From Chitinophaga pinensis (lineage in GTDB: Bacteria; Pseudomonadota; Gammaproteobacteria; Burkholderiales; SG8-41), in NCBI GenBank assembly GCA_943329075.2, contig CALQCM020000002.1, positions 1 to 64,000 on the forward strand: 64,000 nucleotides of DNA, written 5' to 3'. Within the stretch, counting starts at the first letter, position 1, and every line of letters begins with the position of its first letter. The notes under the pieces are model-generated. The model was given only the letters and a program-made list of their open reading frames with translations, was not told the DNA's origin and did no database searches. Below, piece after piece: positions 1 to 64,000 of the stretch. A program made the position numbers and the translations under genes.

Positions 1-3
1 CAT
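1..3 (-). CDS. Start codon of a leftward gene cut by the window edge
   Basis: The first three bases are CAT, the complement of an ATG. On the minus strand a GGAG lies seven bases upstream of that ATG, which looks like a ribosome binding site. This suggests a gene reading leftward out of the window. No protein can be read, so the product is unknown. Confidence 0.35.
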
Positions 4-249
4 GATCGATCTCCGTGTTGGTTGGTCCCAACACAGAGAAAAAACCGTTCATGCACACGCCGTTTCTCATCACCTTACATTCAACCTATTGATTTGTAAA
101 GATCTTTAGTTCTAAAAGCCGGGGAAACATCAGGGGCAGGGGTGAGGGGCACGGTGTATATCCACCAATCCAGCCCTTCACCCACAAGGGGGGAAGGAAC
201 TTTCTAAGTCACGTCATGCGGTTTCATTTCTCTTGCGCATGGCAGAAGG

Positions 250-275
250 TCCCTGCTCCCCTTGGGGGACAGGGA
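250..275. terminator. GC-rich hairpin downstream of the first full gene
   Basis: TCCCTG-C-TCCCC and GGGGGA-CAGGGA form a strong stem with a single bulged base and a two-base loop. It lies about 40 bp beyond the stop of the minus-strand gene at 314-754. There is no T-tract on either side, so intrinsic termination is possible but not demonstrated. The rest of 4-313 shows no supported gene. Confidence 0.3.
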
Positions 276-313
276 GGCGGGCGTATTTTTGAGATGGGTT
301 CTAGCGGCCGCTT

Positions 314-754
314 TCAGCGCGGCAATGCGGACGGTGTGCCGTCGTAGTGCACGGTGCACTGCGGAACGCTGTCGCACAAGACGGCCTCCAGCAGTCGCGA
401 CACGGCCTGTGCATCGCCCGGTCGCGTATAGAGCGGAATGCGCCACGCTCTGGTCGAGAACACCTCGGCGTCGCCACGCGCAGCGACGGGCCGCATGTCG
501 TGTGCGCCAAAGCCGGGGGGGGCGCTGGCGCGCGCTTCGGCGGGCGGGCGCAGCGGAGCGTCACCGGCCCCGGTCTGGTTCGGGATGCATTGAACGCTGT
601 AATAGCTGTCAAATTCCTGCGTGCACCGCCAGGCGATGCCTGATGCAGCGTCCGTAGCCGCATGCACGGGCATGGACGCTGTCACGAACGACAGCAGCAC
701 AACAGTCCCGCCCAATATGGCGGGCAAACCGGACGGCCTCGTTATTTTGATCAT
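314..754 (-). CDS. Hypothetical exported protein
   Basis: A protein of 146 residues if it starts at the ATG at 754; an in-frame ATG seven codons upstream (775) is the alternative. I prefer 754 because it gives a clean signal peptide: MIKITR basic end, a hydrophobic stretch and a VHA cleavage-like end near residue 32. The mature part has paired cysteines (about four) and a central proline/alanine-rich linker, which fits a small periplasmic protein. I do not recognise a family. It is transcribed away from the Bug operon that begins at 994, so the ~240 bp between them probably carries promoters for both directions. Confidence 0.55.
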   Translation of the reverse strand: MIKITRPSGLPAILGGTVVLLSFVTASMPVHAATDAASGIAWRCTQEFDSYYSVQCIPNQTGAGDAPLRPPAEARASAPPGFGAHDMRPVAARGDAEVFSTRAWRIPLYTRPGDAQAVSRLLEAVLCDSVPQCTVHYDGTPSALPR

Positions 755-993
755 GGCTGCTGTGCCTCGCTGCAAACATTGAGCGGCTCTGAATGATTCC
801 GGCGCCGTGTTCTATTTTACGATCGGCCGTCATCGCTTACGAGGTGAATTCACCCTGTTTTGTGCACTTGTTCTCGGACCGGTCGTGCCAAATCGGCAAT
901 ACGTTTACGTTTTGCACACCGGTGGCGTAAGCTTGATGAAAACAACAGGCGCCGGGTTCCTTAAAACAGGTGACGGTCGCCCCTGGAGGCGTC

Positions 994-1977
994 ATGCGGG
1001 TCGGGATTGGATGGGGCGCGGGCTGCATTGTCGCCGTTGGTGTTGTTTGTGCGGCATCGGTCGCATTCGCGGGGGAGCCCCGCTATCCGAACAAGCCGGT
1101 GCGCGTCGTCGTGCCCTTCACACCGGGCAGCGCGACCGATGTGATTGCGCGCATGCTGGCGCCGCGATTGGCCGAACGCTGGGGGCAGCAGGTGGTGGTC
1201 GATAACCGGCCGAGTGCGGGCGGCACGGTGGCTGGCGGCATCGTCGCCGGCGCGCCGCCCGACGGCCACACGCTACTGATGGCGTCATCCGTGTTTGCCG
1301 GCAGCGCGGCCTTGTACCCCAAGCTGCCCTACGACACCCTGCGCGATTTCACCGGCGTCACACAGATCGGCAGCACGCCGATGGTCATCGGCACGGCACC
1401 CGCCGGCGGCATCAAGACCTTGCGCGAACTGATCGCGCTGGCGCAGCAAAAGCCCGGGCAGATCAATTTCGCATCGTCGGGTATCGGCAGCGGCACACAC
1501 GTCGGCGGCGAACTCTTCAAACTGAGCGCCGGCATCGACGTCGTGCATGTGCCCTACAAGGGCACGCCGGAGGCGTTGAACGACACGATCGCCGGCCGCA
1601 TTCATTTTGTCGTGACCTCGATCGTGCCGGCCGTGCCGCTGGTGCGCGGCGGACGCCTCACCGGTCTTGCCGTGACGACACGCGAGCGCGCGCCAACGCT
1701 GCCTGATGTGCCGACCGTCGCCGAGGCCGCGCTACCCGGTTTCAACTACGAGGGCTGGTACGGTCTGATTGCGCCCGCCCGCACACCGCCGGCGGTGATC
1801 AAAAAATTGTCCGACGATGTCGGCGTCGTCCTGCGCGCGGCCGATATTGTCGAGCGGCTGGCGGCGCAGGGCGCTGTTGCAAAGCCGACGACCCCGGCGG
1901 AATTCGACCGCATGGTGCGCGATGAAATCGTCATTCGCGGCAAGGTGCTCAAAGCCTCGGGCGCGACCGCGGAATAG
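994..1977 (+). CDS. Bug-family tripartite tricarboxylate receptor (1 of tandem trio)
   Basis: A 327-residue periplasmic binding protein of the Bug/TctC family, which captures carboxylates or related small organics for tripartite tricarboxylate transporters. The ATG at 994 is chosen over a GTG at 970 because GGAGG sits five bases upstream. Residues 1-26 are a signal peptide ending AFA. Family hallmarks follow in order: YPNKPVRVVVPFTPGS near the mature N terminus, VVDNRPSAGG, LPYDTLRDF, HVPYKGTPEA and the late GWYGLIAPARTPP segment. The ligand cannot be read from sequence. It is the first of three consecutive receptor genes, with only 3 bp before the next. Confidence 0.93.
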   Translation: MRVGIGWGAGCIVAVGVVCAASVAFAGEPRYPNKPVRVVVPFTPGSATDVIARMLAPRLAERWGQQVVVDNRPSAGGTVAGGIVAGAPPDGHTLLMASSVFAGSAALYPKLPYDTLRDFTGVTQIGSTPMVIGTAPAGGIKTLRELIALAQQKPGQINFASSGIGSGTHVGGELFKLSAGIDVVHVPYKGTPEALNDTIAGRIHFVVTSIVPAVPLVRGGRLTGLAVTTRERAPTLPDVPTVAEAALPGFNYEGWYGLIAPARTPPAVIKKLSDDVGVVLRAADIVERLAAQGAVAKPTTPAEFDRMVRDEIVIRGKVLKASGATAE

Positions 1978-1980
1978 ACG

Positions 1981-2949
1981 ATGATGAATCGCCGACACAA
2001 GTTGATCTGGATTTGGGCAATGGTCATCGTCTGCATTGTGCCGGCGGCGAGGGCACAGGATGGTAAGGCGCTGCGGGTCGTGGTACCGTTTCCGCCGGGC
2101 GGGGCGGTCGATACGCTGGCGCGCGCGCTGTCGGCGCCGCTCAATCGGTCACTCGGTCAAAACATCGTCATCGACAACCGCCCTGGTGCCAACACCGTGA
2201 TTGGCACCGAAGCGGTGGTGCGCGCAGCGCCTGATGGCAATACGCTGTTGCTGATGGCGACGAGCTTCACCGTCAATCCGTCAGCACATGCGCGGCTGCC
2301 CTACGATTCGCTGACCGATCTCACAGGGGTGAGTCGCGTGGCCTACAACCCGCTGATCATCTGCGTGCATCCGTCGTTGCCGGCGCACAGCGTGAAGGAA
2401 CTGGTGGCGCTGGCGCGGGCGCGGCCGCGTGAACTGACCTGGAGTGTCGCCAGCATCCTCGGTGGTGGGCGCATCGCCGGCGAACTGTTTCGCGAAGCGG
2501 CGAACATCGAATTGATCAACGTGCCCTATGGCGGTGGCGGCCCGGCCACCATTGCGCTGCTCGGCGGCCATACCAGCATGATGGTCGGCAACCTGCTCGA
2601 GTGTTCACCCTATCTGCCGTCGGGGCGCATGCGCGCGATCGCGGTCACGTCGGTCGCGCGTTCGACGGCGGTGCCGCAGGTGCCGACGGTGGCTGAATCC
2701 GGCTATCCCGGATTCGATGCAACGAACTGGTTCGGCGCGATGGTGCGCGCCGGCACGCCGAAGGCGGCGGTTGAGCGTCTGAGTGTGGACATCGGCCGGG
2801 CCCTGCAGTTGCCGGAAGTCAACGAGGCACTCGCGCGCGTCGGGCTTACCGGCGGCGCCATGACACCGGCGGAATTCGATGCGTTCATTCGCAGCGAAAT
2901 GCAGAAGAACGGCCGCATCGTGCGGTCATTGAAACTAAAAGTTGAATAA
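1981..2949 (+). CDS. Bug-family tripartite tricarboxylate receptor (2 of tandem trio)
   Basis: A 322-residue Bug/TctC receptor starting with MMNRRHKL and a signal peptide ending ARA near residue 25. Landmarks are LRVVVPFPPGGAVD, VIDNRPGANT, LPYDSLTDL and NVPYGGGGPA; the usual YKG of the ligand loop is replaced by YGG, a change that hints at a different ligand from its neighbours. The start lies 3 bp after the previous stop and the end runs up to the next receptor, so the three are very likely cotranscribed. The trio has no permease gene beside it. Confidence 0.92.
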   Translation: MMNRRHKLIWIWAMVIVCIVPAARAQDGKALRVVVPFPPGGAVDTLARALSAPLNRSLGQNIVIDNRPGANTVIGTEAVVRAAPDGNTLLLMATSFTVNPSAHARLPYDSLTDLTGVSRVAYNPLIICVHPSLPAHSVKELVALARARPRELTWSVASILGGGRIAGELFREAANIELINVPYGGGGPATIALLGGHTSMMVGNLLECSPYLPSGRMRAIAVTSVARSTAVPQVPTVAESGYPGFDATNWFGAMVRAGTPKAAVERLSVDIGRALQLPEVNEALARVGLTGGAMTPAEFDAFIRSEMQKNGRIVRSLKLKVE

Positions 2950-2962
2950 GGCGGGGGAAGAG

Positions 2963-3928
2963 ATGGCGTTTGCCTTGCGTGGGTGCGGCGTATTGCTGGT
3001 TGCGATGGCATTCAACGTGCCGGCAGCGGATTTTCCGCAGCGTCCCGTGCGCATCGTCGTGCCGATCGGCCCCGGTAGCAGCATGGACATCATCGCGCGC
3101 GTACTCGGGCAAAAACTCAACGAAGCCTGGAGCCAACCGGTGATCGTCGACAACCGCGCCGGCGCCGGCGGCAATATCGGCGCCGAGACGGTGGCGAAGG
3201 CCGCGCCCGACGGCTATACGGTGCTGTTCGCGTCGAGCTCGTTCGCGATCAGTCCCTCGGTGTATCGCAGGATGCCGTACGACGTGCTGCGCGATTTCGA
3301 ACCGGTGACGCAGATTTCCTCGCGCGGCAACGTGCTGGTGGTAGCGGCGGGTTCGCCGGTGAATTCGGTGCGCGAGCTGGTGGCGCTGGCGAAGGCGCGG
3401 CCGGGCCAGCTGAGTTTCGGTTCGGGCGGCGGCACCGGCAGTTCCGATCACATGGCGGGTGAACTCTTTAACCTGCTGGCGGGGGTGCAGATCGTGCATG
3501 TTCCGTACAAGAGCGGGCCGCAGGCGCAGAACGATTTGATCGGCGGACAGTTGTCGATTTATCTCGGCGGCATTCCGATCCAGTTGCCGATGATCAGGTC
3601 GGCCCGCGTCAAGCCGCTGGGCACCAGCGGTCTGAAACGCTCGACGATGCTGCCCGAGGTGCCGACCCTACACGAAGCCGGCGTGCCCGGTTACGAGGTC
3701 GACGTCTGGTACGGATTGTTTGCGCCGCGCGGCACGCCGCCCGCAGTGGTGTCGCGCATTGCCGCCGACGTCACGCGCATCGTCAGCGCGCCGGCGATGG
3801 CCGAACGCTGGCAGACGCTGGGCGTCGAGCCGGTCGGTAGCCTGCCGTCTGAATTTCGCGCGAAGTTCGGCGCCGAGATCGATAAATGGCGCAAGGTCGT
3901 GAAAGCGGCGCGCATCGAGCTTGAATGA
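2963..3928 (+). CDS. Bug-family tripartite tricarboxylate receptor (3 of tandem trio)
   Basis: A 321-residue Bug/TctC receptor. The reading frame extends upstream to a TTG at 2942 that overlaps the previous gene by 8 bp, but the ATG at 2963 has a purine-rich GGGGGAAG stretch just upstream and gives a normal signal peptide ending VPAAD, so I use it. Hallmarks are VRIVVPIGPGSSMD, VIVDNRAGAGGN, MPYDVLRDF, HVPYKSGPQA and WYGLFAPRGTPP. The three tandem receptors differ at many positions, so they are old paralogs and not a recent duplication. Ligand unknown. Confidence 0.93.
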   Translation: MAFALRGCGVLLVAMAFNVPAADFPQRPVRIVVPIGPGSSMDIIARVLGQKLNEAWSQPVIVDNRAGAGGNIGAETVAKAAPDGYTVLFASSSFAISPSVYRRMPYDVLRDFEPVTQISSRGNVLVVAAGSPVNSVRELVALAKARPGQLSFGSGGGTGSSDHMAGELFNLLAGVQIVHVPYKSGPQAQNDLIGGQLSIYLGGIPIQLPMIRSARVKPLGTSGLKRSTMLPEVPTLHEAGVPGYEVDVWYGLFAPRGTPPAVVSRIAADVTRIVSAPAMAERWQTLGVEPVGSLPSEFRAKFGAEIDKWRKVVKAARIELE

Positions 3929-3999
3929 GCATTACACTGCGCAGGTGACGGTCGCGCGGAATGGCAGCACACTGTTTAACCTGAACCGGGATTCTTGCC

Positions 4000-4200
4000 A
4001 TGAAAAACATCTTTGCCCTTGCCATCGTTTTCTCGCTGACCGCCTGCGGCGTGGAAACGGCAACCACCGCTGCCACCGGCGCGGTCATCAAGAAAAACGA
4101 AATGGAAGAGGGCAAGAAAACCATGGAGCGCTCGCAGGCGAAAGTCGAGGACGCGGTGCAGCAGATGCAGCAGCGCGCTGAAAAAGACGGCGAGCGCTGA
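4000..4200 (+). CDS. Small predicted lipoprotein
   Basis: A 66-residue protein with a short signal peptide and a lipobox, LTAC, placing the lipidated cysteine at residue 16. The mature part is polar and heptad-like (EMEEGKKTMERSQAKVEDAV), so it probably forms a single amphipathic helix. It could be an entericidin-like or Lpp-like small envelope lipoprotein, but I cannot assign a family. It lies 71 bp after the Bug trio and is probably independent of it. About 175 bp without a recognisable gene separate it from trhO. Confidence 0.65.
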   Translation: MKNIFALAIVFSLTACGVETATTAATGAVIKKNEMEEGKKTMERSQAKVEDAVQQMQQRAEKDGER

Positions 4201-4375
4201 GGCGGTTCCTGCACAGCAGGCGTTCGCCCTGACCTTGGGCGGGTGCAGGCGGGCCAAAACGATTTTCGGCCTGCGGCCAACCGCCGCCACGCTGCGCGCC
4301 TGTTTACGCGCGCGCAAGAGGCGAACACGTTTCCCCATAGCGTTTCCCCATTGATAGGTTTCGACTTCACCGCTC

Positions 4376-5122
4376 ATGACCATGCCGATTCTGAATCTCG
4401 CCGCCTACCGGTTCTGGCCCGTTGCAGACCCGCAATCGACCCGCAGCACACTCGATGCGGCCGGCAGAGCACTGGGCGTCAAAGGCACCATCCTGGTAAC
4501 GCCGGAAGGGCTGAATGCGTTTTTCGCCGGCGCAGAAAAGCCCTGCCGCGAAATGCTCGCCCGCCTGCGCGCAGTGCCGGGGTTTGCGGCGCTGCAGGCC
4601 AAGGAAAGCTGGTCGGCCGGTGTGCCGTTCAAGCGGTTCAAGGTCAAAGTCAAAAAAGAAATCATCCGCATGGATCATCCGACGATACGCCCGGCGGACC
4701 AGCAGGCGCCGGTGGTAGACGCCAAAACGCTGGCGCGCTGGCTGGACCGCGGCCACGATGACGCGGGCAACGCGGTGGTCATGCTCGACACGCGCAACGA
4801 TTTTGAAGCCGATTGCGGCAAATTTGAAAATGCCATCGACTGGCGGATTCAAAAATTCACGGAATTTCCACGGGCGGTGCAGGCGCATCGCGACGCCTTG
4901 CAGGGCAAAACCGTTGTCAGTTATTGCACCGGCGGCATTCGCTGCGAGAAAGCCGCGCTTTATATGCATGAACTCGGGTTGACCAATGTCCTGCAGTTGG
5001 ACGGCGGCATCCTGAAATATTTCGCAGAGACCGACGGCCGTCACTGGCAGGGCCATTGTTTTGTCTTCGACGAGCGAGCAATGCTGGCGCCCGATCTCAG
5101 ATCACCCGTGCAGGACGCGTAA
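4376..5122 (+). CDS. trhO: tRNA uridine(34) hydroxylase TrhO (YceA/UPF0176 rhodanese family)
   Basis: Family members hydroxylate uridine 34 of tRNA as the first oxygen-dependent step to 5-carboxymethoxy- or methoxy-uridine. The 248-residue protein has the N-terminal ferredoxin-like part (GTILVTPEGLNAFFAG, about 37-52) and a rhodanese domain from about 112 onward, with the catalytic cysteine loop CTGGIRCEKA (C184). It is roughly 100 residues shorter than E. coli TrhO (about 350), lacking the cysteine-rich C-terminal extension. ATGs at codons 1 and 3 are both possible. The next gene converges on it, 45 bp away. Confidence 0.88.
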   Translation: MTMPILNLAAYRFWPVADPQSTRSTLDAAGRALGVKGTILVTPEGLNAFFAGAEKPCREMLARLRAVPGFAALQAKESWSAGVPFKRFKVKVKKEIIRMDHPTIRPADQQAPVVDAKTLARWLDRGHDDAGNAVVMLDTRNDFEADCGKFENAIDWRIQKFTEFPRAVQAHRDALQGKTVVSYCTGGIRCEKAALYMHELGLTNVLQLDGGILKYFAETDGRHWQGHCFVFDERAMLAPDLRSPVQDA

Positions 5123-5167
5123 TCGGCGCCGCGGCTGACGCCGTCCGCAGAATACGGAAACGCCGGT

Positions 5168-6136
5168 TTATTCCGCGCGCACGTTGGCGGTGCGCGCCAC
5201 CTTGCCCCAGCGCGCGGTGTCGTCGCGGATCTCCGCGGTGAACTGTTCCGCTGTGCTGCCAATCGGTTCCAGTCCGGTGGCTTGATAACGTTCGCGCAGT
5301 TCTGGGATAGCGAGTGCTTTGGTAATCTCGACGTGCAGTTTAGCCAGTATTTCGCGCGGTGTTCCCGCGGGTGCCAGCAGGCCGTACCAGGAGCCGATGA
5401 CGAGGGCGGGGCCGCCGGCTTCGGCCAGCGTCGGTACTTCCGGCGCCACCGGCGAACGTTTTGCCGCTGCCACCCCCATCGCGCGCAGACGTCCGGCGCG
5501 CACCTGCGGCATGGTCGCCATCATCGAATCGAAACCCATGATGACATGGCCGCCGATCAGATCGGCGATCAAAGGCTGGCTGCCTTTGTACGGTACGTGG
5601 ATCAGGCGCGTGCCGGTCTGCTGCAGAAAATATTCCGCTGCCAGATGATTGGTGCCGCCGATGCCGGGTGAGCCGTAGGTCAGTTCGCCCGGGTGGCGCC
5701 GGGCGAGTGCGATGAACTCGCGCACGTTGTGCACGTTCAGCGATGGATGCACCACCATTACGAACGAGGTGGCGCCGACGTTACTGACCGCAACAAGATC
5801 GCGTGCAACGTCGAACGGCAGTTTCGGATAGACGCCCGGATTGATGGCGATGGAGCCGGTGGTGGCGCCGATCAGGGTATAGCCGTCAGCGGGCGCCTTG
5901 GCGCCGATTTCGGTGCCGATGATGCCGTTGGCGCCGGCACGAACGTCGATGACAAACTGCTGGTGCGTGCTTTCGCTGATTTTCTGCAGCAAGGGGCGCA
6001 ACACAATGTCGAGTCCACCGCCGGCGGCAAACGGCACGATGACACGCACGGGTTTGGACGGGTAGTTTTGCGCAGCGGCCGGGAGGCCGGTGGTCAAACC
6101 GGCGATGATGGCGGCGCCGCTCAGGAATATACGCAT
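5168..6136 (-). CDS. Bug-family tripartite tricarboxylate receptor
   Basis: A 322-residue Bug/TctC receptor. The ATG at 6136 is preferred to an in-frame start 29 codons upstream because GGAGGAA precedes it at normal spacing and it yields a standard signal peptide ending AAAQ. Hallmarks are YPSKPVRVIVPFAAGGGLD, VIDVRAGANG (family usually DNRPGAGG), LPFDVARDL, HVPYKGSQPL and GSWYGLLAPAGTP. It is divergently arranged with the hybrid sensor kinase gene at 6315; such pairs sometimes reflect a receptor feeding a sensor, but nothing in the sequence proves that here. Confidence 0.93.
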   Translation of the reverse strand: MRIFLSGAAIIAGLTTGLPAAAQNYPSKPVRVIVPFAAGGGLDIVLRPLLQKISESTHQQFVIDVRAGANGIIGTEIGAKAPADGYTLIGATTGSIAINPGVYPKLPFDVARDLVAVSNVGATSFVMVVHPSLNVHNVREFIALARRHPGELTYGSPGIGGTNHLAAEYFLQQTGTRLIHVPYKGSQPLIADLIGGHVIMGFDSMMATMPQVRAGRLRAMGVAAAKRSPVAPEVPTLAEAGGPALVIGSWYGLLAPAGTPREILAKLHVEITKALAIPELRERYQATGLEPIGSTAEQFTAEIRDDTARWGKVARTANVRAE

Positions 6137-6314
6137 CTGGTTCCTCCGATTGATCCGGGTTTTTGTGCGGCTGATTTTATTCGGTTCCGGCGCGGCGCGG
6201 GTTATGCGCGCGCTGCGCCGCACTTCAGTTTTGACGCTAATATGCCGTTAAGCCATCATGCTTGTATTAAACACCGGCCAGCCGCAGAGACAGGCAGCTG
6301 CTCCAGGAGCACCA

Positions 6315-8540
6315 ATGAGGCACAGGGTATTCGGCATGTCCATGAGCCGGGCGGCGTTGCTGCTCGGACTTGCGCTCATTCTCGTGGTCGCCATCGGTGG
6401 CGCGATTTCGGCGTGGATATTGCGCACGCAGGCGATTGAGGAATGGCGCGGCCAGATGCGGAACTATTCGCTGGTGCTGGCGTCGCACACGACGCAGACT
6501 TTTGCCTCCGCCAGTCTCGTGCTTGACGGGATTTCGCAAAGCATCCGCGCTGCCGGCGTCAGCAGCGATGTGATGCTGCGTGCAAAAACAAAGACCGCCG
6601 AATTTCACCAGATGATGCGCGATCGCGCCTCCAGTTCGCCGTTTATCGATGTGGTAACCGTCGTTGCGGCCAATGGCAACGTCGTCAATTTCACACGCTC
6701 GTTTCCTGCGCCGCCGATCAATCTGGCCGACCGCGACTATTTCAAGGCGCACTTCGAAAATCCGGATATGCACAATTTTGTGAGTGTGCCGGTGCGCAAC
6801 CGCGGCAACAATAAATGGACTTTTTACCTCAGTCGGCGGCTGGATACGCCGGACGGGCAGTTCCTCGGCCTCATCCTGGTCGGACTCTCGAGCGAGTTTT
6901 TCTCGGAGTTTTATGAGTCGATCGGGCTTGGCGAGGGCGCGAGCCTGAGCCTGATCCGCAACGATTTCATACTGCTGGCGCGCTCGCCCAACGCGGATGC
7001 CATGATGGGCAAGAGCTTTCGCGGCGGCGGCTACAAAATCATCCATGACATGCAAAAAACGGAAGGCGTGATCGAAACGACCATACCGCGCGCGTCGGAT
7101 CCGACGGACATTCAATACCGCATGATTGCGGCGCGCACCGTGGACAAATATCCGGTGTTGGTGACTTTGTCGGTGACCAGCGACCTTTTTCTCGCGGGCT
7201 GGCGCCGCGCCGCGTGGACGATATCGGCGATCAGCGCCGGCAGCATCCTGGTGCTGGTGTTGTCGTTCGGTTTTCTGTATTTCCTGCTGCAGCGGCGCGA
7301 AGCCGACATGCAGTTGACGGTGCAACTTAAAAACGATGCCGAGGCCGCAAATATCGCGAAGTCCGAATTTCTCGCCACCATGAGCCATGAAATCCGCACG
7401 CCGATGAACGGCATACTGGGTATGTCGGAAGTGTTGCTCGCCACCGAACTGTCGGCCGAGCAGCGCGAGTTTGCCGAGACGCTGCAGCAGTCGGGCAAGG
7501 CACTGCTGGAAATCATCAACGATGTGCTCGACTTTTCGAAGATCGAGGCGGGCCAGTTGCATCTCGAGGCGTTGCCGCTGGAACCCCGCGATCTGGTCTT
7601 GAATGTTGCGCGTTTGTTCGCGCAGGGCGCCAGCGCCAAGGGGCTGACGCTGGACGCCGACGTGGCGCCCGACCTCACCCAGCGGGTGATCGGCGACCCG
7701 GTGCGTTTGCGGCAAATCCTCTCCAACTTCATCAGCAATGCCATCAAGTTCACGCACCGCGGCGGAGTGAAGATCGGACTCGTTGCCGTGCCGCGGCACG
7801 GCGCGGCGGCCGACCGTCTGCGCCTGCGTTTTTTCGTGCGCGATACCGGCATCGGCATTTCCGCATCCACCCAGGCGCGGTTGTTCCGACCGTTCACCCA
7901 GGCCGATGGATCGATTACGCGCAGGTTTGGCGGCACCGGTCTCGGGCTGGCGATCTGCAAGCGCCTGGTTGAGGAGATGGGCGGCTCGATCGGCATCAAC
8001 AGCGTTCCCGGGGAAGGCTCGGAATTCTGGTTTGAAATCGAAATGGCGGCTTTACAGTCGGCCGATGCCGCGGCCGCGGCGCGTGCCGCCAAGGCGGGGG
8101 CGCTTGCGGGCGACGCTGACGTCGCCGCTGCTGCGACTACGCAGCAGCGCGGTATCCATGTTCTGCTGGTCGAGGACAATGCGGCCAACCAGTTGATGGC
8201 GCAGACCCTGCTGAAAAAAATGGGATATACCTATGATGTGGCGCAAAACGGCATCGAGGCGATCCAAGCCGTCAGGCGTACACACTACGACATCGTGTTG
8301 ATGGACTGCATGATGCCGGAGATGGACGGCTACGAAGCCACAAGGCAGTTGCGTGCCCGTGAAGCCGGTGGTAAGTGGCGCCTGCCCATTATCGCGCTGA
8401 CTGCCAATGCCTTAAGCAGTGACGGCGAGCGCTGCCGTGCCGCTGGCATGGATGAATACCTTGCCAAACCCTACAACCTGCAGCAGCTCAAACAGGTCAT
8501 CGACCGCCTGATCGCACGCGAAGCCGCAACGCGGACCTGA
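6315..8540 (+). CDS. Hybrid sensor histidine kinase with periplasmic Cache-like sensor and receiver domain
   Basis: A 741-residue inner-membrane hybrid kinase. AGGAG upstream of the ATG at 6315 decides the start over ATGs at 6258 and 6336. Order: first membrane helix (about 15-35), a periplasmic region of about 250 residues that reads like a double-Cache sensor (includes [12 protein letters not shown]), second helix near 295-320, HisKA with phosphoacceptor H358 in [11 protein letters not shown], HATPase with SNAIKF, DTGIGIS and GGTGLGLAI, an alanine-rich linker and a receiver domain with phosphoacceptor D664 in [12 protein letters not shown]. No Hpt domain is attached, and no response regulator is adjacent, so the phosphorelay partner is elsewhere. 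Confidence 0.93.
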
Positions 8541-8552
8541 ACACGCCGCCGT

Positions 8553-9581
8553 TTATCCGCGCGGCCCGCCGGGGCAATCGGTGGCGCGGCCCGCGCACTT
8601 TTCGCCGACGTATTCAGGCAGGCCGCGGCCGGCGATTTCGATACGCATGCCTTCCGGGTCCTGGATCGTCCAGCCGAGTTTTGAATCCGGCACCGGTTTA
8701 TAACCGCGGCGTTTGAGTTCGGCCTCGACGCGGTCCTGGTCGTAGTTCTCGATTTCAAACGCGAAGTGATCGACATAGGGCTTGCCGCCCGGCCGCTTGA
8801 TGTTGCGCAGGTAGAGCGTGTTGTTGCCGAAGCGCAGCATGGCCTGTGCGTTCGGTTCCGCGCCCTTGAAGTAAAACGGCTGCATGCTGAACATCTGCTC
8901 ATACCAGTCGCGCGTTTTGACGATGTCGTCGACGCACAGCACGATGTGGCTGAACGCCGTGGCCTTGAAACCGCCGGCGCCGGGTTTGGGCAGGCTGGCG
9001 AGGTTTTTCAGGCCGATGGCCTCCGCGCCCTTGCATTTGTCGGATGCGATGATGGCGCAGGGATCACTGGCGCCGGGGAAAATACCGGTTTCCGAGATGA
9101 AATGAATCATGTAGCCGGCGCGGTCGTCGAGCGTCCAGCCCCATTCCGTGTCGGTCTTGAACTTGATTTTCTGGCGCGTCAGTGCGGCGGCGATTTTTTC
9201 CTTGTTGCCGGAGAAATTGTCGATTGAATAGCCGATGTGGCTGACCGCCGATTTTTCGCCCGGCTTGACCGGCACGATATAGATGCCCTCGGGTCTGGCC
9301 GGGTCGCCGAATTCCACCGCACACATTTTCCCGTTGTCCCAGGCCACCTGCATGCCGAGGAGATCGACATAAAAGTCGCGTGTGCGCGCGTAATCCGTAA
9401 CCGCGTAGGAGAGATGATTGACCGCGGTGGCCCGCGCGAGCCCGCGCGCGTCGCCGCTGCTGGATGACGTGGCGCAGCCGCCGAGCATGGAAATGACACC
9501 GGTGCTGCCGAGGGCGATGAGCAGACGCCGGCGCTGAAAATCGATGGCAAATGAAGAATGCTGTACAGGACTGGCGCGCAT
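8553..9581 (-). CDS. Exported lipoprotein with two VOC (glyoxalase/dioxygenase-fold) domains
   Basis: 342 residues. The N terminus carries a twin-arginine-like QRRRLLIAL and then MLGGC, a lipobox with cysteine 36, so it is predicted to be exported and lipidated. Two vicinal-oxygen-chelate repeats follow: the first from VNHLSYAVTDYARTRDFY, the second from FSHIVLCVDDIVKTRDWY, each ending in a glyoxalase-type strand. VOC proteins bind a divalent metal and catalyse isomerisation, dioxygenation or lyase reactions, but most are cytoplasmic; an exported one is unusual and its substrate is unknown. Its 3' end is only 12 bp from the end of the convergent kinase gene. Confidence 0.82.
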   Translation of the reverse strand: MRASPVQHSSFAIDFQRRRLLIALGSTGVISMLGGCATSSSSGDARGLARATAVNHLSYAVTDYARTRDFYVDLLGMQVAWDNGKMCAVEFGDPARPEGIYIVPVKPGEKSAVSHIGYSIDNFSGNKEKIAAALTRQKIKFKTDTEWGWTLDDRAGYMIHFISETGIFPGASDPCAIIASDKCKGAEAIGLKNLASLPKPGAGGFKATAFSHIVLCVDDIVKTRDWYEQMFSMQPFYFKGAEPNAQAMLRFGNNTLYLRNIKRPGGKPYVDHFAFEIENYDQDRVEAELKRRGYKPVPDSKLGWTIQDPEGMRIEIAGRGLPEYVGEKCAGRATDCPGGPRG

Positions 9582-9688
9582 GTTTTCTCCTCCGCGGGTG
9601 GCGCCCGTCGTCGCGGGCGTATCGGCGCATTGTAGGCGCGGGTGGTCGGCAGCGACAACCGCCCGCGCGGCACCGCGCTGAGGCGCGC

Positions 9689-10276
9689 TCAGAAACCCTG
9701 CATGGAGCGGCGGCGTTGCTCTTCGTACTGTTGCTGCTGCTGGCGGCGCTGCGTTTCCTGCTGCTGTTGTTGCTGGCGCAGGGACTCCTGTTCCTGCATC
9801 CGGCGCGCGTTGATGCGCTCATTCTCGATCGCCTGAATGGTCTGCGCATCGCGCGCCGCCCGCTGGCGGGCGTCATTCTCGCTTTCCATCGCCTGGCGGC
9901 GCGCCTGCATGTCCTCGGCACGGCGTTGCGCCTCAAGGCGCTGGCGCTCGTATTCCTGCTGGCGCTCGAAGCGTGCGGCCTCGGCCTCATTGCGATGCGT
10001 GACCTGTTCGGCCAGCGCGCGGTTGCGTTCGAGTTCGCGCGCCTGTTGCGTCGAGGTGGTTTCCTGCTGTCGTTCCAGCATGCGCGTGCGGGCGCTGTCA
10101 TCGCGCGCGTCCATTTCCGCTTTCAGACGCTCGACTTCGGCTTCCATTTTTGTCGCGCGCGCCCGTTCCTCCAGCATGCGCGCCTCGGCGGCAGCCTGGT
10201 TGGCGCGAATTTTCCAGTAGCCGCCGATTGCGATGAAGCCCGCCAGCATGGCGACGATAACGATTTTCGGATTCAT
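9689..10276 (-). CDS. Membrane-anchored coiled-coil protein rich in glutamine and arginine
   Basis: 195 residues from the ATG at 10276; the frame stays open 28 codons further, but the upstream segment has no membrane-protein character and no clear ribosome site is seen for either. After MNPKIVIVAMLAGFIAIGGY (one membrane helix) almost the whole protein is predicted long coiled coil, with A/E/R heptads at about 30-150 and a Q/R-rich tail ending RRSMQGF. Such proteins are usually structural or scaffolding; no enzymatic motif is present. Low-complexity composition makes homology searches unreliable. The 300 bp upstream to the next gene show nothing clear. Confidence 0.6.
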   Translation of the reverse strand: MNPKIVIVAMLAGFIAIGGYWKIRANQAAAEARMLEERARATKMEAEVERLKAEMDARDDSARTRMLERQQETTSTQQARELERNRALAEQVTHRNEAEAARFERQQEYERQRLEAQRRAEDMQARRQAMESENDARQRAARDAQTIQAIENERINARRMQEQESLRQQQQQQETQRRQQQQQYEEQRRRSMQGF

Positions 10277-10576
10277 GAAAGTTGGCTGCCAGTTCGATTG
10301 CAAACCATATTTTAATCCGCGGTTGCTAAATGTCGATGAAAGGCGCGGCGCAGGGCGCATTGCAAATGAATCCGCTTACGCCGGCGATCCGCTATGCCGC
10401 CGCCTCCTGTGGATTATCGGCCCCGGACTTTGTGTACGGCAATAGCGCGCAAGGCCTGCGGCCGGCGGGACGGCGTGGCGACAGCCGCGGCGGCGGCTAG
10501 GTGCCGCAAGGCCTGCAAACAGGCGCGCAACGGATCGGCTATGCTTGAAATCTTTCCAATGACCGGGGCGAGCAAT

Positions 10577-11536
10577 ATGACGTGGCAATACAGAAAAGGG
10601 CTGCAGGACATCGGCAACGGCTGTTATGCGTGGCTGCAGCCCGACGGCGGCTGGGGTTTCAGTAATTCCGGTCTGATTGCTGACGGCGGCGAAACCTTGC
10701 TGGTCGATACGCTGATGGATCTGGCCCACACGCGCGAAATGCTCGACGGTTACCGCGCCGCGGTGCCGGCGGCGGCGCGCATCGGCACGCTGGTCAACAC
10801 GCATTCCAACGGCGACCATACCTACGGCAACCAGTTGCTGGCCGGCGCGCGCATGATCGCCAGCCGCGCCTGTGCCGAGGAGATGGCACAGCGCCGTCCG
10901 GACGAGCGCAGTGCCATGATGAAGAACTGGCGCAATTACGGCGAGGGCGGCGCTGCCTGGCACGATCTCTACGACGGCATCTTCGATTTCGATGGCCTCG
11001 TTTACACGCCGCCGACCGAAACCTTCGAACACGAACTCAGTGTGCGGGTCGGCGCCAAGGAAGTGCGCCTGACCATGGTCGGGCCGGCGCATACGCGGGG
11101 CGACGTGCTGGTGCATCTGCCGGCGGAGCGCACGGTGTTTACCGGCGACATATTGTTTATCGGCGGTCACCCGATCACCTGGGACGGGCCGATCTCGAAC
11201 TGGATCGCCGCCTGCGATCTGATTCTGGGCTGGGATGTCGAGACCATCGTGCCGGGGCACGGGCCGATCACCGACAAGGCCGGCGTACGCGCGGTCAAGC
11301 ATTACTTCGAGTATCTGACGGCAGAAGCGCGTCAGCGTTTTGACGCCGGCATGCCGGAGGCCGAGGCCGCGCACGACATTTCGATGGCGGAATTCCGCAA
11401 CTGGATCGACGGCGAGCGCGTGATCGTCAATGTTGCCACACTCTACCGCGAATTCAGCGGTGACAAACGCAAGCCCGATGTGATGGATTTCCATGCGCGC
11501 ATGGCGCGCCTGCGCAAGCCGCGTGCGAAACGCTGA
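10577..11536 (+). CDS. MBL-fold metallohydrolase
   Basis: A metallo-beta-lactamase-fold hydrolase of about 319 residues. Starts at 10541, 10559 and 10577 are all in frame; conserved sequence begins at MTWQYRKGLQDIGNG, so I use 10577. The metal-binding motif reads THSNGDH (about 75-81), so the usual second histidine of HxHxDH is asparagine; later metal ligands are present in GPAHTRGD, TGDILFIGGHP and VPGHGPI. This resembles a subgroup of uncharacterised MBL hydrolases. Its stop is 18 bp before fahA, so the two are probably one operon, suggesting a role in opening or detoxifying an aromatic-degradation intermediate. Confidence 0.85.
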   Translation: MTWQYRKGLQDIGNGCYAWLQPDGGWGFSNSGLIADGGETLLVDTLMDLAHTREMLDGYRAAVPAAARIGTLVNTHSNGDHTYGNQLLAGARMIASRACAEEMAQRRPDERSAMMKNWRNYGEGGAAWHDLYDGIFDFDGLVYTPPTETFEHELSVRVGAKEVRLTMVGPAHTRGDVLVHLPAERTVFTGDILFIGGHPITWDGPISNWIAACDLILGWDVETIVPGHGPITDKAGVRAVKHYFEYLTAEARQRFDAGMPEAEAAHDISMAEFRNWIDGERVIVNVATLYREFSGDKRKPDVMDFHARMARLRKPRAKR

Positions 11537-11554
11537 ATCAAAAGGAACACAAAC

Positions 11555-12868
11555 ATGGCACTCGACGAAACACACGATCCGAAACGCACGAGCTGGGTCG
11601 CTTCGGCGCAGGCGCACGGCGAGTTTCCGCTGCAGAACCTGCCGCTCGGCGTATTCAGCATCGACGGCGACACGCCGCGCGGCGGCATGGCCATCGGCGA
11701 TTCGATTCTTGAGCTCAAGGCGGCGCTGGCCGCCGGCTTGTTTACCGGCGAGGCTGAACGTGCTGCCAGCGCGGCGAGCGGCGCCACGCTGAACCCGTTG
11801 CTGGCGCTCGGCGCCGCTGCGCGACTGGCCTTGCGCCGTCGCGTGTTTGCGTTGCTGTCGGCCGGCGATCCGGCGGCTGGCGCTGCGCAAAAACTGGCCG
11901 GCAATATTTTGCACGACGCCGCGCGTTGCACCATGCACCTGCCGTCACGCATCGGCGCATTCACCGATTTTTTCGCCGGCATCCATCACGCCACCAATGC
12001 GGGCCTGCGGCGCAATGCGAACCCGCCGCTGACGCCGAACTACAAATCGGTGCCGGTGGCGTATCACAGCCGGGCATCCAGCGTGCGCGCCTCCGGTTTT
12101 CCGGTGCGTCGCCCCAACGGGCAGCGCGAGACTGCGGACAACCAGCCGGAGTTCGGGCCCAGCCGCAAGCTGGATTTCGAACTTGAACTTGGCAGCTGGA
12201 TCGGGCCGGGCAACGCGCTCGGCGATCCGGTGCAGATCGCGCGCGCCGCGGCACAGGTGGCGGGATTGTGCCTGCTGAATGACTGGTCGGCGCGCGACAT
12301 CCAGCGCTGGGAATCGGCGCCGCTGGGGCCGTTCCTGGCGAAAAATTTTTGCACCACGGTGTCGCCGTGGATCGTCACGATCGAAGCGCTCGCGCCGTTT
12401 CGCATTGCGCAGCCGCCGCGTCCGGCCGGCGATCCGCGTCCGCTCGATTACCTCTGGCATGAGGGCGATCAGCAAAACGGCGCTTTTGATATCGAACTCG
12501 AAGCATGGATTTCAACGGCGTCGATGCGCGCGAAAAACGCACCGCCGCAACGCATCGCACTGAGCAATACACGCCACCTTTATTGGACGGTGGCGCAGAT
12601 GGTCGCCCACCATACCTGCGGCGGCTGCAATCTGGAGGCGGGGGACCTTTTCGGCAGCGGCACGATTTCGGCGCCTGACCAATCCGGGTACGGCAGTTTT
12701 TCGGAATTGAGTTTCGACGGCAAACAGCCGCTCACGCTGGCCTCGGGTGAGAAACGCGTCTACCTTGAAGACGGTGACGAACTGACACTGCGCGCGCACG
12801 CGCGACGCGAGGGCCGCGTGTCGATCGGTTTCGGTGACTGCAAGGGGACCGTCGTCACTGCCGTTTGA
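11555..12868 (+). CDS. fahA: Fumarylacetoacetase
   Basis: Hydrolyses fumarylacetoacetate to fumarate and acetoacetate, the last step of tyrosine/homogentisate breakdown. The length, 437 residues, fits bacterial FAH. AAGGA lies upstream of the ATG. An N-terminal SH3-like domain (about 1-120) precedes the FAH catalytic domain with VAYHSRASSV, the metal-site segment FELELGSWIGPGN, LNDWSARDIQRWE and the PLGPFLAKNF active-site loop, then AHHTCGGCNLEAGDLFGSGT near the C terminus. The homogentisate dioxygenase that normally accompanies it (hmgA) is not in the window; an MBL hydrolase is its direct upstream partner instead. Confidence 0.95.
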   Translation: MALDETHDPKRTSWVASAQAHGEFPLQNLPLGVFSIDGDTPRGGMAIGDSILELKAALAAGLFTGEAERAASAASGATLNPLLALGAAARLALRRRVFALLSAGDPAAGAAQKLAGNILHDAARCTMHLPSRIGAFTDFFAGIHHATNAGLRRNANPPLTPNYKSVPVAYHSRASSVRASGFPVRRPNGQRETADNQPEFGPSRKLDFELELGSWIGPGNALGDPVQIARAAAQVAGLCLLNDWSARDIQRWESAPLGPFLAKNFCTTVSPWIVTIEALAPFRIAQPPRPAGDPRPLDYLWHEGDQQNGAFDIELEAWISTASMRAKNAPPQRIALSNTRHLYWTVAQMVAHHTCGGCNLEAGDLFGSGTISAPDQSGYGSFSELSFDGKQPLTLASGEKRVYLEDGDELTLRAHARREGRVSIGFGDCKGTVVTAV

Positions 12869-13039
12869 TCTGGCACAGCTTTGCTCAAGTAAAGGTGTTT
12901 GAAAGCGGCGGGCGTAAGCCCTCCGTAAGGATCAGGCGCGATGATGCGGGTTGTCGATCCGGTAGCGGGCGCATGCCCGCGCCGGAACTAACTTTTAACT
13001 ATTCGACTTGTTTTCGACGCCAAGCCGGGGAGTGCTGTC

Positions 13040-13252
13040 ATGGTAAAACTGATCGCGCGCATATTGCCGTTCCTGTGGTGTTGTCTGGCTTTTGCAACCG
13101 ATGTCAAAGATGCGCCGATTCCGACTGAAATGAACTGGGTCGGCATCGCGGTATTTGCATTGATTTTTTTCGGCGGGACGGCTGGTTTCATTTTTGCCGT
13201 TTGGTGGAAGAACCGCGGCAAAAAAGCCGAAATGGAACCGCAGCAAAAATAA
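13040..13252 (+). CDS. Small single-span membrane protein
   Basis: 70 residues preceded by GGGGAG at ribosome-site distance. Residues 1-20 look like a signal peptide or first helix, and residues about 32-54 are a hydrophobic span ending FAVWWKNRGKK, followed by a short charged tail. I do not recognise a family. It stands alone between fahA and the PrpD-like gene, with about 170 and 190 bp of non-coding sequence on its two sides. Confidence 0.6.
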   Translation: MVKLIARILPFLWCCLAFATDVKDAPIPTEMNWVGIAVFALIFFGGTAGFIFAVWWKNRGKKAEMEPQQK

Positions 13253-13438
13253 TCTGCAACCGCAGTTCCGGGCGAGCGCCAGTTCGCCCGTGTTTCCCCA
13301 TCCATATTCCGCCACCGACCGTTCGTCCCTGTGCTGCACCGCGGACGGATACGTTATGCTTCGGCCTTTCCGCGAACCGGCTGTGCGCATGCCTTGTGGC
13401 GTGCCGATTCGCTTTTTTCGATGTGGACGGAGACGGTG

Positions 13439-14815
13439 ATGGGTGCAACCGAAACAGTGGCGCAATTCGTAACGACGCTGAAGTCGTCAGACCTTCCGCA
13501 GGAGGCCTTGCGGCGCGCGCGCATGGCGCTGCTTGACTGTATCGGTTGTGCGGTCGCCGGCGCAAAATATTCATCGAGTGGCCTTTTGCTCGATTTCATC
13601 CGCGATTGCGGTGGTGCGCCGCAGGCCACGGTCATCGGCACCGATCTGCGCACCTCGGCGCCGGACGCGGCATTGGCCAACGGCATGCTGTCCTCGGCAC
13701 TGCTCTACGAAGACACCTGTTTGATCATGCCGGGGCATGCCACGGCGACGCTGCTGCCGGTGCTGCTGGCACTCGGCGAAACGCGCCATTTATCCGGACA
13801 GGCCCTGCTCGAGGCCTATATCGTCGGTTTCGAACTCGAAGCTGCGCTCGGGCCGGCCATCGCGCCGGATCATTACGAACGCGGCTGGCATGCCACCGCC
13901 ACCGTTGGCACCATGGGGGCAACCGCGGCCGCCTGCCGTTTGCTGGGACTCGATGCGGAACGCGTGCGCATGGCGCTGGGCATTGCGACTTCATTGGCGG
14001 CCGGCTCACGGCAGAATTTCGGCGCCATGATGCAGGCCTTTCACTCCGGGGTGGCGGCACGCAATGGCGTCACCGCGGCCTTGCTGGCGCAGCGCGGCTT
14101 TACCGCGGACCCGGCAATTCTCGAAAGCCGCATGGGGTTTTGCAATCTCTATGGTACCGGTACCGACAAGCTCGATGCCGCGATGGCCGCGCTCGGGCGC
14201 GACTTTGCTCTGCTCGGGCCGAACCTGTATCTCAAGCTGTATCCCTGCGGCTTTCCGCTGCAGCGGCCGATCGACTGCGCGATCGAACTCGCCAACGCGC
14301 ACGACTTGAAGCCCGACGACATCGAGGAAATCAGTTGTGGCGTGCACTATCTGATTCCCGAAACGGTGTTTCACGTCAATCCGCAAACCGGCTTGCAGGG
14401 CCGCACCAGCATTCCGTATTGCGTGGCGCGCGCCATCATCGACCGGCGCATGGGGCTGGCGCAGTTTACTGATGAAAAAGTGCAGGACCCGGCGGTGCGT
14501 GCGCTGATGCCGCGTGTGAAAACCGTGGTGCCGGCGGAATTGAGCCGCGAAGCGCTGCGCGGCAAGGTCAACGCGATTGCGGCGCCGGCGGTGATGGAAA
14601 TCCGCCTGCGCAACGGCCGCAGCGTGAGTACGCGGGTCGAGCAGTTCCGCGGCGCCGGTGAGCGGCCGCTCAGCCACGAAGAGGTGGTGGCCAAGTTCCG
14701 CGAATGCGCCGGCAGCGTGCTGGATGCGCCGCGCGTCGAGCGGGCGCTGGTCATGATCGAAAATCTCGGCGATCTGGCCGATGCCGCCGAACTGGCTGCC
14801 CTGCTGGCGGCCTAG
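13439..14815 (+). CDS. MmgE/PrpD family protein
   Basis: 458 residues from the ATG at 13439, which has GGAG at a suitable distance; in-frame GTG (13331) and ATG (13421) codons upstream are less likely. The family comprises 2-methylcitrate dehydratase and relatives such as cis-aconitate decarboxylase, acting on tricarboxylates or similar branched acids. Typical segments are ARMALLDCIGCAVAGA, AFHSGVAARNGVTAALLAQ and LYLKLYPCGFPLQRPID. In Burkholderiales many PrpD homologues sit near Bug receptors and carry out unknown dehydrations; no prpB or prpC is adjacent, so true methylcitrate metabolism is not implied. Confidence 0.88.
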   Translation: MGATETVAQFVTTLKSSDLPQEALRRARMALLDCIGCAVAGAKYSSSGLLLDFIRDCGGAPQATVIGTDLRTSAPDAALANGMLSSALLYEDTCLIMPGHATATLLPVLLALGETRHLSGQALLEAYIVGFELEAALGPAIAPDHYERGWHATATVGTMGATAAACRLLGLDAERVRMALGIATSLAAGSRQNFGAMMQAFHSGVAARNGVTAALLAQRGFTADPAILESRMGFCNLYGTGTDKLDAAMAALGRDFALLGPNLYLKLYPCGFPLQRPIDCAIELANAHDLKPDDIEEISCGVHYLIPETVFHVNPQTGLQGRTSIPYCVARAIIDRRMGLAQFTDEKVQDPAVRALMPRVKTVVPAELSREALRGKVNAIAAPAVMEIRLRNGRSVSTRVEQFRGAGERPLSHEEVVAKFRECAGSVLDAPRVERALVMIENLGDLADAAELAALLAA

Positions 14816-14959
14816 CGGGGCTTATTGCCGGCGCACACCCGTGCGCGGATGCGCTATCATGATCGCCATACAGCGCGGGGGGGCGCTGCATTCCCTCCCC
14901 CCGTGCCGGTCCGGATTACAAACAACACTTGCCAACCAGGCAAGCCAACGGAGGGGTTC

Positions 14960-15442
14960 ATGGCAAAACTCAATATCAACGGCAGAACGCATGACGTCAA
15001 AGTCGAAGCCGATACACCGCTTTTGTGGGCGATCCGCGAACAGGTCGGCCTGACCGGCACCAAATACGGTTGCGGCGTCGCCGCCTGCGGCGCCTGCTCG
15101 GTGCACATCAACGGCGAATTGCGACGTTCATGCTCGATCCAGGTGTCGACCGTCAAGCCGACCGACAAGATCGTCACCATCGAAGGCCTCTCGCGCAACA
15201 GTTCGCATCCGGTGCAGAAAGCCTGGCTCGAAGTCGACGTGCCGCAATGCGGTTACTGCCAGTCCGGCCAGTTGATGGCGGCGGCGGCGCTGCTGAAGAA
15301 GAACCCGAGCCCGAGCGACAAGGACATCGATGAAGCGATGACCAATATCTGCCGCTGCGGCACCTATCAGAGAATCCGCGCCGCCGTGCATGTTGCGGCG
15401 GCAATGGCCAAGGGCGGCAGCAGCGCCAAAGCCAAAGTCTAG
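14960..15442 (+). CDS. 2Fe-2S subunit of a xanthine dehydrogenase-family molybdenum hydroxylase
   Basis: A 160-residue small subunit with an N-terminal plant-type ferredoxin domain (C38, C43, C46, C58 in GCGVAACGACS and later RRSC) and a C-terminal four-helix domain with the second cluster (QCGYCQSGQ and CRCGTY). It passes electrons from the molybdenum centre, in the manner of isoquinoline 1-oxidoreductase alpha (IorA). GGAGGGG fixes the start at 14960. The gene is 17 bp upstream of the molybdopterin subunit. No separate FAD subunit is seen, as in IorAB, where electrons pass to a cytochrome or quinone. Confidence 0.93.
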   Translation: MAKLNINGRTHDVKVEADTPLLWAIREQVGLTGTKYGCGVAACGACSVHINGELRRSCSIQVSTVKPTDKIVTIEGLSRNSSHPVQKAWLEVDVPQCGYCQSGQLMAAAALLKKNPSPSDKDIDEAMTNICRCGTYQRIRAAVHVAAAMAKGGSSAKAKV

Positions 15443-15459
15443 GCCGGGGGAGAACAATC

Positions 15460-17664
15460 ATGACGACACGCAAAAAATCGACGGTCGCAAATAACGCGCG
15501 CCGCAAATTTATCATCGGCACTGCGGCGGCCGGCGGCGGTCTCGCCATCGGCTTCAACATGCCGTTTGCCGCCAACGCGGCCGAGGCGAAGGTGGCAGCT
15601 GGCGCCGAGGTCAACGCCTGGGTGGTGATCAAACCAGACAACACCTGTGTGATCCGTATCGCGCGCTCGGAAATGGGGCAGGGCACGGAGACGGGGCTGG
15701 CGCAGCTGGTGGCGGAAGAACTCGAATGCGCCTGGAAGAATGTGCGCACCGAATTTGTCACGCCCGGGCAGAACCTTGCGCGCAAACGCGTATGGGGTGA
15801 AATGGGCACCGGCGGCAGTCGCGGTATCCGCACCTCGGAAGATTATGTGCGCCGTGGCGGCGCTGTTGCCCGCATGATGTTGATGCAGGCGGCCGCCGAC
15901 CAGTGGAAGGTGCCGGTCGAAGAACTCACCGTGTCCGATGGCGTGATTACGCATGCGGCCTCGAAGCGCTCGACCACCTACGGCAGAGTCGCCACCGCAG
16001 CGGCCAAACTGACGCCGCCCGATGCGAAGAGCATCAAGCTGAAAGATCCGCGCAACTGGAAGATTGCGGGGCAACCGCTCAAGCGCATCGGCACGCCGGC
16101 ACGGCTCGATGGTTCGCTCAAGTACGCAATCGATCTCACGCTGCCCGGTATGTTGAATGCGGCGATCAAGGCCTGCCCGGTGTTTGGCGGCAAACTGGTC
16201 AGCTTCGACAACGGCAAGATCGCCGCCATGCCGGGCGTCAAGCGCGCCGTGCGTGTCAACGATTTTACGGTCGCCGTGGTGGCCGATACCTGGTGGCATG
16301 CGAAAACGGCGCTCGATGCGCTGCCGATCGTCTGGGATGAAGGTGCGAATGCCAAGCAAAGCAGCGCCACCATCGCCGAACGCCTGAAAGAAGGTCTGAC
16401 GGCAACGACCAATATTCATGCGTTCCGCAACGAGGGCGATGCATTGAAGGCGATCGAGGGCGCGGTCAAGCGGGTCGACGCCGTTTACAGCACGCCGTTC
16501 GTGCCGCACATCACGATGGAGCCGATGAATTGCACCGCGCGCATCACCGCCGACAAGGCAGAGGTGTGGGTGGCGACGCAGAACGCCGAGGCGTCTCTGG
16601 CGGCGTTGTCAGAACAGTCTGGTCTGCCGCTTGCGCAGTGTGAAGTCTACAAAACCGTGCTGGGTGGCGGTTTCGGCCGGCGCGGTGGCAACCAGGACTT
16701 CATCCGCCAGGCTGCCGACATCGCCAAGCAATTCCCAGGCACGCCGGTGAAAATGATCTGGAGCCGCGAAGAAGATATGACGCATGACTTCTACCGCCCC
16801 ATTTCGCAGTGCAAGATGAGTGCGGGGCTCGACGCCAACAACAAGCTCGTTGGTCTGCATGTGCGCGTTTCGGGCCAGTCGATTAATGCCTGGGTCAACC
16901 CGGCGGCGATTCCCGGGGGTTACAAGGACGATCGCCAGTTGCAGGGTTACGATTCCAAGCCCGGTGACGCGCAACTCGGATATGCCGTGCCGAATCTCCT
17001 GGTCGAATACGCGATGCGCAATACACATGTGCCGGTCGGCGCCTGGCGCGGTGTGAACACCAACCAGAACGGCCTCTACATGGAATGCTTCATCGAGGAG
17101 GTGGCGCGCGCGGCCGGCGTCGATTCGCTCGAATTCCGCCGCGGCATGATGGCGAAGTTTCCGAAACATCTCGGTGTGTTGAACGCAGTAGCCGAGAAGG
17201 GCGATTGGGGTAAGCCATTACCCGCCGGCGTGTTCCGCGGCATCGCCCAGTTCATGGGCTACGGCAGCTACTCGGCGGCGGTCGCTGAAGTTTCGGTGAG
17301 CCCGTCAGGCGAAGTGAAGGTCCATCGCATGGTGCTCGGCGTGAACTGCGGTCATGCGGTCAATCCGCACCAGATCGCGGCGCAGGTCGAGGGCGGGGCT
17401 GTCATGGGGTTGAGCGCACTGTTGTTCGAAGAGCTGACGGTCGAAAACGGACGCATCGTGCAGGACAACTTCAACAGCTATCCGGTCCTCAAGCTGGCGC
17501 AGATGCCGAAAATCGAAACGGTGATCGTGCCGACGTTCGATTTCTGGGGTGGTGTCGGCGAGCCGACCATTTGTGTCGTGCGGCCAGCGGTGATGAACGC
17601 AATCTATGCTGCGACCGGCCGGCCGGTGCGCACAGAGCCGTTGAAAGCCGCGAAGCAGGCCTGA
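15460..17664 (+). CDS. Tat-exported molybdopterin-binding subunit (IorB-like aldehyde/heterocycle oxidoreductase)
   Basis: 734 residues forming the catalytic subunit with the 2Fe-2S partner upstream. A Tat signal is visible: RRKFIIGTAAAGGGLAIGF followed by a cleavage site near NAAEAKV, so the enzyme acts in the periplasm. Molybdopterin-binding landmarks are SEMGQGTETGLAQLVAEE, the GGGFGRRGGNQDF loop and a C-terminal GGVGEPT motif near residue 690. Homologues hydroxylate N-heterocycles or aldehydes such as isoquinoline. Substrate is not determinable. A strong terminator follows immediately. Confidence 0.93.
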   Translation: MTTRKKSTVANNARRKFIIGTAAAGGGLAIGFNMPFAANAAEAKVAAGAEVNAWVVIKPDNTCVIRIARSEMGQGTETGLAQLVAEELECAWKNVRTEFVTPGQNLARKRVWGEMGTGGSRGIRTSEDYVRRGGAVARMMLMQAAADQWKVPVEELTVSDGVITHAASKRSTTYGRVATAAAKLTPPDAKSIKLKDPRNWKIAGQPLKRIGTPARLDGSLKYAIDLTLPGMLNAAIKACPVFGGKLVSFDNGKIAAMPGVKRAVRVNDFTVAVVADTWWHAKTALDALPIVWDEGANAKQSSATIAERLKEGLTATTNIHAFRNEGDALKAIEGAVKRVDAVYSTPFVPHITMEPMNCTARITADKAEVWVATQNAEASLAALSEQSGLPLAQCEVYKTVLGGGFGRRGGNQDFIRQAADIAKQFPGTPVKMIWSREEDMTHDFYRPISQCKMSAGLDANNKLVGLHVRVSGQSINAWVNPAAIPGGYKDDRQLQGYDSKPGDAQLGYAVPNLLVEYAMRNTHVPVGAWRGVNTNQNGLYMECFIEEVARAAGVDSLEFRRGMMAKFPKHLGVLNAVAEKGDWGKPLPAGVFRGIAQFMGYGSYSAAVAEVSVSPSGEVKVHRMVLGVNCGHAVNPHQIAAQVEGGAVMGLSALLFEELTVENGRIVQDNFNSYPVLKLAQMPKIETVIVPTFDFWGGVGEPTICVVRPAVMNAIYAATGRPVRTEPLKAAKQA

Positions 17665-17689
17665 TAGATAGCCGCAGTCTTGCTGTAAT

Positions 17690-17721
17690 AAAAAGCCGTC
17701 CCTTCGGGGACGGCTTTTTTT
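17690..17721. terminator. Intrinsic terminator with UUCG tetraloop
   Basis: A perfect stem (AAAAGCCGTCCC and GGGACGGCTTTT) with a TTCG loop followed by a T-tract. The A-tract before the stem makes it work in both directions, so it ends the molybdenum hydroxylase operon from the left and the leftward Bug gene (17738-18724) from the right. Confidence 0.93.
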
Positions 17722-17737
17722 GTGGCGTGGCGGGGAA

Positions 17738-18724
17738 TTACTGCGCTGTGACGCCGGCGAGCTTCGCCGCCTTCTTGTAGCGCTCGATTTCTTTCGGCAA
17801 CAGTTCCGCAAACTGCGACACCGGCAACTGCCAGGCTTCGGCGCTTTCACCATCGAGGAATTTTTTCATTTCCGCGCTGGCCAGCGCCTTGCTGATGGCG
17901 CTGCTGATGACGCCGACGCGTTCAACGCTGATGCCGGCCGGCGCGAACATGCCCCACCAGAGTTCGTAGGTGTAACCGGGCACGCCCGACTGCGCGATGG
18001 CCGGCAGGCCCGGCAGCAGCGGGGTCGGTTCCGCGCTGGTGACCGCGAGTGCCCGGATGCGGTTCGCTTTGAGCTGCGGATTGACTGCGGCGGCACTGGC
18101 GATGACGAGTTCGACCTCGCCGGCGGCGAGCGCGGTCACCGCGGGTGCGATGCCTTTGTAAGGAATGTGCGTCATTTTGACGCCAGCTGCCGCTGCAAAC
18201 AGGGCGCCGGAGAAATGGTTGTTGCCGCCGGTGCCCGAAGACGAATAGTTGAGTGTGCCGGGATTTTTCTTTGCCAGTGCGACGAGTTCTTTCACGTTTT
18301 TCGCCGGCACCGACGGATGGACGGCGAGGATCATCGGCGCGCGCGCAAACATGCCGACCGGCACAATCGCCCGCGCCGGATCAAACGGCAGTTTTTCGCG
18401 CACGGCGGCGGTGGCCGGATAGGACGAGGTATGTGCCAGCAGCGTGTGCCCGTCGGCTTCGGCGCGCGTGGCCAGTTCGGTACCAATCATGCCGCTGGCA
18501 CCGGGCCGGTTGTCGACGACAACGTTTTTACCCCACATTTCGGTGAGTCGCACGGCAACCGCGCGGGCGATGACGTCGATTGAACCGCCGGGCGGATAGG
18601 GCGTGATGACCTGCACGTTGCGCGACGGGAACGTCGTCTGCGCCAGCGCCGCGCCCGCGGCACAGAGGCAGGCGGTCATTGTTACGGCGACAGTGCAGAG
18701 CCGGGTTCGGATTGCAGGGTTCAA
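17738..18724 (-). CDS. Bug-family tripartite tricarboxylate receptor with TTG start
   Basis: A 328-residue Bug/TctC receptor. It begins at a TTG at 18724, supported by a near-perfect AAGGAGG five bases upstream; the next ATG is 15 codons in and would cut the signal peptide. The signal peptide ends AALAQ. Hallmarks are VQVITPYPPGGSID, VVDNRPGASG, LPFDPARAI, HIPYKGIAPAV and YELWWGMFAPAG. It faces the molybdenum hydroxylase operon across a bidirectional terminator. Upstream on the same strand, 40 bp away, is the aldo/keto reductase gene, so the two are probably cotranscribed. Confidence 0.93.
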   Translation of the reverse strand: MNPAIRTRLCTVAVTMTACLCAAGAALAQTTFPSRNVQVITPYPPGGSIDVIARAVAVRLTEMWGKNVVVDNRPGASGMIGTELATRAEADGHTLLAHTSSYPATAAVREKLPFDPARAIVPVGMFARAPMILAVHPSVPAKNVKELVALAKKNPGTLNYSSSGTGGNNHFSGALFAAAAGVKMTHIPYKGIAPAVTALAAGEVELVIASAAAVNPQLKANRIRALAVTSAEPTPLLPGLPAIAQSGVPGYTYELWWGMFAPAGISVERVGVISSAISKALASAEMKKFLDGESAEAWQLPVSQFAELLPKEIERYKKAAKLAGVTAQ

Positions 18725-18764
18725 AATGACCTCCTTGGGGTGGAGCAGTCAGTGAAAAGCGTAC

Positions 18765-19589
18765 TCAATCCCACGCCGGTGCACGGCCGGCGGGGTTGGC
18801 GATGCGGCCGTCCGGGCGCTTCAGTGCGTGGATGCGCTGCATTTCTTCGTTGCTCAGTGTGAAGTCAAACACCGCAAGGCTTTCGGCCATGTGTTTGGCG
18901 TCGGCCGAGCGCGGGATCGGTGCGACGATGTCCTGCTGGATCAGCCAGCGCAGCGCGATCTGCGCAATGCTGCGGCCCTTGGCGCGCGCAATCTCGGCGA
19001 GCACCGGGTCGTTGAAGACGCCGCCGCGCGCCAGCGGACAGTAGGCCATGAAGATCAGGCCTTTTTCACGGCAATGCGCGAGCATCCTGCTCTGGTCGAG
19101 GTAGGGGTGGTACTCGGCCTGCAGTACCGAGAATTGTTCCGGACACAGCCGCATCGCTTCGTCGAGCAAGGTGATATTGAAATTGGCGACGCCGACGAAG
19201 CGCGTCTTGCCCTCGCGTTTGGCTTTGGCCAGCGCGCCCATGGTTTCTTCGAGCGGGATGTTGTCGATGGTCGGCCAGTGCACCAGCAGCAGATCGACGT
19301 AGTCGGTCTGCAGGCGGGTGAGACTTTCCCCGACCGAGCGGGCGAAATCCGCCGCGCGCAGATACTCGTGCGAAACCTTGGTGGTCAGAAAAATTTCCTG
19401 ACGCGGCACGCCGGATTTTTTGATGCCGTTGCCGACACCCTGTTCGGAGCCGTACTTCCATGCGGTGTCGACGTGGCGGTAGCCCAGTTGCAGGGCGGTG
19501 GCAACGACATCAGTACAGTCGCCAAGTTGCGAGGTGCCGAAACCGATGGTGGGAATGCTGGCGCCGTGCGCCGTAAGCCTGGGGATCAT
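18765..19589 (-). CDS. Aldo/keto reductase
   Basis: 274 residues; the ATG at 19589 has AGGA upstream and fits the family N terminus, whereas the open frame extends 15 codons further. It is a TIM-barrel NADPH-dependent reductase of small carbonyls such as methylglyoxal or 2,5-diketogluconate. The catalytic tetrad is intact: D41 (HVDTAWKYGSE), Y46, K71 (TTKVSHE) and H104 (LLLVHWP). The NADPH-phosphate site is APIPRSADAKH. It sits directly upstream of a Bug receptor gene on the same strand. Substrate unknown. Confidence 0.9.
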   Translation of the reverse strand: MIPRLTAHGASIPTIGFGTSQLGDCTDVVATALQLGYRHVDTAWKYGSEQGVGNGIKKSGVPRQEIFLTTKVSHEYLRAADFARSVGESLTRLQTDYVDLLLVHWPTIDNIPLEETMGALAKAKREGKTRFVGVANFNITLLDEAMRLCPEQFSVLQAEYHPYLDQSRMLAHCREKGLIFMAYCPLARGGVFNDPVLAEIARAKGRSIAQIALRWLIQQDIVAPIPRSADAKHMAESLAVFDFTLSNEEMQRIHALKRPDGRIANPAGRAPAWD

Positions 19590-19647
19590 GCGTGTGTTCC
19601 TGAATCGAATGCTCCGCGCGAAAGCGCGGAGCATTGCGCGGCCGGTA

Positions 19648-20340
19648 TCAGGGCTGCTGCGGTTGGGCGGCTTGTGCAGCGAGGTTCTTGCAAATGGTCG
19701 TGTCGAGAATGTCAGCGGCGACTATTTTGCTGTCGGCATCGAGTTTGCCGCCGGCGAGCGCTTGTTTCGCCGATTCGCAGTGCTGGCGTTTTTCCGTCTC
19801 CGGGGTGCTGAACGAAAACAGCGAAACCGCTGAGCGCGATTTGCGCAGGGTTGCGCCCACGTAGTCGCGTTTGACCATGAGGGCCATCAATTCGTTGGCG
19901 CGGTAGGCATCGGCGACACCGCCGGTGAGAAAGCCGCCGAGATCGGTTTTATTGTAGAGGTCGAAGGCGCGTGCCGTGGCCAGATTGCTGGTGTCGACGC
20001 CGCGTTCAAGCAGGCGCAGGGCGATTTTCGATCTGGTAACCGACGCCAGTTCTCGCAGGCTGTCGGGTGGATCGTTGCCGAGCAGCACGGCGGCGGCCTC
20101 GGCGCAGAGGTCACCGCTGGATTTGCCGCTGGCGACCTCGGTTTCGCAGCGCGTTTTCAGGGTCGAATAGACCTCGTTGTTGGCGCTGGGTTTGCTGCTG
20201 GTCGTCGTGAACGAAACGCCATCGCTCGGTTGCGGGCCCTGGTATTCGCCCAATTGCGCGAACGCGATCGAGGTGGCGAGGGTGCAAAGCAGGGTGCTTG
20301 CGACCTTGAATACAGGCGTGTGGTTCGTGCGTGCGTGCAT
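19648..20340 (-). CDS. Hypothetical secreted protein
   Basis: 230 residues from the ATG at 20340, chosen over an open-frame start 48 codons upstream because GGAGG precedes it and a signal peptide ending IAFAQ results. The mature part is helical and alanine-rich, with four or five cysteines, and contains TLKTRCETEVASGKSSGD and KRDYVGATLRKSRS. The internal pattern AFDLYNKTDLGGFLTGGVADAYRA suggests Sel1/TPR-like helical hairpins, but I cannot name a family. It is 58 bp upstream of the reductase on the same strand. Confidence 0.62.
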   Translation of the reverse strand: MHARTNHTPVFKVASTLLCTLATSIAFAQLGEYQGPQPSDGVSFTTTSSKPSANNEVYSTLKTRCETEVASGKSSGDLCAEAAAVLLGNDPPDSLRELASVTRSKIALRLLERGVDTSNLATARAFDLYNKTDLGGFLTGGVADAYRANELMALMVKRDYVGATLRKSRSAVSLFSFSTPETEKRQHCESAKQALAGGKLDADSKIVAADILDTTICKNLAAQAAQPQQP

Positions 20341-20500
20341 GGGGCCTCCGGTGCTGTGGGTTGTTTTTGACGGTACTAAGTGCGGATTATGCCGCAAGTA
20401 AGGGGCGAATCCCAATCGCGCGCCGCAGGCCCCGCCCGCGCCCGCCATGAATTGATTACACTCCGGTGTGCGCAAGTTGTTCAATCAGAAGGAGGCGGTC

Positions 20501-20965
20501 ATGGAAGTGAAATCCACATTGCAGGTGATCAATCAGGCGGACTGTCCCGGGCGTCGCGGCGTCACCGACGGCCAGACCTATCAGCGCCTGGTTGGCTGGC
20601 CCGAAGTCAACGCAACCGACCGCGTGCGGTTGGGCCGCGCCACCTACAAGCCCGGCACCTACGAGCAGTTGCACTGGCATCCGATCGAGGCCTGCTATTA
20701 CGTGATCGCCGGGCACGCGACGGTGCGTGACTTCAACGGCAAGGAATTCGAGGTCGGTCCCGGCTCCATGATCTATGCCCCGCCCGGTATCGCCGGTGCG
20801 CATGAGTGGGAGGTCAAGGAATATCTCGAACTGCTCGACATCCGCGCCACCAACGAAACCAACCGCAAGATCCAGTATACGGTCGACAAAAAAACCAAAC
20901 GGTCTTATATCGACCTGGAAGACCTGCATTACCGCGATGCGATCAGCTTCAAATCGCATTACTAA
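20501..20965 (+). CDS. Cupin-domain protein
   Basis: 154 residues; AAGGAGG immediately upstream decides the ATG at 20501. A single small barrel has the metal-binding cupin motif with H58, H60 and E63 (QLHWHPIEACYY), and H101 in the second motif (AGAHEWEV). Such proteins bind Fe, Mn or Zn and may be isomerases, dioxygenases or sugar-acid binders. It lies 46 bp upstream of a Bug receptor, then a hydroxyacid dehydrogenase on the same strand, so a role in metabolising the ligand of that receptor is plausible. Confidence 0.85.
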   Translation: MEVKSTLQVINQADCPGRRGVTDGQTYQRLVGWPEVNATDRVRLGRATYKPGTYEQLHWHPIEACYYVIAGHATVRDFNGKEFEVGPGSMIYAPPGIAGAHEWEVKEYLELLDIRATNETNRKIQYTVDKKTKRSYIDLEDLHYRDAISFKSHY

Positions 20966-20970
20966 GGGCA

Positions 20971-20998
20971 GGATTGAGGATTCAGGATCGAGGATTGA
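20971..20998 (+). repeat. Four tandem copies of a GGATTGA-like heptamer
   Basis: GGATTGA, GGATTCA, GGATCGA and GGATTGA are laid end to end, exactly seven bases each, in the gap between the cupin gene and the Bug receptor gene. The run ends 13 bases before the receptor's ATG, just ahead of its purine-rich ribosome site. Confidence 0.85.
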
Positions 20999-21011
20999 GA
21001 GAGGGGTTGTG

Positions 21012-21980
21012 ATGGGAAAGAATGTCGGCGCGTTAGTCTGCATGGTGTGTGCAATGAGCGGCGCGGAGCATGCTCTGGCGCAGAGTTACCCTTCGAAAAC
21101 CATTCGCATGGTGATGCCGTTCCCGCCGGGCGGTCCGACCGACATCGTCGGCCGTCTGGTGGCGCAGAAATTATCCGAGCAGATCGGGCAGTCGGTGGTG
21201 GCCGACAGCCGGCCGGGTGCGAGCGGCAACGTCGGCCTTGAAATCGCCTCGAAGGCACCGGCCGACGGTTACACCATTGTGCTGAGTTCCCCGGTGATTG
21301 CCCTGAGCCCGCTGCTCTACGGCAAGCTCAATTACGATCCGTGGAAAGATCTGGCGCCGATTGCGCTGGTCGGCGCGGTGCGCAACGTGCTGGTCGTGCA
21401 TCCGTCGGTGCCGGCAAAAGATCTCAAGGAACTCGTCGCCATTGCGCGCAAGCAACCGGGCAGACTGAGCTACGGTTCCGGCGGCATCGGCACCACCACG
21501 CATCTGGCGCCGGAACTCTTCAAGAGCCTGGAGAAAATCGATATCCTGCACGTGCCGTACAAAGGCTCCGGGCTGGCGCTGATCGGGCTGGCCAGCGGGC
21601 AGGTCGATATGGAAGTGGTCGCCGCACCCGTTGCGCTCGGCCAGGTGCAATCCAAACGCGTGCGTGCCATCGCGGTGCTGTCGCCCGAGCGGCTGGCCGA
21701 TTATCCCGGCGTGGCGACAACCAGGGAGCAGGGCTTCGCCAATTTCGAAATCAGCGTCTGGTACGGAATACTGGCACCGACCGGTACGCCGCGCGACATC
21801 ATCAACCGTCTCAATGCGGAGCTGGCGAAAGCCGTGCAGGCGCCCGACATGAAACCGCGCTTCGCGCAGGCCGGTGTTGAGCCACTGACGAGCACGCCGG
21901 AGGAATTCGGCCGCTTCATCCAGAGCGAGGCGGCGCGTTTCGGCAAGGTCATCAAGGACGCCGGCATCCGCGGCGAATAG
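21012..21980 (+). CDS. Bug-family tripartite tricarboxylate receptor
   Basis: A 322-residue Bug/TctC receptor. The ATG at 21012 follows GAGAGAGGGG; the frame is open upstream through the cupin gene but is not coding there. The signal peptide ends ALAQ. Landmarks are YPSKTIRMVMPFPPGGPTD, VADSRPGASG, LNYDPWKDL, HVPYKGSGLAL and VWYGILAPTGTP. The genes before (cupin) and after (D-2-hydroxyacid dehydrogenase) are on the same strand, and the latter starts only about 15 bp away, so this looks like a receptor-plus-catabolism operon. Confidence 0.93.
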   Translation: MGKNVGALVCMVCAMSGAEHALAQSYPSKTIRMVMPFPPGGPTDIVGRLVAQKLSEQIGQSVVADSRPGASGNVGLEIASKAPADGYTIVLSSPVIALSPLLYGKLNYDPWKDLAPIALVGAVRNVLVVHPSVPAKDLKELVAIARKQPGRLSYGSGGIGTTTHLAPELFKSLEKIDILHVPYKGSGLALIGLASGQVDMEVVAAPVALGQVQSKRVRAIAVLSPERLADYPGVATTREQGFANFEISVWYGILAPTGTPRDIINRLNAELAKAVQAPDMKPRFAQAGVEPLTSTPEEFGRFIQSEAARFGKVIKDAGIRGE

Positions 21981-21995
21981 TTGAAACGAACAAGC

Positions 21996-22934
21996 ATGAC
22001 AAAACCTGATGTACTGTTGACGCGCGCGATTTACGAACCGGCGGTGGCCGCGCTGGAGTGCGCTTACACCGTGCACAAGCTGTGGCAGGCCGCCGATGCG
22101 GCGCAGATGCTGCGCGACGTCGCGCCGCGCATCCGCGCGCTGGTCACGCCGGGCATCACCGGTTTTTCGCGCGCGCAGGTCGAGGCGTTGCCCAAACTCG
22201 AAATCATTGCGATGTTCGGCAGCAACACGACGCTCGATCTGGCGCCGGCGCGCGAGCGCGGCATCCCGGTCACCAATACGCCGGATTCAATTTCCGGCGG
22301 CGTGGCCGATCTGGCGCTCGGCCTGATGATCGCGTCGATGCGGCGCATCAGCGAGGGCGACCGCTACGTGCGCAGCGGCACGTGGCCAACTTCGACGCCG
22401 CCGGTGGGGCGCGAAGTGCGCGGCAAGGTCTGCGGCATCGTCGGGCTTGGTCGCATCGGCCTGGCGGTGGCGAAGCGCGCTGTGGCGTGCGAAATGACGG
22501 TCCGTTATCAGGGGCCGCGCTGCAAGCCGGACATTGCGTATCCGTATCATGACGATGTGCTGAGTCTGGCGCGCGCGAGCGACTGCCTGGTGGTGACCTG
22601 CCCGTTAACGCCGGCGACGCGCAATCTGATCGACGCCAAGGTCCTTGATGCGCTGGGTGCCGCTGGTTTTCTCGTCAACGTCGCGCGCGGTCCGGTTGTC
22701 GATGAAGACGCGTTGATCGACGCGTTGACGGAAAAACGCATCGCCGGCGCCGGGCTTGACGTGTTTCGCGACGAGCCGCGCGTGCCGGATGCGCTATTGG
22801 CGCTGGATAACGTCGTGATGACGCCGCACGTCGGTTCGACCACGCTGGAGATCCGCGAAGAACGCAAACGCAAGGTGCTGGAGAATCTGCGCGCGCATTT
22901 TGCCGGCGAGCCGCTGCTCTCGCCGCTAGCCTGA
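21996..22934 (+). CDS. D-2-hydroxyacid dehydrogenase (hydroxypyruvate/glyoxylate reductase-like)
   Basis: 312 residues from the ATG at 21996; an in-frame TTG overlaps the end of the receptor gene. NAD(P)H-dependent interconversion of D-2-hydroxyacids and 2-keto acids. The nucleotide-binding motif GLGRIG is at 150-155, and the catalytic R231 (NVARGPVVDE), E260 (DVFRDEP) and H278 (MTPHVGSTT) are all present. The convergent neighbour ends 9 bp away and encodes a glycerate kinase, which suggests hydroxypyruvate or glyoxylate as the keto substrate, though this is inference from context. Confidence 0.9.
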   Translation: MTKPDVLLTRAIYEPAVAALECAYTVHKLWQAADAAQMLRDVAPRIRALVTPGITGFSRAQVEALPKLEIIAMFGSNTTLDLAPARERGIPVTNTPDSISGGVADLALGLMIASMRRISEGDRYVRSGTWPTSTPPVGREVRGKVCGIVGLGRIGLAVAKRAVACEMTVRYQGPRCKPDIAYPYHDDVLSLARASDCLVVTCPLTPATRNLIDAKVLDALGAAGFLVNVARGPVVDEDALIDALTEKRIAGAGLDVFRDEPRVPDALLALDNVVMTPHVGSTTLEIREERKRKVLENLRAHFAGEPLLSPLA

Positions 22935-22943
22935 ACCGAAGGC

Positions 22944-24218
22944 TTACGCGCCGATCAGGACGACGCGGTAGTCGTTGACGTTGGTGCGCGTCGGTCCGGT
23001 GATGACCAGATCGTCGAGGGCGGCAAAAAAACCGTAACCGTCGTTGTCTGCGAGGCGGGCATTCGCATCGATTTTGAGCGCGGTCGCGCGTGCTTGTGTG
23101 TCTGGCGCAATGATGGCGCCGGCATTGTCTTCGCTGCCGTCGATGCCGTCGGTGTCGGCCGCGAGTGCGTGAACGCCGGCAAGGCCATTCAGTTCTTTCG
23201 TCAACGCCAGCAGAAATTCCGCGCAGCGTCCGCCGCGGCCGCGGCCCTTCACGGTGACCGTGCATTCGCCGCCGGAAATGATCGCCAGCGGCGCGGGCCA
23301 GGGCAGGCCGCGTGTTTTTACTTCCCGCGCCAGCGCGGCGTGCAGGGCCGCGATGTCGCGCGCCTCGCCGGTGACGCTGTCGCCGAGCACCACGGCGCGC
23401 ACGCCGTTATGTTCAAAAAAATCCGCAGCCGCCTGCAATGACTGCTGTGCGGTGGCGATGACACGGTTTTCCGTGCGCGCAAATATTTTGTCGCCGGGCT
23501 TTGGGGTCTCGCCGAGTTCGCCGCGCAGGCCGCGTTGCAATGTTTGCATGACGGCCGGCGGCACGGCGCATCGGTGGCGCGCGAGGATTTCCAGTGCATC
23601 GGCGTAGGTGGTCGGGTCGGGCGCGCAGGGGCCGGAGGCGATGTGCGTCGGATCATCACCGGTGACATCCGAAATGATCAGCGCGTGAATTGGCGCGGCG
23701 CAGGCGGCGGCGAGCCGTCCGCCCTGAATCGTCGACAGATGTTTTCTGACGGTATTGATTTCCTGGATCGCCGCGCCGCTGTGTAACAGCGCCTGCGTCA
23801 CCGCTTTGAGATCGGTCATCGTGATCGAATCGACGGGCAGTGACAGCAGGCTGGAGCCGCCGCCCGAGACCAGCGCGAGCAGGAGATCGTCTTCGGATAA
23901 TTGTTTGACCGCGGCCAAAATTTCGCGTGCCGCGGTTTCACCGGCGGCATCGGGTAGCGGGTGGCCGGCTTCGACGACCTTGATGCGGGTGGTCGGCAGG
24001 CCGTGGCCATAACGCGTGATGACAGTGCCTTCAAGCGGGGCGTTTGCAGGCCAGTGTTGTTCGACCGCCAGCGCCATCGCGGCGGCGGCCTTGCCGGCGC
24101 CGATCACCAGCGTGCGGCCTTTGGGGGGCGCGGGCAAATGCGGCGGCACGATCTGCAGTGGATCGGCCGCCGCCACCGCCGCTTTGAAACTGCCGAGCAA
24201 TAATTCGCGCGGGTTCAT
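22944..24218 (-). CDS. Glycerate 2-kinase (MOFRL family, GckA/TtuD-like)
   Basis: 424 residues. The family phosphorylates D-glycerate to 2-phosphoglycerate, in tartronate-type and serine-cycle pathways; older annotation calls it hydroxypyruvate reductase. N-terminal domain DUF4147 has GRTLVIGAGKAAAAMA and VSGGGSSLLSLP; the MOFRL domain at the C terminus has ISGGECTVTVKGRGRGGR and ADTDGIDGSEDNAGA. It is convergent with the hydroxyacid dehydrogenase gene, so the pair would turn hydroxypyruvate into glycerate and then into glycolysis. It follows uvrA on the same strand after 114 bp that contain an inverted repeat. Confidence 0.92.
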   Translation of the reverse strand: MNPRELLLGSFKAAVAAADPLQIVPPHLPAPPKGRTLVIGAGKAAAAMALAVEQHWPANAPLEGTVITRYGHGLPTTRIKVVEAGHPLPDAAGETAAREILAAVKQLSEDDLLLALVSGGGSSLLSLPVDSITMTDLKAVTQALLHSGAAIQEINTVRKHLSTIQGGRLAAACAAPIHALIISDVTGDDPTHIASGPCAPDPTTYADALEILARHRCAVPPAVMQTLQRGLRGELGETPKPGDKIFARTENRVIATAQQSLQAAADFFEHNGVRAVVLGDSVTGEARDIAALHAALAREVKTRGLPWPAPLAIISGGECTVTVKGRGRGGRCAEFLLALTKELNGLAGVHALAADTDGIDGSEDNAGAIIAPDTQARATALKIDANARLADNDGYGFFAALDDLVITGPTRTNVNDYRVVLIGA

Positions 24219-24232
24219 GTCGTCAAAACCTG

Positions 24233-24316
24233 GCCACAGAGAGCGCAGAGGTCACAGAGAAAAAACCGGATGAATCGATGGCGGCGCCATTTGTTTGCCT
24301 CGGTGCTCTCTGTGGC
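24233..24316. repeat. Inverted repeat of the CACAGAGAG / CTCTCTGTG type
   Basis: GCCACAGAGAGC (24233-24244) and GCTCTCTGTGGC (24305-24316) are perfect 12-bp inverted copies about 60 bp apart, and partial complementarity extends inward. Dispersed repeats with the same look occur in many proteobacterial intergenic regions. The inner CACAGAGAAAAAACCG is also found intact at 32-47, next to the left edge of the window. Confidence 0.7.
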
Positions 24317-24332
24317 TGACGTTCTGGCGTGC

Positions 24333-27206
24333 CTAAGCCAAAACTTTCGCCAGATAGCGGCCAGTGTAGCTCGCATTGTTACTGGCGATGTCTTCCGGTG
24401 CGCCGGTGGCGATGATCTCTCCGCCGCCGTCGCCGCCCTCGGGGCCGAGATCGATCACCCAGTCGGCGGTTTTGATCACATCGAGGTTGTGTTCGATAAC
24501 GACCACCGTATTGCCGTGATCGCGCAGGCAGTGCAGCACGCGCAGCAGCAGGTCGATGTCGTGGAAGTGCAGGCCGGTGGTCGGCTCATCCAGAATGTAG
24601 AGCGTGCGCCCGGTGTCGCGCTTCGACAGTTCCAGCGACAATTTCACGCGCTGCGCCTCGCCGCCCGACAGCGTGGTGGCACTTTGACCGAGCGTGATGT
24701 AACCGAGGCCGACGTCGAGCAGCGTGTGCAGCTTGCGCGCGATGACCGGCACTGCGGAAAAGAATTCGGCGGCATGTTCGACCGTGAGATCGAGCACCTC
24801 GTTGATGTTCTTGCCCTTGTACTGGATCTCCAGCGTTTCGCGGTTGTAGCGCATGCCGTGGCAGACGTCGCAGGGCACATAGATGTCGGGCAGGAAATGC
24901 ATCTCCACCTTGAGCATGCCGTCGCCCTGACAGGCTTCGCAGCGGCCGCCTTTGACGTTGAACGAAAAGCGTCCGGGGCCGTAACCGCGTTCGCGCGCCA
25001 TCGACACCCCGGCGAAGAGTTCGCGGATCGGCGTAAACAAGCCGGTGTAGGTGGCGGGGTTGGAACGCGGCGTGCGGCCGATCGGCCCCTGATCGACGTT
25101 CACGACCTTGTCGAAATGGTCGAGGCCTTCGATCGCATCGTGCGCCGCGGGTTCTTCGGTGCTGCCGTAGAGATGCTGCGCGGCGGAGTTGTACAGCGTG
25201 TCGTTGATCAGTGTCGATTTGCCGGAACCCGACACCCCGGTGATGCAGACGAACAGACCGACCGGTAGCGAGAGTTCGACGTTCTTCAGATTGTTGGCGC
25301 GCGCGCCGCGGATGGTCAGCGCGCGTCGCGGATCGGGCTTGTGCCGCAACCCCGGCACTTCAATGCGCCGTTTGCCGGAGAGATACTGGCCGGTCAATGA
25401 CTCCGGATTGGCGCGGATTTCCGCCGGCGTGCCCTCGGCGATCACGCTGCCGCCATGCACGCCGGCACCGAGGCCGATATCCACCACGTGATCGGCGGCA
25501 TCGATGGCGTCTTCATCGTGTTCGACCACGATGACGGTGTTGCCGATGTCGCGCAGTCGCTTGAGGGTATCGAGCAGCCGCGAATTGTCGCGTTGATGCA
25601 GGCCGATCGACGGTTCGTCGAGCACATACATGACGCCGGTCAGTCCGGAGCCGATCTGGCTGGCGAGACGGATGCGCTGCGCTTCGCCGCCCGACAGCGT
25701 GTCGGCCGAACGGTCGAGCGACAGGTAGTCGAGGCCGACGTCGTTCAGAAACGCCAGCCGCTTGCCGATTTCGGTGACGATCCGGTCGGCGATGGCGAGT
25801 TTCGCGCCGGTCAGGTTGATCGAGGCGAAAAACTGCGTGGTCTGCCGCAGGGGCATGCTGCTGACTTCGTATATTCTCTTGCCGCCGACGCGCACGCTGC
25901 GCGCTTCGCGGCGCAGGCGCGTGCCCTTGCATTCGGGGCAGGACTGCGTGTTCAGATACTTGGCGAGCTCTTCGCGCACCGCCACCGAATCGGTTTCTTT
26001 GGAGCGGCGGTCGAGATTGGGAATGATGCCTTCGAAGGCGTGCTCGCGCACCACCTTGTTGCCTTTTTCGCCGATGTAGTTAAAGCGTATTGTTTCGGCG
26101 CCGGACCCGTTGAGTAACACGTCCTGCGTTTCAGCCGGCAGATTTTCATACGGCGTGTCGAGTTCGAAACCGTAATGCGCGCCAAGACACTTCAGCATCT
26201 GGAAGTAGAACTGGTTGCGGTGATCCCAGCCGCGGATCGCGCCGGCGGCCAGCGACAGTTCCGGATGCGCGACGACGCGTTTCGGATCGAAGTAGCTGAT
26301 CTGCCCCAGGCCGTCGCAGCGCGGGCAGGCGCCCATCGGATTGTTGAACGAGAAGAGACGCGGTTCGAGTTCGGGCAGCGAATAGCTGCACACCGGGCAG
26401 GCGAACTTCGCCGAGAACAGATGCTCCTTGCCGCTGTCCATTTCGACCGCGAGCGCGCGGCCGTCGGCGTGGCGCAGCGCGGTTTCAAATGATTCGGCCA
26501 GCCGTTGCTTGAGTTCGGCCCGCACCTTGATGCGGTCGACCACCACCTCGACGGTGTGCTTGATGTTTTTCTTCAGCTTGGGCAGGGCGTCGATTTCATG
26601 CACAGCACCGTCGATGCGCACGCGCACAAAACCCTGCGCGCGCAGCTCGTCGAGCAGATTGACCTGCTCGCCCTTGCGGCCGACGATCAGCGGCGAGAGG
26701 ATCATCAGACGCGTGTCTTCCGGCAGTTGCAGCACGTGGTCGACCATCTGCCCGACGCTCTGCGCCTGCAGCACGATATCGTGTTCGGGGCAGTGCGGTT
26801 CACCGGCGCGCGCAAAAAGCAGGCGCAGGTAATCGTGGATTTCGGTGACGGTGCCGACCGTCGAGCGCGGGTTGTGGCTGGTGGCTTTCTGCTCGATCGA
26901 GATCGCCGGCGACAGGCCTTCGATCAGATCAACATCGGGCTTTTCCATCAATTGCAGGAACTGGCGCGCGTAGGCCGACAGCGATTCGACGTAACGGCGC
27001 TGCCCTTCGGCGTAGAGCGTGTCGAAGGCGAGCGAGGATTTGCCCGAGCCGGACAGGCCGGTGATGACAATCAGCTTCTGGCGCGGCAGGTCGAGACTGA
27101 TATTCTTCAGGTTGTGCGTGCGCGCACCGCGCACGCGTATCCATTCGTTGCCCGCTGCGGAGGCCAGCGTTTTCGGCGGGATGGAAATCGGATGATCCAG
27201 CGGCAT
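24333..27206 (-). CDS. uvrA: Excinuclease ABC subunit A (UvrA)
   Basis: Damage-recognition ATPase of nucleotide excision repair; works as a dimer with UvrB in the cytoplasm. 957 residues from the ATG at 27206, preceded by AGGGA; the frame is open for 45 more codons upstream but that part is not UvrA-like. The first ATPase has Walker A GLSGSGKS (50-57) and a zinc finger CPVCSYSLP...CPRC; the first signature is [19 protein letters not shown]. The second has [13 protein letters not shown], zinc finger CEACQGDG...CDVC, and [15 protein letters not shown], ending with [13 protein letters not shown]. It is divergent from the MFS gene at 27299 across 92 bp. Confidence 0.97.
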
Positions 27207-27298
27207 AAGGTCCCTAGGGTGCCGGTCGCGCTGACAAGCGGCGCAGCCAAACCTGCTAATATACGCGACCTTGAAGTCTTTTCCCACGCCGTTGCAAT

Positions 27299-28498
27299 AT
27301 GCCCTCCGCTGACCGCATGACCCCGCCCGAACTGCGCGCAAGCATCGGGCTGGCCTCGATCTTCGGTCTGCGCATGCTCGGCATGTTTGTCATCCTGCCC
27401 GTATTTGCGATTTATGCAGAAACGCTGCGCGGCGGTGACGATCTCACACTGGTTGGTTTTGCAATCGGCGCTTATGGCCTGACGCAGGCGGTGCTGCAAA
27501 TCCCGTTCGGCTGGCTGTCCGACCGTTACGGCCGCAAGCCGGTGATTTACTGCGGGCTCGTTATCTTTGCGCTCGGCAGTGGCGTTGCCGCGACGGCCGA
27601 TTCGATCGGCGGCGTGATCGCCGGCCGCATTTTGCAGGGGGCCGGTGCGATCTCGGCGGTGGTCATCGCATTGACGGCCGATTTGACACGCGAGACCCAG
27701 CGCACCAAGGCAATGGCAATGATCGGCTCGACCATCGGGCTGACGTTCGCGCTCTCGCTGGTGGCCAGCCCCTGGCTCAATCAAATAATCGGCGTGCGCG
27801 GTATTTTTGCGCTGACCGGCATCCTGTCGTTGCTGGCGATCGGCGTTGTTTATGCCGTGGTGCCGGCCGCACCGCCGATGGTGAGGCATGCGGCTGACGA
27901 TTCATTGAGCCTGCTGAAGCTATTGCGCGATCCGCAACTGGCCCGCCTCAATTTCGGTATTTTTGCATTGCATGCCGTGCTGATGGCGCTGTTTATCGTC
28001 GTGCCGCTGTCTCTGCGCGACGGCGGACTCGACATCGATCATCATTGGCAGGTTTACCTGCCGGTGATGCTTGGATCGTTCGTGGTGATGTTGCCGCCGG
28101 TGATCATTGCGGAACGGCGCGGTCGCCTCAAGGCGGTATTCGCCGGTGCGGTGGCGGTGCTGCTGGCCGGGCATCTGGCAATGCCCTGGCTGCTTGGCAG
28201 CACCAACGCAATCATCGTATTTCTGCTGATTTTCTTCAGCGCCTTCAACGTCCTCGAGGCCATGCTGCCGTCGCTGACCTCGAAACTGGCGCCGCCCGCT
28301 GCCAAGGGCGCGGCCATGGGGATCTACAGCAGCGTCCAGTTTCTCGGCACCTTTGCGGGGGCCGCCAGCGGTGGTTTTCTCTATCATCGCTTTGGCGCGA
28401 ACGGTGTGTTTGTTTTTGACGTCACGTTGCTGGCCGTCTGGCTGGTATTAGCCTTAGGTATGACGGCGCCGCGCCGGCCGGCGACGTTGAACGCTTAA
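27299..28498 (+). CDS. MFS transporter (YajR-like)
   Basis: 399 residues, 12 predicted helices. Motif A is [12 protein letters not shown] between helices 2 and 3. The opening [20 protein letters not shown] resembles E. coli YajR, but YajR carries a C-terminal YAM domain of about 60 residues that is missing here. The substrate is unknown; drug:H+ antiport is likely. An internal ATG six codons downstream is an alternative start, and no strong ribosome site favours either. Divergent from uvrA, and followed by ssb on the same strand after 47 bp. Confidence 0.87.
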
Positions 28499-28545
28499 CA
28501 CGTGATACGATACTTTTTGCTTGCCTCAATTCTGGGAGACACCAC

Positions 28546-29040
28546 ATGGCATCAGTCAACAAAGTCATTTTGATCGGCAACCTCGGCGCCGACCCTGAAA
28601 CGCGTTTTCTGCCGAGCGGCGATGCCGTTGCGAACATCAGGATCGCCACCACGGACACCTGGAAGGACAAAAGCGGCGAGAAGCAGGAGCACACCGAATG
28701 GCACCGCGTGTCTTTCTTCGGCAAGCTGGCAGAAATTGCCGGTGAATACCTGAAAAAAGGCTCGCCGGTCTTCATTGAGGGGCGCATCCGCACCCGCAAG
28801 TGGCAGGACAAGGAAGGCCAGGACCGTTATTCGACCGAAATCGTCGCCGATCGCATGCAACTGCTGGGTAGCCGCGGCGGTGCCGGTGGCGGCGACGCGA
28901 TGCCGCGCGAAGCCCGCGAACCGCGCGGTGGTGGCGAAGGCGGTGGTGGCGCCGGGGCCGGGAGTGGCAGCGCCAAACCGGCGGCCAAAAAAGGCGGCGG
29001 TGCCTCGTTTGACGACATGGACGACGACATTCCTTTCTAG
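28546..29040 (+). CDS. ssb: Single-stranded DNA-binding protein
   Basis: 164 residues. It coats single-stranded DNA during replication, repair and recombination. The N-terminal OB fold begins [18 protein letters not shown] and has [19 protein letters not shown]; a Gly-rich spacer (about 110-145) leads to the acidic tail DDMDDDIPF, the docking site for partner proteins. GGGAG lies at normal distance before the ATG. A gene pair uvrA/ssb divergent from a common region is a conserved proteobacterial layout; here an MFS gene is inserted between the two. Confidence 0.97.
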
Positions 29041-29053
29041 GCTGTTATCCGAT

Positions 29054-29077
29054 GCGCCGGCGGTTTTCCGCCGGCGC
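29054..29077. terminator. Strong hairpin after ssb
   Basis: GCGCCGGCGG-TTTT-CCGCCGGCGC is a perfect 10-bp stem 13 bp past the ssb stop. No T-tract follows, so it may be a processing or stability signal and not a full terminator. Confidence 0.45.
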
Positions 29078-29154
29078 CGCTGTTCCCTCCAGCAAGCCTC
29101 CCTGTAACGCCCTCTTTCCGCTATAATTCCGCCCTCTAAAACTGGGGGCGTGTT

Positions 29155-29535
29155 ATGCCGATTTACGAATATCGTTGCGCCGCCTGCGGCTTCCAAAAAG
29201 AGTATCTGCAGAAGATGAGTGACGCGCTGCTGACCGATTGCCCGGAATGCGGCAAGGCCAGCCTCAATAAAATGGTGACGGCGGCGGGTTTTCACCTGAA
29301 GGGCAGCGGTTGGTATGTGACCGATTTCAGGCAGGGCTCCAAGCCGACAACCGGCACCGCCACTACGGCGAAGACCGACGGCGACGGCAAAGCTGAAACC
29401 AAGTCCGAAACGAAGTCCGAAACCAGTGCGACGGCCGACAGCAAACCGGCCGCCGATGCGCCGGCGAAAAAAACCGAGGCATCAGCTTCGACTTCGACGA
29501 CGCCGGCTGGCAGCACCGCATCGAGCGGCAGCTGA
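29155..29535 (+). CDS. FmdB-family zinc ribbon protein
   Basis: 126 residues. The N-terminal ribbon starts MPIYEYRCAACG and has two CxxC pairs (C8, C11, C29, C32), as in FmdB/CxxC_CXXC_SSSS regulators. The zinc part ends near residue 65; the rest is a low-complexity K/T/S/A/E tail that is unlikely to fold. The function of the family is unclear; it usually accompanies DUF502 and aspS in betaproteobacteria, as it does here. Confidence 0.88.
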   Translation: MPIYEYRCAACGFQKEYLQKMSDALLTDCPECGKASLNKMVTAAGFHLKGSGWYVTDFRQGSKPTTGTATTAKTDGDGKAETKSETKSETSATADSKPAADAPAKKTEASASTSTTPAGSTASSGS

Positions 29536-29560
29536 GCAGGCGTGTTGAACGCAGCGCCGC

Positions 29561-29585
29561 CGCCGGCGACTGCCGGCGTGTTTTT
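29561..29585 (+). terminator. Probable intrinsic terminator after fmdB
   Basis: CGCCGGC and GCCGGCG pair around a four-base loop and are followed by TGTTTTT. It lies 25 bp past the stop of the zinc-ribbon gene. Confidence 0.6.
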
Positions 29586-29633
29586 GCCAGTGCGCGGTAA
29601 GCGGCCGGAAATCAAACAAGCAGCGGGGTTGAG

Positions 29634-30293
29634 TTGAAGAAGTATTTCATTACAGGTTTGCTGGTTTGGGTGCCACTGGGCATCACGCTGTGGGTTTTGC
29701 ACCTGCTCGTCACCAGCATGGACCAGACGTTGCTGTTGCTGCCCGAACGCTACCAAACCGAGATCCTGTTCGGCGTGCACATTCCGGGTATGGGCGTGCT
29801 GCTATCGCTGCTGATTCTGTTCGGGACGGGGCTAATCACCGCGAATTTCATCGGCCAGCGCCTGCTGTTGTTCTGGGAATCGCTGCTCGGCCGCATTCCG
29901 GTGGTGAAGTCGATTTATAACAGCGTCAAGCAGGTTTCCGACACCCTGTTCTCGTCGAACGGCCACGCTTTCCGCCAGGCCCTGCTGGTGCAGTATCCGC
30001 GCGAAGGTTCGTGGACCATCGCCTTTCTGACCGGGCGCCCCGGTGGCGATGTCGTCAATCATTTGCAGGGGGAGTTCGTCAGTATCTACGTGCCGACGAC
30101 GCCGAACCCGACCTCGGGTTTTTTCCTGATGATGCCGCAGAAGGATGTCATCGTGCTCGATATGAGTGTTGACGAGGCGTTGAAGTACATCATTTCGATG
30201 GGCGTCGTCGCGCCCGGCAACAACGCCCGCGTCAGCGGCGGCGGTGCATTGCCGAAAACGGTTGCGCTGCAAAAGCAGGCGGTCAACCAGTAA
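29634..30293 (+). CDS. DUF502 inner-membrane protein, TTG start
   Basis: 219 residues starting at a TTG, which aligns with the conserved [21 protein letters not shown] family N terminus. Two membrane spans are seen (about 5-30 and 55-80), then the family signature [20 protein letters not shown] and a soluble domain with [13 protein letters not shown]. The function is unknown, though homologues are linked to envelope stability. The 47-bp gap to aspS and the same orientation suggest cotranscription. Confidence 0.9.
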
Positions 30294-30340
30294 CGCAGCA
30301 TCCGCTGCACATCATTCATTTTCTAAAGCCGGTCTTTATT

Positions 30341-32119
30341 ATGCGTAGCGATTACTGCGGTTCCATCAACCGTGCGCACTTGCAACAAACCGTCACCGTG
30401 TTCGGCTGGGTGCACCGCCGCCGCGATCACGGCGGCGTCATCTTCATCGACCTGCGCGACCGCGCCGGGCTGCTGCAGGTGGTCTGCGATCCTGATTATC
30501 CGGCGACCTTCAAAACCGCCGAAACGTTGCGCAACGAATTCGTCGTGCGTGTCACCGGCAAGGTGCGGCCGCGTCCCGAGGGCACGGTCAATGCCAACCT
30601 GGTCAGCGGCGAGATCGAAGTGCTGGCTGATGAAATCGAGATTCTGAATCCGTCGCTGACGCCGCCGTTCATGATGGACGACGACCAGATTTCAGAAAAC
30701 ATCCGCCTCGAATACCGCTTTCTCGACCTGCGTCGTCCGCAGATGCAGAAAAACCTGCGCCTGCGCCATCGTGCCGCCATGTCGGCGCGCGAATATCTCG
30801 ACAAGCTCGGCTTCATCGACATCGAGACGCCGATGCTCTACAAGTCAACGCCGGAGGGCGCGCGCGAATTTCTGGTGCCTTCGCGCATCCACGACGGATT
30901 TTTCTACGCCTTGCCGCAGTCGCCGCAGTTGTTCAAGCAGTTGCTGATGGTTTCGGGCTTCGATCGTTATTATCAGATCGTCAAATGTTTTCGCGACGAA
31001 GACCTGCGCGCCGACCGGCAGCCCGAATTCACCCAGATTGATATCGAAACCTCGTTTCTCAACGAGCGCGAAATCCAGGACATCATGGAAGGCCTCGTGC
31101 GCCATATGTTCAAGCAGACGCTCGATGTCGAACTCGGCGCGTTTCCGCGCATCGCTTACGCCGAGGCGATGGCGCGTTACGGTTCGGACAAACCCGATCT
31201 GCGCGTCAAACTGGAACTGACCGACCTGACGGACCTCATGAAAACGGTCGATTTCAAAGTCTTCAAGCAGGCCGCATCGTTGAAGGACGGTCGTGTCGCC
31301 GCCATGCGCGTGCCGGGTGGCGCTGCGCTGTCGCGCAAGGAAATCGACCACTACACCACCTTCGTCGCAATTTACGGCGCCAAGGGGCTGGCTTACATCA
31401 AGGTCAACGATGTGAGCAAACTGAATGACGAGGGTCTGCAGTCGCCGATCGTCAAGTTCATGACACCTGAAATACTCGGTGAAATCCTGCGCCGCACCGG
31501 TGCCGCCAACGGTGATCTGATTTTCTTCGGCGCCGACCGCGCCAAGGTGGTCAACGATGCGCTTGGCGCTTTGCGCGTCAAGGTCGGTCACGAAAAGGGG
31601 CACGCCGAAGCGGGCTGGCGCCCGGTCTGGGTGGTCGATTTTCCGGCTTTCGAATACGACGAAGAAGCCAAACGCTGGAATGCTTCACACCATCCGTTTA
31701 CTTCGCCGAAAGACGAGCACGTCGAATTCCTTACGACCGATCCGGGCCGGGTACAGGCCAAGGCCTACGACGTGGCGCTCAATGGCTGGGAAATCGGCGG
31801 CGGTTCGGTGCGTATCCATCGCGCCGAGGTGCAGGCGAAGATTTTCGAGGTGCTCGGCATCACGCCTGAAGACGCGCGCGCCAAATTCGGTTTTCTGCTC
31901 GACGCACTGCAGTACGGCGCGCCGCCGCACGGCGGTATCGCCTTCGGTCTTGATCGTCTCGTCACGCTGATGGTCGGTGCGGATTCGATCCGCGAAGTGA
32001 TCGCCTTCCCGAAAACGCAGCGCGGCCAGGACCTGATGGTCAACGCACCGAGTGCGGTGACGGAACCGCAGTTGCGCGAGCTGCACATCCGGTTGCGCCG
32101 GCAGGAACCGACAGTCTGA
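30341..32119 (+). CDS. aspS: Aspartyl-tRNA synthetase
   Basis: 592 residues, class II synthetase charging tRNA(Asp) in the cytoplasm. Domains in order: N-terminal OB anticodon-binding fold ([18 protein letters not shown]), class II core with motif 2 [18 protein letters not shown], bacterial GAD insertion (about 290-420) and motif 3 [15 protein letters not shown]. It starts at the ATG that aligns with the conserved [10 protein letters not shown] beginning. Whether it is discriminating or also charges tRNA(Asn) cannot be told from sequence alone. Confidence 0.97.
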
Positions 32120-32157
32120 TCGGTGGCGGCCCGCATTACCGCTGATCGCAACATTTC

Positions 32158-32532
32158 ATGATGCTGCGTATTTATCAGTGGACAGGGCTGTTGCTGGCGG
32201 TGGCCTTGCTGTTGCCGCAGTGCGCCTTTGCGCGCAACGATGCGCCGCAGAGCATGCAGGAGGTTGCGCTCGCCGCATTGCCCGCCGAAGCGCGCCAGGC
32301 CGTGGCACTGATCAAACGCGGCGGGCCGTACACTTATCAACGTGACGGCGTGGTGTTCGGCAACTACGAAAACCTGCTGCCGCCGCGCCAGCGCGGTTAT
32401 TACCGCGAATTCACCGTGCCGACGCCGGGCGCCGCGAATCGCGGCGCGCGTCGTATCATTGCCGGCGGCGGCACCGTGGAGTTCTATTACACTGCGGACC
32501 ATTACCGCAGTTTTCAGCGCGTGCGCGAATGA
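32158..32532 (+). CDS. Secreted guanyl-specific ribonuclease (N1/T1 family, barnase-like)
   Basis: A 124-residue microbial RNase of the Sa/barnase/T1 fold. A signal peptide (about 1-25, ending AFA) indicates export. The fold's hallmarks are RDGVVFGNYENLLP, then the active site: E84 (YREFTVPTPG), R98/R99 (RGARRII) and H115 (TADHYRSF). It should cleave single-stranded RNA after guanine. Its stop codon overlaps the start of the barstar-like gene (ATGA), the classical toxin-inhibitor order. Upstream is aspS, 38 bp away. Confidence 0.88.
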   Translation: MMLRIYQWTGLLLAVALLLPQCAFARNDAPQSMQEVALAALPAEARQAVALIKRGGPYTYQRDGVVFGNYENLLPPRQRGYYREFTVPTPGAANRGARRIIAGGGTVEFYYTADHYRSFQRVRE

Positions 32533-32963
32533 GCCACTTACCAGCATTGCATTTCGAGGCAAAACACAACGGCATTTACCGCGCGTCGTCGCCGCTGCCG
32601 GCATGGCGCTCCTGTGCGGCGGCGCAGGGCCTGGCATGGTGCGAGCTTGACCTTGCCGGGGTGGCAACCAAGCACGGGTTTCTCGATCGTTGTGCCGCGG
32701 TCCTGCAATTTCCCGGCGGCTTCGGCGGCAATTGGGACGCGCTGGCCGATAGTCTGGAAGATCTGTCCTGGCAGCCTGTGGCGGGCGCGGTGATTCGCTG
32801 GGAAAACGCCGGCGCTTTTGCAAAAGAGGCGGATTTCGCCACGGCGCTTGAAATCTTCGCCGCCGCCGCCAGTTACTGGAAACAGAAGTCGCGTGTTTTT
32901 CTGGTGCTGATGGAGGCGGGCGTGCACAGCCGGCAGACGTTGCCGGGGTGGCCGCCACAATGA
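32529..32963 (+). CDS. Barstar-family ribonuclease inhibitor
   Basis: 144 residues, resembling barstar: DLAGVATKHGFLDRCAAVLQF then GGFGGNWDALADSLEDLSW, the segment that in barstar plugs the RNase active site. It has no signal peptide, so it would sit in the cytoplasm and neutralise unexported RNase, protecting the cell. It overlaps the RNase gene by four bases upstream and the nudB gene by four bases downstream, which suggests translational coupling of all three. The N-terminal 30 residues look like an extra extension. Confidence 0.85.
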   Translation: MSHLPALHFEAKHNGIYRASSPLPAWRSCAAAQGLAWCELDLAGVATKHGFLDRCAAVLQFPGGFGGNWDALADSLEDLSWQPVAGAVIRWENAGAFAKEADFATALEIFAAAASYWKQKSRVFLVLMEAGVHSRQTLPGWPPQ

Positions 32964-33409
32964 CGCGGCAATACAAGATCCCGGTTTCAGTGCTGGTGGT
33001 GATCCACAGCGCGGACCTGCAGGTGTTGCTGCTGGAGCGCGCCGACCGTCCGGGTTTCTGGCAGTCGGTGACGGGCAGCCGCGATCCCGATGAGGTGTTG
33101 CTTGGCGCAACGGCGCGGCGCGAGGTGATGGAAGAAACCGGCATTGATGCCACCGAATTCGAACTGCGTGACTGGCAGAAGCAGAATCAGTACGAGATCT
33201 ACCCGCATTGGCGCGGCCGTTACGCGCCCGGTGTGACGCACAACACCGAACATGTGTTCAGTCTGTGTTTGCCGGCGCCGCAGCCGGTGGTTTTGGCGCC
33301 GCGTGAACATCTGCACTACGAATGGCTGCCGTGGCGCGATGCGGCAGACAAGGTGTTCTCGTGGAGCAATGCCGAAGCGATCCGTGAACTGCCGGCGCGC
33401 ACAGTTTAG
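32960..33409 (+). CDS. nudB: Dihydroneopterin triphosphate diphosphatase
   Basis: 149 residues from the ATG that overlaps the barstar stop (ATGA); an in-frame GTG is four codons upstream. A Nudix hydrolase that removes pyrophosphate from 7,8-dihydroneopterin triphosphate in folate synthesis. The Nudix box is complete: G-x5-E-x7-REVMEETGI within GSRDPDEVLLGATARREVME. HNTEHVFSLCLP matches NudB homologues. In betaproteobacteria nudB often lies near aspS, as here; the RNase-barstar pair is wedged between them. Confidence 0.92.
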   Translation: MTRQYKIPVSVLVVIHSADLQVLLLERADRPGFWQSVTGSRDPDEVLLGATARREVMEETGIDATEFELRDWQKQNQYEIYPHWRGRYAPGVTHNTEHVFSLCLPAPQPVVLAPREHLHYEWLPWRDAADKVFSWSNAEAIRELPARTV

Positions 33410-33508
33410 GTGATTACCCCTTTTGTCACCGCGTGTAATACAGTTTCAGAGTGGAATTTTTGTCATATTGTGGTAATGTTTTAGACCCTTTATCGCAGGT
33501 GTACTAGG

Positions 33509-34606
33509 ATGCCAACCGCTGCAATTGCATTTGACCGTTTCAAACCGCTGCACGATGACGCGTGCGAGAGCCGCATCATTGCGGCCAAGGCTGCGCTGGG
33601 TAAGCGCGCGGTCATCCTCGGCCATCATTATCAGCGCGCCGACGTCTACAAACACGCCGACCTGTCTGGCGACTCGCTGGGGTTGTCCAAGCTGGCGACG
33701 CAGACGGATGCCGATTACATTGTTTTCTGCGGCGTGCATTTCATGGCCGAAGTCGCCGATATTCTGTCGCGGCCCGAGCAGACGGCGATATTGCCGGACA
33801 TGAGCGCCGGTTGTTCGATGGCCGACATGGCCAGCCTCGCCAAGGTTGAGCGCGTGTGGCGCGAAATCGGCAGCGTGCTCGATCCGGACGAACACGTCAC
33901 GCCGATTACCTATATCAATTCCGCCGCCGACCTGAAGGCGTTCTGCGGCGAGCACGGTGGCATTGTCTGCACCTCGAGCAACGCGCAGCCGATTCTGAGT
34001 TGGGCGTTTGAGCGCCGTGAAAAAGTGCTGTTCTTCCCCGACCAGCACCTCGGCCGCTGGAGCGGCTACATGAACGGCATCAAGCCGGACGAAATGCTGG
34101 TGTGGGATTTCGACGAACCGCTTGGCGGTTTGACCGCGGAACAGATCCGCAAGGCAAAAGTGTTGCTGTGGAAGGGGCATTGCTCGGTACACCAGATGTT
34201 CCAGGCGCAGCATATTCTGAATTTCCGCAACCAGTATCCGGACGGCATGGTCATTTCGCATCCGGAATGCAATTTCGAAGTGTGCAAGCTGTCGGATTAC
34301 GTCGGCTCCACCGATTTCATTCTGAAAACGCTGAAGGACGCGAAGCCGGGCACGCGCTGGCTGGTCGGCACTGAACTCAATCTGGTCAACCGCATGGCCG
34401 AACAGTTGAAGCCCGAGGGCAAGATTGTGCAGTTCATGGCGCCGACGGTGTGCATGTGTTCGACCATGGCGCGCATCGATCCGCAACACCTGGCGTGGGC
34501 GCTCGAAAATCTGGTCGAGGGCCGGGTTGTCAACCCGATCCGCGTGCCCGCGCGCGAAGCCGAACTCGCCCGCACCGCGCTCAAACGCATGCTCGACGTG
34601 GTCTGA
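33509..34606 (+). CDS. nadA: Quinolinate synthase A
   Basis: A 365-residue 4Fe-4S enzyme condensing iminoaspartate with dihydroxyacetone phosphate to quinolinate in NAD synthesis. The cluster cysteines are C102 (DMSAGCSMAD), C225 (KGHCSVHQM) and C315/C317 (TVCMCSTM). LGHHYQRADVYKHADLSGDS near residues 38-57 and the GSTDFILK segment near 266 are family signatures. It has its own upstream gap of about 100 bp, AT-richer than the surroundings. nadB and nadC are not in the window. Confidence 0.95.
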   Translation: MPTAAIAFDRFKPLHDDACESRIIAAKAALGKRAVILGHHYQRADVYKHADLSGDSLGLSKLATQTDADYIVFCGVHFMAEVADILSRPEQTAILPDMSAGCSMADMASLAKVERVWREIGSVLDPDEHVTPITYINSAADLKAFCGEHGGIVCTSSNAQPILSWAFERREKVLFFPDQHLGRWSGYMNGIKPDEMLVWDFDEPLGGLTAEQIRKAKVLLWKGHCSVHQMFQAQHILNFRNQYPDGMVISHPECNFEVCKLSDYVGSTDFILKTLKDAKPGTRWLVGTELNLVNRMAEQLKPEGKIVQFMAPTVCMCSTMARIDPQHLAWALENLVEGRVVNPIRVPAREAELARTALKRMLDVV

Positions 34607-34621
34607 CGCTTGCAGCAGGCG

Positions 34622-35197
34622 ATGCGGCGTCGCCTGCTGCAGCTTGCGCTGGTTTTTTTTCTGGCACCGTCCTTCGCGACGGGCGCGACTTCCGACGTTC
34701 AACTTGACCGCAACGGCAGCCGCTTTGCCGTGCGCAGCGAGTCGTATATCGCGGCCAGCGCCGCGGTCGCCTGGCAGGTGTTGAGCGATTACGATCATCT
34801 GGCCGGGTTCGTTCCCGACCTGCGTGTCAGCCGTGTCATCAGCGCGCCGGGGCAGCCGTTGCTGGTTGAGCAAAGCGGCGAGGCCGGGTTCCTGATATTC
34901 AGGTTTTCAGTTGATGTGGTGCTGGAAATCGAAGAGGCGCCACCGCAACGGCTGGGGTTTCGCGCGATTCGCGGTAACATGCGCAGCATGCAGGGCGAAT
35001 GGCGCATCGAACCTTCCGCACCCGGCATCAGGCTCGTCTACACGGCCGAACTGGAACCTGCGTTCTGGGTGCCACCGATCATAGGGCCGGTCGTGATGCG
35101 GCGCGACATCGCCGGGCAGATCGAAGCGGTGCTTCTGGAAATCGAACGACGACAGGCCGCAATAACATCACCATCAACGACGCAACTCGCAAAATGA
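34622..35197 (+). CDS. SRPBCC (START-like) family exported protein
   Basis: 191 residues from the ATG at 34622, with a TTG in frame four codons earlier. A signal peptide ends FATGA. The mature part follows the polyketide-cyclase/START fold: VAWQVLSDYDHLAGFVPDLRVSRV, then LEIEEAPPQRLGFRAI and a C-terminal helix (MRRDIAGQIEAVLLEIE). It probably binds a hydrophobic ligand in a helix-grip cavity in the periplasm; no catalytic residues can be assigned. It shares an ATGA overlap with the next gene. Confidence 0.8.
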   Translation: MRRRLLQLALVFFLAPSFATGATSDVQLDRNGSRFAVRSESYIAASAAVAWQVLSDYDHLAGFVPDLRVSRVISAPGQPLLVEQSGEAGFLIFRFSVDVVLEIEEAPPQRLGFRAIRGNMRSMQGEWRIEPSAPGIRLVYTAELEPAFWVPPIIGPVVMRRDIAGQIEAVLLEIERRQAAITSPSTTQLAK

Positions 35198-35946
35198 GCG
35201 ATACGCTGCACGTAGCCACTTACAACATCCACAAGGGTTTTTCGTTCTTCCGCCGGCGCATGGTGATCCACGACGTGCGCGAGCATCTGCGGCTGCTCAA
35301 TGCAGACCTTGTTTTTTTGCAGGAGGTACAGGGCAATCATTCGAAACATGCGCGGCGTTTTCACAACTGGCCGGCACAGCCGCAAACCGAGTTTCTGGCC
35401 GATGCGGTGTGGACCGATTTCGCCTACGGCCGCAACGCGGTCTACGATGACGGCCATCACGGCAACGCGATTCTCAGCCGCTTTCCAATCGTGCGCTGGG
35501 ACAATCAGGACATCTCCGCGCACCGCTTCGAGAGCCGCGGGCTTTTGCATTGCGAGATCGAGGTGCCGGGCTGGGACCAGCTGCTGCATTGCGTCTGCGT
35601 TCATCTCGCGTTGACCGCGGGACACCGCAACCGCCAGATGCGTCTCCTGCAGACCCGCATCGAGCAATTGGTGCCGCGGTCGGCCCCCTTGATCATTGCC
35701 GGTGATTTCAACGACTGGACGCAGAATGCGCAGCACGGTCTGGCGCGCGCGCTCGAGTTGCGCGAGGCATTTGAAACGGCGCACGGCCGCCCGGCGCGCA
35801 GTTTTCCCGCCGCGCTGCCGCTGCTGCAGTTCGACCGCATTTACGTGCGCGGATTCAGCGTGCAGGATGCGCGCGTGCACCATGGCCATCCATGGGCACG
35901 CATCTCGGACCACGCCGCATTGACCTCGAGGCTGAAGCGTTTATGA
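35194..35946 (+). CDS. Endonuclease/exonuclease/phosphatase family protein
   Basis: 250 residues from the ATG at 35194, which overlaps the upstream stop by four bases; a longer open frame through the upstream gene is not coding. The EEP fold shows N (YNIHKG, about 9-14), E (QEVQGN), H (HHGNAIL), N/D (GDFND) and the C-terminal SDHAAL motif. It is a metal-dependent phosphodiesterase. In betaproteobacteria this gene regularly precedes clsB, suggesting a role with phospholipids and not DNA. Confidence 0.88.
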   Translation: MSDTLHVATYNIHKGFSFFRRRMVIHDVREHLRLLNADLVFLQEVQGNHSKHARRFHNWPAQPQTEFLADAVWTDFAYGRNAVYDDGHHGNAILSRFPIVRWDNQDISAHRFESRGLLHCEIEVPGWDQLLHCVCVHLALTAGHRNRQMRLLQTRIEQLVPRSAPLIIAGDFNDWTQNAQHGLARALELREAFETAHGRPARSFPAALPLLQFDRIYVRGFSVQDARVHHGHPWARISDHAALTSRLKRL

Positions 35947-37115
35947 ACGAATTCATGCCCGGCAACCGGATTCGCCTGCTTCGCACCGGCAGCGAATATT
36001 TTCCCGCACTGGCGGCGGCGATCGACGCGGCACGCCGGCAAATTCATCTGGAAACGTACATATTCGAAGCGGACGCTACCGGACATGTGATCGCAGCGGC
36101 CCTGTCCCGTGCCGCCGCGCGCGGTGTTGCCACGCATGTGCTGATCGATGGTTTCGGTTCGAAAGATCTGGCGGTCGGGCTGCTTGATGAAATGCGCGCG
36201 GCAGGCGTGCGACTGCTCAAATTCCGCCCGGAGATTTCGCCGTGGACGATGAAGCGGCAGCGCCTGCGCCGGTTGCATCGCAAGGTCGCCGTAATTGACG
36301 GCCGCATCGCTTTAGTCGGTGGCATCAACATCATTGACGACATGCATACGCCGGGGCAGATCCCGCCGCGTTTCGATTATGCCGTTGAGATCGAAGGGCC
36401 GCTGCTGGCCGACATCCACCGTTCGGCGACCAAGCTGTGGAATTACGTGAGCTGGACACAACTGCGCAAGCGTGGCGTGCATGTCGATGTCGCGACTGCG
36501 GTGAGCGTGCCCTGCGGCAACCAGCGCGCGGCCTTTGTGATTCGCGACAATCTGCGTCATCGCAACGATATCGAAAACGCCTACCTTGAGGCGATTGCAG
36601 GCGCGCGCAGCGAGATCGTGATTGCCTGCGCCTATTTTTTTCCCGGCCGCACCTTCCGCCGCGCGCTGATCGACGCGGCGGCGCGCGGTGTGCGCGTCGT
36701 GCTGTTGTTGCAGGGCCGCGTCGAGTACATGTTGCTGCATTACGCGTCGCGCGCGTTATATGTGCATTTTCTCAATGCCGGCGTCGAGATCCTCGAATAT
36801 CACCGTAGTTTCCTGCATGCCAAGGTGGCGGTGATCGATCACCGCTGGGCAACGGTCGGCTCGTCGAACATCGATCCGATGAGCCTGTTGCTGGCGCGTG
36901 AAGCCAATGTGATGATCGACGACGCGGCGTTCGCGCGCGAATTGCGTTTGAGCCTGAACGAGGCGATGGAGTCGGGCGCGCAACCGGTTCTGCGCACGCA
37001 ATGGGAGCGGCAGTCGCATACGCTGCCGATGCGCCTGATGACCTGGCTGTGTTACGGGCTGGTGCGTTTCCTCAGCGGCTGGTCGTCCTACGGGCGCGCG
37101 CGCGAGTTCCAATGA
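35943..37115 (+). CDS. clsB: Cardiolipin synthase B
   Basis: 390 residues; the ATG at 35943 overlaps the previous stop (ATGA). A phospholipase-D superfamily enzyme joining phosphatidylglycerol molecules to form cardiolipin. Both HKD motifs are present: LHRKVAVIDGRIALVGGINI (about 117-136) and LHAKVAVIDHRWATVGSSNI (about 295-314). Basic RRIHLE-like surface and a C-terminal hydrophobic segment (MTWLCYGLVRFLSGW) suggest inner-membrane association. It closes a chain of three genes with overlapping stops and starts (SRPBCC - EEP - clsB). Confidence 0.94.
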   Translation: MNEFMPGNRIRLLRTGSEYFPALAAAIDAARRQIHLETYIFEADATGHVIAAALSRAAARGVATHVLIDGFGSKDLAVGLLDEMRAAGVRLLKFRPEISPWTMKRQRLRRLHRKVAVIDGRIALVGGINIIDDMHTPGQIPPRFDYAVEIEGPLLADIHRSATKLWNYVSWTQLRKRGVHVDVATAVSVPCGNQRAAFVIRDNLRHRNDIENAYLEAIAGARSEIVIACAYFFPGRTFRRALIDAAARGVRVVLLLQGRVEYMLLHYASRALYVHFLNAGVEILEYHRSFLHAKVAVIDHRWATVGSSNIDPMSLLLAREANVMIDDAAFARELRLSLNEAMESGAQPVLRTQWERQSHTLPMRLMTWLCYGLVRFLSGWSSYGRAREFQ

Positions 37116-37119
37116 AAAT

Positions 37120-37141
37120 CGCCCGCCCTTGCGGGCGGGCG
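37120..37141. terminator. GC-rich hairpin after clsB
   Basis: CGCCCGCCC-TTGC-GGGCGGGCG forms a perfect 9-bp stem 5 bp past the clsB stop, between two convergent genes. There is no T-tract, so termination is plausible but unproven. Confidence 0.55.
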
Positions 37142-37170
37142 CAGCGGACGCAGGGGAACGTCCGCAGGGG

Positions 37171-37908
37171 TCAGTAACGGTAGTTGTTATTCGCGTTGTT
37201 CGGTGCCGGTGCATAGTCAGCGCCGTTCGATGACGTGCGGTCGCGGCGGTATTCGCGGTCTGACACGGGGGCGCCGTCGTCGATGATGCCGAAGCCCACC
37301 TTGACGGTATTGCCCGGGTTGTAGGGCAGCGTGGTCGTGACGTCGCGTCCGTTGAAGCGGTAGACGACGTTGTAACCCTTGATCACTTCACGCGACGATT
37401 CAACGGTGCGGCAGCGTTGTGCGGCCTGTCCGGCGCTCGCGGTCCGGGCGCCGATGCGATCGCCGGCCATGGTGCCGGCAATCGTGCCCGCGGCGGTGGC
37501 TGCACCGTTGCCGCGGCCATTGCCGACCTGGTTGCCGAGCACACCGCCGGCGACGGCGCCGACGGCGGCGCCGGTGTAATTGCGGTTGGCATCCGGGTTG
37601 GCGACGGCGTCACCGGCCATGGTGCCGGCGGCGGCGCCGACGGCAGTCGCCACATCGCGGCCGTTGCCGTGGCCGACCTGGCGCCCGATCAGGGCGCCGG
37701 CGAGGCCGCCGAGTATCGGCGCGATGATGCTGCGTTCCTTGGGGGCGGGCGCCGCGGCGCTGTCACACTCCTGGCGCGGTTCAGAGATGCGTTCGTAGAT
37801 GGGTGTCGACGAAATTACCTGTGCCGAGTCAACGACCTCGCTGGCGGCAAAGGCGCCGGCGCTGCACAAGGTGGCGACGAGCAGGGGAATGGTTTTGCGG
37901 CTGTTCAT
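37171..37908 (-). CDS. Glycine-zipper outer-membrane-type protein
   Basis: 245 residues with a signal peptide ending AFAA near residue 21. The centre has several glycine-zipper repeats, among them GGLAGALIGRQVGHGNGRD and AVGAVAGGVLGNQVGNGRG, the pattern of the 17-kDa/SlyB surface family that inserts hairpins into membranes. After about residue 165 there is a C-terminal beta-rich domain with GYNVVYRFNGRDVTTTLPY. No lipobox is seen, unlike many SlyB relatives. It is convergent with clsB. Confidence 0.85.
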   Translation of the reverse strand: MNSRKTIPLLVATLCSAGAFAASEVVDSAQVISSTPIYERISEPRQECDSAAAPAPKERSIIAPILGGLAGALIGRQVGHGNGRDVATAVGAAAGTMAGDAVANPDANRNYTGAAVGAVAGGVLGNQVGNGRGNGAATAAGTIAGTMAGDRIGARTASAGQAAQRCRTVESSREVIKGYNVVYRFNGRDVTTTLPYNPGNTVKVGFGIIDDGAPVSDREYRRDRTSSNGADYAPAPNNANNNYRY

Positions 37909-38118
37909 GATGGACTCCTCGAAAAATTCGGTCTCGGCTATTAGAACGCCGCAGGCCGCCGTTTGTTGACGATCGTTACAAACTCTTACAAACCGCCCTT
38001 TTGCCGCATTGCCGTCCGCCGGACGCGCCGGCGGCTGTGTGACTGCGTGTTACGATAGCGGTGAGAAAACGCCATCTTCAACCGCCGCGGCCCCGGCCGC
38101 GCGCCCGGACCGGATTCC

Positions 38119-39942
38119 ATGACCGCCAGCAGATCGATCGCACCACCCGGCAGCGCGCCCGCGCCGGCCGCCGGCAAACGCCGTAGCGAATGGCGCACGG
38201 TTGCCATCGTGGTGCCTTATCTGTGGGAGTATCGCGGCCGCGTGCTGCTGGCACTGATCTTCCTCGTTACCGCCAAGATCGCCAACGTCGGCGTGCCGCT
38301 GGTGATGAAGGAAATCGTCGATACGCTCGATTCAAAACAGGCGGTATTGCTGCTGCCGCTGATGCTGCTGGTCGCCTATGGCGGGCTGCGCCTGTCGAAC
38401 ACGCTGTTCGCCGAATTGCGCGACATCGTGTTCGTGCGCGTCGCCCAGCACGCGATCCGGCGCATCGCGCTGACGGTGTTTCGCCACCTGCACAGTCTGA
38501 GCCTGCGTTTTCACCTCGACCGCCAGACCGGCGGCATGACGCGCGATATTGAACGCGGCACGCGCGGCATCGGCACGCTCATGAACTACATGCTGTTTTC
38601 GATCATCCCGGTGGTGCTCGAGTTCTGCCTGGTGGCTGCGGTGTTGCTGACCAAGTTCGACTGGCGTTTCGCTGCCATCACCTTTGCCGCGGTGGCGGTC
38701 TACATCGGTTTCACCTTTTCGGTGTCGGAGTGGCGCATCACCATCCGCCGGCAGGCCAACGAGCTCGATTCGCGCGCGACCACGCGCGCGATCGACAGCC
38801 TGCTCAATTACGAAACGGTCAAATATTTCAACAACGAAGAGTTCGAGGCGCGGCGCTACGACGAGAACCTGCAGAGTTACGAAGCGGCCGCAGTGAAGAA
38901 CGAGGCCTCGCTCGGCCTGCTCAACATCGGCCAGAGCTGCATCATCGCGATTGCGGTGACGCTGCTGATGGTGCTTGCCGCGCAGGGCGTGGTGGACAAG
39001 ACGCTGACGCTGGGCGACCTTGTTTTGATCAACGGCCTGCTGATCCAGCTCTACATCCCGCTCAATTTTCTCGGCATGGTCTACCGCGAGATCAAGCAGG
39101 CGCTGACTGACATGGAGCGCATGTTCAGCCTGCTCACGCAGAACCGCGAAGTGGAGGACCGGCCGGACGCGCGCCCGTTGGAGGGGACGACGGCGATGGT
39201 GCGCTTCGAGCAGGTCGATTTCAGCTACGACCCGAAGCGGCAGATTCTGCACGGCGTTTCCTTCGAGATTCCGGCGGGTGCCAAGGTCGCGGTGGTCGGC
39301 CACAGCGGTTCGGGCAAATCGACGCTGGCGCGCCTGCTCTATCGTTTTTACGACGTCGGCGGCGGCCGCCTCTCGATCAACGGCATCGACATCCGCGAGC
39401 TCAAACAGACCGGGCTGCGCGCCGCCATCGGCATCGTGCCGCAGGACACGGTTCTCTTCAACGACTCGATTTATTACAACATCCAGTACGGGCGTCCCGA
39501 CGCGCCGCATGCGGAGGTCATCGCGGCGGCGCAGGCCGCGCACATTCATGAATTTGTGCAGACGTTGCCCGAGGGCTATGAAACGCGCGTCGGCGAGCGC
39601 GGTCTTAAACTCTCGGGCGGCGAGAAGCAGCGCGTGGCGATCGCGCGCGCGATCCTGAAAAATCCGCGCATCATGATTTTTGATGAGGCCACCTCGGCGC
39701 TGGATTCGGCTACCGAGCAGGCCATACAGTCGGAACTCACACGCATCGCCGAGGGGCGCACGACGCTGGTCATCGCGCACCGCTTGTCCACCATCATGGA
39801 TGCCGACCAGATCCTCGTCATGGACGGCGGGCACATCGTCGAGCGCGGCACGCACCGCGAACTGCTCGAGCGCGCCGGCGCCTACGCCGAGATGTGGGCG
39901 CTGCAGCAGCAGGAAGAAGCGGCGCAGGCGCCGCTGGCGTGA
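38119..39942 (+). CDS. ABC exporter of the ATM1 type (fused membrane and ATPase domains)
   Basis: 607 residues. Six transmembrane helices (about 35-330) precede one ATPase: Walker A GHSGSGKS (394-401), signature LSGGEKQR (about 498), Walker B IMIFDEATSALD (about 519). The sequence (FHLDRQTGGMTRDIERGTRG, NYETVKYFNNEEFEARRYD) matches bacterial ATM1/HMT1-type exporters, which move glutathione-linked metals or persulfides. It works as a homodimer. The alanine-proline-rich N terminus is cytoplasmic. It sits upstream of the metal-efflux region, fitting a detoxification role, but that is inference. Confidence 0.92.
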   Translation: MTASRSIAPPGSAPAPAAGKRRSEWRTVAIVVPYLWEYRGRVLLALIFLVTAKIANVGVPLVMKEIVDTLDSKQAVLLLPLMLLVAYGGLRLSNTLFAELRDIVFVRVAQHAIRRIALTVFRHLHSLSLRFHLDRQTGGMTRDIERGTRGIGTLMNYMLFSIIPVVLEFCLVAAVLLTKFDWRFAAITFAAVAVYIGFTFSVSEWRITIRRQANELDSRATTRAIDSLLNYETVKYFNNEEFEARRYDENLQSYEAAAVKNEASLGLLNIGQSCIIAIAVTLLMVLAAQGVVDKTLTLGDLVLINGLLIQLYIPLNFLGMVYREIKQALTDMERMFSLLTQNREVEDRPDARPLEGTTAMVRFEQVDFSYDPKRQILHGVSFEIPAGAKVAVVGHSGSGKSTLARLLYRFYDVGGGRLSINGIDIRELKQTGLRAAIGIVPQDTVLFNDSIYYNIQYGRPDAPHAEVIAAAQAAHIHEFVQTLPEGYETRVGERGLKLSGGEKQRVAIARAILKNPRIMIFDEATSALDSATEQAIQSELTRIAEGRTTLVIAHRLSTIMDADQILVMDGGHIVERGTHRELLERAGAYAEMWALQQQEEAAQAPLA

Positions 39943-39943
39943 A

Positions 39944-40768
39944 CTAGCGTTTGCGCGCGGCGTCGTAGAGCGGCAACACCGTCGGCAGCAACGACTCGAT
40001 CTGCGCGATCCGTGCTGTTTCCGCCGGATGCGTGCTCAGAAACGCCGGCGGTCGTCCGCCGCTGCCGGCTTTGATCATCTTCTGCCACAGCGTCACGCCG
40101 GCGCGCGGATCGTAGCCGGCGCGCGCCGTCAGTTCGAGGCCGATGCGGTCGGCCTCGGCTTCGTGGGTGCGGCTGAAGCGGGTGGCGAGCAGCGCCCGGT
40201 AAGCAGTGCCTGCGATGTTGGTTGAACCTTCGCCGAGACCGAGCAGCGCGGCGCCGATGCCGATCGCAGTCTGCGCGGCGACCGCCTCCGAGACCTGTTC
40301 GCGCGAGTGCTCGCGCAGCGCGTGCGATATCTCGTGCCCCATGACGATGGCGATTTCGTCATCGCTGAGATTGAGCTGTTTGATCAGACCGGAATAAAAC
40401 GCGATCTTGCCGCCGGGCATGCAGAAGGCGTTGAGTTCGTCGCTGTTGATGACGTTGACCTCCCATTGCCATGCCGGCGCATCTTTGCGAAACACGCCGG
40501 TCAGCGGTTCGATGCGGCGGGCGATGGCGCGCACGCGCTGCGTCATGGCCGCATCGGTATTCAGCGTGCCCTTTTTCGCGGCCTCGGTCTGCAGTTGCGA
40601 GTAGCCCTGCGCGGCGGCCTGTTCGAGCTCGGCCGACGACACCAGCAGCAGTTGCTTGCGCTCGGCGTGCACCGCACCGCCGTCGGTGGTGGAGGCGCAA
40701 CCGGCCGCCAGCAGAACGAATGCCGCCGCCGCAAGCAGCGATGACAGGGTCTTGACGGCGTGTTTCAT
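39944..40768 (-). CDS. M48-family metallopeptidase lipoprotein
   Basis: 274 residues from the ATG at 40768 with GGAG upstream; the open frame begins 21 codons earlier. A signal peptide ends in a lipobox, LLAAGC, so C24 is lipidated. The zinc motif HEISH is at 145-149 and the third ligand follows in the ATRFSRTHEAEADRIG helix. Family members (YcaL, LoiP, BepA relatives) degrade misfolded outer-membrane proteins. The ABC gene ends 2 bp from its 3' end on the opposite strand. Confidence 0.92.
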   Translation of the reverse strand: MKHAVKTLSSLLAAAAFVLLAAGCASTTDGGAVHAERKQLLLVSSAELEQAAAQGYSQLQTEAAKKGTLNTDAAMTQRVRAIARRIEPLTGVFRKDAPAWQWEVNVINSDELNAFCMPGGKIAFYSGLIKQLNLSDDEIAIVMGHEISHALREHSREQVSEAVAAQTAIGIGAALLGLGEGSTNIAGTAYRALLATRFSRTHEAEADRIGLELTARAGYDPRAGVTLWQKMIKAGSGGRPPAFLSTHPAETARIAQIESLLPTVLPLYDAARKR

Positions 40769-40848
40769 GTTGTGCTCCGCGTGTGTGTCAGTGGTGTCAA
40801 AGGGCCGTTGGCAATCCCGGATTGGCACCATCGGTGCGACGGCATAGC

Positions 40849-42282
40849 CTAAGCCGCGTGTTGTGCGCGCTGCGGAAATTCGACGCTGACGCGTGTGCCG
40901 TGGCCTGAGGTGCCCGGTTCGAGTGCCACGGTCGCGCCGTGGCCAAAGGCGATTTCGCGCACGATGGCGAGGCCGAGGCCGCAGCCGTCGGCGCCGTTGC
41001 CGAGCAGGCGGTGAAAACGTTCGAATACGCGTTCGCGTTCCGCCGGCGGAATGCCGGGGCCGTTGTCTTCAACGCTGAGCACGCAGCTGTTGGCGTGTGG
41101 CGTGACGGCGACCGTGATCTGGCCGCCGGGGGGCGTGTAACGGATCGCATTGTCGAGCAGGTTGCCGAGCAGTTCCTTGAGCAGGATCGGGTCGCCGCCG
41201 ATCGGCGCCGCTGCGGCGACGCCGTCGAAGCCGAGATCGATGTTGCGGTCGATGGCGCGCGGCACCCATTCGGTGGTCGTGTGGCGCGCCAGTTCGTTCA
41301 GATCGAGCGGCTGCGGCGCATACAGGCGGTTGGCGCCCGGCTCGGCGCGTGCCAGTGATAGCAGTTGATTGACCAGATGTGTGGTGCGCGCGGTGGCGGT
41401 GTCGATCTGGCGCAGGCTTTTGCGTACTTCTTCCTGATCGTCCTGACGCAGCGCGAGTTCGGTCTGTGTGCGCAGTCCGGCCAGGGGCGTACGCAGCTGG
41501 TGCGCGGCATCGGCAATGAAACGCTGTTGCGCCGCCAGCGCGTCTGCCAGGCGCGACAACAGTTCGTTCATGGCGCCAACCAGCGCGCGCACTTCGCCGG
41601 GCGCGTTCTGCACCGGCAGCGGGCTCATGTCGCGGTGCGAGCGGCTCGATATCTCCGACTGCAAATCGATCAGCGGGCGCAGGCCGCGCGCGACGCCGTA
41701 CCAGATCAACAGGCCGATCAGTCCGACCAGCAGCAGCTCCGGCAGCAGCATGCCGAACAGAATTTCTCTGGCCAGCGTGCGCCGCTTGTTGAGCGTTTCA
41801 GCGACGACGATCAGCAGATGGTCCTGCTCCGGTGGCAGGCCGGCCACCGGGATCGACAGTGCGGTGGCGCGGATCGGATTGTCGAGAAAGACGTCATCGT
41901 AATAGACGGGCTTGCCGGAAGAGGTGCCGGCTTTCGGCAGCGGCAGGTTGTGATAGCCGGTGATGAAACGCCCCTGGCTGTCGTTGACCATGTAATAGAT
42001 GTTGTCGTGTTTGTCGGATTCCAGCATGTCGAGCGCGGCACGCGGCAGGTCGACGCGCAACTGGCCGTTGATCACATGTACCTGGCGGCTGATGTCCAGC
42101 GCCGAATCGTAGAGCGAATAATCGTAGGCCAGCGTCGCGTAATTGAACGCGTAGTAATACGAAATCACCGAGCTGATCAGCGTCACCAGCACGACCGGCG
42201 TCAGCAGCCGCACCAGCAATTGTTCGCGCAGCGAGGCGTTTTCGGGCGCGCGCACCCGCCGCAGGCCGGCGCCGATTTTCAT
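40849..42282 (-). CDS. Sensor histidine kinase, TctE/QseC type
   Basis: 477 residues. An N-terminal membrane helix (about 24-44), a periplasmic sensor of about 130 residues in the style of the two-component sensor kinase N-terminal domain (ALDISRQVHVINGQLRVDLP), a second helix near 178-196, HAMP, then HisKA with H261 (DAAHQLRTPLAGL) and HATPase (LLDNAIRYTPPGG, DNGPGIP, GLGLAIV). TctE-type kinases classically sense tricarboxylates, but this gene is divergent from a metal-efflux operon, so its signal may be a metal. It overlaps the response regulator gene by four bases. Confidence 0.9.
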   Translation of the reverse strand: MKIGAGLRRVRAPENASLREQLLVRLLTPVVLVTLISSVISYYYAFNYATLAYDYSLYDSALDISRQVHVINGQLRVDLPRAALDMLESDKHDNIYYMVNDSQGRFITGYHNLPLPKAGTSSGKPVYYDDVFLDNPIRATALSIPVAGLPPEQDHLLIVVAETLNKRRTLAREILFGMLLPELLLVGLIGLLIWYGVARGLRPLIDLQSEISSRSHRDMSPLPVQNAPGEVRALVGAMNELLSRLADALAAQQRFIADAAHQLRTPLAGLRTQTELALRQDDQEEVRKSLRQIDTATARTTHLVNQLLSLARAEPGANRLYAPQPLDLNELARHTTTEWVPRAIDRNIDLGFDGVAAAAPIGGDPILLKELLGNLLDNAIRYTPPGGQITVAVTPHANSCVLSVEDNGPGIPPAERERVFERFHRLLGNGADGCGLGLAIVREIAFGHGATVALEPGTSGHGTRVSVEFPQRAQHAA

Positions 42283-42947
42283 GGTCGTTTTTCGAGCAGG
42301 TAGCCGAGGCCGCGTATGGTGCGGATGACAACACCGGCCGCTTCGAGTTTTTTGCGCAGGCGATGCACGTAGACCTCGATCGCGTTGGCGCCGACTTCCT
42401 CGTCCTGGCCGTACAGCTGGTCGGTCAGCTGTTCCTTGTTGACGACACGGCCGCTGCGCAGCATCAACACCTCCAGCACGCCGAGTTCGCGCGCCGAGAG
42501 ATCGATCGGCACGCCGTCGAGCGTGGCGCGGTGGCCGGCCTGATCGAGGGCAAGCGGCCCGTGGGTCAGGATGGAACTGCCGCCGGCCTGGCCGCGGCGT
42601 ATCAGCGCGCGCACCCGCGCCTCCAGCTCAGGTAATTCGAACGGTTTGGTCAGATAGTCGTCGGCACCGAGATCCAATCCCTTGACGCGCTCGGCGACGG
42701 CGTCGCGCGCGGTGAGGATGAGCACGGGGGCGGTGCCGCCGCGACGACGCAAACGACGCAAAACCTCGAAGCCGTCGATCCGCGGCAGCCCCAGATCGAG
42801 TATCACCAGGTCATAGGTCTGCACAGCGAGGATATGGTCGGCTTCCTCGCCGTCATGGGCGACATCGACGGCAAAATCGTTGCGGCGCAGCGATTTGAGC
42901 AGCCCGTCGGACAGAACCGGATCATCTTCTACGATCAGTATTCGCAT
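42279..42947 (-). CDS. OmpR-family response regulator, TctD/QseB type
   Basis: 222 residues; the ATG at 42947 aligns with the family start MRILIVEDDPVLSDG, though the frame is open 53 codons further upstream. Receiver domain with phosphoacceptor D51 (LVILDLGLP), then a winged-helix DNA-binding domain (about 125-222) with LSARELGVLEVLMLRSG and VYVHRLRKKLEAAG. Its gene precedes and overlaps the kinase gene. It is divergent from czcC; direct repeats of the kind such regulators bind lie in the shared gap. Confidence 0.93.
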   Translation of the reverse strand: MRILIVEDDPVLSDGLLKSLRRNDFAVDVAHDGEEADHILAVQTYDLVILDLGLPRIDGFEVLRRLRRRGGTAPVLILTARDAVAERVKGLDLGADDYLTKPFELPELEARVRALIRRGQAGGSSILTHGPLALDQAGHRATLDGVPIDLSARELGVLEVLMLRSGRVVNKEQLTDQLYGQDEEVGANAIEVYVHRLRKKLEAAGVVIRTIRGLGYLLEKRP

Positions 42948-43125
42948 CGGCTTCCGGATAGGAGTAAAGGCGGCAATCGAATAAAATGAACAGTTTACCC
43001 TGCTGGCAAAACGGCCGTTACATGGTAGATTGCGCGTCTGCCCGATAACGGGTTTTTTTGCGGCCACGGCGCTGCATTGCGGCGCGTTGGAGCGGGTATT
43101 GAACAATCGAAAAATATTTTTGTTT

Positions 43126-43142
43126 CGTAAGGTTAACGTAAG
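43126..43142 (+). promoter_or_regulatory. Direct repeat, candidate response-regulator box upstream of czcC
   Basis: CGTAAGGTTAACGTAAG contains two CGTAAG copies spaced 11 bp start to start, the one-helical-turn phasing typical of OmpR-family binding sites. It lies about 77 bp before the czcC start, in the 271-bp gap shared with the divergent response regulator gene. A weak sigma-70-like match (TTGAAC at 43157, TCTAGA near 43181) lies just downstream. The motif recurs at 48908-48924. Confidence 0.6.
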
Positions 43143-43218
43143 AAATGCTTGTTACCTTGAACGCGTCAGGTGGCGGCGTTTCTAGACTTTACGGACTTCT
43201 TTTCGGATTTGCCAAAAC

Positions 43219-44538
43219 ATGACATTGAGCAGCGCACGCAGTTTTGCATTTGCTTTCCTCCTCGGAGGCTTGAGTGTCGCGGCGGCCGGTGCAGAACCGG
43301 CGGCGGACCAGGCCCCATTAAGCTCCGCCCTGGAGCGACTCACGTTGCGCCAGGCGGAGATTTTTTTTGCCGCGCGCAATCGTGAAGTGCAACTGGGGCG
43401 CCGTCTGGTCGAAGGTGCCGAAGCCGACCGCCTGAGCGCCGGCGCCCGGCCCAATCCCAACCTGTTTGCAAACACCAGCAAGTTCAACTCGCGCCAGGGC
43501 AACTACAGCGGCGATCTGCGCGACAAGCAGATGGACACCGTGTTCGGCGTGCAGCAGTTGTTCGAACGCGGCAACAAACGCGAACTGCGCATGGGGGTGG
43601 CCGACTTCAATATCGATGCCAGCCGCGGCGAATTTGCCGATATCCGGCGGCAGCAAAAGGTCGCCTTGTATTTTGCCTACTATGATCTGGTGGCGGCGCA
43701 GGACCGTTTGCGCATTGCCACCGAGACCGCCGCCTCGTTCCAGAAAACCATCGACGCCGTCGAGCGCCGCCTCAAGGCCGGCGACATTTCTGCGGCCGAC
43801 GTGGCGCGTATCCGCGTCGATGCACTGCGCGCGCAAAATGACGCCCGCACTGCGCAGGCCGACCGCTCCAAGACACAGACGCAGCTGGCCTACGTCATCG
43901 GCGCCGAGCGCGATGCCGCGGTGATCGCTGCGACCGACGGCTGGCCGGCGCTCGGCGCCGAGGCCGGCGCGGCTGAAATCGAAAAGGCGCTCGACAACCG
44001 CGCCGACGTGCTGGCGGCGCGCGCGCGCGTGGCGGCTGCAGAAAAAACCCGTGAGCTGGCGCGAGCGCTGCGCACACGCGACGTCACGGGGTCCGTCCAG
44101 TTCGAACATTTCCCCGGCGATTTCAGCAACAACACGCTCGGCGTCGGCGTCAGCGTGCCGCTTTTCACCAGCTACTACTATGAGGGTGAAATCCGCCGCG
44201 CCGAGGTTGATTTGCAGTCGGCGCGCGACAATCACGATCGCGTGCGCGCGCTGGCGCTGGGCGAAATCGCCGCGCGGCGTGCCGACCTCGACGCGTCGCG
44301 CGAGCGCGTGCAGCGCTTCGAAGGCGCGTTGCTGAAGGAGGCGCAACGCGCCGCCGATGCCGCGGAGTTCGCCTACAGCCGCGGTGCCATCGGCGTAATG
44401 GATCTGCTCGATTCGCGGCGCCAGCTCTATGCGACGCGCCTTGAGGCCTCGGGCAGCCAGGCGGACCACGCCAAGTCGCTGGCCTCGTGGCTGGCGGCGG
44501 TCGCCGCGGCGGACCTGGCCGACGGCGAAAAAAAATAA
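43219..44538 (+). CDS. czcC: Outer-membrane efflux protein, TolC/CzcC family
   Basis: 439 residues, the outer-membrane channel of a heavy-metal RND pump. A signal peptide ends AAGAE near residue 26. The helical tunnel repeats include LFERGNKRELRMGVADFNID and KALDNRADVLAARARVAAAEKTRELA; the second half repeats the first, as in the TolC fold, with the SVPLFTSYYYEGEIRRAE strand-helix. It is the first gene of czcCBA, with 40 bp before the next. It has a promoter region shared with the divergent two-component genes. Confidence 0.9.
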   Translation: MTLSSARSFAFAFLLGGLSVAAAGAEPAADQAPLSSALERLTLRQAEIFFAARNREVQLGRRLVEGAEADRLSAGARPNPNLFANTSKFNSRQGNYSGDLRDKQMDTVFGVQQLFERGNKRELRMGVADFNIDASRGEFADIRRQQKVALYFAYYDLVAAQDRLRIATETAASFQKTIDAVERRLKAGDISAADVARIRVDALRAQNDARTAQADRSKTQTQLAYVIGAERDAAVIAATDGWPALGAEAGAAEIEKALDNRADVLAARARVAAAEKTRELARALRTRDVTGSVQFEHFPGDFSNNTLGVGVSVPLFTSYYYEGEIRRAEVDLQSARDNHDRVRALALGEIAARRADLDASRERVQRFEGALLKEAQRAADAAEFAYSRGAIGVMDLLDSRRQLYATRLEASGSQADHAKSLASWLAAVAAADLADGEKK

Positions 44539-44578
44539 CTTGTATGCGGCGGTCACGCCGACAACCCGGGGAAACAAA

Positions 44579-45751
44579 ATGTCGTTGATGGAGATACGCG
44601 GATATTCGGTGGTGCGTGCGCCTTGTGCGGCATTTGTGCTGGCGGCTGCCATTGCGTTGCTGGCCGGATGCTCAGAGGCGCCAAAACCCGAAGTGGTGCC
44701 GTCGGCGAAAATCGACGGTGAATCGATTGTTTTTCTGAAGGACAGTCCGCAACTTACATCGCTGGTCATGGACACCGCGGTGGAACAGCCGGCAGGTGCG
44801 ATTCGTTTGAACGGCCGTCTGGCGTGGAACGAAGACCACACTGTGCGCGTTTTTACACCGTTTGCCGGTCGCGTCGCCAGCATTCACGCGCAACCCAGCG
44901 ACAACGTAAAGCAGGGGCAGATGCTGGCCGTGATTGCGTCACCCGATTTCGGGCAGGCACAGGCCGAAACGCGTCGTGCACAGGGCGATTTCGCCCTGGC
45001 CAGGCAGAATCTTGCGCGGGCCAAAGATTTGCATGAGCACGGTGTGGTCGCGGCGAAAGACCTGAATGCGGCCGAGGCCGAATTCGCGCGCACCGAGTCG
45101 GAAATTAAACGGACGGAAGCGCGCCTCAAGTTCTATGGCGGCGGCAGCGAGATCGATCAGACTTACGGGCTGAAAAGCCCGCTGACCGGCGTGGTAGTGG
45201 AGAAAAACATCAATCCCGGGCAGGAGTTGCGCCCAGACCAGATGGTGGCCAATGCGCCGGCATTGTTCGTGATCACCAATCCGTCGTCGTTGTGGGTGTT
45301 GCTCGACGCGGTGGAAAAGGACCTGCCCAATCTGAAGGTCGGCAGCAATTTGAAGATAAAGGTGCCGGCTTATCCGAACGATGAGTTTCAGGCGAAGGTT
45401 GCCGCGATTTCCGATTTCCTCGATCCGGTGACTCGCACCATCAAAGTCCGCGCGGTCATCGACAATACCGCGCGCAAGCTCAAGGGCGAAATGTTTATCA
45501 ACGCAGAGGCCAAATCTTCGCAGGCGTCGGTCATCAAGGTGCCGGCGCGCGCGGTCATGTTCCAGGGCGGCCGTTACTATCTGTTCGTCGAGGACGGCGT
45601 GGGGCGTTTCGTGCGGCGCGAGGTCGTCACCGCAGAAACCGACGATGGCTATGTCAGTATTGCAAGCGGCGTCGCGGCCGGGCAGAGGGTCGTTGCAGAA
45701 GGTGCTTTGCTGCTGCAGCAGATATTGCAGCCGCGCCGCATCGTCAAATAA
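44579..45751 (+). CDS. czcB: Periplasmic adaptor (membrane fusion) protein, CzcB family
   Basis: 390 residues; the ATG at 44579 (alternative 44588) gives a lipobox LLAGC at residue 31, so it is lipidated and anchored in the inner membrane. Order: N-terminal signal, RLAWNEDHTVRVFTPFAGRV lipoyl half-motif, helical hairpin (FGQAQAETRRAQGDFALARQ onward), second lipoyl half (LKSPLTGVVVEKNINPGQEL), beta-barrel and membrane-proximal domain ending LLLQQILQPRRI. It links CzcA to CzcC. The upstream gap of 40 bp suggests operon coupling. Confidence 0.92.
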   Translation: MSLMEIRGYSVVRAPCAAFVLAAAIALLAGCSEAPKPEVVPSAKIDGESIVFLKDSPQLTSLVMDTAVEQPAGAIRLNGRLAWNEDHTVRVFTPFAGRVASIHAQPSDNVKQGQMLAVIASPDFGQAQAETRRAQGDFALARQNLARAKDLHEHGVVAAKDLNAAEAEFARTESEIKRTEARLKFYGGGSEIDQTYGLKSPLTGVVVEKNINPGQELRPDQMVANAPALFVITNPSSLWVLLDAVEKDLPNLKVGSNLKIKVPAYPNDEFQAKVAAISDFLDPVTRTIKVRAVIDNTARKLKGEMFINAEAKSSQASVIKVPARAVMFQGGRYYLFVEDGVGRFVRREVVTAETDDGYVSIASGVAAGQRVVAEGALLLQQILQPRRIVK

Positions 45752-45779
45752 CGCAGACTGACCGGATACGCGCCGCCCA

Positions 45780-48700
45780 ATGATCAACAAACTCGTCGAA
45801 TTTGCGCTTAAACAGCCGTTGTTCGTGCTGCTCGGCACCATCCTGTTCATCGGTGCCGGCGCCATCGCGTTCAAGGCGCTGCCGGTCGAGGCGTTTCCGG
45901 ATGTGACGGACACCCAGGTCACCGTGATCTCGCTGTTTCCCGGCCGCGCCGCCGAGGAGGTCGAGAAACAGGTGACGCTGCCGCTGGAGGTCGCGCTGGC
46001 CGGTCTGCCTAATTCGGTGCGCATGTTTTCGCACACCCAGTTTGGCCTCTCGTTCATCATCATCACCTTCGACGACGGCGCCAACGCCTATTTCGCGCGC
46101 CAGCAGGTGGTCGAGCGGCTGCGCGAAGTCGAACTGCCGGACGGCGTGCAGCCGCAGCTGGCGCCGCATTCGACGCCGATCGGTGAGATCTACCGCTACC
46201 GCGTCAAGTCGGACAACCTCGATTCGCGCGACCTGCGCACGATCCAGGACTGGACGGTCAGCCGGCAGCTGCGACTGATCCCGGGTGTTGCCGACGTTGT
46301 CAGCTTCGGCGGCTTCATCAAGCAGTACGAGGTAAATCCGGACCTCGCCAAGATGAAGTACTACAAGGTCACGCTGCAGCAACTGTTCGGCGCGCTGCAA
46401 AGGGCCAATTCGAATGCGGGCGGCGGTTACGTCGAGCAGGGGCACCAGCAGTTCCTGATCCGCGGCATCGGTCTGTTGAAGTCGGCGGAAGACGTGCTGA
46501 ACGTGGTGGTCGCCGAACGCAACGGCGTGCCGGTGCTGATCAAGGACATCGCCGCGCTCGCCGTCGGTTCGGTGCCGCGCCAGGGTGTGATCGGGCAGGA
46601 CGACGACGACGATATCGTCACCGGCGTCGTGCTCATGCGCAAGGGCGAAAATCCGTCGACGGTGCTGACGGCGGTCAAATTGCGCGTCGAGATGCTCAAC
46701 AAGACGGTGCTGCCCAAGGGCGTCGAGGTGGTGCCGTATTACGACCGCACCTGGCTGATCGGCAAGACGCTGAAGACCGTCTTCACCAATCTCGTCGAGG
46801 GCGCGATGCTGGTCGCGCTGGTGCTGCTGCTGTTCCTCGGCAACGTGCGCGCCGCCGCCATCGTCGCGCTGATCATTCCGCTGTCGCTGCTGGGCACCTT
46901 CCTCGGCCTGACGCTGATCGGCATTCCGGCCAATCTGCTGTCGCTGGGTGCTATGGACTTCGGCATCATTGTCGACGGCGCGGTGATCGTGGTCGAGAAC
47001 GTGTTCCGACGATTATCGGAAAACAAGGAGTTTCACGACGACCAGGTCGACGACCGCGAAGACCGCCGCCGCATGCACGTGATCTGGGACGCCGCCGTCG
47101 AGGTCGGCCGGCCGACCCTGTTCTCGATGCTGATCATCATTGCCGCCCACATCCCGATATTCACGCTGCAGCGCCACGAGGGCCGCATCTTCGCGCCGAT
47201 GGCCTATTCGGTGACCTCGGCGCTGATCGCCTCGCTGATTTTTTCACTGACGCTGGTGCCGCTGCTGTGTTACCTGCTGCTCAACAAAAAGCTGCCGCAC
47301 CATGACAACGCGCTGGTCGAGCGCTGCAAGTCGCTCTACGAGCCGGCGCTGAAGTGGGCGCTGGGGCGGCGCAAACTGGTGGTTCTCGGCGCCACCGGTG
47401 CGCTGGTAGCCAGTCTGGCGGTAGCGCCGCAGCTTGGCACCGAATTCCTGCCTGAACTCAACGAAGGCGCCTTGTGGCTCAACGTGCCGCTGCATGCCAG
47501 CGTCTCGGTGACCGAAGCATCGATTGAAATGGGCCGCATGCAGGATGTATTGAAGAAGATCCCGGAAATCCGCAGCGTCGTATTCAAAGCGGGCCGTCCC
47601 GAGGACGGCACCGATCCAAAGCTGATCAGCATGGCCGAGATTTTGGTCGACCTCAAACCAGAGTCCGAATGGACGCGCCGGCTTAATAAACGCGAGGTCA
47701 TGCTCGATATAGACCGCGAACTATCGAAAATACCCGGCGTGCAGGCGAGTTTTTCGCAGCCGATCCGCGACAACATCCTGGAGAGCATTTCGCAGATCGA
47801 CGGCCAGATTGTGGTCAAGGTGTTTGGCGAAGACCTCGCGGTGCTGCGCGAAACCGCGGGCAAGGTGCTGGCGGCGATTTCGGACGTGCAGGGTGTCTCG
47901 CGCGCGATGATCGACCGCCAGGGTGAACTGCCGCAGACGCTGATTGAAATCGACCGCGCGCAGGCGGCGCGCTACGGACTCAATGTATCGGACATCGAGG
48001 ACGTGATCGAAACGGTGCTCGGCGGCAAGGTCGCGACCAGCGTGTGGGAAGGCGAGAAGCGCTTCGGCATCGTCGCGCGGCTGAAGGAAAATCAGCGCGC
48101 GCTTGATTCGCTGCCGAACATCCTGGTCAGCACGCCCAACGGCGGTTACCTGCCGCTTTCCCAGGTGGCGAAATTCCGCACCATCGGCGGCAGCATGAAC
48201 ATCAGCCGCGAGAACGGCGGCCGCGTGATGGCGATCGGCGTCTTCATCCGCGACCGCGACATGGGCAGCGTGGTCGCCGACATGCAGGCGCGCGTGGCCA
48301 AATCGGTCAAATTGCCCGAGGGCTATTACATGAGCTGGTCTGGCGAATTCGAGAACCAGGAACGTGCAATGGCGCGTCTGGCAGTGGTTGTTCCGCTGTC
48401 GGTGCTGTTGATCTTCATCCTGCTGTTTGACGCGTTCCAATCGTTCAAAAGCGCGCTGCTGATCATTCTCAATATACCGTTCGCGATGATCGGCGGCATC
48501 TTCGCGCTGCTGCTCACCGGCATTCCGCTGTCGGTGTCGGCGGCGATCGGCTTCATCGCGCTGTTCGGACAATCGGTGCTCAACGGCGTGGTGATGGTGA
48601 CCTATTTCAACCAGCTCAAACGGGCAGGCGCCACTGCGGTCGAGGCGGTGATGCGCGGCTCGATGGTGCGCCTGCGCACCGTTCTGATGACGGCCCTGTT

Positions 48701-48896
48701 GGCGATGTTCGGCCTGCTGCCGATGGCCTTGTCGACGAGCATCGGCGCCGAGACGCAGAAGCCGCTGGCGGTGGTCGTCATCGGCGGCCTCATCACCGCG
48801 ACGATCCTGACGCTGATCGTTCTGCCGGTACTCTACGTGATCTTCGAGGAAGGTATTGCCCGCTGGCGCAAGGCCAGCCGTGATGCCGTGACCTAA
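45780..48896 (+). CDS. czcA: Heavy-metal efflux RND transporter, CzcA family
   Basis: 1038 residues with 12 predicted helices and two large periplasmic loops; proton-driven exporter of divalent metal cations across the inner membrane to the CzcBC channel. The fourth-helix motif reads DFGIIVDGAVIVVEN (393-407), as in the Zn/Co/Cd/Ni branch; the Cu/Ag branch (CusA) has a different motif here. Other markers are PVEAFPDVTDTQVTV and EKQVTLPLEVALAG. 28 bp separate it from czcB. Exact metal specificity cannot be read from sequence. Confidence 0.95.
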   Translation: MINKLVEFALKQPLFVLLGTILFIGAGAIAFKALPVEAFPDVTDTQVTVISLFPGRAAEEVEKQVTLPLEVALAGLPNSVRMFSHTQFGLSFIIITFDDGANAYFARQQVVERLREVELPDGVQPQLAPHSTPIGEIYRYRVKSDNLDSRDLRTIQDWTVSRQLRLIPGVADVVSFGGFIKQYEVNPDLAKMKYYKVTLQQLFGALQRANSNAGGGYVEQGHQQFLIRGIGLLKSAEDVLNVVVAERNGVPVLIKDIAALAVGSVPRQGVIGQDDDDDIVTGVVLMRKGENPSTVLTAVKLRVEMLNKTVLPKGVEVVPYYDRTWLIGKTLKTVFTNLVEGAMLVALVLLLFLGNVRAAAIVALIIPLSLLGTFLGLTLIGIPANLLSLGAMDFGIIVDGAVIVVENVFRRLSENKEFHDDQVDDREDRRRMHVIWDAAVEVGRPTLFSMLIIIAAHIPIFTLQRHEGRIFAPMAYSVTSALIASLIFSLTLVPLLCYLLLNKKLPHHDNALVERCKSLYEPALKWALGRRKLVVLGATGALVASLAVAPQLGTEFLPELNEGALWLNVPLHASVSVTEASIEMGRMQDVLKKIPEIRSVVFKAGRPEDGTDPKLISMAEILVDLKPESEWTRRLNKREVMLDIDRELSKIPGVQASFSQPIRDNILESISQIDGQIVVKVFGEDLAVLRETAGKVLAAISDVQGVSRAMIDRQGELPQTLIEIDRAQAARYGLNVSDIEDVIETVLGGKVATSVWEGEKRFGIVARLKENQRALDSLPNILVSTPNGGYLPLSQVAKFRTIGGSMNISRENGGRVMAIGVFIRDRDMGSVVADMQARVAKSVKLPEGYYMSWSGEFENQERAMARLAVVVPLSVLLIFILLFDAFQSFKSALLIILNIPFAMIGGIFALLLTGIPLSVSAAIGFIALFGQSVLNGVVMVTYFNQLKRAGATAVEAVMRGSMVRLRTVLMTALLAMFGLLPMALSTSIGAETQKPLAVVVIGGLITATILTLIVLPVLYVIFEEGIARWRKASRDAVT

Positions 48897-48907
48897 ACGC
48901 GTCACCC

Positions 48908-48924
48908 AGTAAGAATTGCGTAAG
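48908..48924 (+). promoter_or_regulatory. Second GTAAG direct repeat, downstream of czcA
   Basis: AGTAAGAATTGCGTAAG again has two GTAAG copies 11 bp apart, like the site before czcC. It starts 11 bp after the czcA stop and 280 bp before the next confident gene, so it could control that gene or be a leftover from a lost czc-like promoter. Confidence 0.45.
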
Positions 48925-49040
48925 GTCGGCATCGTGCCCTGGCGCCGCGGTTTCCGGCAGTTTGTGCCGGCCGTATTTTGCGGCGTCGCGCTGCCCCGTT
49001 ACTCCTCATTCAGTATTGCGGACGGGCGGCGTAAAACGCG

Positions 49041-49157
49041 GTGATCGTCGGCGGTATCGTCGCGGCAACCCTGTTCACCCTGTTGCTGTTGCCGCTGCTG
49101 TTCCCGGTATTCTCCGAGCAGCGGCGGATCGTCGCGGCCGAGCAGCCGCTGGTATAG
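49041..49157 (+). pseudogene. Tail remnant of an RND transporter gene
   Basis: A short frame closed just upstream by TAA reads NAVIVGGIVAATLFTLLLLP and on to a stop after about 38 residues from the GTG. It lines up with the last helix of the CzcA just upstream (LAVVVIGGLITATILTLIVL). It is diverged from that gene's own 3' end, so it is more likely the remains of a second, deleted efflux pump than a fresh duplication. The surrounding region 48897-49204 otherwise holds only the direct repeat at 48908 and no other gene. Confidence 0.6.
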
Positions 49158-49204
49158 CGTTTGGGCAGTCGATCAATCTGCAAATTCAGACGACGGGAGG
49201 GCAC

Positions 49205-49402
49205 ATGACAGTCAAATTTGGCAGGGATCAGCCGCAGCTGACGGCGGAGGATCTCGAAATCGTCAACCGCATTAAGATGATGGCCGAAGAGATGCATGAG
49301 TCGATCGATATGGCTCCAGTGTCGCCGGCGCGCGAGACGGCCAAAGTCAAGTTGCAGGAATGTGTGATGTGGGCGGTCAAAGCGATCGGGGAGCACCGCT
49401 AA
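49205..49402 (+). CDS. Small protein resembling the Acb2/Tad1 hairpin domain
   Basis: 65 residues; the ATG at 49205 has GGGAGGG upstream, so a longer frame back to 48962 is rejected. The sequence is two probable helices: a first from TAEDLEIVNRIKMMAEEMHE, and a second containing PARETAKVKLQECVMWAVKA with the arginine-glutamate and MWA residues. The latter pattern is the one I associate with the Acb2/Tad1 hairpin domain of phage proteins that bind cyclic nucleotides and block CBASS immunity. The match is from memory and needs a profile search. It lies beyond the czc operon and ahead of a peptidase gene. Confidence 0.7.
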   Translation: MTVKFGRDQPQLTAEDLEIVNRIKMMAEEMHESIDMAPVSPARETAKVKLQECVMWAVKAIGEHR

Positions 49403-49534
49403 GAGCGGGCTGTCGATTTTGAGATATTCTGTTAAGATACTGGCCTAACTTCATATTTTTCATCCTGTTTTGGCGGGAATGCAAAATTCGAAACTGCTTT
49501 GCATGCGGTTTCCGCGAGGTCTCAGGAGAGTTTG

Positions 49535-50467
49535 ATGACAGGCCAGCAGCGCAAGACATTGATCAAGGCCATGGCAGGCGGTGTGCTGGTCCTGCTCGGA
49601 TTGCCATGGTTGAGCCACGCCGGTGAAATTGCCGGCAGCAAATATCCGGTCGCCCAAGCCAGGACGGACGTGCGCAAGGCCGCACAGGCCGGATTGACCG
49701 CTGCCGGACTGCCCAACCTGAAGTCTTCCATTGCGCTGGTTGTCGATCTGGTTGACGGCCACGCCATCTTCGGCAAAAACGTCGAACACGTGTCGCCTAT
49801 CGCCTCGATCACCAAACTGATGACGGCGATGGTGGCGCTGGATGCCGATCTGCCGCTCGAAGAAACCATCGTCATCGATCACGCCGACGTCGACCAGCTC
49901 AAACACACCGGATCGCGCCTCAACGTGGGCATCGGCCTGTCGCGCGCCGACATGCTGCGCCTCGCGCTGATGTCGTCGGAAAATCGCGCGGCCGCATCGC
50001 TGAGCCGCGCTTATCCGGGCGGACGCGAAGCCTTCATCGCGGCGATGAACCGCAAAGCCATCGAACTGGGCATGTACAACTCGCGTTTCGTTGATCCGAC
50101 CGGGCTGTCGAGCGAGAACGTGTCGACCGCGCAGGACCTCGCCAAAATGGTGAAGACGGCCTACGAATATCCGCTGATCCGCGAGTTCACGACGACATCG
50201 TCGCATGAAGTTTCAACGACGCGCGGTCGCAGTCTGCAGTTCCGCAATTCGAACGGGCTGGTGAAAAGCCCCGACTGGGACATCGGCCTCTCCAAAACCG
50301 GTTACATCAGCGAGGCCGGCCGCTGCCTCGTCATGCAGGCGAAAATCGCTGCGCGTCCGGTGGTCATCGTGTTGCTCGATTCATTGGGCAAGAACACGCG
50401 CATGGGTGACGCCAACCGCATCAAGAAGTGGCTGGAGAGCCGCGTCGGGCGCAAGCCCGTCGGCTGA
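49535..50467 (+). CDS. pbpG: D-alanyl-D-alanine endopeptidase (PBP7-like)
   Basis: 310 residues from the ATG at 49535, which has AGGAGAG upstream; an in-frame start at 49499 is less likely. A penicillin-binding serine peptidase that cuts D-Ala-mDAP cross-links in murein, acting in the periplasm. Signal peptide about 1-29 (ending SHAG). The catalytic motifs are SITK (S91-K94), SEN (S148-N150) and KTG (K254-G256). The length, near 310, suits PBP7/8 (E. coli PbpG is about 313) and not the larger DacA group. Confidence 0.92.
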   Translation: MTGQQRKTLIKAMAGGVLVLLGLPWLSHAGEIAGSKYPVAQARTDVRKAAQAGLTAAGLPNLKSSIALVVDLVDGHAIFGKNVEHVSPIASITKLMTAMVALDADLPLEETIVIDHADVDQLKHTGSRLNVGIGLSRADMLRLALMSSENRAAASLSRAYPGGREAFIAAMNRKAIELGMYNSRFVDPTGLSSENVSTAQDLAKMVKTAYEYPLIREFTTTSSHEVSTTRGRSLQFRNSNGLVKSPDWDIGLSKTGYISEAGRCLVMQAKIAARPVVIVLLDSLGKNTRMGDANRIKKWLESRVGRKPVG

Positions 50468-50524
50468 TTGCGGGCGGCGTTTGCCGCTGCCGCGTTTCCG
50501 CGCTTTCCCCGAATTCCGCAGCCG

Positions 50525-51484
50525 ATGCCGCATTACGCGTATTTTGACCTGTTGCCGCCGCAGGCGGCAATGCGCGATGACGTGATTGCCGGTCTGACGG
50601 ACACACCGAAAAAAATCCCCCCCAAGTATTTTTACGACGCCCGCGGCTGCGCGTTGTTCGATGCCATCTGTGCGTTGCCCGAGTACTATCCGACGCGCAC
50701 CGAGCTGGCGATCATGCGCGAGCATGCGCCGGCGATGGCTGCGGCGATCGGCGGCGAACGCGCGCTGATCGAGATCGGTTGCGGCAACAGCGAGAAATCA
50801 CGCCTGCTGCTAGATGCGCTGCGGCCGCCCGAGTTCGTGGCCGTCGATATCGCGACCGAACAGTTGCAGACTTCCTGCGATGCGCTGACGCAGGCGTTTC
50901 CGCAGGTGAAAACCATCGCACTGCGCGCCGACTTCGAACGGCCGCTGGCGCTGCCCGTGGCGGCTGCGGTGGCGCCGCGCCGCGCGCTGTATTTTCCGGG
51001 ATCTACGATCGGCAATTTCACATCGGCCGCCGCGCGTGAATTCCTCGCGCGCTGGGCGTCTGTTCTGGGCAGCGGCGGTTGCGCATTGATCGGCGTCGAT
51101 CTGAAAAAAGACCGCGCGCGGCTGGAAGCCGCCTATAACGATGCGCAGGGTGTGACGGCGGCGTTCAATATGAACCTGCTGGAGCGCTTCAACCGCGAAC
51201 TCGGCGCCAACTTCGAGCTGGCGCAATTCAGGCATCGCGCGTTTTACGATACGACGGCGGGCCGCATTGAAATGCATCTCGAAAGCCTGCGCCAACAGAC
51301 CGTGGTCATCGGCGGCCACGACATCGCATTTGCTGCGCAGGAAACCATACGCACCGAAATCTCCTGCAAGTATTCGATCGATGAATTTCAGCAGTTGGGG
51401 CGCGCTGCCGGATACATTCCGCAGCACTGCTGGACCGATGCCGAACAACTATTTGGCGTGTTTTTCTTCGCCCTGCCCGGCTGA
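50525..51484 (+). CDS. egtD: EgtD-type L-histidine N-alpha-methyltransferase
   Basis: 319 residues from the ATG at 50525; the frame is open 19 codons earlier but the conserved start is MPHYAYFDLLPP. An S-adenosylmethionine-dependent enzyme of the EgtD family, which trimethylates histidine to hercynine, precursor of ergothioneine. SAM-binding segment LIEIGCGNSEKS (about 80-91), YFDARGCALFDAI-like N terminus and the C-terminal SCKYSIDEFQQLGRAAGY domain are present. EgtB, the usual partner, is absent from the window, so the in-cell substrate remains open. Confidence 0.85.
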   Translation: MPHYAYFDLLPPQAAMRDDVIAGLTDTPKKIPPKYFYDARGCALFDAICALPEYYPTRTELAIMREHAPAMAAAIGGERALIEIGCGNSEKSRLLLDALRPPEFVAVDIATEQLQTSCDALTQAFPQVKTIALRADFERPLALPVAAAVAPRRALYFPGSTIGNFTSAAAREFLARWASVLGSGGCALIGVDLKKDRARLEAAYNDAQGVTAAFNMNLLERFNRELGANFELAQFRHRAFYDTTAGRIEMHLESLRQQTVVIGGHDIAFAAQETIRTEISCKYSIDEFQQLGRAAGYIPQHCWTDAEQLFGVFFFALPG

Positions 51485-51495
51485 CGGCACCTGGC

Positions 51496-52467
51496 CTATT
51501 CGGCGCGAATGTTCGCCGCCTTTACGACCTTCGCGTATTTGGTGATTTCGGATTTGATGAAGCTCGCGAATTCCGCCGGCGTGCCGCCCGCGGCTTCAAG
51601 GCCTTGCGTGTTGAACGATTCGAGCATCGCCGGCGTGGCGAGTGCAATCAGCAGGTCCTGATTGAGTTTGCGCACCAGCGGCTGCGGCGTGCCCGCCGGC
51701 AGCGTAATGCCATACCAGTTCAGCACTTCGAAGCCGGGCACGCCGCCTTCGGCGATGGTCGGCACCTCGGGGGCGGCAGCCGCGCGTTTGGCGCCCGAGA
51801 CGCCGAGTGCCCGCAGCTTGCCGCTTTTCGCCTGTGGCAGGGTTGCCGGCATGGTGCCGAACATGACCTGCACCTGGCCGGCGATGAGATCGGTCAACGC
51901 CGGCGCGCTGCCCTTGTAGGCGACGTGTACCAGGTCGGTGCCGGTGGCGAGCTTGAAAATTTCCGCGGTCAGATGCAGTGACGAGCCCTGGCCGGCTGAG
52001 GCGTAATTCAGTGAGCCGGGTTTGGCCTTGGCCAGCGCGATCAATTCCTTCACCGATTTCGCTGCCACCGACGGATTGACCACCAGCAGAAACGCCGAGG
52101 TGGCCAGTCGCGTCACCGGCGCAAAGTCCTTGATCGGATCGTACGGCAGCTTCGGCTGCAAGGCCGGTGTGAAAGCGAGGTTGCCGATGCTCGCCAGAAA
52201 AATCGTGTAACCGTCGGGCGCGGCGTGCGCGGCGAGTTCCGCGCCGATGAGGCCGCCGGCGCCGCCGCGGTTGTCGACGATGATCTGCTGGCCGCGCACC
52301 TGCGACAGATGCTGCGCCACCGTGCGGCCGAGGATGTCGTTGCCGCCGCCGGGCGGGAAGGGCACGATCAGGCGCATCGGTTTTGCCGGTGTTTCCTGTG
52401 CCGCAGTTTGTGCGGGCCAGGTCAGGGCTGCGCAGAGGGCCGTGATGACGGCAAAATATTTTTTCAT
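51496..52467 (-). CDS. Bug-family tripartite tricarboxylate receptor
   Basis: A 323-residue Bug/TctC receptor. AGGGAAG lies upstream of the ATG at 52467; the signal peptide ends AAQE. Hallmarks are MRLIVPFPPGGGND, IVDNRGGAGG, LPYDPIKDF, HVAYKGSAPA (the usual VPYKG is VAYKG) and LNWYGITLPAGTP. Its 3' end is 11 bp from the convergent egtD gene. Upstream lies the divergent MFS gene, about 107 bp away. Confidence 0.93.
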   Translation of the reverse strand: MKKYFAVITALCAALTWPAQTAAQETPAKPMRLIVPFPPGGGNDILGRTVAQHLSQVRGQQIIVDNRGGAGGLIGAELAAHAAPDGYTIFLASIGNLAFTPALQPKLPYDPIKDFAPVTRLATSAFLLVVNPSVAAKSVKELIALAKAKPGSLNYASAGQGSSLHLTAEIFKLATGTDLVHVAYKGSAPALTDLIAGQVQVMFGTMPATLPQAKSGKLRALGVSGAKRAAAAPEVPTIAEGGVPGFEVLNWYGITLPAGTPQPLVRKLNQDLLIALATPAMLESFNTQGLEAAGGTPAEFASFIKSEITKYAKVVKAANIRAE

Positions 52468-52574
52468 GTGATGGCTTCCCTGAGTGCTTCCGGCCGTGCG
52501 TTGCGGGTGGAGCGGACACCTATTATAGGCAGCTGGCGCTGCGATTGCCGTCGGCGGGGCGCGCAGGCGTTAAA

Positions 52575-53783
52575 ATGCACCTGATGGAGGAAGAAACCAA
52601 AAGGCGCATCCCGCCGATCGTGCTGCTTGCCATGATGGCAACGCTGTGCAACGTCGCACACGGCGGTGGTCGCGTCACCCTGTCGTTGCTGGCGCTGCAT
52701 CTCGGCGCCGATGCTTTCGGTGTCGGTATGCTGATCGCGCTCTATGCCCTTGGCCCGCTCCTGTTCGCGATCTATGCCGGCAAGGTGATCGACCGCGTCG
52801 GCGCGCGTCTGCCGATGATGCTGGGCACCGGCGCGATCGGTCTGCTGCTGTTGCTGCCGGCCGGCGCGCAGAACCTGTGGGTGATGTACGGCACGGCGTT
52901 TCTGCTGGGCCTGTCTTTCATGCTGTTCTTCGTTGCTGCGCAGGGCGTTACCGGCGCGATCGGCAAACCCGAAGACCGCACGCGCAATTACAGCCTGCTG
53001 GCGGTGGGCTTTTCGGTGTCCGGTTTTATCGGCCCGCTGATCGCCGGGTTTTCCATCGATAACCTTGGTTATGCCAGCGCGCTGATGATCCTGGGCGGCT
53101 TCACCATCGTGCCCGTCGTGCTGATGTGGCTGCGGCCGGGGATGATCCCGCACAAGCCGCGCATCGCCGAGGAGAAAGCGGGGCAGAGTGCGCTCGACCT
53201 GTGGCGCGATCCGGCGCTGCGCGGCGTCTTCATCACCGGCGGCTTCATTTCCGCCGGCTGGGATTTGTATACGTTTTACCTGCCGGTCTACGCGCGCTCA
53301 ATCGACCTCTCGGCCTCGGTGATCGGCATGATCATTGCCACCTTTGCGGTGGCGACCTGCACCATTCGCCTGTTTCTCGCCACGCTGATCAAACGCGGAC
53401 AGGAGGCGCGCATTCTCAATCTGGCGCTGGTGGTGGCGGGCATCGCCTATTTCCTGTTTCCGTTCTGCACCAATGCCTGGCTGCTGGCGGCGATATCGTT
53501 TTTGTTCGGGCTGGCGATGGGCACCGGGCAGCCGCTGTCGATGATCATGATCTACAACCTGACGCCGCGCGACCGCACCAGCGAGGCAGCCGGCGTGCGT
53601 GTCACCGTCAACCATCTGGTGCACGTCACCGTGCCATTACTGTTCGGCGCGATCGGTTCGGCCTTCGGGTTCTACCCAGTGTTCGCGCTCAACGGTCTGA
53701 TGCTGGTCGGCGGCGGCATCATGAACCGTGCCGCCCGCGCTGTCAAAAGCGGCGCCGCCGCCGCTAAGACTGACGGGAAATAA
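52575..53783 (+). CDS. MFS transporter
   Basis: 402 residues from the ATG at 52575; 52584 and an upstream codon at 52545 are also in frame. About 12 helices. The motif GKVIDRVGARLP follows helix 2, and a central loop around EEKAGQSALDLWRD splits two six-helix halves. The substrate is unknown. It is divergent from a Bug gene, and its last 20 bp overlap the end of the convergent alpha/beta hydrolase gene. Confidence 0.86.
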   Translation: MHLMEEETKRRIPPIVLLAMMATLCNVAHGGGRVTLSLLALHLGADAFGVGMLIALYALGPLLFAIYAGKVIDRVGARLPMMLGTGAIGLLLLLPAGAQNLWVMYGTAFLLGLSFMLFFVAAQGVTGAIGKPEDRTRNYSLLAVGFSVSGFIGPLIAGFSIDNLGYASALMILGGFTIVPVVLMWLRPGMIPHKPRIAEEKAGQSALDLWRDPALRGVFITGGFISAGWDLYTFYLPVYARSIDLSASVIGMIIATFAVATCTIRLFLATLIKRGQEARILNLALVVAGIAYFLFPFCTNAWLLAAISFLFGLAMGTGQPLSMIMIYNLTPRDRTSEAAGVRVTVNHLVHVTVPLLFGAIGSAFGFYPVFALNGLMLVGGGIMNRAARAVKSGAAAAKTDGK

Positions 53784-54549
53784 AGCCGAGCAAGGCGTCG
53801 TTAAAGGCCGCGGTCTGCTCGACGTTCGACAGATGCGCGGCGTTTGGAATGATGACGAGTGCGGAGCCCGGCATCGCGTTGTGTATGTCGCGTGCCATCG
53901 CCACCGGCGTGCCTGGGTCCTGTTCGCCGACGATGACCAGCGTCGGGCATTTGATGTCTTTCAGCTTGGCTGTCAGGTTGATTTTTGGAATGGCATGACA
54001 GCAGCCGATGAAGCCGTCGGCCTGGGTCGCGCGCACCGAGGCAGCGATGCGCGTCAACGCCGGCGCGCCGCTTTTCACATAACCCTCGGTAAACCAGCGC
54101 GAGACCATCATTTCACCAAACGGCGCCATGCCTTTTTCCTGCGCAAGCTTGATGCGGTCGCCCCACGGCCCCTGCGTTTCCGGCGGGTAATAGCTGGTGG
54201 TATCGGCCAGCGTCATGGTCTGGAAGTAACCCGGGTGCCGCAACGCAAAGGTCTGGCCGATCATGCCGCCCATCGACAGGCCGCACCAGTGTGTTTGTTT
54301 GATGCCCAGCGCATCGAACAGTCCGCGCACATCATCGGCCATCTGTTCCAGCGTATAGGCGCCGGCCGGCGCGCTGCTCGCACCGTGGCCGCGTGTGTCG
54401 AAGCGCAGCACTTTGAACTTTTTCGTCAGCGCCGGCATCTGCTCGTCCCACATATGCAGGTCGCAGCACAGTGAGTGCGACAGCGTCAGCCACGGGCCGT
54501 CGCCTTCGATTTCGTAGTTGATGTCGATGCCGTTGGATTTTGTTTTCAT
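53764..54549 (-). CDS. Alpha/beta hydrolase, 3-oxoadipate enol-lactonase-like (copy 1)
   Basis: 261 residues, resembling PcaD (enol-lactonase of the beta-ketoadipate pathway). Catalytic S92 sits in the elbow GLSMGGM; the acid and histidine are near D212 (VGEQDPGTP) and H239 (NAAHLSN). Oxyanion-side residues follow SHSLCCDLHMWDEQ. It is a clear paralog of the gene at 54752-55537, which has the same length and layout. True beta-ketoadipate genes are not adjacent, so the substrate could be another lactone or ester. Confidence 0.88.
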   Translation of the reverse strand: MKTKSNGIDINYEIEGDGPWLTLSHSLCCDLHMWDEQMPALTKKFKVLRFDTRGHGASSAPAGAYTLEQMADDVRGLFDALGIKQTHWCGLSMGGMIGQTFALRHPGYFQTMTLADTTSYYPPETQGPWGDRIKLAQEKGMAPFGEMMVSRWFTEGYVKSGAPALTRIAASVRATQADGFIGCCHAIPKINLTAKLKDIKCPTLVIVGEQDPGTPVAMARDIHNAMPGSALVIIPNAAHLSNVEQTAAFNDALLGFISRQS

Positions 54550-54617
54550 GCGGATGCCCCTACATTTAATATCATTGGTAGTGAGGAAAGTTCTTGAGCT
54601 GCAAGCGCTAATCAGTG

Positions 54618-54701
54618 TTGTGGCGCGGGCGACTCGCCTGCGTCAAACCATCTGTGCATATCTATTACGGTGCTTCTCGCAGGCGAGTCGCCTGCGCCAC
54701 A
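54618..54701 (+). repeat. Palindromic element R, left copy
   Basis: About 84 bp with GC-rich inverted ends (GACTCGCCTGC and GCAGGCGAGTC motifs) that can fold on themselves. An inverted, nearly identical copy is at 55574-55652 on the other side of the hydrolase gene. Confidence 0.85.
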
Positions 54702-54711
54702 GAATCGTAGT

Positions 54712-54741
54712 CCGGAAGGAGCGCAGCGTATTCCGGGCTAC
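54712..54741 (+). repeat. REP-like element E, left copy
   Basis: Starts CCGGAAGGAGCGCAGCG and ends ATTCCGGGCTAC, with stem CCGGAA/TTCCGG. A forward degenerate copy (55658-55681) and an inverted copy (55698-55730) lie on the far side of the hydrolase gene. Confidence 0.8.
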
Positions 54742-54751
54742 AGCGCAGTGC

Positions 54752-55537
54752 TTACTTCACGCTGTCGAGGAAGTTGATCAGGTTCTTGTTGAATACTTCT
54801 TTCTGCTCGACGTTCGAGATATGCGCCGCCGATTCGATGATGGCGAGCGAAGAACCCGGCAGGTTGGCGTGGATGGCGCGTGCCATATCGGGCGGCGTGC
54901 CGTGATCCTGATCGCCCACCGTGATGAACACCGGGCATTTGATTTCTTTGAGGCGGTCGAGCGTATCGACCTTGGCGATCGCTGCGCAGGCGCCGCAGAA
55001 GCCGGCCACCGGGGTGCTCAGGATGTCAGCGCCGATGCGTTTCATCACATCCGGGCGCGCCTTGATGTAGGGCGCGGTAAACCAGCGTGACAGCGTGCTG
55101 TCGAGCACACCCGCCATGCCTTTTTCGCGCGCGATGGTGATGCGCTCGCCCCACATCTGCGCCGCGTTCGGCGGGCGCCGGCTGGTGGTGTCGGCGAGCA
55201 CCAGCGACTTGAATACGCCCGGATATTTGAGTGCGTAGGTCTGGCCGATCATGCCGCCCATCGACAGGCCGACCCAGTGCGTTTCCTTGATGCCCAGATG
55301 CGCGAAGAGACCGTGCGCGTCGTCGGCCATCTGGTCGAGCGTGTATTCGCCTTCGGGTGCGGTGCTCTGGCCGTGGCCGCGCGTGTCGAAGCGCAGCACC
55401 TTGAAGCGCTTGGTCAAGAGCTCCATCTGGTCGTCCCACATGTGCAGGTTGCAGGCCAGCGAATGCGAGAGCGTGATCCACGGGCCGTTGCCTTCGACTT
55501 CGTAGTTGATTTCAATGCCGTTTGTTTTGACTTTCAT
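54752..55537 (-). CDS. Alpha/beta hydrolase, 3-oxoadipate enol-lactonase-like (copy 2)
   Basis: 261 residues, paralogous to the gene at 53764-54549 over the whole length. Nucleophile S92 in GLSMGGMIG; the acid and histidine are in GDQDHGTPP and ESAAHISNVEQ. The two proteins share blocks such as LRFDTRGHG and WGERI/WGDRI but are clearly diverged. The gene lies between inverted repeat elements R and E, which could have carried it or can recombine. Its closest neighbour upstream on the same strand is a molybdenum hydroxylase, so both may act on related cyclic substrates. Confidence 0.88.
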   Translation of the reverse strand: MKVKTNGIEINYEVEGNGPWITLSHSLACNLHMWDDQMELLTKRFKVLRFDTRGHGQSTAPEGEYTLDQMADDAHGLFAHLGIKETHWVGLSMGGMIGQTYALKYPGVFKSLVLADTTSRRPPNAAQMWGERITIAREKGMAGVLDSTLSRWFTAPYIKARPDVMKRIGADILSTPVAGFCGACAAIAKVDTLDRLKEIKCPVFITVGDQDHGTPPDMARAIHANLPGSSLAIIESAAHISNVEQKEVFNKNLINFLDSVK

Positions 55538-55573
55538 GAGGCTGCCTTTCTATTCAATATCATTGATTTTGTA

Positions 55574-55652
55574 GCGCAGGCGACTCGCCTGCGAGAAGCA
55601 CCGTAACGCATATGCACAGTTGGTTTGACGCAGGCGAGTCGCCTGCGCCACA
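55574..55652 (-). repeat. Palindromic element R, right inverted copy
   Basis: The reverse complement of the element at 54618-54701, with a handful of differences (for example AACGCATATG versus AATAGATATG, and CAGTTGG versus CAGATGG). Confidence 0.85.
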
Positions 55653-55657
55653 AGCCC

Positions 55658-55730
55658 AGAAGGAGCAACGTGTATTCCGGGGTCTTGCGCATAAAATTCC
55701 CGGAATACGCTGCGCTCCTTCCGGGCTACA
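55658..55730. repeat. Head-to-head pair of element E
   Basis: A degenerate forward copy (55658-55681) and an inverted copy (55698-55730) flank a short spacer and can pair to form a long hairpin just downstream of the minus-strand molybdopterin subunit gene, whose stop is at 55742. It may double as a terminator. Confidence 0.75.
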
Positions 55731-55741
55731 AAACTGTTTGT

Positions 55742-57889
55742 TTAAACCAGTGCCGCAGCAATCTTTTCTCGCGTCAGCGGCATATCGCGCAGGCGCACAC
55801 CCAGCGCGTGATAGAGCGCATTGGCCACCGCCGCCGGCACCGGACCGGCGGCGATTTCACCCGCGCCCAGCGGTTTTTCTTCAGGATGGTCGATCAGATG
55901 GATTTCGATTGTCGGGATTTCCGGGAAGGTGAGGATCGGGTAGGTCTCCCAATCGCGCGAGAGCACGCGTGCACGGTCGTGGCGCACCTGTTCCTTCAGT
56001 GCCCAGCTGATCGCCTGTACGATGCCACCTTCGGCCTGATTGATCACACCATCCGGATTGATGACCTGGCCGACATCAACCGCAGCCACTGCGCGCGTCA
56101 CATGCGGATCGGGTTCGAGTGCAAGATCGATTACCACCGCCATGTAACCGTAGCCGTTTTTGTACTGCGAGAAGGCGAAGCCGCGGCCGCTCGCGCCGTC
56201 GCTTTGCGCGCCGGCTTTCCAGCCCGCTTTTTGCGCAGCGAGTTCGATTACGGCGCGCGCGCGCGGATCTTGCATATGGCGCAGACGGTATTCGACCGGG
56301 TCGGCCCCCGCGGCTGCCGCGCATTCATCCATGAACGATTCGACCGCGAACACGTTGCAGATCGCACCCAGGCCGCGCAGTGCCGAGGCGCGCAGCGGTT
56401 GCTCTTCGACGCGGTGCGCCACCACGCGCTCGTTGGGCAGCGCGTAAATGACCGGCGCATTGCGTGCCATGCCGCCGCCGCCCGCCATCGGCGGATCAGC
56501 CTGCGGCCGGCGCGCGACGGGGTTTTCGATATACCACGCCGACAGCAGCGAAGAGACGGGAGACGGTGTCGTGATCGAATTCGGCCGCTGGCTGTGGCCG
56601 TTGCTCCACACTTCGACCGACCAGTCGACGATGGTGCCACTTTCATCCAAAGCCGCGTGCACGTCGGTGGTCATTGCCGGGCTGTACGGTTCCCAGGCGA
56701 ACTCGTCGTCGCGCATCCATTGCACCTGCACCGGACGGCCGCCGGCGGCGCGCGACAGCAGTACTGCATCGAGCGCGACGTCGTCGGCGCCGTTGTGGCC
56801 GTAGCAGCCCGAGCCTTCGGCGTGATGCACGATGATCGAATCAAGATCCATCTTCAGCACGGTGGCGAGGTCGTAACGCAGTTGATACACGCCCTGGCTG
56901 TGCGACCACACCTCGATGCGTATGCCGTCGATGCGCGCCAGCGCGCACGACGGGCCAATCGAGGCATGTGCGATATACGGTTTGGTGTAGCGCGCATCCA
57001 GTGTTGTTTTGGCGCGCGCTTTGGCGGCGGCGTCCGTACGCTCGGCCATCACGGCCGCCTTGTTGCCGGGGCGCGTGCGCAGGTATTCATGCATGCCGGC
57101 TTCGTCGGCGGCGATCGGTACTTCCTGCCAATGCGCTGATTTCAGTGCGGCGGTGCGCGCCTTGACGGCCTGTTCTTCGCGCTCGGCGACCACGCCGATG
57201 AAATTGCCGTCGCGCAGCACGGCGACCACACCTGGCAGTTTGCGGATCGTCTCGGCGTCGAACGATTTCAGTGTGGCATCGTACGACGGCGGGCGCACGA
57301 CGCGGCCGAACAGCATGCCGGGCACTTCGATATCCTGCACGTAACGCGGCGTGCCGGTGGCCTTGTCCGGAATGTCGAAGCGCTGCACAGCGGTGCCGAC
57401 GATGCTGTGCAGCGACGCCGCTTTCGGTTTGACTGAGGCGGTGGCTTCGCGCGCCAGCAGTTCGGCGTGCGGCAGTTGCCAGTAAGACACTTTGCGGATG
57501 CGGTCGAAGCCACTGATGACGCCGTCTTCGACACTGAGTTTGTCGGCCGGGATGTCGAGTTGTTTCGCCGCCGCCTTCAGCAACAGGTCGCGCGCTTCGG
57601 CGCAGGCGTAACGCATGGCGCTGCCGCCTTCGTCGATCGAGCGGCTGCCGGAAGTGTGGCCTTCGTCGGGTGTGAGCACGGTGTCGCCGGCGACCATGCG
57701 CACCTTGGCGAGCGTAACGTCGAGTTCCTCGGCGGCGATCTGCGCCATCGCGGTGACGACCCCTTGGCCGATTTCGACCTTGCCGGTGTAGACGGTGACG
57801 GTGTTGTCGGTTTCGAACTTCAGCCACTGGTCGAGCCGGCGGTTGCTGTCGAGGCTGCCCGGCAGCTTTGTTTTGGCGGGCGCGTTCAT
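55742..57889 (-). CDS. Molybdopterin-binding subunit of a xanthine dehydrogenase-family hydroxylase (second pair)
   Basis: 715 residues, catalytic subunit partner of the 2Fe-2S protein at 57886-58362; the genes overlap by four bases. No Tat signal is visible (it begins MNAPAKTKLPGSLDSN), so it is probably cytoplasmic, unlike the first pair. Moco-binding markers are KVEIGQGVVTAMAQIAAEE, EGSGCYGHNGADDVALD (the usual GGGFG loop reads SGCYG), and a C-terminal GAGEIAAGPVP. It resembles NicB/IorB-type proteins. The substrate is unknown; aromatic heterocycles are typical. Confidence 0.9.
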   Translation of the reverse strand: MNAPAKTKLPGSLDSNRRLDQWLKFETDNTVTVYTGKVEIGQGVVTAMAQIAAEELDVTLAKVRMVAGDTVLTPDEGHTSGSRSIDEGGSAMRYACAEARDLLLKAAAKQLDIPADKLSVEDGVISGFDRIRKVSYWQLPHAELLAREATASVKPKAASLHSIVGTAVQRFDIPDKATGTPRYVQDIEVPGMLFGRVVRPPSYDATLKSFDAETIRKLPGVVAVLRDGNFIGVVAEREEQAVKARTAALKSAHWQEVPIAADEAGMHEYLRTRPGNKAAVMAERTDAAAKARAKTTLDARYTKPYIAHASIGPSCALARIDGIRIEVWSHSQGVYQLRYDLATVLKMDLDSIIVHHAEGSGCYGHNGADDVALDAVLLSRAAGGRPVQVQWMRDDEFAWEPYSPAMTTDVHAALDESGTIVDWSVEVWSNGHSQRPNSITTPSPVSSLLSAWYIENPVARRPQADPPMAGGGGMARNAPVIYALPNERVVAHRVEEQPLRASALRGLGAICNVFAVESFMDECAAAAGADPVEYRLRHMQDPRARAVIELAAQKAGWKAGAQSDGASGRGFAFSQYKNGYGYMAVVIDLALEPDPHVTRAVAAVDVGQVINPDGVINQAEGGIVQAISWALKEQVRHDRARVLSRDWETYPILTFPEIPTIEIHLIDHPEEKPLGAGEIAAGPVPAAVANALYHALGVRLRDMPLTREKIAAALV

Positions 57890-58362
57890 TGGGCGCCTCG
57901 CATGTCGCGCGCCGCGCGCTGCACCGCCTTGATCATGCGCGTGTGCGTGCCGCAGCGGCAGAGGTTCCGCGCCAGCGCTTGCTTGATCTCATCTTCACTC
58001 GGGTCCGGATTTTTCGACAGCAAGGCCGCCGCCGTCATGATCACACCGCTCATGCAGTAACCGCACTGCGCGGCCTGTTCGCCGATGAAGGCACGCTGCA
58101 GGGCATGTTGTTCCTTGAGAGTACCCAGCCCCTCGATGGTGGTCACCGACTTGCCGGCCACCGACCACAGCGGCACTTCGCATGACATCACGTTATGGCC
58201 GTCCACCAGCACCATGCAGGCGCCGCACTGGCCGAGCCCGCAGCCGAATTTGGCGCCCTTGAGTTTCAGATCGTTGCGCAGAATGTAGAGCAACGGCGTG
58301 TCGGTTTCGGCATGCACGGTTTGCGGTGCGCCGTTGACGGTCAGCGAGACGGATTCGGACAT
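57886..58362 (-). CDS. 2Fe-2S subunit of a molybdenum hydroxylase (second pair)
   Basis: 158 residues from the ATG at 58362; an in-frame TTG is four codons upstream. The first cluster is in KFGCGLGQCGACMV, the second in AAQCGYCMSG and LCRCGTH. It is clearly homologous to the small subunit at 14960-15442 but the two are only distantly alike, so they are separate systems. The stop overlaps the large subunit's start by four bases, which indicates translational coupling. Confidence 0.93.
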   Translation of the reverse strand: MSESVSLTVNGAPQTVHAETDTPLLYILRNDLKLKGAKFGCGLGQCGACMVLVDGHNVMSCEVPLWSVAGKSVTTIEGLGTLKEQHALQRAFIGEQAAQCGYCMSGVIMTAAALLSKNPDPSEDEIKQALARNLCRCGTHTRMIKAVQRAARDMRGAQ

Positions 58363-58448
58363 GATTTTTTGCAATTCCGAGGGTGAAAAGGCGGGGCTAG
58401 TCTAGCATAGCGACCGCGATCGATTGGCGGTTTGCCCCCCGTGAGTTC

Positions 58449-58524
58449 GTAGGGTGGGCAGCTTGCTGCCCACGCGTTCAAACAGCGCGTCTAATCCGCG
58501 TGGGCAACAAGTTGCCCACCCTAC
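58449..58524. repeat. 76-bp palindromic element, copy 1
   Basis: Ends are perfect 12-bp inverted repeats, GTAGGGTGGGCA and TGCCCACCCTAC; inside, GCTTGCTGCCCACGCG and CGTGGGCAACAAGTTG add internal pairing. It lies between the 2Fe-2S gene and the toxin gene. Other copies are at 59129-59204 and 60595-60670, a partial one at 59213-59273. Confidence 0.9.
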
Positions 58525-58529
58525 CGGGC

Positions 58530-58853
58530 TTAGCTGGAAGGCGACCCGTCGTCCGTTTGCTCGCCAAGCGATCGCAGCAATCGGCTGCCGTGAATGATCG
58601 CTGCCACCAGCACGTGTTCATGCTCCAGACGATAAATGATTCTGTAGCTGTAAACAAACCGTTCGCGAATGGTGCTGTCGCCGAGTTCCGGAACCACTCG
58701 CCCAAGCTCGGGAAAATCCGGAATCGTCTCGGCCGTCTCAACGATTCTGGATGCGACCGCCTTCGCATACCACAAGGAGTCCCGCGCAATATGAGAGGCG
58801 ATGGACTCGATGTCTTCGATTGCTTCGGGTGACCAGACTAGGCGGCGAGCCAT
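58530..58853 (-). CDS. RelE/ParE-family toxin
   Basis: 107 residues of the RelE/ParE fold: WSPEAIEDIESIASHIARDS at the start, then RIVETAETIPDFPELGRVVPE and FVYSYRIIYRLEHEHVLVAA, whose helix-strand layout is typical of the superfamily. ParE-type toxins act on gyrase and RelE-type ones cut ribosome-bound mRNA; the sequence does not settle which. The gene overlaps the end of the antitoxin gene by 16 bp. Confidence 0.86.
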   Translation of the reverse strand: MARRLVWSPEAIEDIESIASHIARDSLWYAKAVASRIVETAETIPDFPELGRVVPELGDSTIRERFVYSYRIIYRLEHEHVLVAAIIHGSRLLRSLGEQTDDGSPSS

Positions 58854-59026
58854 TTGTTCAGGCGAGCCTTGGCGTCTTCGTGAGAAACAACGCCGCCTGT
58901 TTCGGCGCGCTCAATACCGCGCTTGATTTTTTCAAGGACGTAGAGGTGATACTGAATATCTTCGAAGCTGCTGTCGTCCGGCATGGCTTCGAGCATCGAG
59001 GCTGCTTCAGCTTTTGGTGTGCTCAT
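58838..59026 (-). CDS. Antitoxin of the RelE/ParE-type pair
   Basis: 62 residues, acidic N terminus and helical C-terminal half: SFEDIQYHLYVLEKIKRGIE, then SHEDAKARLNKWL. The layout resembles short antitoxins that pair with RelE-like toxins. It is transcribed first and overlaps the toxin gene by 16 bp. It has no recognisable DNA-binding domain beyond the N-terminal region, so autoregulation is uncertain. Confidence 0.82.
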   Translation of the reverse strand: MSTPKAEAASMLEAMPDDSSFEDIQYHLYVLEKIKRGIERAETGGVVSHEDAKARLNKWLAA

Positions 59027-59128
59027 GACGCCTCCATCGTGCCGATATGATGTCGAATGCTACACCGAAGCGGCGATGAAATCTAATGCGTAACCCTCAC
59101 TGGTCAGTTTGGTAGGGTAGGCAGTTTC

Positions 59129-59204
59129 GTAGGGTGGGCAGCTTGCTGCCCACGCGTTCAAACAGCGCGTCTAATCCGCGTGGGCAACAAGTTGCCCACC
59201 CTAC
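59129..59204. repeat. 76-bp palindromic element, copy 2
   Basis: Identical in layout to copy 1, with the same GTAGGGTGGGCA and TGCCCACCCTAC ends. It is preceded at 59111-59124 by a stub (GGTAGGGTAGGCAG) of another copy and followed by a partial copy. Confidence 0.9.
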
Positions 59205-59212
59205 AGGGCTTC

Positions 59213-59273
59213 GCTGCCCACGCGTTCAAACAGCGCATCCAATCAGGGGTGGGCAACAAGTTGCCCACCCTGC
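59213..59273. repeat. Partial copy of the 76-bp element
   Basis: Begins at GCTGCCCACGCGTTCAAACA, lacks the left end and carries several substitutions (GCATCCAATCAGG versus GCGTCTAATCCG). Its right end has TGCCCACCCTGC instead of CTAC. With copy 2 it fills most of the 260-bp gap between the antitoxin gene and the TAXI receptor gene. Confidence 0.8.
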
Positions 59274-59288
59274 CGGGCTGACAAATAT

Positions 59289-60566
59289 TTAACTTAAGGC
59301 GGCGTTCTTTTCTAAAAGCTTGCGTTCGTTTTCGATTCTGCTAATGAGGGAGAAATAAACATCGGTATGCCACATTGGCAAAAGGTGGGTGGATTGGTCA
59401 ATACTGTCCAGTTCAGCGGTGATGGACTTATGAGAAATGGCATCGATTGGTTGCTGTAACTCCAAATGCAGCAATCGCAGTTTTTGAAATAAATTATCCG
59501 TATAGTGTTTAATGAACCAGCCATAAATGCTATTCAAAAACCTGAATAATGGAAGTGAAATTGCCATTATCGCGGCCAGCGCGGCAAGCATGCGGGCGAG
59601 ATAACTGGTGACGAATATTGGCAGATACTTATTCAGAAAAGAGGGTCCGTTTTTATAATAATCACGCGCAGTCTCTGACATGGGGTAGCGCGTATCGAAT
59701 TGGGTGGGAAAATTACCGGCACGATGGAAGATTCCGGCTGGGTTATGAACCTCTTCCAGGGCTTGCGCAAGAAGATAGATTATTTGGGCATTTAGGTCCC
59801 TGCGTACCAAAACAGAGGTCGTGGTGGCGATCAGTTCAACATCTTTAAGTGGTATCTTTTTCTCAAAATCGACCACGCCGGCAGGTAGTACCAGGCGAAC
59901 TAACTGCGGGTAAATTCTGGCTAATGCCTCTGCTCTGGGCAAACTCATTAATCGAATTGAAGGGTCACGCATCAACTCTTGTATATGTGCGGACTCAAGT
60001 GTGCCCGAAGTGAGAATTGCATCGACACGCCCGTCTTTTAGCGCTGCAGTGGCGTCATTGCCAACCAACTTTGATAAGTCCGGGGGGGTGCTGGCGCCCA
60101 AATTAAGACTTTGGGCAAGCTTATGCCGCCCTGTTCCTTTCGCTCCAATCGCGACACGCTTTCCTTTCAGGGAGTCAATGTCGGGCCACTCCTGAGTCGA
60201 GCGATAAAAGATCCAGTAGGGCTGATAACCAATCTGCCCAAGTGAAACCAGATTCGTTAATTGTTCGTCGCCCCCGCCATCCTGTGAAAAACCAACCTGG
60301 AAGCCGGAGTTGGGATCTTTCAAGCGCTGGATATTTTCTCCGGTACCCAAAGAATTGATAATTTCCAACTCGATATCCGATCGGGCAAGAATTTCTTTGT
60401 AGCGTTGTCCAAATAGTTCATTGGCGCCGCCCTTGTAACCCGTGGTCACCATGATTTTCTGGGGTGGAGTGGAGACGTATCTTTCCAAACTTAGAAAAAT
60501 TATCAAACCAATAGACAATAGCGCCGCAATTCCTATTAACAATCGGGTCCTTATTTGCTTAAACAT
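59289..60566 (-). CDS. TAXI-family TRAP solute-binding protein with a C-terminal membrane anchor
   Basis: 425 residues. The N-terminal membrane segment (about 8-28) anchors a periplasmic TAXI domain (TTGYKGGANELFGQRYKEIL, then LKGKRVAIGAKGTGRHKLA); a second helix (about 321-345, LPIFVTSYLARMLAALAA) and a C-terminal helical tail follow, a layout seen in long TAXI proteins. No TRAP membrane subunits are nearby. Base composition is AT-richer than its neighbours, and a 76-bp element ends 29 bp from its start side, both consistent with horizontal acquisition. Confidence 0.87.
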   Translation of the reverse strand: MFKQIRTRLLIGIAALLSIGLIIFLSLERYVSTPPQKIMVTTGYKGGANELFGQRYKEILARSDIELEIINSLGTGENIQRLKDPNSGFQVGFSQDGGGDEQLTNLVSLGQIGYQPYWIFYRSTQEWPDIDSLKGKRVAIGAKGTGRHKLAQSLNLGASTPPDLSKLVGNDATAALKDGRVDAILTSGTLESAHIQELMRDPSIRLMSLPRAEALARIYPQLVRLVLPAGVVDFEKKIPLKDVELIATTTSVLVRRDLNAQIIYLLAQALEEVHNPAGIFHRAGNFPTQFDTRYPMSETARDYYKNGPSFLNKYLPIFVTSYLARMLAALAAIMAISLPLFRFLNSIYGWFIKHYTDNLFQKLRLLHLELQQPIDAISHKSITAELDSIDQSTHLLPMWHTDVYFSLISRIENERKLLEKNAALS

Positions 60567-60594
60567 GATCGCTCCTGCAGAAGTTAATAGTTTC

Positions 60595-60670
60595 GTAGGG
60601 TGGGCAGCTTGCTGCCCACGCGTTCAAACAGTGCGTCTAATTCGCGTGGGCAACAAGTTGCCCACCCTAC
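60595..60670. repeat. 76-bp palindromic element, copy 3
   Basis: Same ends as copies 1 and 2, with three or four internal changes (CAGTGCGTCTAATTCG). It lies between the TAXI gene start and the GIY-YIG gene end. Confidence 0.9.
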
Positions 60671-60707
60671 AGGGCTTGGTCTTTCCAATCGGTAAGCACA
60701 ACCTGTA

Positions 60708-61952
60708 TTACTTCGCAAACCGAAATAGATAGCCCTTCGCTGATTTTCGTTTTCCTGAGATGGCACATGAAATTAGCGCTCGGCTTATGCCGAGCGCTTC
60801 TGCGGCAGCCTTTGCGCTTTGGTAAAAATGTTCGGTGCCGTCTGGCGAAACGGCTACAACTGCTTTCGAGCGGGCTTTGGCGACAAGTGCAAACTTGTAT
60901 TCGGTTGGTGGTGGGGCATCCTTTTTATAGCTGAACCACCAATTGGCTGCGGAAATGCGCTCTCCCGACGCAACCATTGCGGAAGCCCCTTTGTATATTC
61001 CTAATTCTTTGTCGGCGACAGTGCAGTTACGAAACTCACGAGATTCGCTGGTTTTAAGGTTGATCGCGTAGACTTTTCGATCGCGTTTCGCGCGTGCGGC
61101 GGCATGGCTGTGCAATTCTGGCATTGGGCGATTGTCGCCTTCAAATTGGAACCACCAGCCGCCAGCGGAATGACTCTTGCCATGCGCGACGGCCCAGACC
61201 TCAGACTGATTGACGAGAAGGGTAATTGCTGCCTCATCGGCAGTTGGAAATTTCCGGGTTTCCATGGTCTTATAGTTAATAGCTATTAATGGCCGCGCGT
61301 TAATGCCTCGCAACTTGGCGAATCTTAATTTTTCGCCCCACAATTTTGGTGGTTTTGCCTTGTTGTCATCAGCTAGGCGAAACCACCAGTCACGAGCTGC
61401 GGTGATTTCGCCGCGAATAACAGCCATTGGTGTATCGGTGCTAGCAAATCTAAGTTGTCGAGCGGCTTCGGAGCCGCCGGCGAAATTTCTTGATTCGCCG
61501 GTTGGTAGGTATATGCCAATGATTGGGATGTTGTTGTCTGCCACCAAATCGCCGCCAGGCGAAAGATTGTAGGTGTACCTCGATCTGTGGCCGCCAGCAG
61601 CTTTGATTGCGATGATTTCCGCGGCGTTTAGCTCATTCTTATCGTCAGCGAAAGCTAGGATGTAGGAGTCGAAAGATTTCCAGCCGTATTTCTTTAGAGC
61701 GCGTCCGAACGATTGTTTCTCGGAATAAGTAGTTCCTGTAAGCCAGCGTTTTCGTGCTTCTTGAACAGTGACCCCGATATAGCATTTTCGTAGTTCGCGA
61801 TGGACATGCATATAAAGCACGCTTGTTGCGGCAAGCTTCTGAGTTTCCATGATTTCAAGCGCAACAAACTCAGTTCCGTTGGCGACGCAAATTAGTTGTG
61901 TGTTGAATTTGGCGTTCCGCGGTGATAGGTGAGCAAAGTTTTGTGCGGACAT
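60708..61952 (-). CDS. GIY-YIG nuclease-like protein with four C-terminal repeats
   Basis: 414 residues (an internal ATG at 61850 is a possible later start). Residues about 46-135 match the GIY-YIG fold: LYMHVHRELRKCYIGVT with YIG at 58-60, R67/R69 as candidate catalytic arginine, E112 (LNAAEIIAI) and the asparagine region YNLSPGGD. The rest contains four repeats of roughly 50 residues (143-194, 221-271, 293-343, 363-413), each starting with a beta strand like IIGIYLPTGE or AVVAVSPDGTE and ending GYLFRFAK or WWFQFEG. They resemble the NUMOD1-type DNA-binding modules of homing nucleases. It stands alone in AT-richer sequence. Confidence 0.85.
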   Translation of the reverse strand: MSAQNFAHLSPRNAKFNTQLICVANGTEFVALEIMETQKLAATSVLYMHVHRELRKCYIGVTVQEARKRWLTGTTYSEKQSFGRALKKYGWKSFDSYILAFADDKNELNAAEIIAIKAAGGHRSRYTYNLSPGGDLVADNNIPIIGIYLPTGESRNFAGGSEAARQLRFASTDTPMAVIRGEITAARDWWFRLADDNKAKPPKLWGEKLRFAKLRGINARPLIAINYKTMETRKFPTADEAAITLLVNQSEVWAVAHGKSHSAGGWWFQFEGDNRPMPELHSHAAARAKRDRKVYAINLKTSESREFRNCTVADKELGIYKGASAMVASGERISAANWWFSYKKDAPPPTEYKFALVAKARSKAVVAVSPDGTEHFYQSAKAAAEALGISRALISCAISGKRKSAKGYLFRFAK

Positions 61953-61970
61953 GGTAGATCAGTCTCGTAG

Positions 61971-61995
61971 GTTGGGCTGACGAAGGAAGCCCAAC
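61971..61995. repeat. Small hairpin repeat GTTGGGCT...AGCCCAAC
   Basis: An 8-bp inverted pair around a nine-base loop, 19 bp before the start of the GIY-YIG gene on its upstream side. Elements with similar cores are dispersed in many proteobacterial genomes. The remaining sequence from 61996 to 62192 holds no recognised gene. Confidence 0.55.
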
Positions 61996-62192
61996 AACTA
62001 ATATTATTTAATTCAATTGTGTGTCCCCGACCTACCTGGCTTGCCGCAAATGTTGGCCTGCCGTCGTCAGCCCCACCTACCGACGACGATGCAATACCTT
62101 ACGCCACCAAGCGCTACGGCGCAAATGTGAAGTGACGGATTTGAAAAGCATGGCCCGCCGGGTGGCAGACAGGTGCGCGATTGCGCGGTGCG

Positions 62193-63176
62193 TCAGTTCA
62201 GCCTGATGCCCGCGACCTTGATCAGTTCGCGCCACTTCGCAATCTCCGACTTGATATGCGTCTGGAATTGCGCCGGCGTGGTGCCGTGCGGCGTCGAGCC
62301 GTCTTTCATCAGGCGTTCGGCGACATCGGGGGCGTTGACGGCGGTGTTGAGTGCGAGCGAGAGTTTGTTGACGATGTCTTTCGGCACTTTCGCCGACGTT
62401 ATAACGCCGTACCATTGATTGGCTTCAAAGCCCGGCACGCCGCCTTCGGCGATGGTCGGCAGTTCGGGCGCGGCGGGTGAGCGTTTGCCGGCAGTGATGC
62501 CGAGAATGCGCAGGCGGCCGCTTTGCATGTGCGGGCGCGCGCTGAGCAGTGTGGTGAAACTCATGTCGACTTCACCGGCGAGCGTGGCGGCCAGCGCCGC
62601 GGCGCCGCCCTTGTAGGGAATGTGCGTGAACTTGACGCCGGACTTGTAGGCGAGCATTTCGCCCGACAGATGTTGCAGCGCGCCGGTGCCCGACGAACCC
62701 TGATTGAGTTTGCCCGGATTGGCGCGCGCGTAGGTGATCAGTTCGGCCACCGATTTCGCCGGCAGTGACGGATGCACGGTCAGCACGTAAAACAGACTGG
62801 TGACCTGCGCGAGCGCCTGCAGATCTTTTTCCAGATCGTACGAAATCGGATTGCCGCTCGCCGACAGCACGGTGTGGCCGGCCGAGATCAGGCAGATGGT
62901 GTAACCGTCCGGGTCGGCGCGCGCGGTGATTTCCGCGGCGATCGCGCCGCCGGCGCCGCTGCGGTTGTCGGCGACCACCTGCTGGCCCCACATTTCGGAG
63001 AGCTTGCGCGCCAGCGCGCGCGTGGTGATGTCGGTGCCGGCACCCGGCACAAAGGGCACGATGAAGCGCACGGGTTTGGTCGGGTAGGCGTCGACGGCGG
63101 AGGCGGCGTGCGTGTGCGCGGCGCTGAGCAGAAGCGCGATGGCGGCAACGGTGATCGTCAATGGTTTGGTCGGCAT
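62193..63176 (-). CDS. Bug-family tripartite tricarboxylate receptor
   Basis: A 327-residue Bug/TctC receptor. Signal peptide about 1-25 ends HAAS. Hallmarks are YPTKPVRFIVPFVPGAGTD, VADNRSGAGG, YDLEKDL, HIPYKGGAAAL and NQWYGVITSAKVP. It is transcribed leftward, toward the GIY-YIG region. A hairpin repeat pair at 63211-63296 separates it from the spermidine-synthase-like gene. Confidence 0.93.
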   Translation of the reverse strand: MPTKPLTITVAAIALLLSAAHTHAASAVDAYPTKPVRFIVPFVPGAGTDITTRALARKLSEMWGQQVVADNRSGAGGAIAAEITARADPDGYTICLISAGHTVLSASGNPISYDLEKDLQALAQVTSLFYVLTVHPSLPAKSVAELITYARANPGKLNQGSSGTGALQHLSGEMLAYKSGVKFTHIPYKGGAAALAATLAGEVDMSFTTLLSARPHMQSGRLRILGITAGKRSPAAPELPTIAEGGVPGFEANQWYGVITSAKVPKDIVNKLSLALNTAVNAPDVAERLMKDGSTPHGTTPAQFQTHIKSEIAKWRELIKVAGIRLN

Positions 63177-63210
63177 GCTGGTTCACGTGGAGGGCGGATT
63201 AGAAACGCGC

Positions 63211-63296
63211 GTCACTCCCGCGAAAGCGGGAGTCCATGAATTGTACGTCACTCAGCCTCAACGACGAACTGGATACCCGCTTTCGCGGGTATGACG
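63211..63296. repeat. Two-armed palindromic repeat (CTCCCGCGAAAGCGGGAG type)
   Basis: Left arm ACTCCCGC-GAAA-GCGGGAGT (63214-63233) and right arm ACCCGC-TTTC-GCGGGT (63275-63290) are each hairpins, and the two arms are mutually complementary over most of their length (GTCACTCC versus GTATGACGG side). A familiar dispersed bacterial repeat between two leftward genes. Confidence 0.8.
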
Positions 63297-63324
63297 GTTC
63301 TAATAAACGCGATCCCGTGGCGGA

Positions 63325-64000
63325 CTATTTCAGTATCTGATACAGGCTGCTGAAGTCGTCGGTCCATAGCTTGAGTCCCGGGATTTCATCGATCGGAGTG
63401 GTCTTGCCGGCGAGTGCGGGTTTTCCCAGCAGGGCCTTGTCGCGCGTGACGATCACCCAGTCGGTTTTCGAGTACGCCGTTTCCTCGGCGTCGTCGATCA
63501 CCAGCGCGGTCAGCAGGCCCTGGCTGTCGGCGATTTTTTTCACCACCGGCGCCAGCTTGAGGAAGCGGTTGGTGACATGGAAGACGATCGCGCCGCCCGG
63601 CTTCACATGCTTGAGGTAAACCTTCATCGCTTCGTTCGTGATCAGGTGCACCGGAATGGCGTCGCTCGAAAAGGCATCGACTACCAGCACGTCGAAATTC
63701 TGCGGCTCTTCGCGTTCGAGGGAGAGACGTGCGTCGCCGAGGCTGGTTTCGATCGCCGCCTTGCTGTCCTTCAGATAGCTGAACTCGCTTTGCGCGACTT
63801 CGATCACCTGCGGGTTGATGTCGTAGAAGCGGTAGGTGTCGCCGGTTTTGCCCCAAGCCGCCAGCGTGCCGGTGCCAAGACCGATGACGCCGACTTTCTG
63901 GTTTACCGGATTGGCACTCTTGATCGCGAGGCCGACGCCCGAGTCGGGGCCGTAGTAGGTGGTCAGTTCGGTGCGGCGCGCCGGGTTCAGATATTGTTCG
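63325..64000 (-). CDS. Spermidine synthase-like protein, C-terminal part (cut by window edge)
   Basis: The frame is open to the window's right edge, so only the C-terminal 224 residues or so are seen. It has the Rossmann methyltransferase-fold pattern of spermidine synthases: VGVIGLGTGTLAAWGKTGD, then YRFYDINPQVIEVAQSEF and VVDAFSSDAIPVHLI, which fits the subgroup often fused to a membrane (MFS-like) N-terminal domain. The polyamine-specific residues are mostly not recognisable, so it may act on another substrate. Confidence 0.85.
   Translation of the reverse strand, partial: EQYLNPARRTELTTYYGPDSGVGLAIKSANPVNQKVGVIGLGTGTLAAWGKTGDTYRFYDINPQVIEVAQSEFSYLKDSKAAIETSLGDARLSLEREEPQNFDVLVVDAFSSDAIPVHLITNEAMKVYLKHVKPGGAIVFHVTNRFLKLAPVVKKIADSQGLLTALVIDDAEETAYSKTDWVIVTRDKALLGKPALAGKTTPIDEIPGLKLWTDDFSSLYQILK

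Follow-up and report, generated by a model that had tools for sequence, protein, structure and literature searches.

A short gene of a betaproteobacterial genus codes for a protein that truly belongs to the Acb2/Tad1 hairpin family, although it has diverged, and the gene is now chromosomal in this genus. Phages are known to use Acb2 and Tad1 as weapons against the immune signalling of bacteria. We suggest, giving it roughly even chances, that a phage-type hairpin was recruited here to a chromosomal pump locus, where it is an accessory gene, and that its ligand or partner has changed.

Family membership and predicted fold

The gene is a 65-aa ORF with an ATG start, found exactly at 49205-49402 on the plus strand of the window (the whole 64-kb stretch of DNA that was analysed), and its product is MTVKFGRDQPQLTAEDLEIVNRIKMMAEEMHESIDMAPVSPARETAKVKLQECVMWAVKAIGEHR. 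This is where the first-pass annotation had placed it, and the motif quoted there is present. The ribosome site of its own that had also been proposed is seen as a GGGAGG directly 5' of the gene (49195-49200), a putative signal read from the sequence.

PF24729, the Pfam model of the Acb2/Tad1 hairpin, matches the window protein with an E-value of 7.3e-10 and 39.3 bits (gathering score 27 bits) over the profile positions 4-56 of 58, and it matches all 7 copies when those of six relatives are included (best E-value 3.5e-16). The earlier family call, made from the sequence alone, was therefore right. No model from PADLOC or NCBIfam matches the protein, and a protein search of phage and plasmid records returned weak and distant matches only. 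When a profile of the seven copies was compared with PDB sequences, T4 Vs.4 and "Acb2 homolog 43" (PDB 9ptq) came first and Tad1 fourth, all of them weak (E-values of 0.05-0.6). In the tree, the genus sequences cluster together (93/98), except for one spurious fragment with a branch length of 8.6.

Two kinds of candidates were discarded as chance matches: a second one in the window's genome (contig 15, E-value 0.43), lying inside a receptor-like protein, and recurrent weak PF24729 matches in ORFs of about 200-290 aa from many relatives, which are below the cut-off and reach the same level in control genomes. Another apparently chromosomal PF24729 set was found in genus g14 of the same order (L010-L013, match at 1501-1686), with the sequence MQK..GHKPLNAAQIGDMNMVKHLGK..., conserved in 4 genomes and without the MW motif. 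This set (e.g. L011) is a different branch, still more divergent than the window's clade.

AlphaFold2 (monomer, seven-copy alignment) predicts two helices for the 65-aa protein, at residues 14-36 and 41-63, and no strands, with a mean pLDDT of 85 that rises to about 95 in the helices. The top Foldseek row against PDB was T4 Vs.4, an Acb2 (prob 0.87, with a weak E-value of 0.8), and most of the top rows against the BFVD viral models are named "Acb2/Tad1 hairpin domain-containing protein" (prob about 1.00), in agreement with the two-helix hairpin that had been read from the letters. VIA-align gave a Z of 7.2 for Vs.4 and 6.7 for Acb2, but a Z of about 7 was also reached by unrelated hairpins. 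Since the two-helix hairpin is a common shape and unrelated rows score alike, the sequence profile carries the weight of the family call.

Besides the fold, the protein shares with Acb2 (T4 Vs.4, PDB 7uq2; PDB 8h2j) a short N-terminal segment before the hairpin and the C-terminal AKxKLxE..MW motif. However, the identity is only about 18-25%, the N-terminal aromatic residue is absent from the window protein, its gene is chromosomal, and no SMODS-type CBASS synthase was seen in the genus. With Tad1 it shares the C-terminal helical part with the KLxExxMW motif, whereas the N-terminal beta domain of Tad1, which helps to form the gcADPR pockets (PMC12043709), is missing from the window protein with its 65 aa and no strands in the model.

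Genomic neighborhood and distribution

In the window, the gene is surrounded by the following features:

40849-43106, minus strand: divergent two-component pair (sensor kinase 40849-42282, response regulator 42279-43106)
43219-44538, plus strand: outer membrane efflux protein of the RND1 operon (PF02321)
about 44579-45751, plus strand: periplasmic adaptor of the RND1 operon (HlyD_D23, RND_mfp)
45780-48896, plus strand: RND1, heavy-metal efflux RND transporter of the CusA/CzcA family (TIGR00914, 1062.8 bits against a cut-off of 701)
48897-49040, plus strand: junction segment from the RND1 stop to the RND2 relic (only short, chance-level blastn matches to the loci of relatives)
49041-49157, plus strand: what is left of the lost RND2 pump gene, its final 38 codons with the stop (37 of 38 residues as in the intact G012 copy)
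49195-49201, plus strand: putative Shine-Dalgarno-like GGGAGGG before the ATG, read from the sequence
49205-49402, plus strand: 65-aa Acb2/Tad1 hairpin-family protein, helices at residues 14-36 and 41-63 (Pfam, AlphaFold2, orthologues in 6 other genomes)
about 49535-50467, plus strand: D-alanyl-D-alanine carboxypeptidase (Peptidase_S11, PF00768)

Further neighbors in the window are a histidine-specific methyltransferase, transporters, a class II tRNA synthetase and UvrA. No prophage is visible around the hairpin gene, which has housekeeping and transport genes as neighbors and a syntenic position within the genus. Both the neighboring genes and the synteny agree with the chromosomal, non-prophage place between an efflux operon and a cell-wall peptidase described by the first-pass annotation. 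At 60708-61952 (minus strand), a 414-aa protein begins in a GIY-YIG-like manner and carries several repeats of the NUMOD/I-HmuI type toward its C-terminus. The group I intron endonuclease model stays below its cut-off there (38.4 against 56), and no group I intron was found by Rfam within the 64-kb window, the gene being free-standing and homing-endonuclease-like.

Orthologues of the hairpin, with 45-75% identity, occur in 6 of the 14 other genus genomes, whereas 59 genomes from other genera of the family have none, the genus genomes being fragmented drafts, at least one of them metagenome-assembled, and that of the window being 86% complete. In all six relatives, the hairpin gene is directly 3' of RND2 on the same strand, and an adaptor gene precedes RND2. 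Permease and adaptor are ordinary members of CusA/CzcA-type RND efflux loci (TIGR00914 and RND_mfp); the RND2 proteins of the six have about 1030-1036 aa and are at least 81% identical to the G012 copy, and RND1 and RND2 are 43% identical to each other. The carboxypeptidase gene is found further 3' on the same contig in five of the six, as in the window. We know of no such hairpin protein as a component of a CusA/CzcA-type RND efflux locus.

Seven genus genomes have RND2 orthologues (at least 80% identical), and six of these carry the hairpin gene. The seventh, G007, has RND2 in the same place and then the carboxypeptidase gene, without the hairpin gene between them, while the window's genome is the only one with the hairpin and without RND2, of which the tail was retained. 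From all these genomes we conclude that hairpin and RND2 locus are linked in this genus, although neither strictly needs the other. The RND2 tree, being without resolution at its base, fits either a loss or an original absence of the hairpin in G007.

The G007 order also fits a single arrival of a phage hairpin gene between the RND2 and carboxypeptidase genes, where it was then inherited with the locus, its function being unrelated to the pump (e.g. against superinfecting phages), and so does a family that is mostly phage and prophage. Nevertheless, the gene adjoins the pump in every species carrying it and is under purifying selection, which leaves such a passenger conceivable but rather doubtful. 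A role with the pump would be somewhat more likely than that of a mere passenger. Counting against the pump-locus reading, no evidence of a promoter or of co-transcription was found, and gene order by itself does not establish a shared function of the two.

In the window's genome, the segment 48897-49157 is a deletion scar, the second RND pump gene having been lost save its last 38 codons. The retained tail differs from that of G012 by 23 nucleotides and one amino acid (dN 0.012, dS 1.68); RND2 was therefore probably under selection until recently, and its loss looks recent. For this reason, the hairpin without pump in the window says little about a pump-independent function, and the idea that selection had kept the hairpin after the pump was gone was dropped in view of the low dN/dS of the pump tail itself. 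The first-pass annotation had no means of seeing that the gene belongs to a genus-conserved pump locus whose pump was lost here. In G003 (L022, 1960-10923), a single contig carries both pumps, and RND1 (in two frames, with 83-86% identity to that of the window) is followed by RND2 and the hairpin gene, an arrangement that may be the state before the window's deletion.

Selection on the hairpin gene

Between the window and G012, the hairpin gene has a dN of 0.127 and a dS of 0.935 (dN/dS 0.14), with 13, 2 and 25 substitutions at the three codon positions. The other valid pairs have dN/dS values of 0.04-0.58, the deeper ones being near saturation; pairs with G013 were left out, their rows being shifted by one codon. 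Judging from these substitutions, the gene is under purifying selection. It is very short and the adjoining pump gene is a relic in the window's genome, which might point to a remnant without function or to a two-helix ORF that arose by chance. Yet the significant profile matches in all seven orthologues, the 18 invariant columns of 65 among them, the bias by codon position and the low dN/dS make this highly improbable.

Residues replaced and kept in the chromosomal clade

Virus contigs yielded 23 relatives (genus profile) and 80 loci (profile of mainly phage sequences), the two sets partly overlapping; the phage-type rows were aligned with one model, and their counts are unweighted for relatedness. 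The N-terminal aromatic residue (Tyr/His) is present in 93 of 98 phage-type rows against 1 of 6 aligned rows of the clade (one His), where Gln, Pro or His is found; in the window copy, Gln 9 aligns with Tyr 8 of Vs.4. In Acb2, this N-terminal Tyr stacks on the ligand nucleotide. At the start of helix 2, Glu (101/108 in the phage-type rows) is found in none of the seven clade copies, all with Ala, and Ser/Ala (105/109) likewise in none, all with Asp/Glu. Thr (105/109, best judged on the 23-relative set with 20/22, the Thr-to-Met stretch being part of the search pattern for the 80 loci) is kept in one copy, the other six having Val, Ile or Asp, and Arg (106/108) is kept in four of seven.

Other columns are shared. 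The core Trp is invariant on both sides (109/109 and 7/7), the Lys/Arg of helix 1 (107/107) is kept as Lys in six of the seven, and the helix-2 core K(L/I)E-E-x-VMW-x-x-K is kept in the clade, with W, M, V, the second E and the last K each in 7/7. The chromosomal clade is thus like other PF24729 members in profile match, two-helix arrangement and conserved helix-2 end, but the Tyr/His, Arg-Glu-x-Ser and Thr columns that most phage members have are largely replaced. Among the copies in other Proteobacteria genomes of the phylum sample, several seem to be carried by prophages, and these follow the phage residue pattern.

Because near-invariant phage positions are replaced, the original ligand site was probably retuned or lost. 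On the other hand, the kept hydrophobic core and the conserved helix-2 end KL-E/Q-E-x-VMW-x-x-K suggest that the two-helix fold has probably been retained, and the protein may still oligomerise.

Immune and signalling systems in the genus

SMODS-type CD-NTases were found in none of the 15 genus genomes (the window's and 14 others, all incomplete drafts), while the same search was positive in control genomes. DncV-like NTases gave no match in a search that had no positive control. A ThsB-type TIR is present among the genus drafts only in G007, which lacks the hairpin gene. The results for CBASS and Thoeris, the two systems that the first-pass annotation had named, do not speak for a nucleotide sponge.

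A working sponge kept by the bacterium would sequester cyclic di- or trinucleotides (e.g. c-di-GMP or CBASS signals), damping its own signalling or remaining as a leftover of phage counter-defence. The family membership and the retained Lys of helix 1 are consistent with it, and the window's genome has 13 GGDEF domains, so that c-di-GMP is probably available. However, with the N-terminal aromatic, Glu, Ser and Thr columns replaced, no SMODS-type CD-NTase in the genus drafts and the only ThsB-type TIR in a genome without the hairpin, we consider this activity unlikely. In the "domesticated nucleotide sponge" proposed earlier, the word domesticated fits, but the sequence gives no support to the sponge. 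We think it more likely that the ligand has changed, or that the partner is a protein, than that the sponge activity was retained.

Proposed role at the pump locus

The hairpin probably descends from a phage-borne protein, since most of the family members found are from phages and prophages and the pump cluster exists without the hairpin in one genome. Its gene is now the last one of an adaptor-RND2-hairpin cluster for heavy-metal efflux of the CusA/CzcA type. In the mechanism that we hold most likely, it would encode a small cytosolic helical oligomer that is co-expressed with the pump. This oligomer would bind either a small ligand other than the original one or a partner protein, and it would serve the pump locus. 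Within the literature collection that was searched, no report of host-domesticated Acb2/Tad1 proteins was found. In a more specific version, a phage immune-signal sponge was domesticated to act on the pump as a cytosolic sensor or regulator, its site being remodelled to take a ligand of the host (a nucleotide second messenger or a metabolite). We judge this version quite unlikely; if true, it would link pump output to signalling.

A chromosomal branch that is conserved in a genus, linked to a pump and changed at the signature residues of the phage members would represent a phage sponge fold in host use. The chromosomal clade would also lend itself to comparisons that ask what residues a sponge requires, and the domain name "Acb2/Tad1 hairpin", taken alone, would invite a wrong functional annotation for such proteins.
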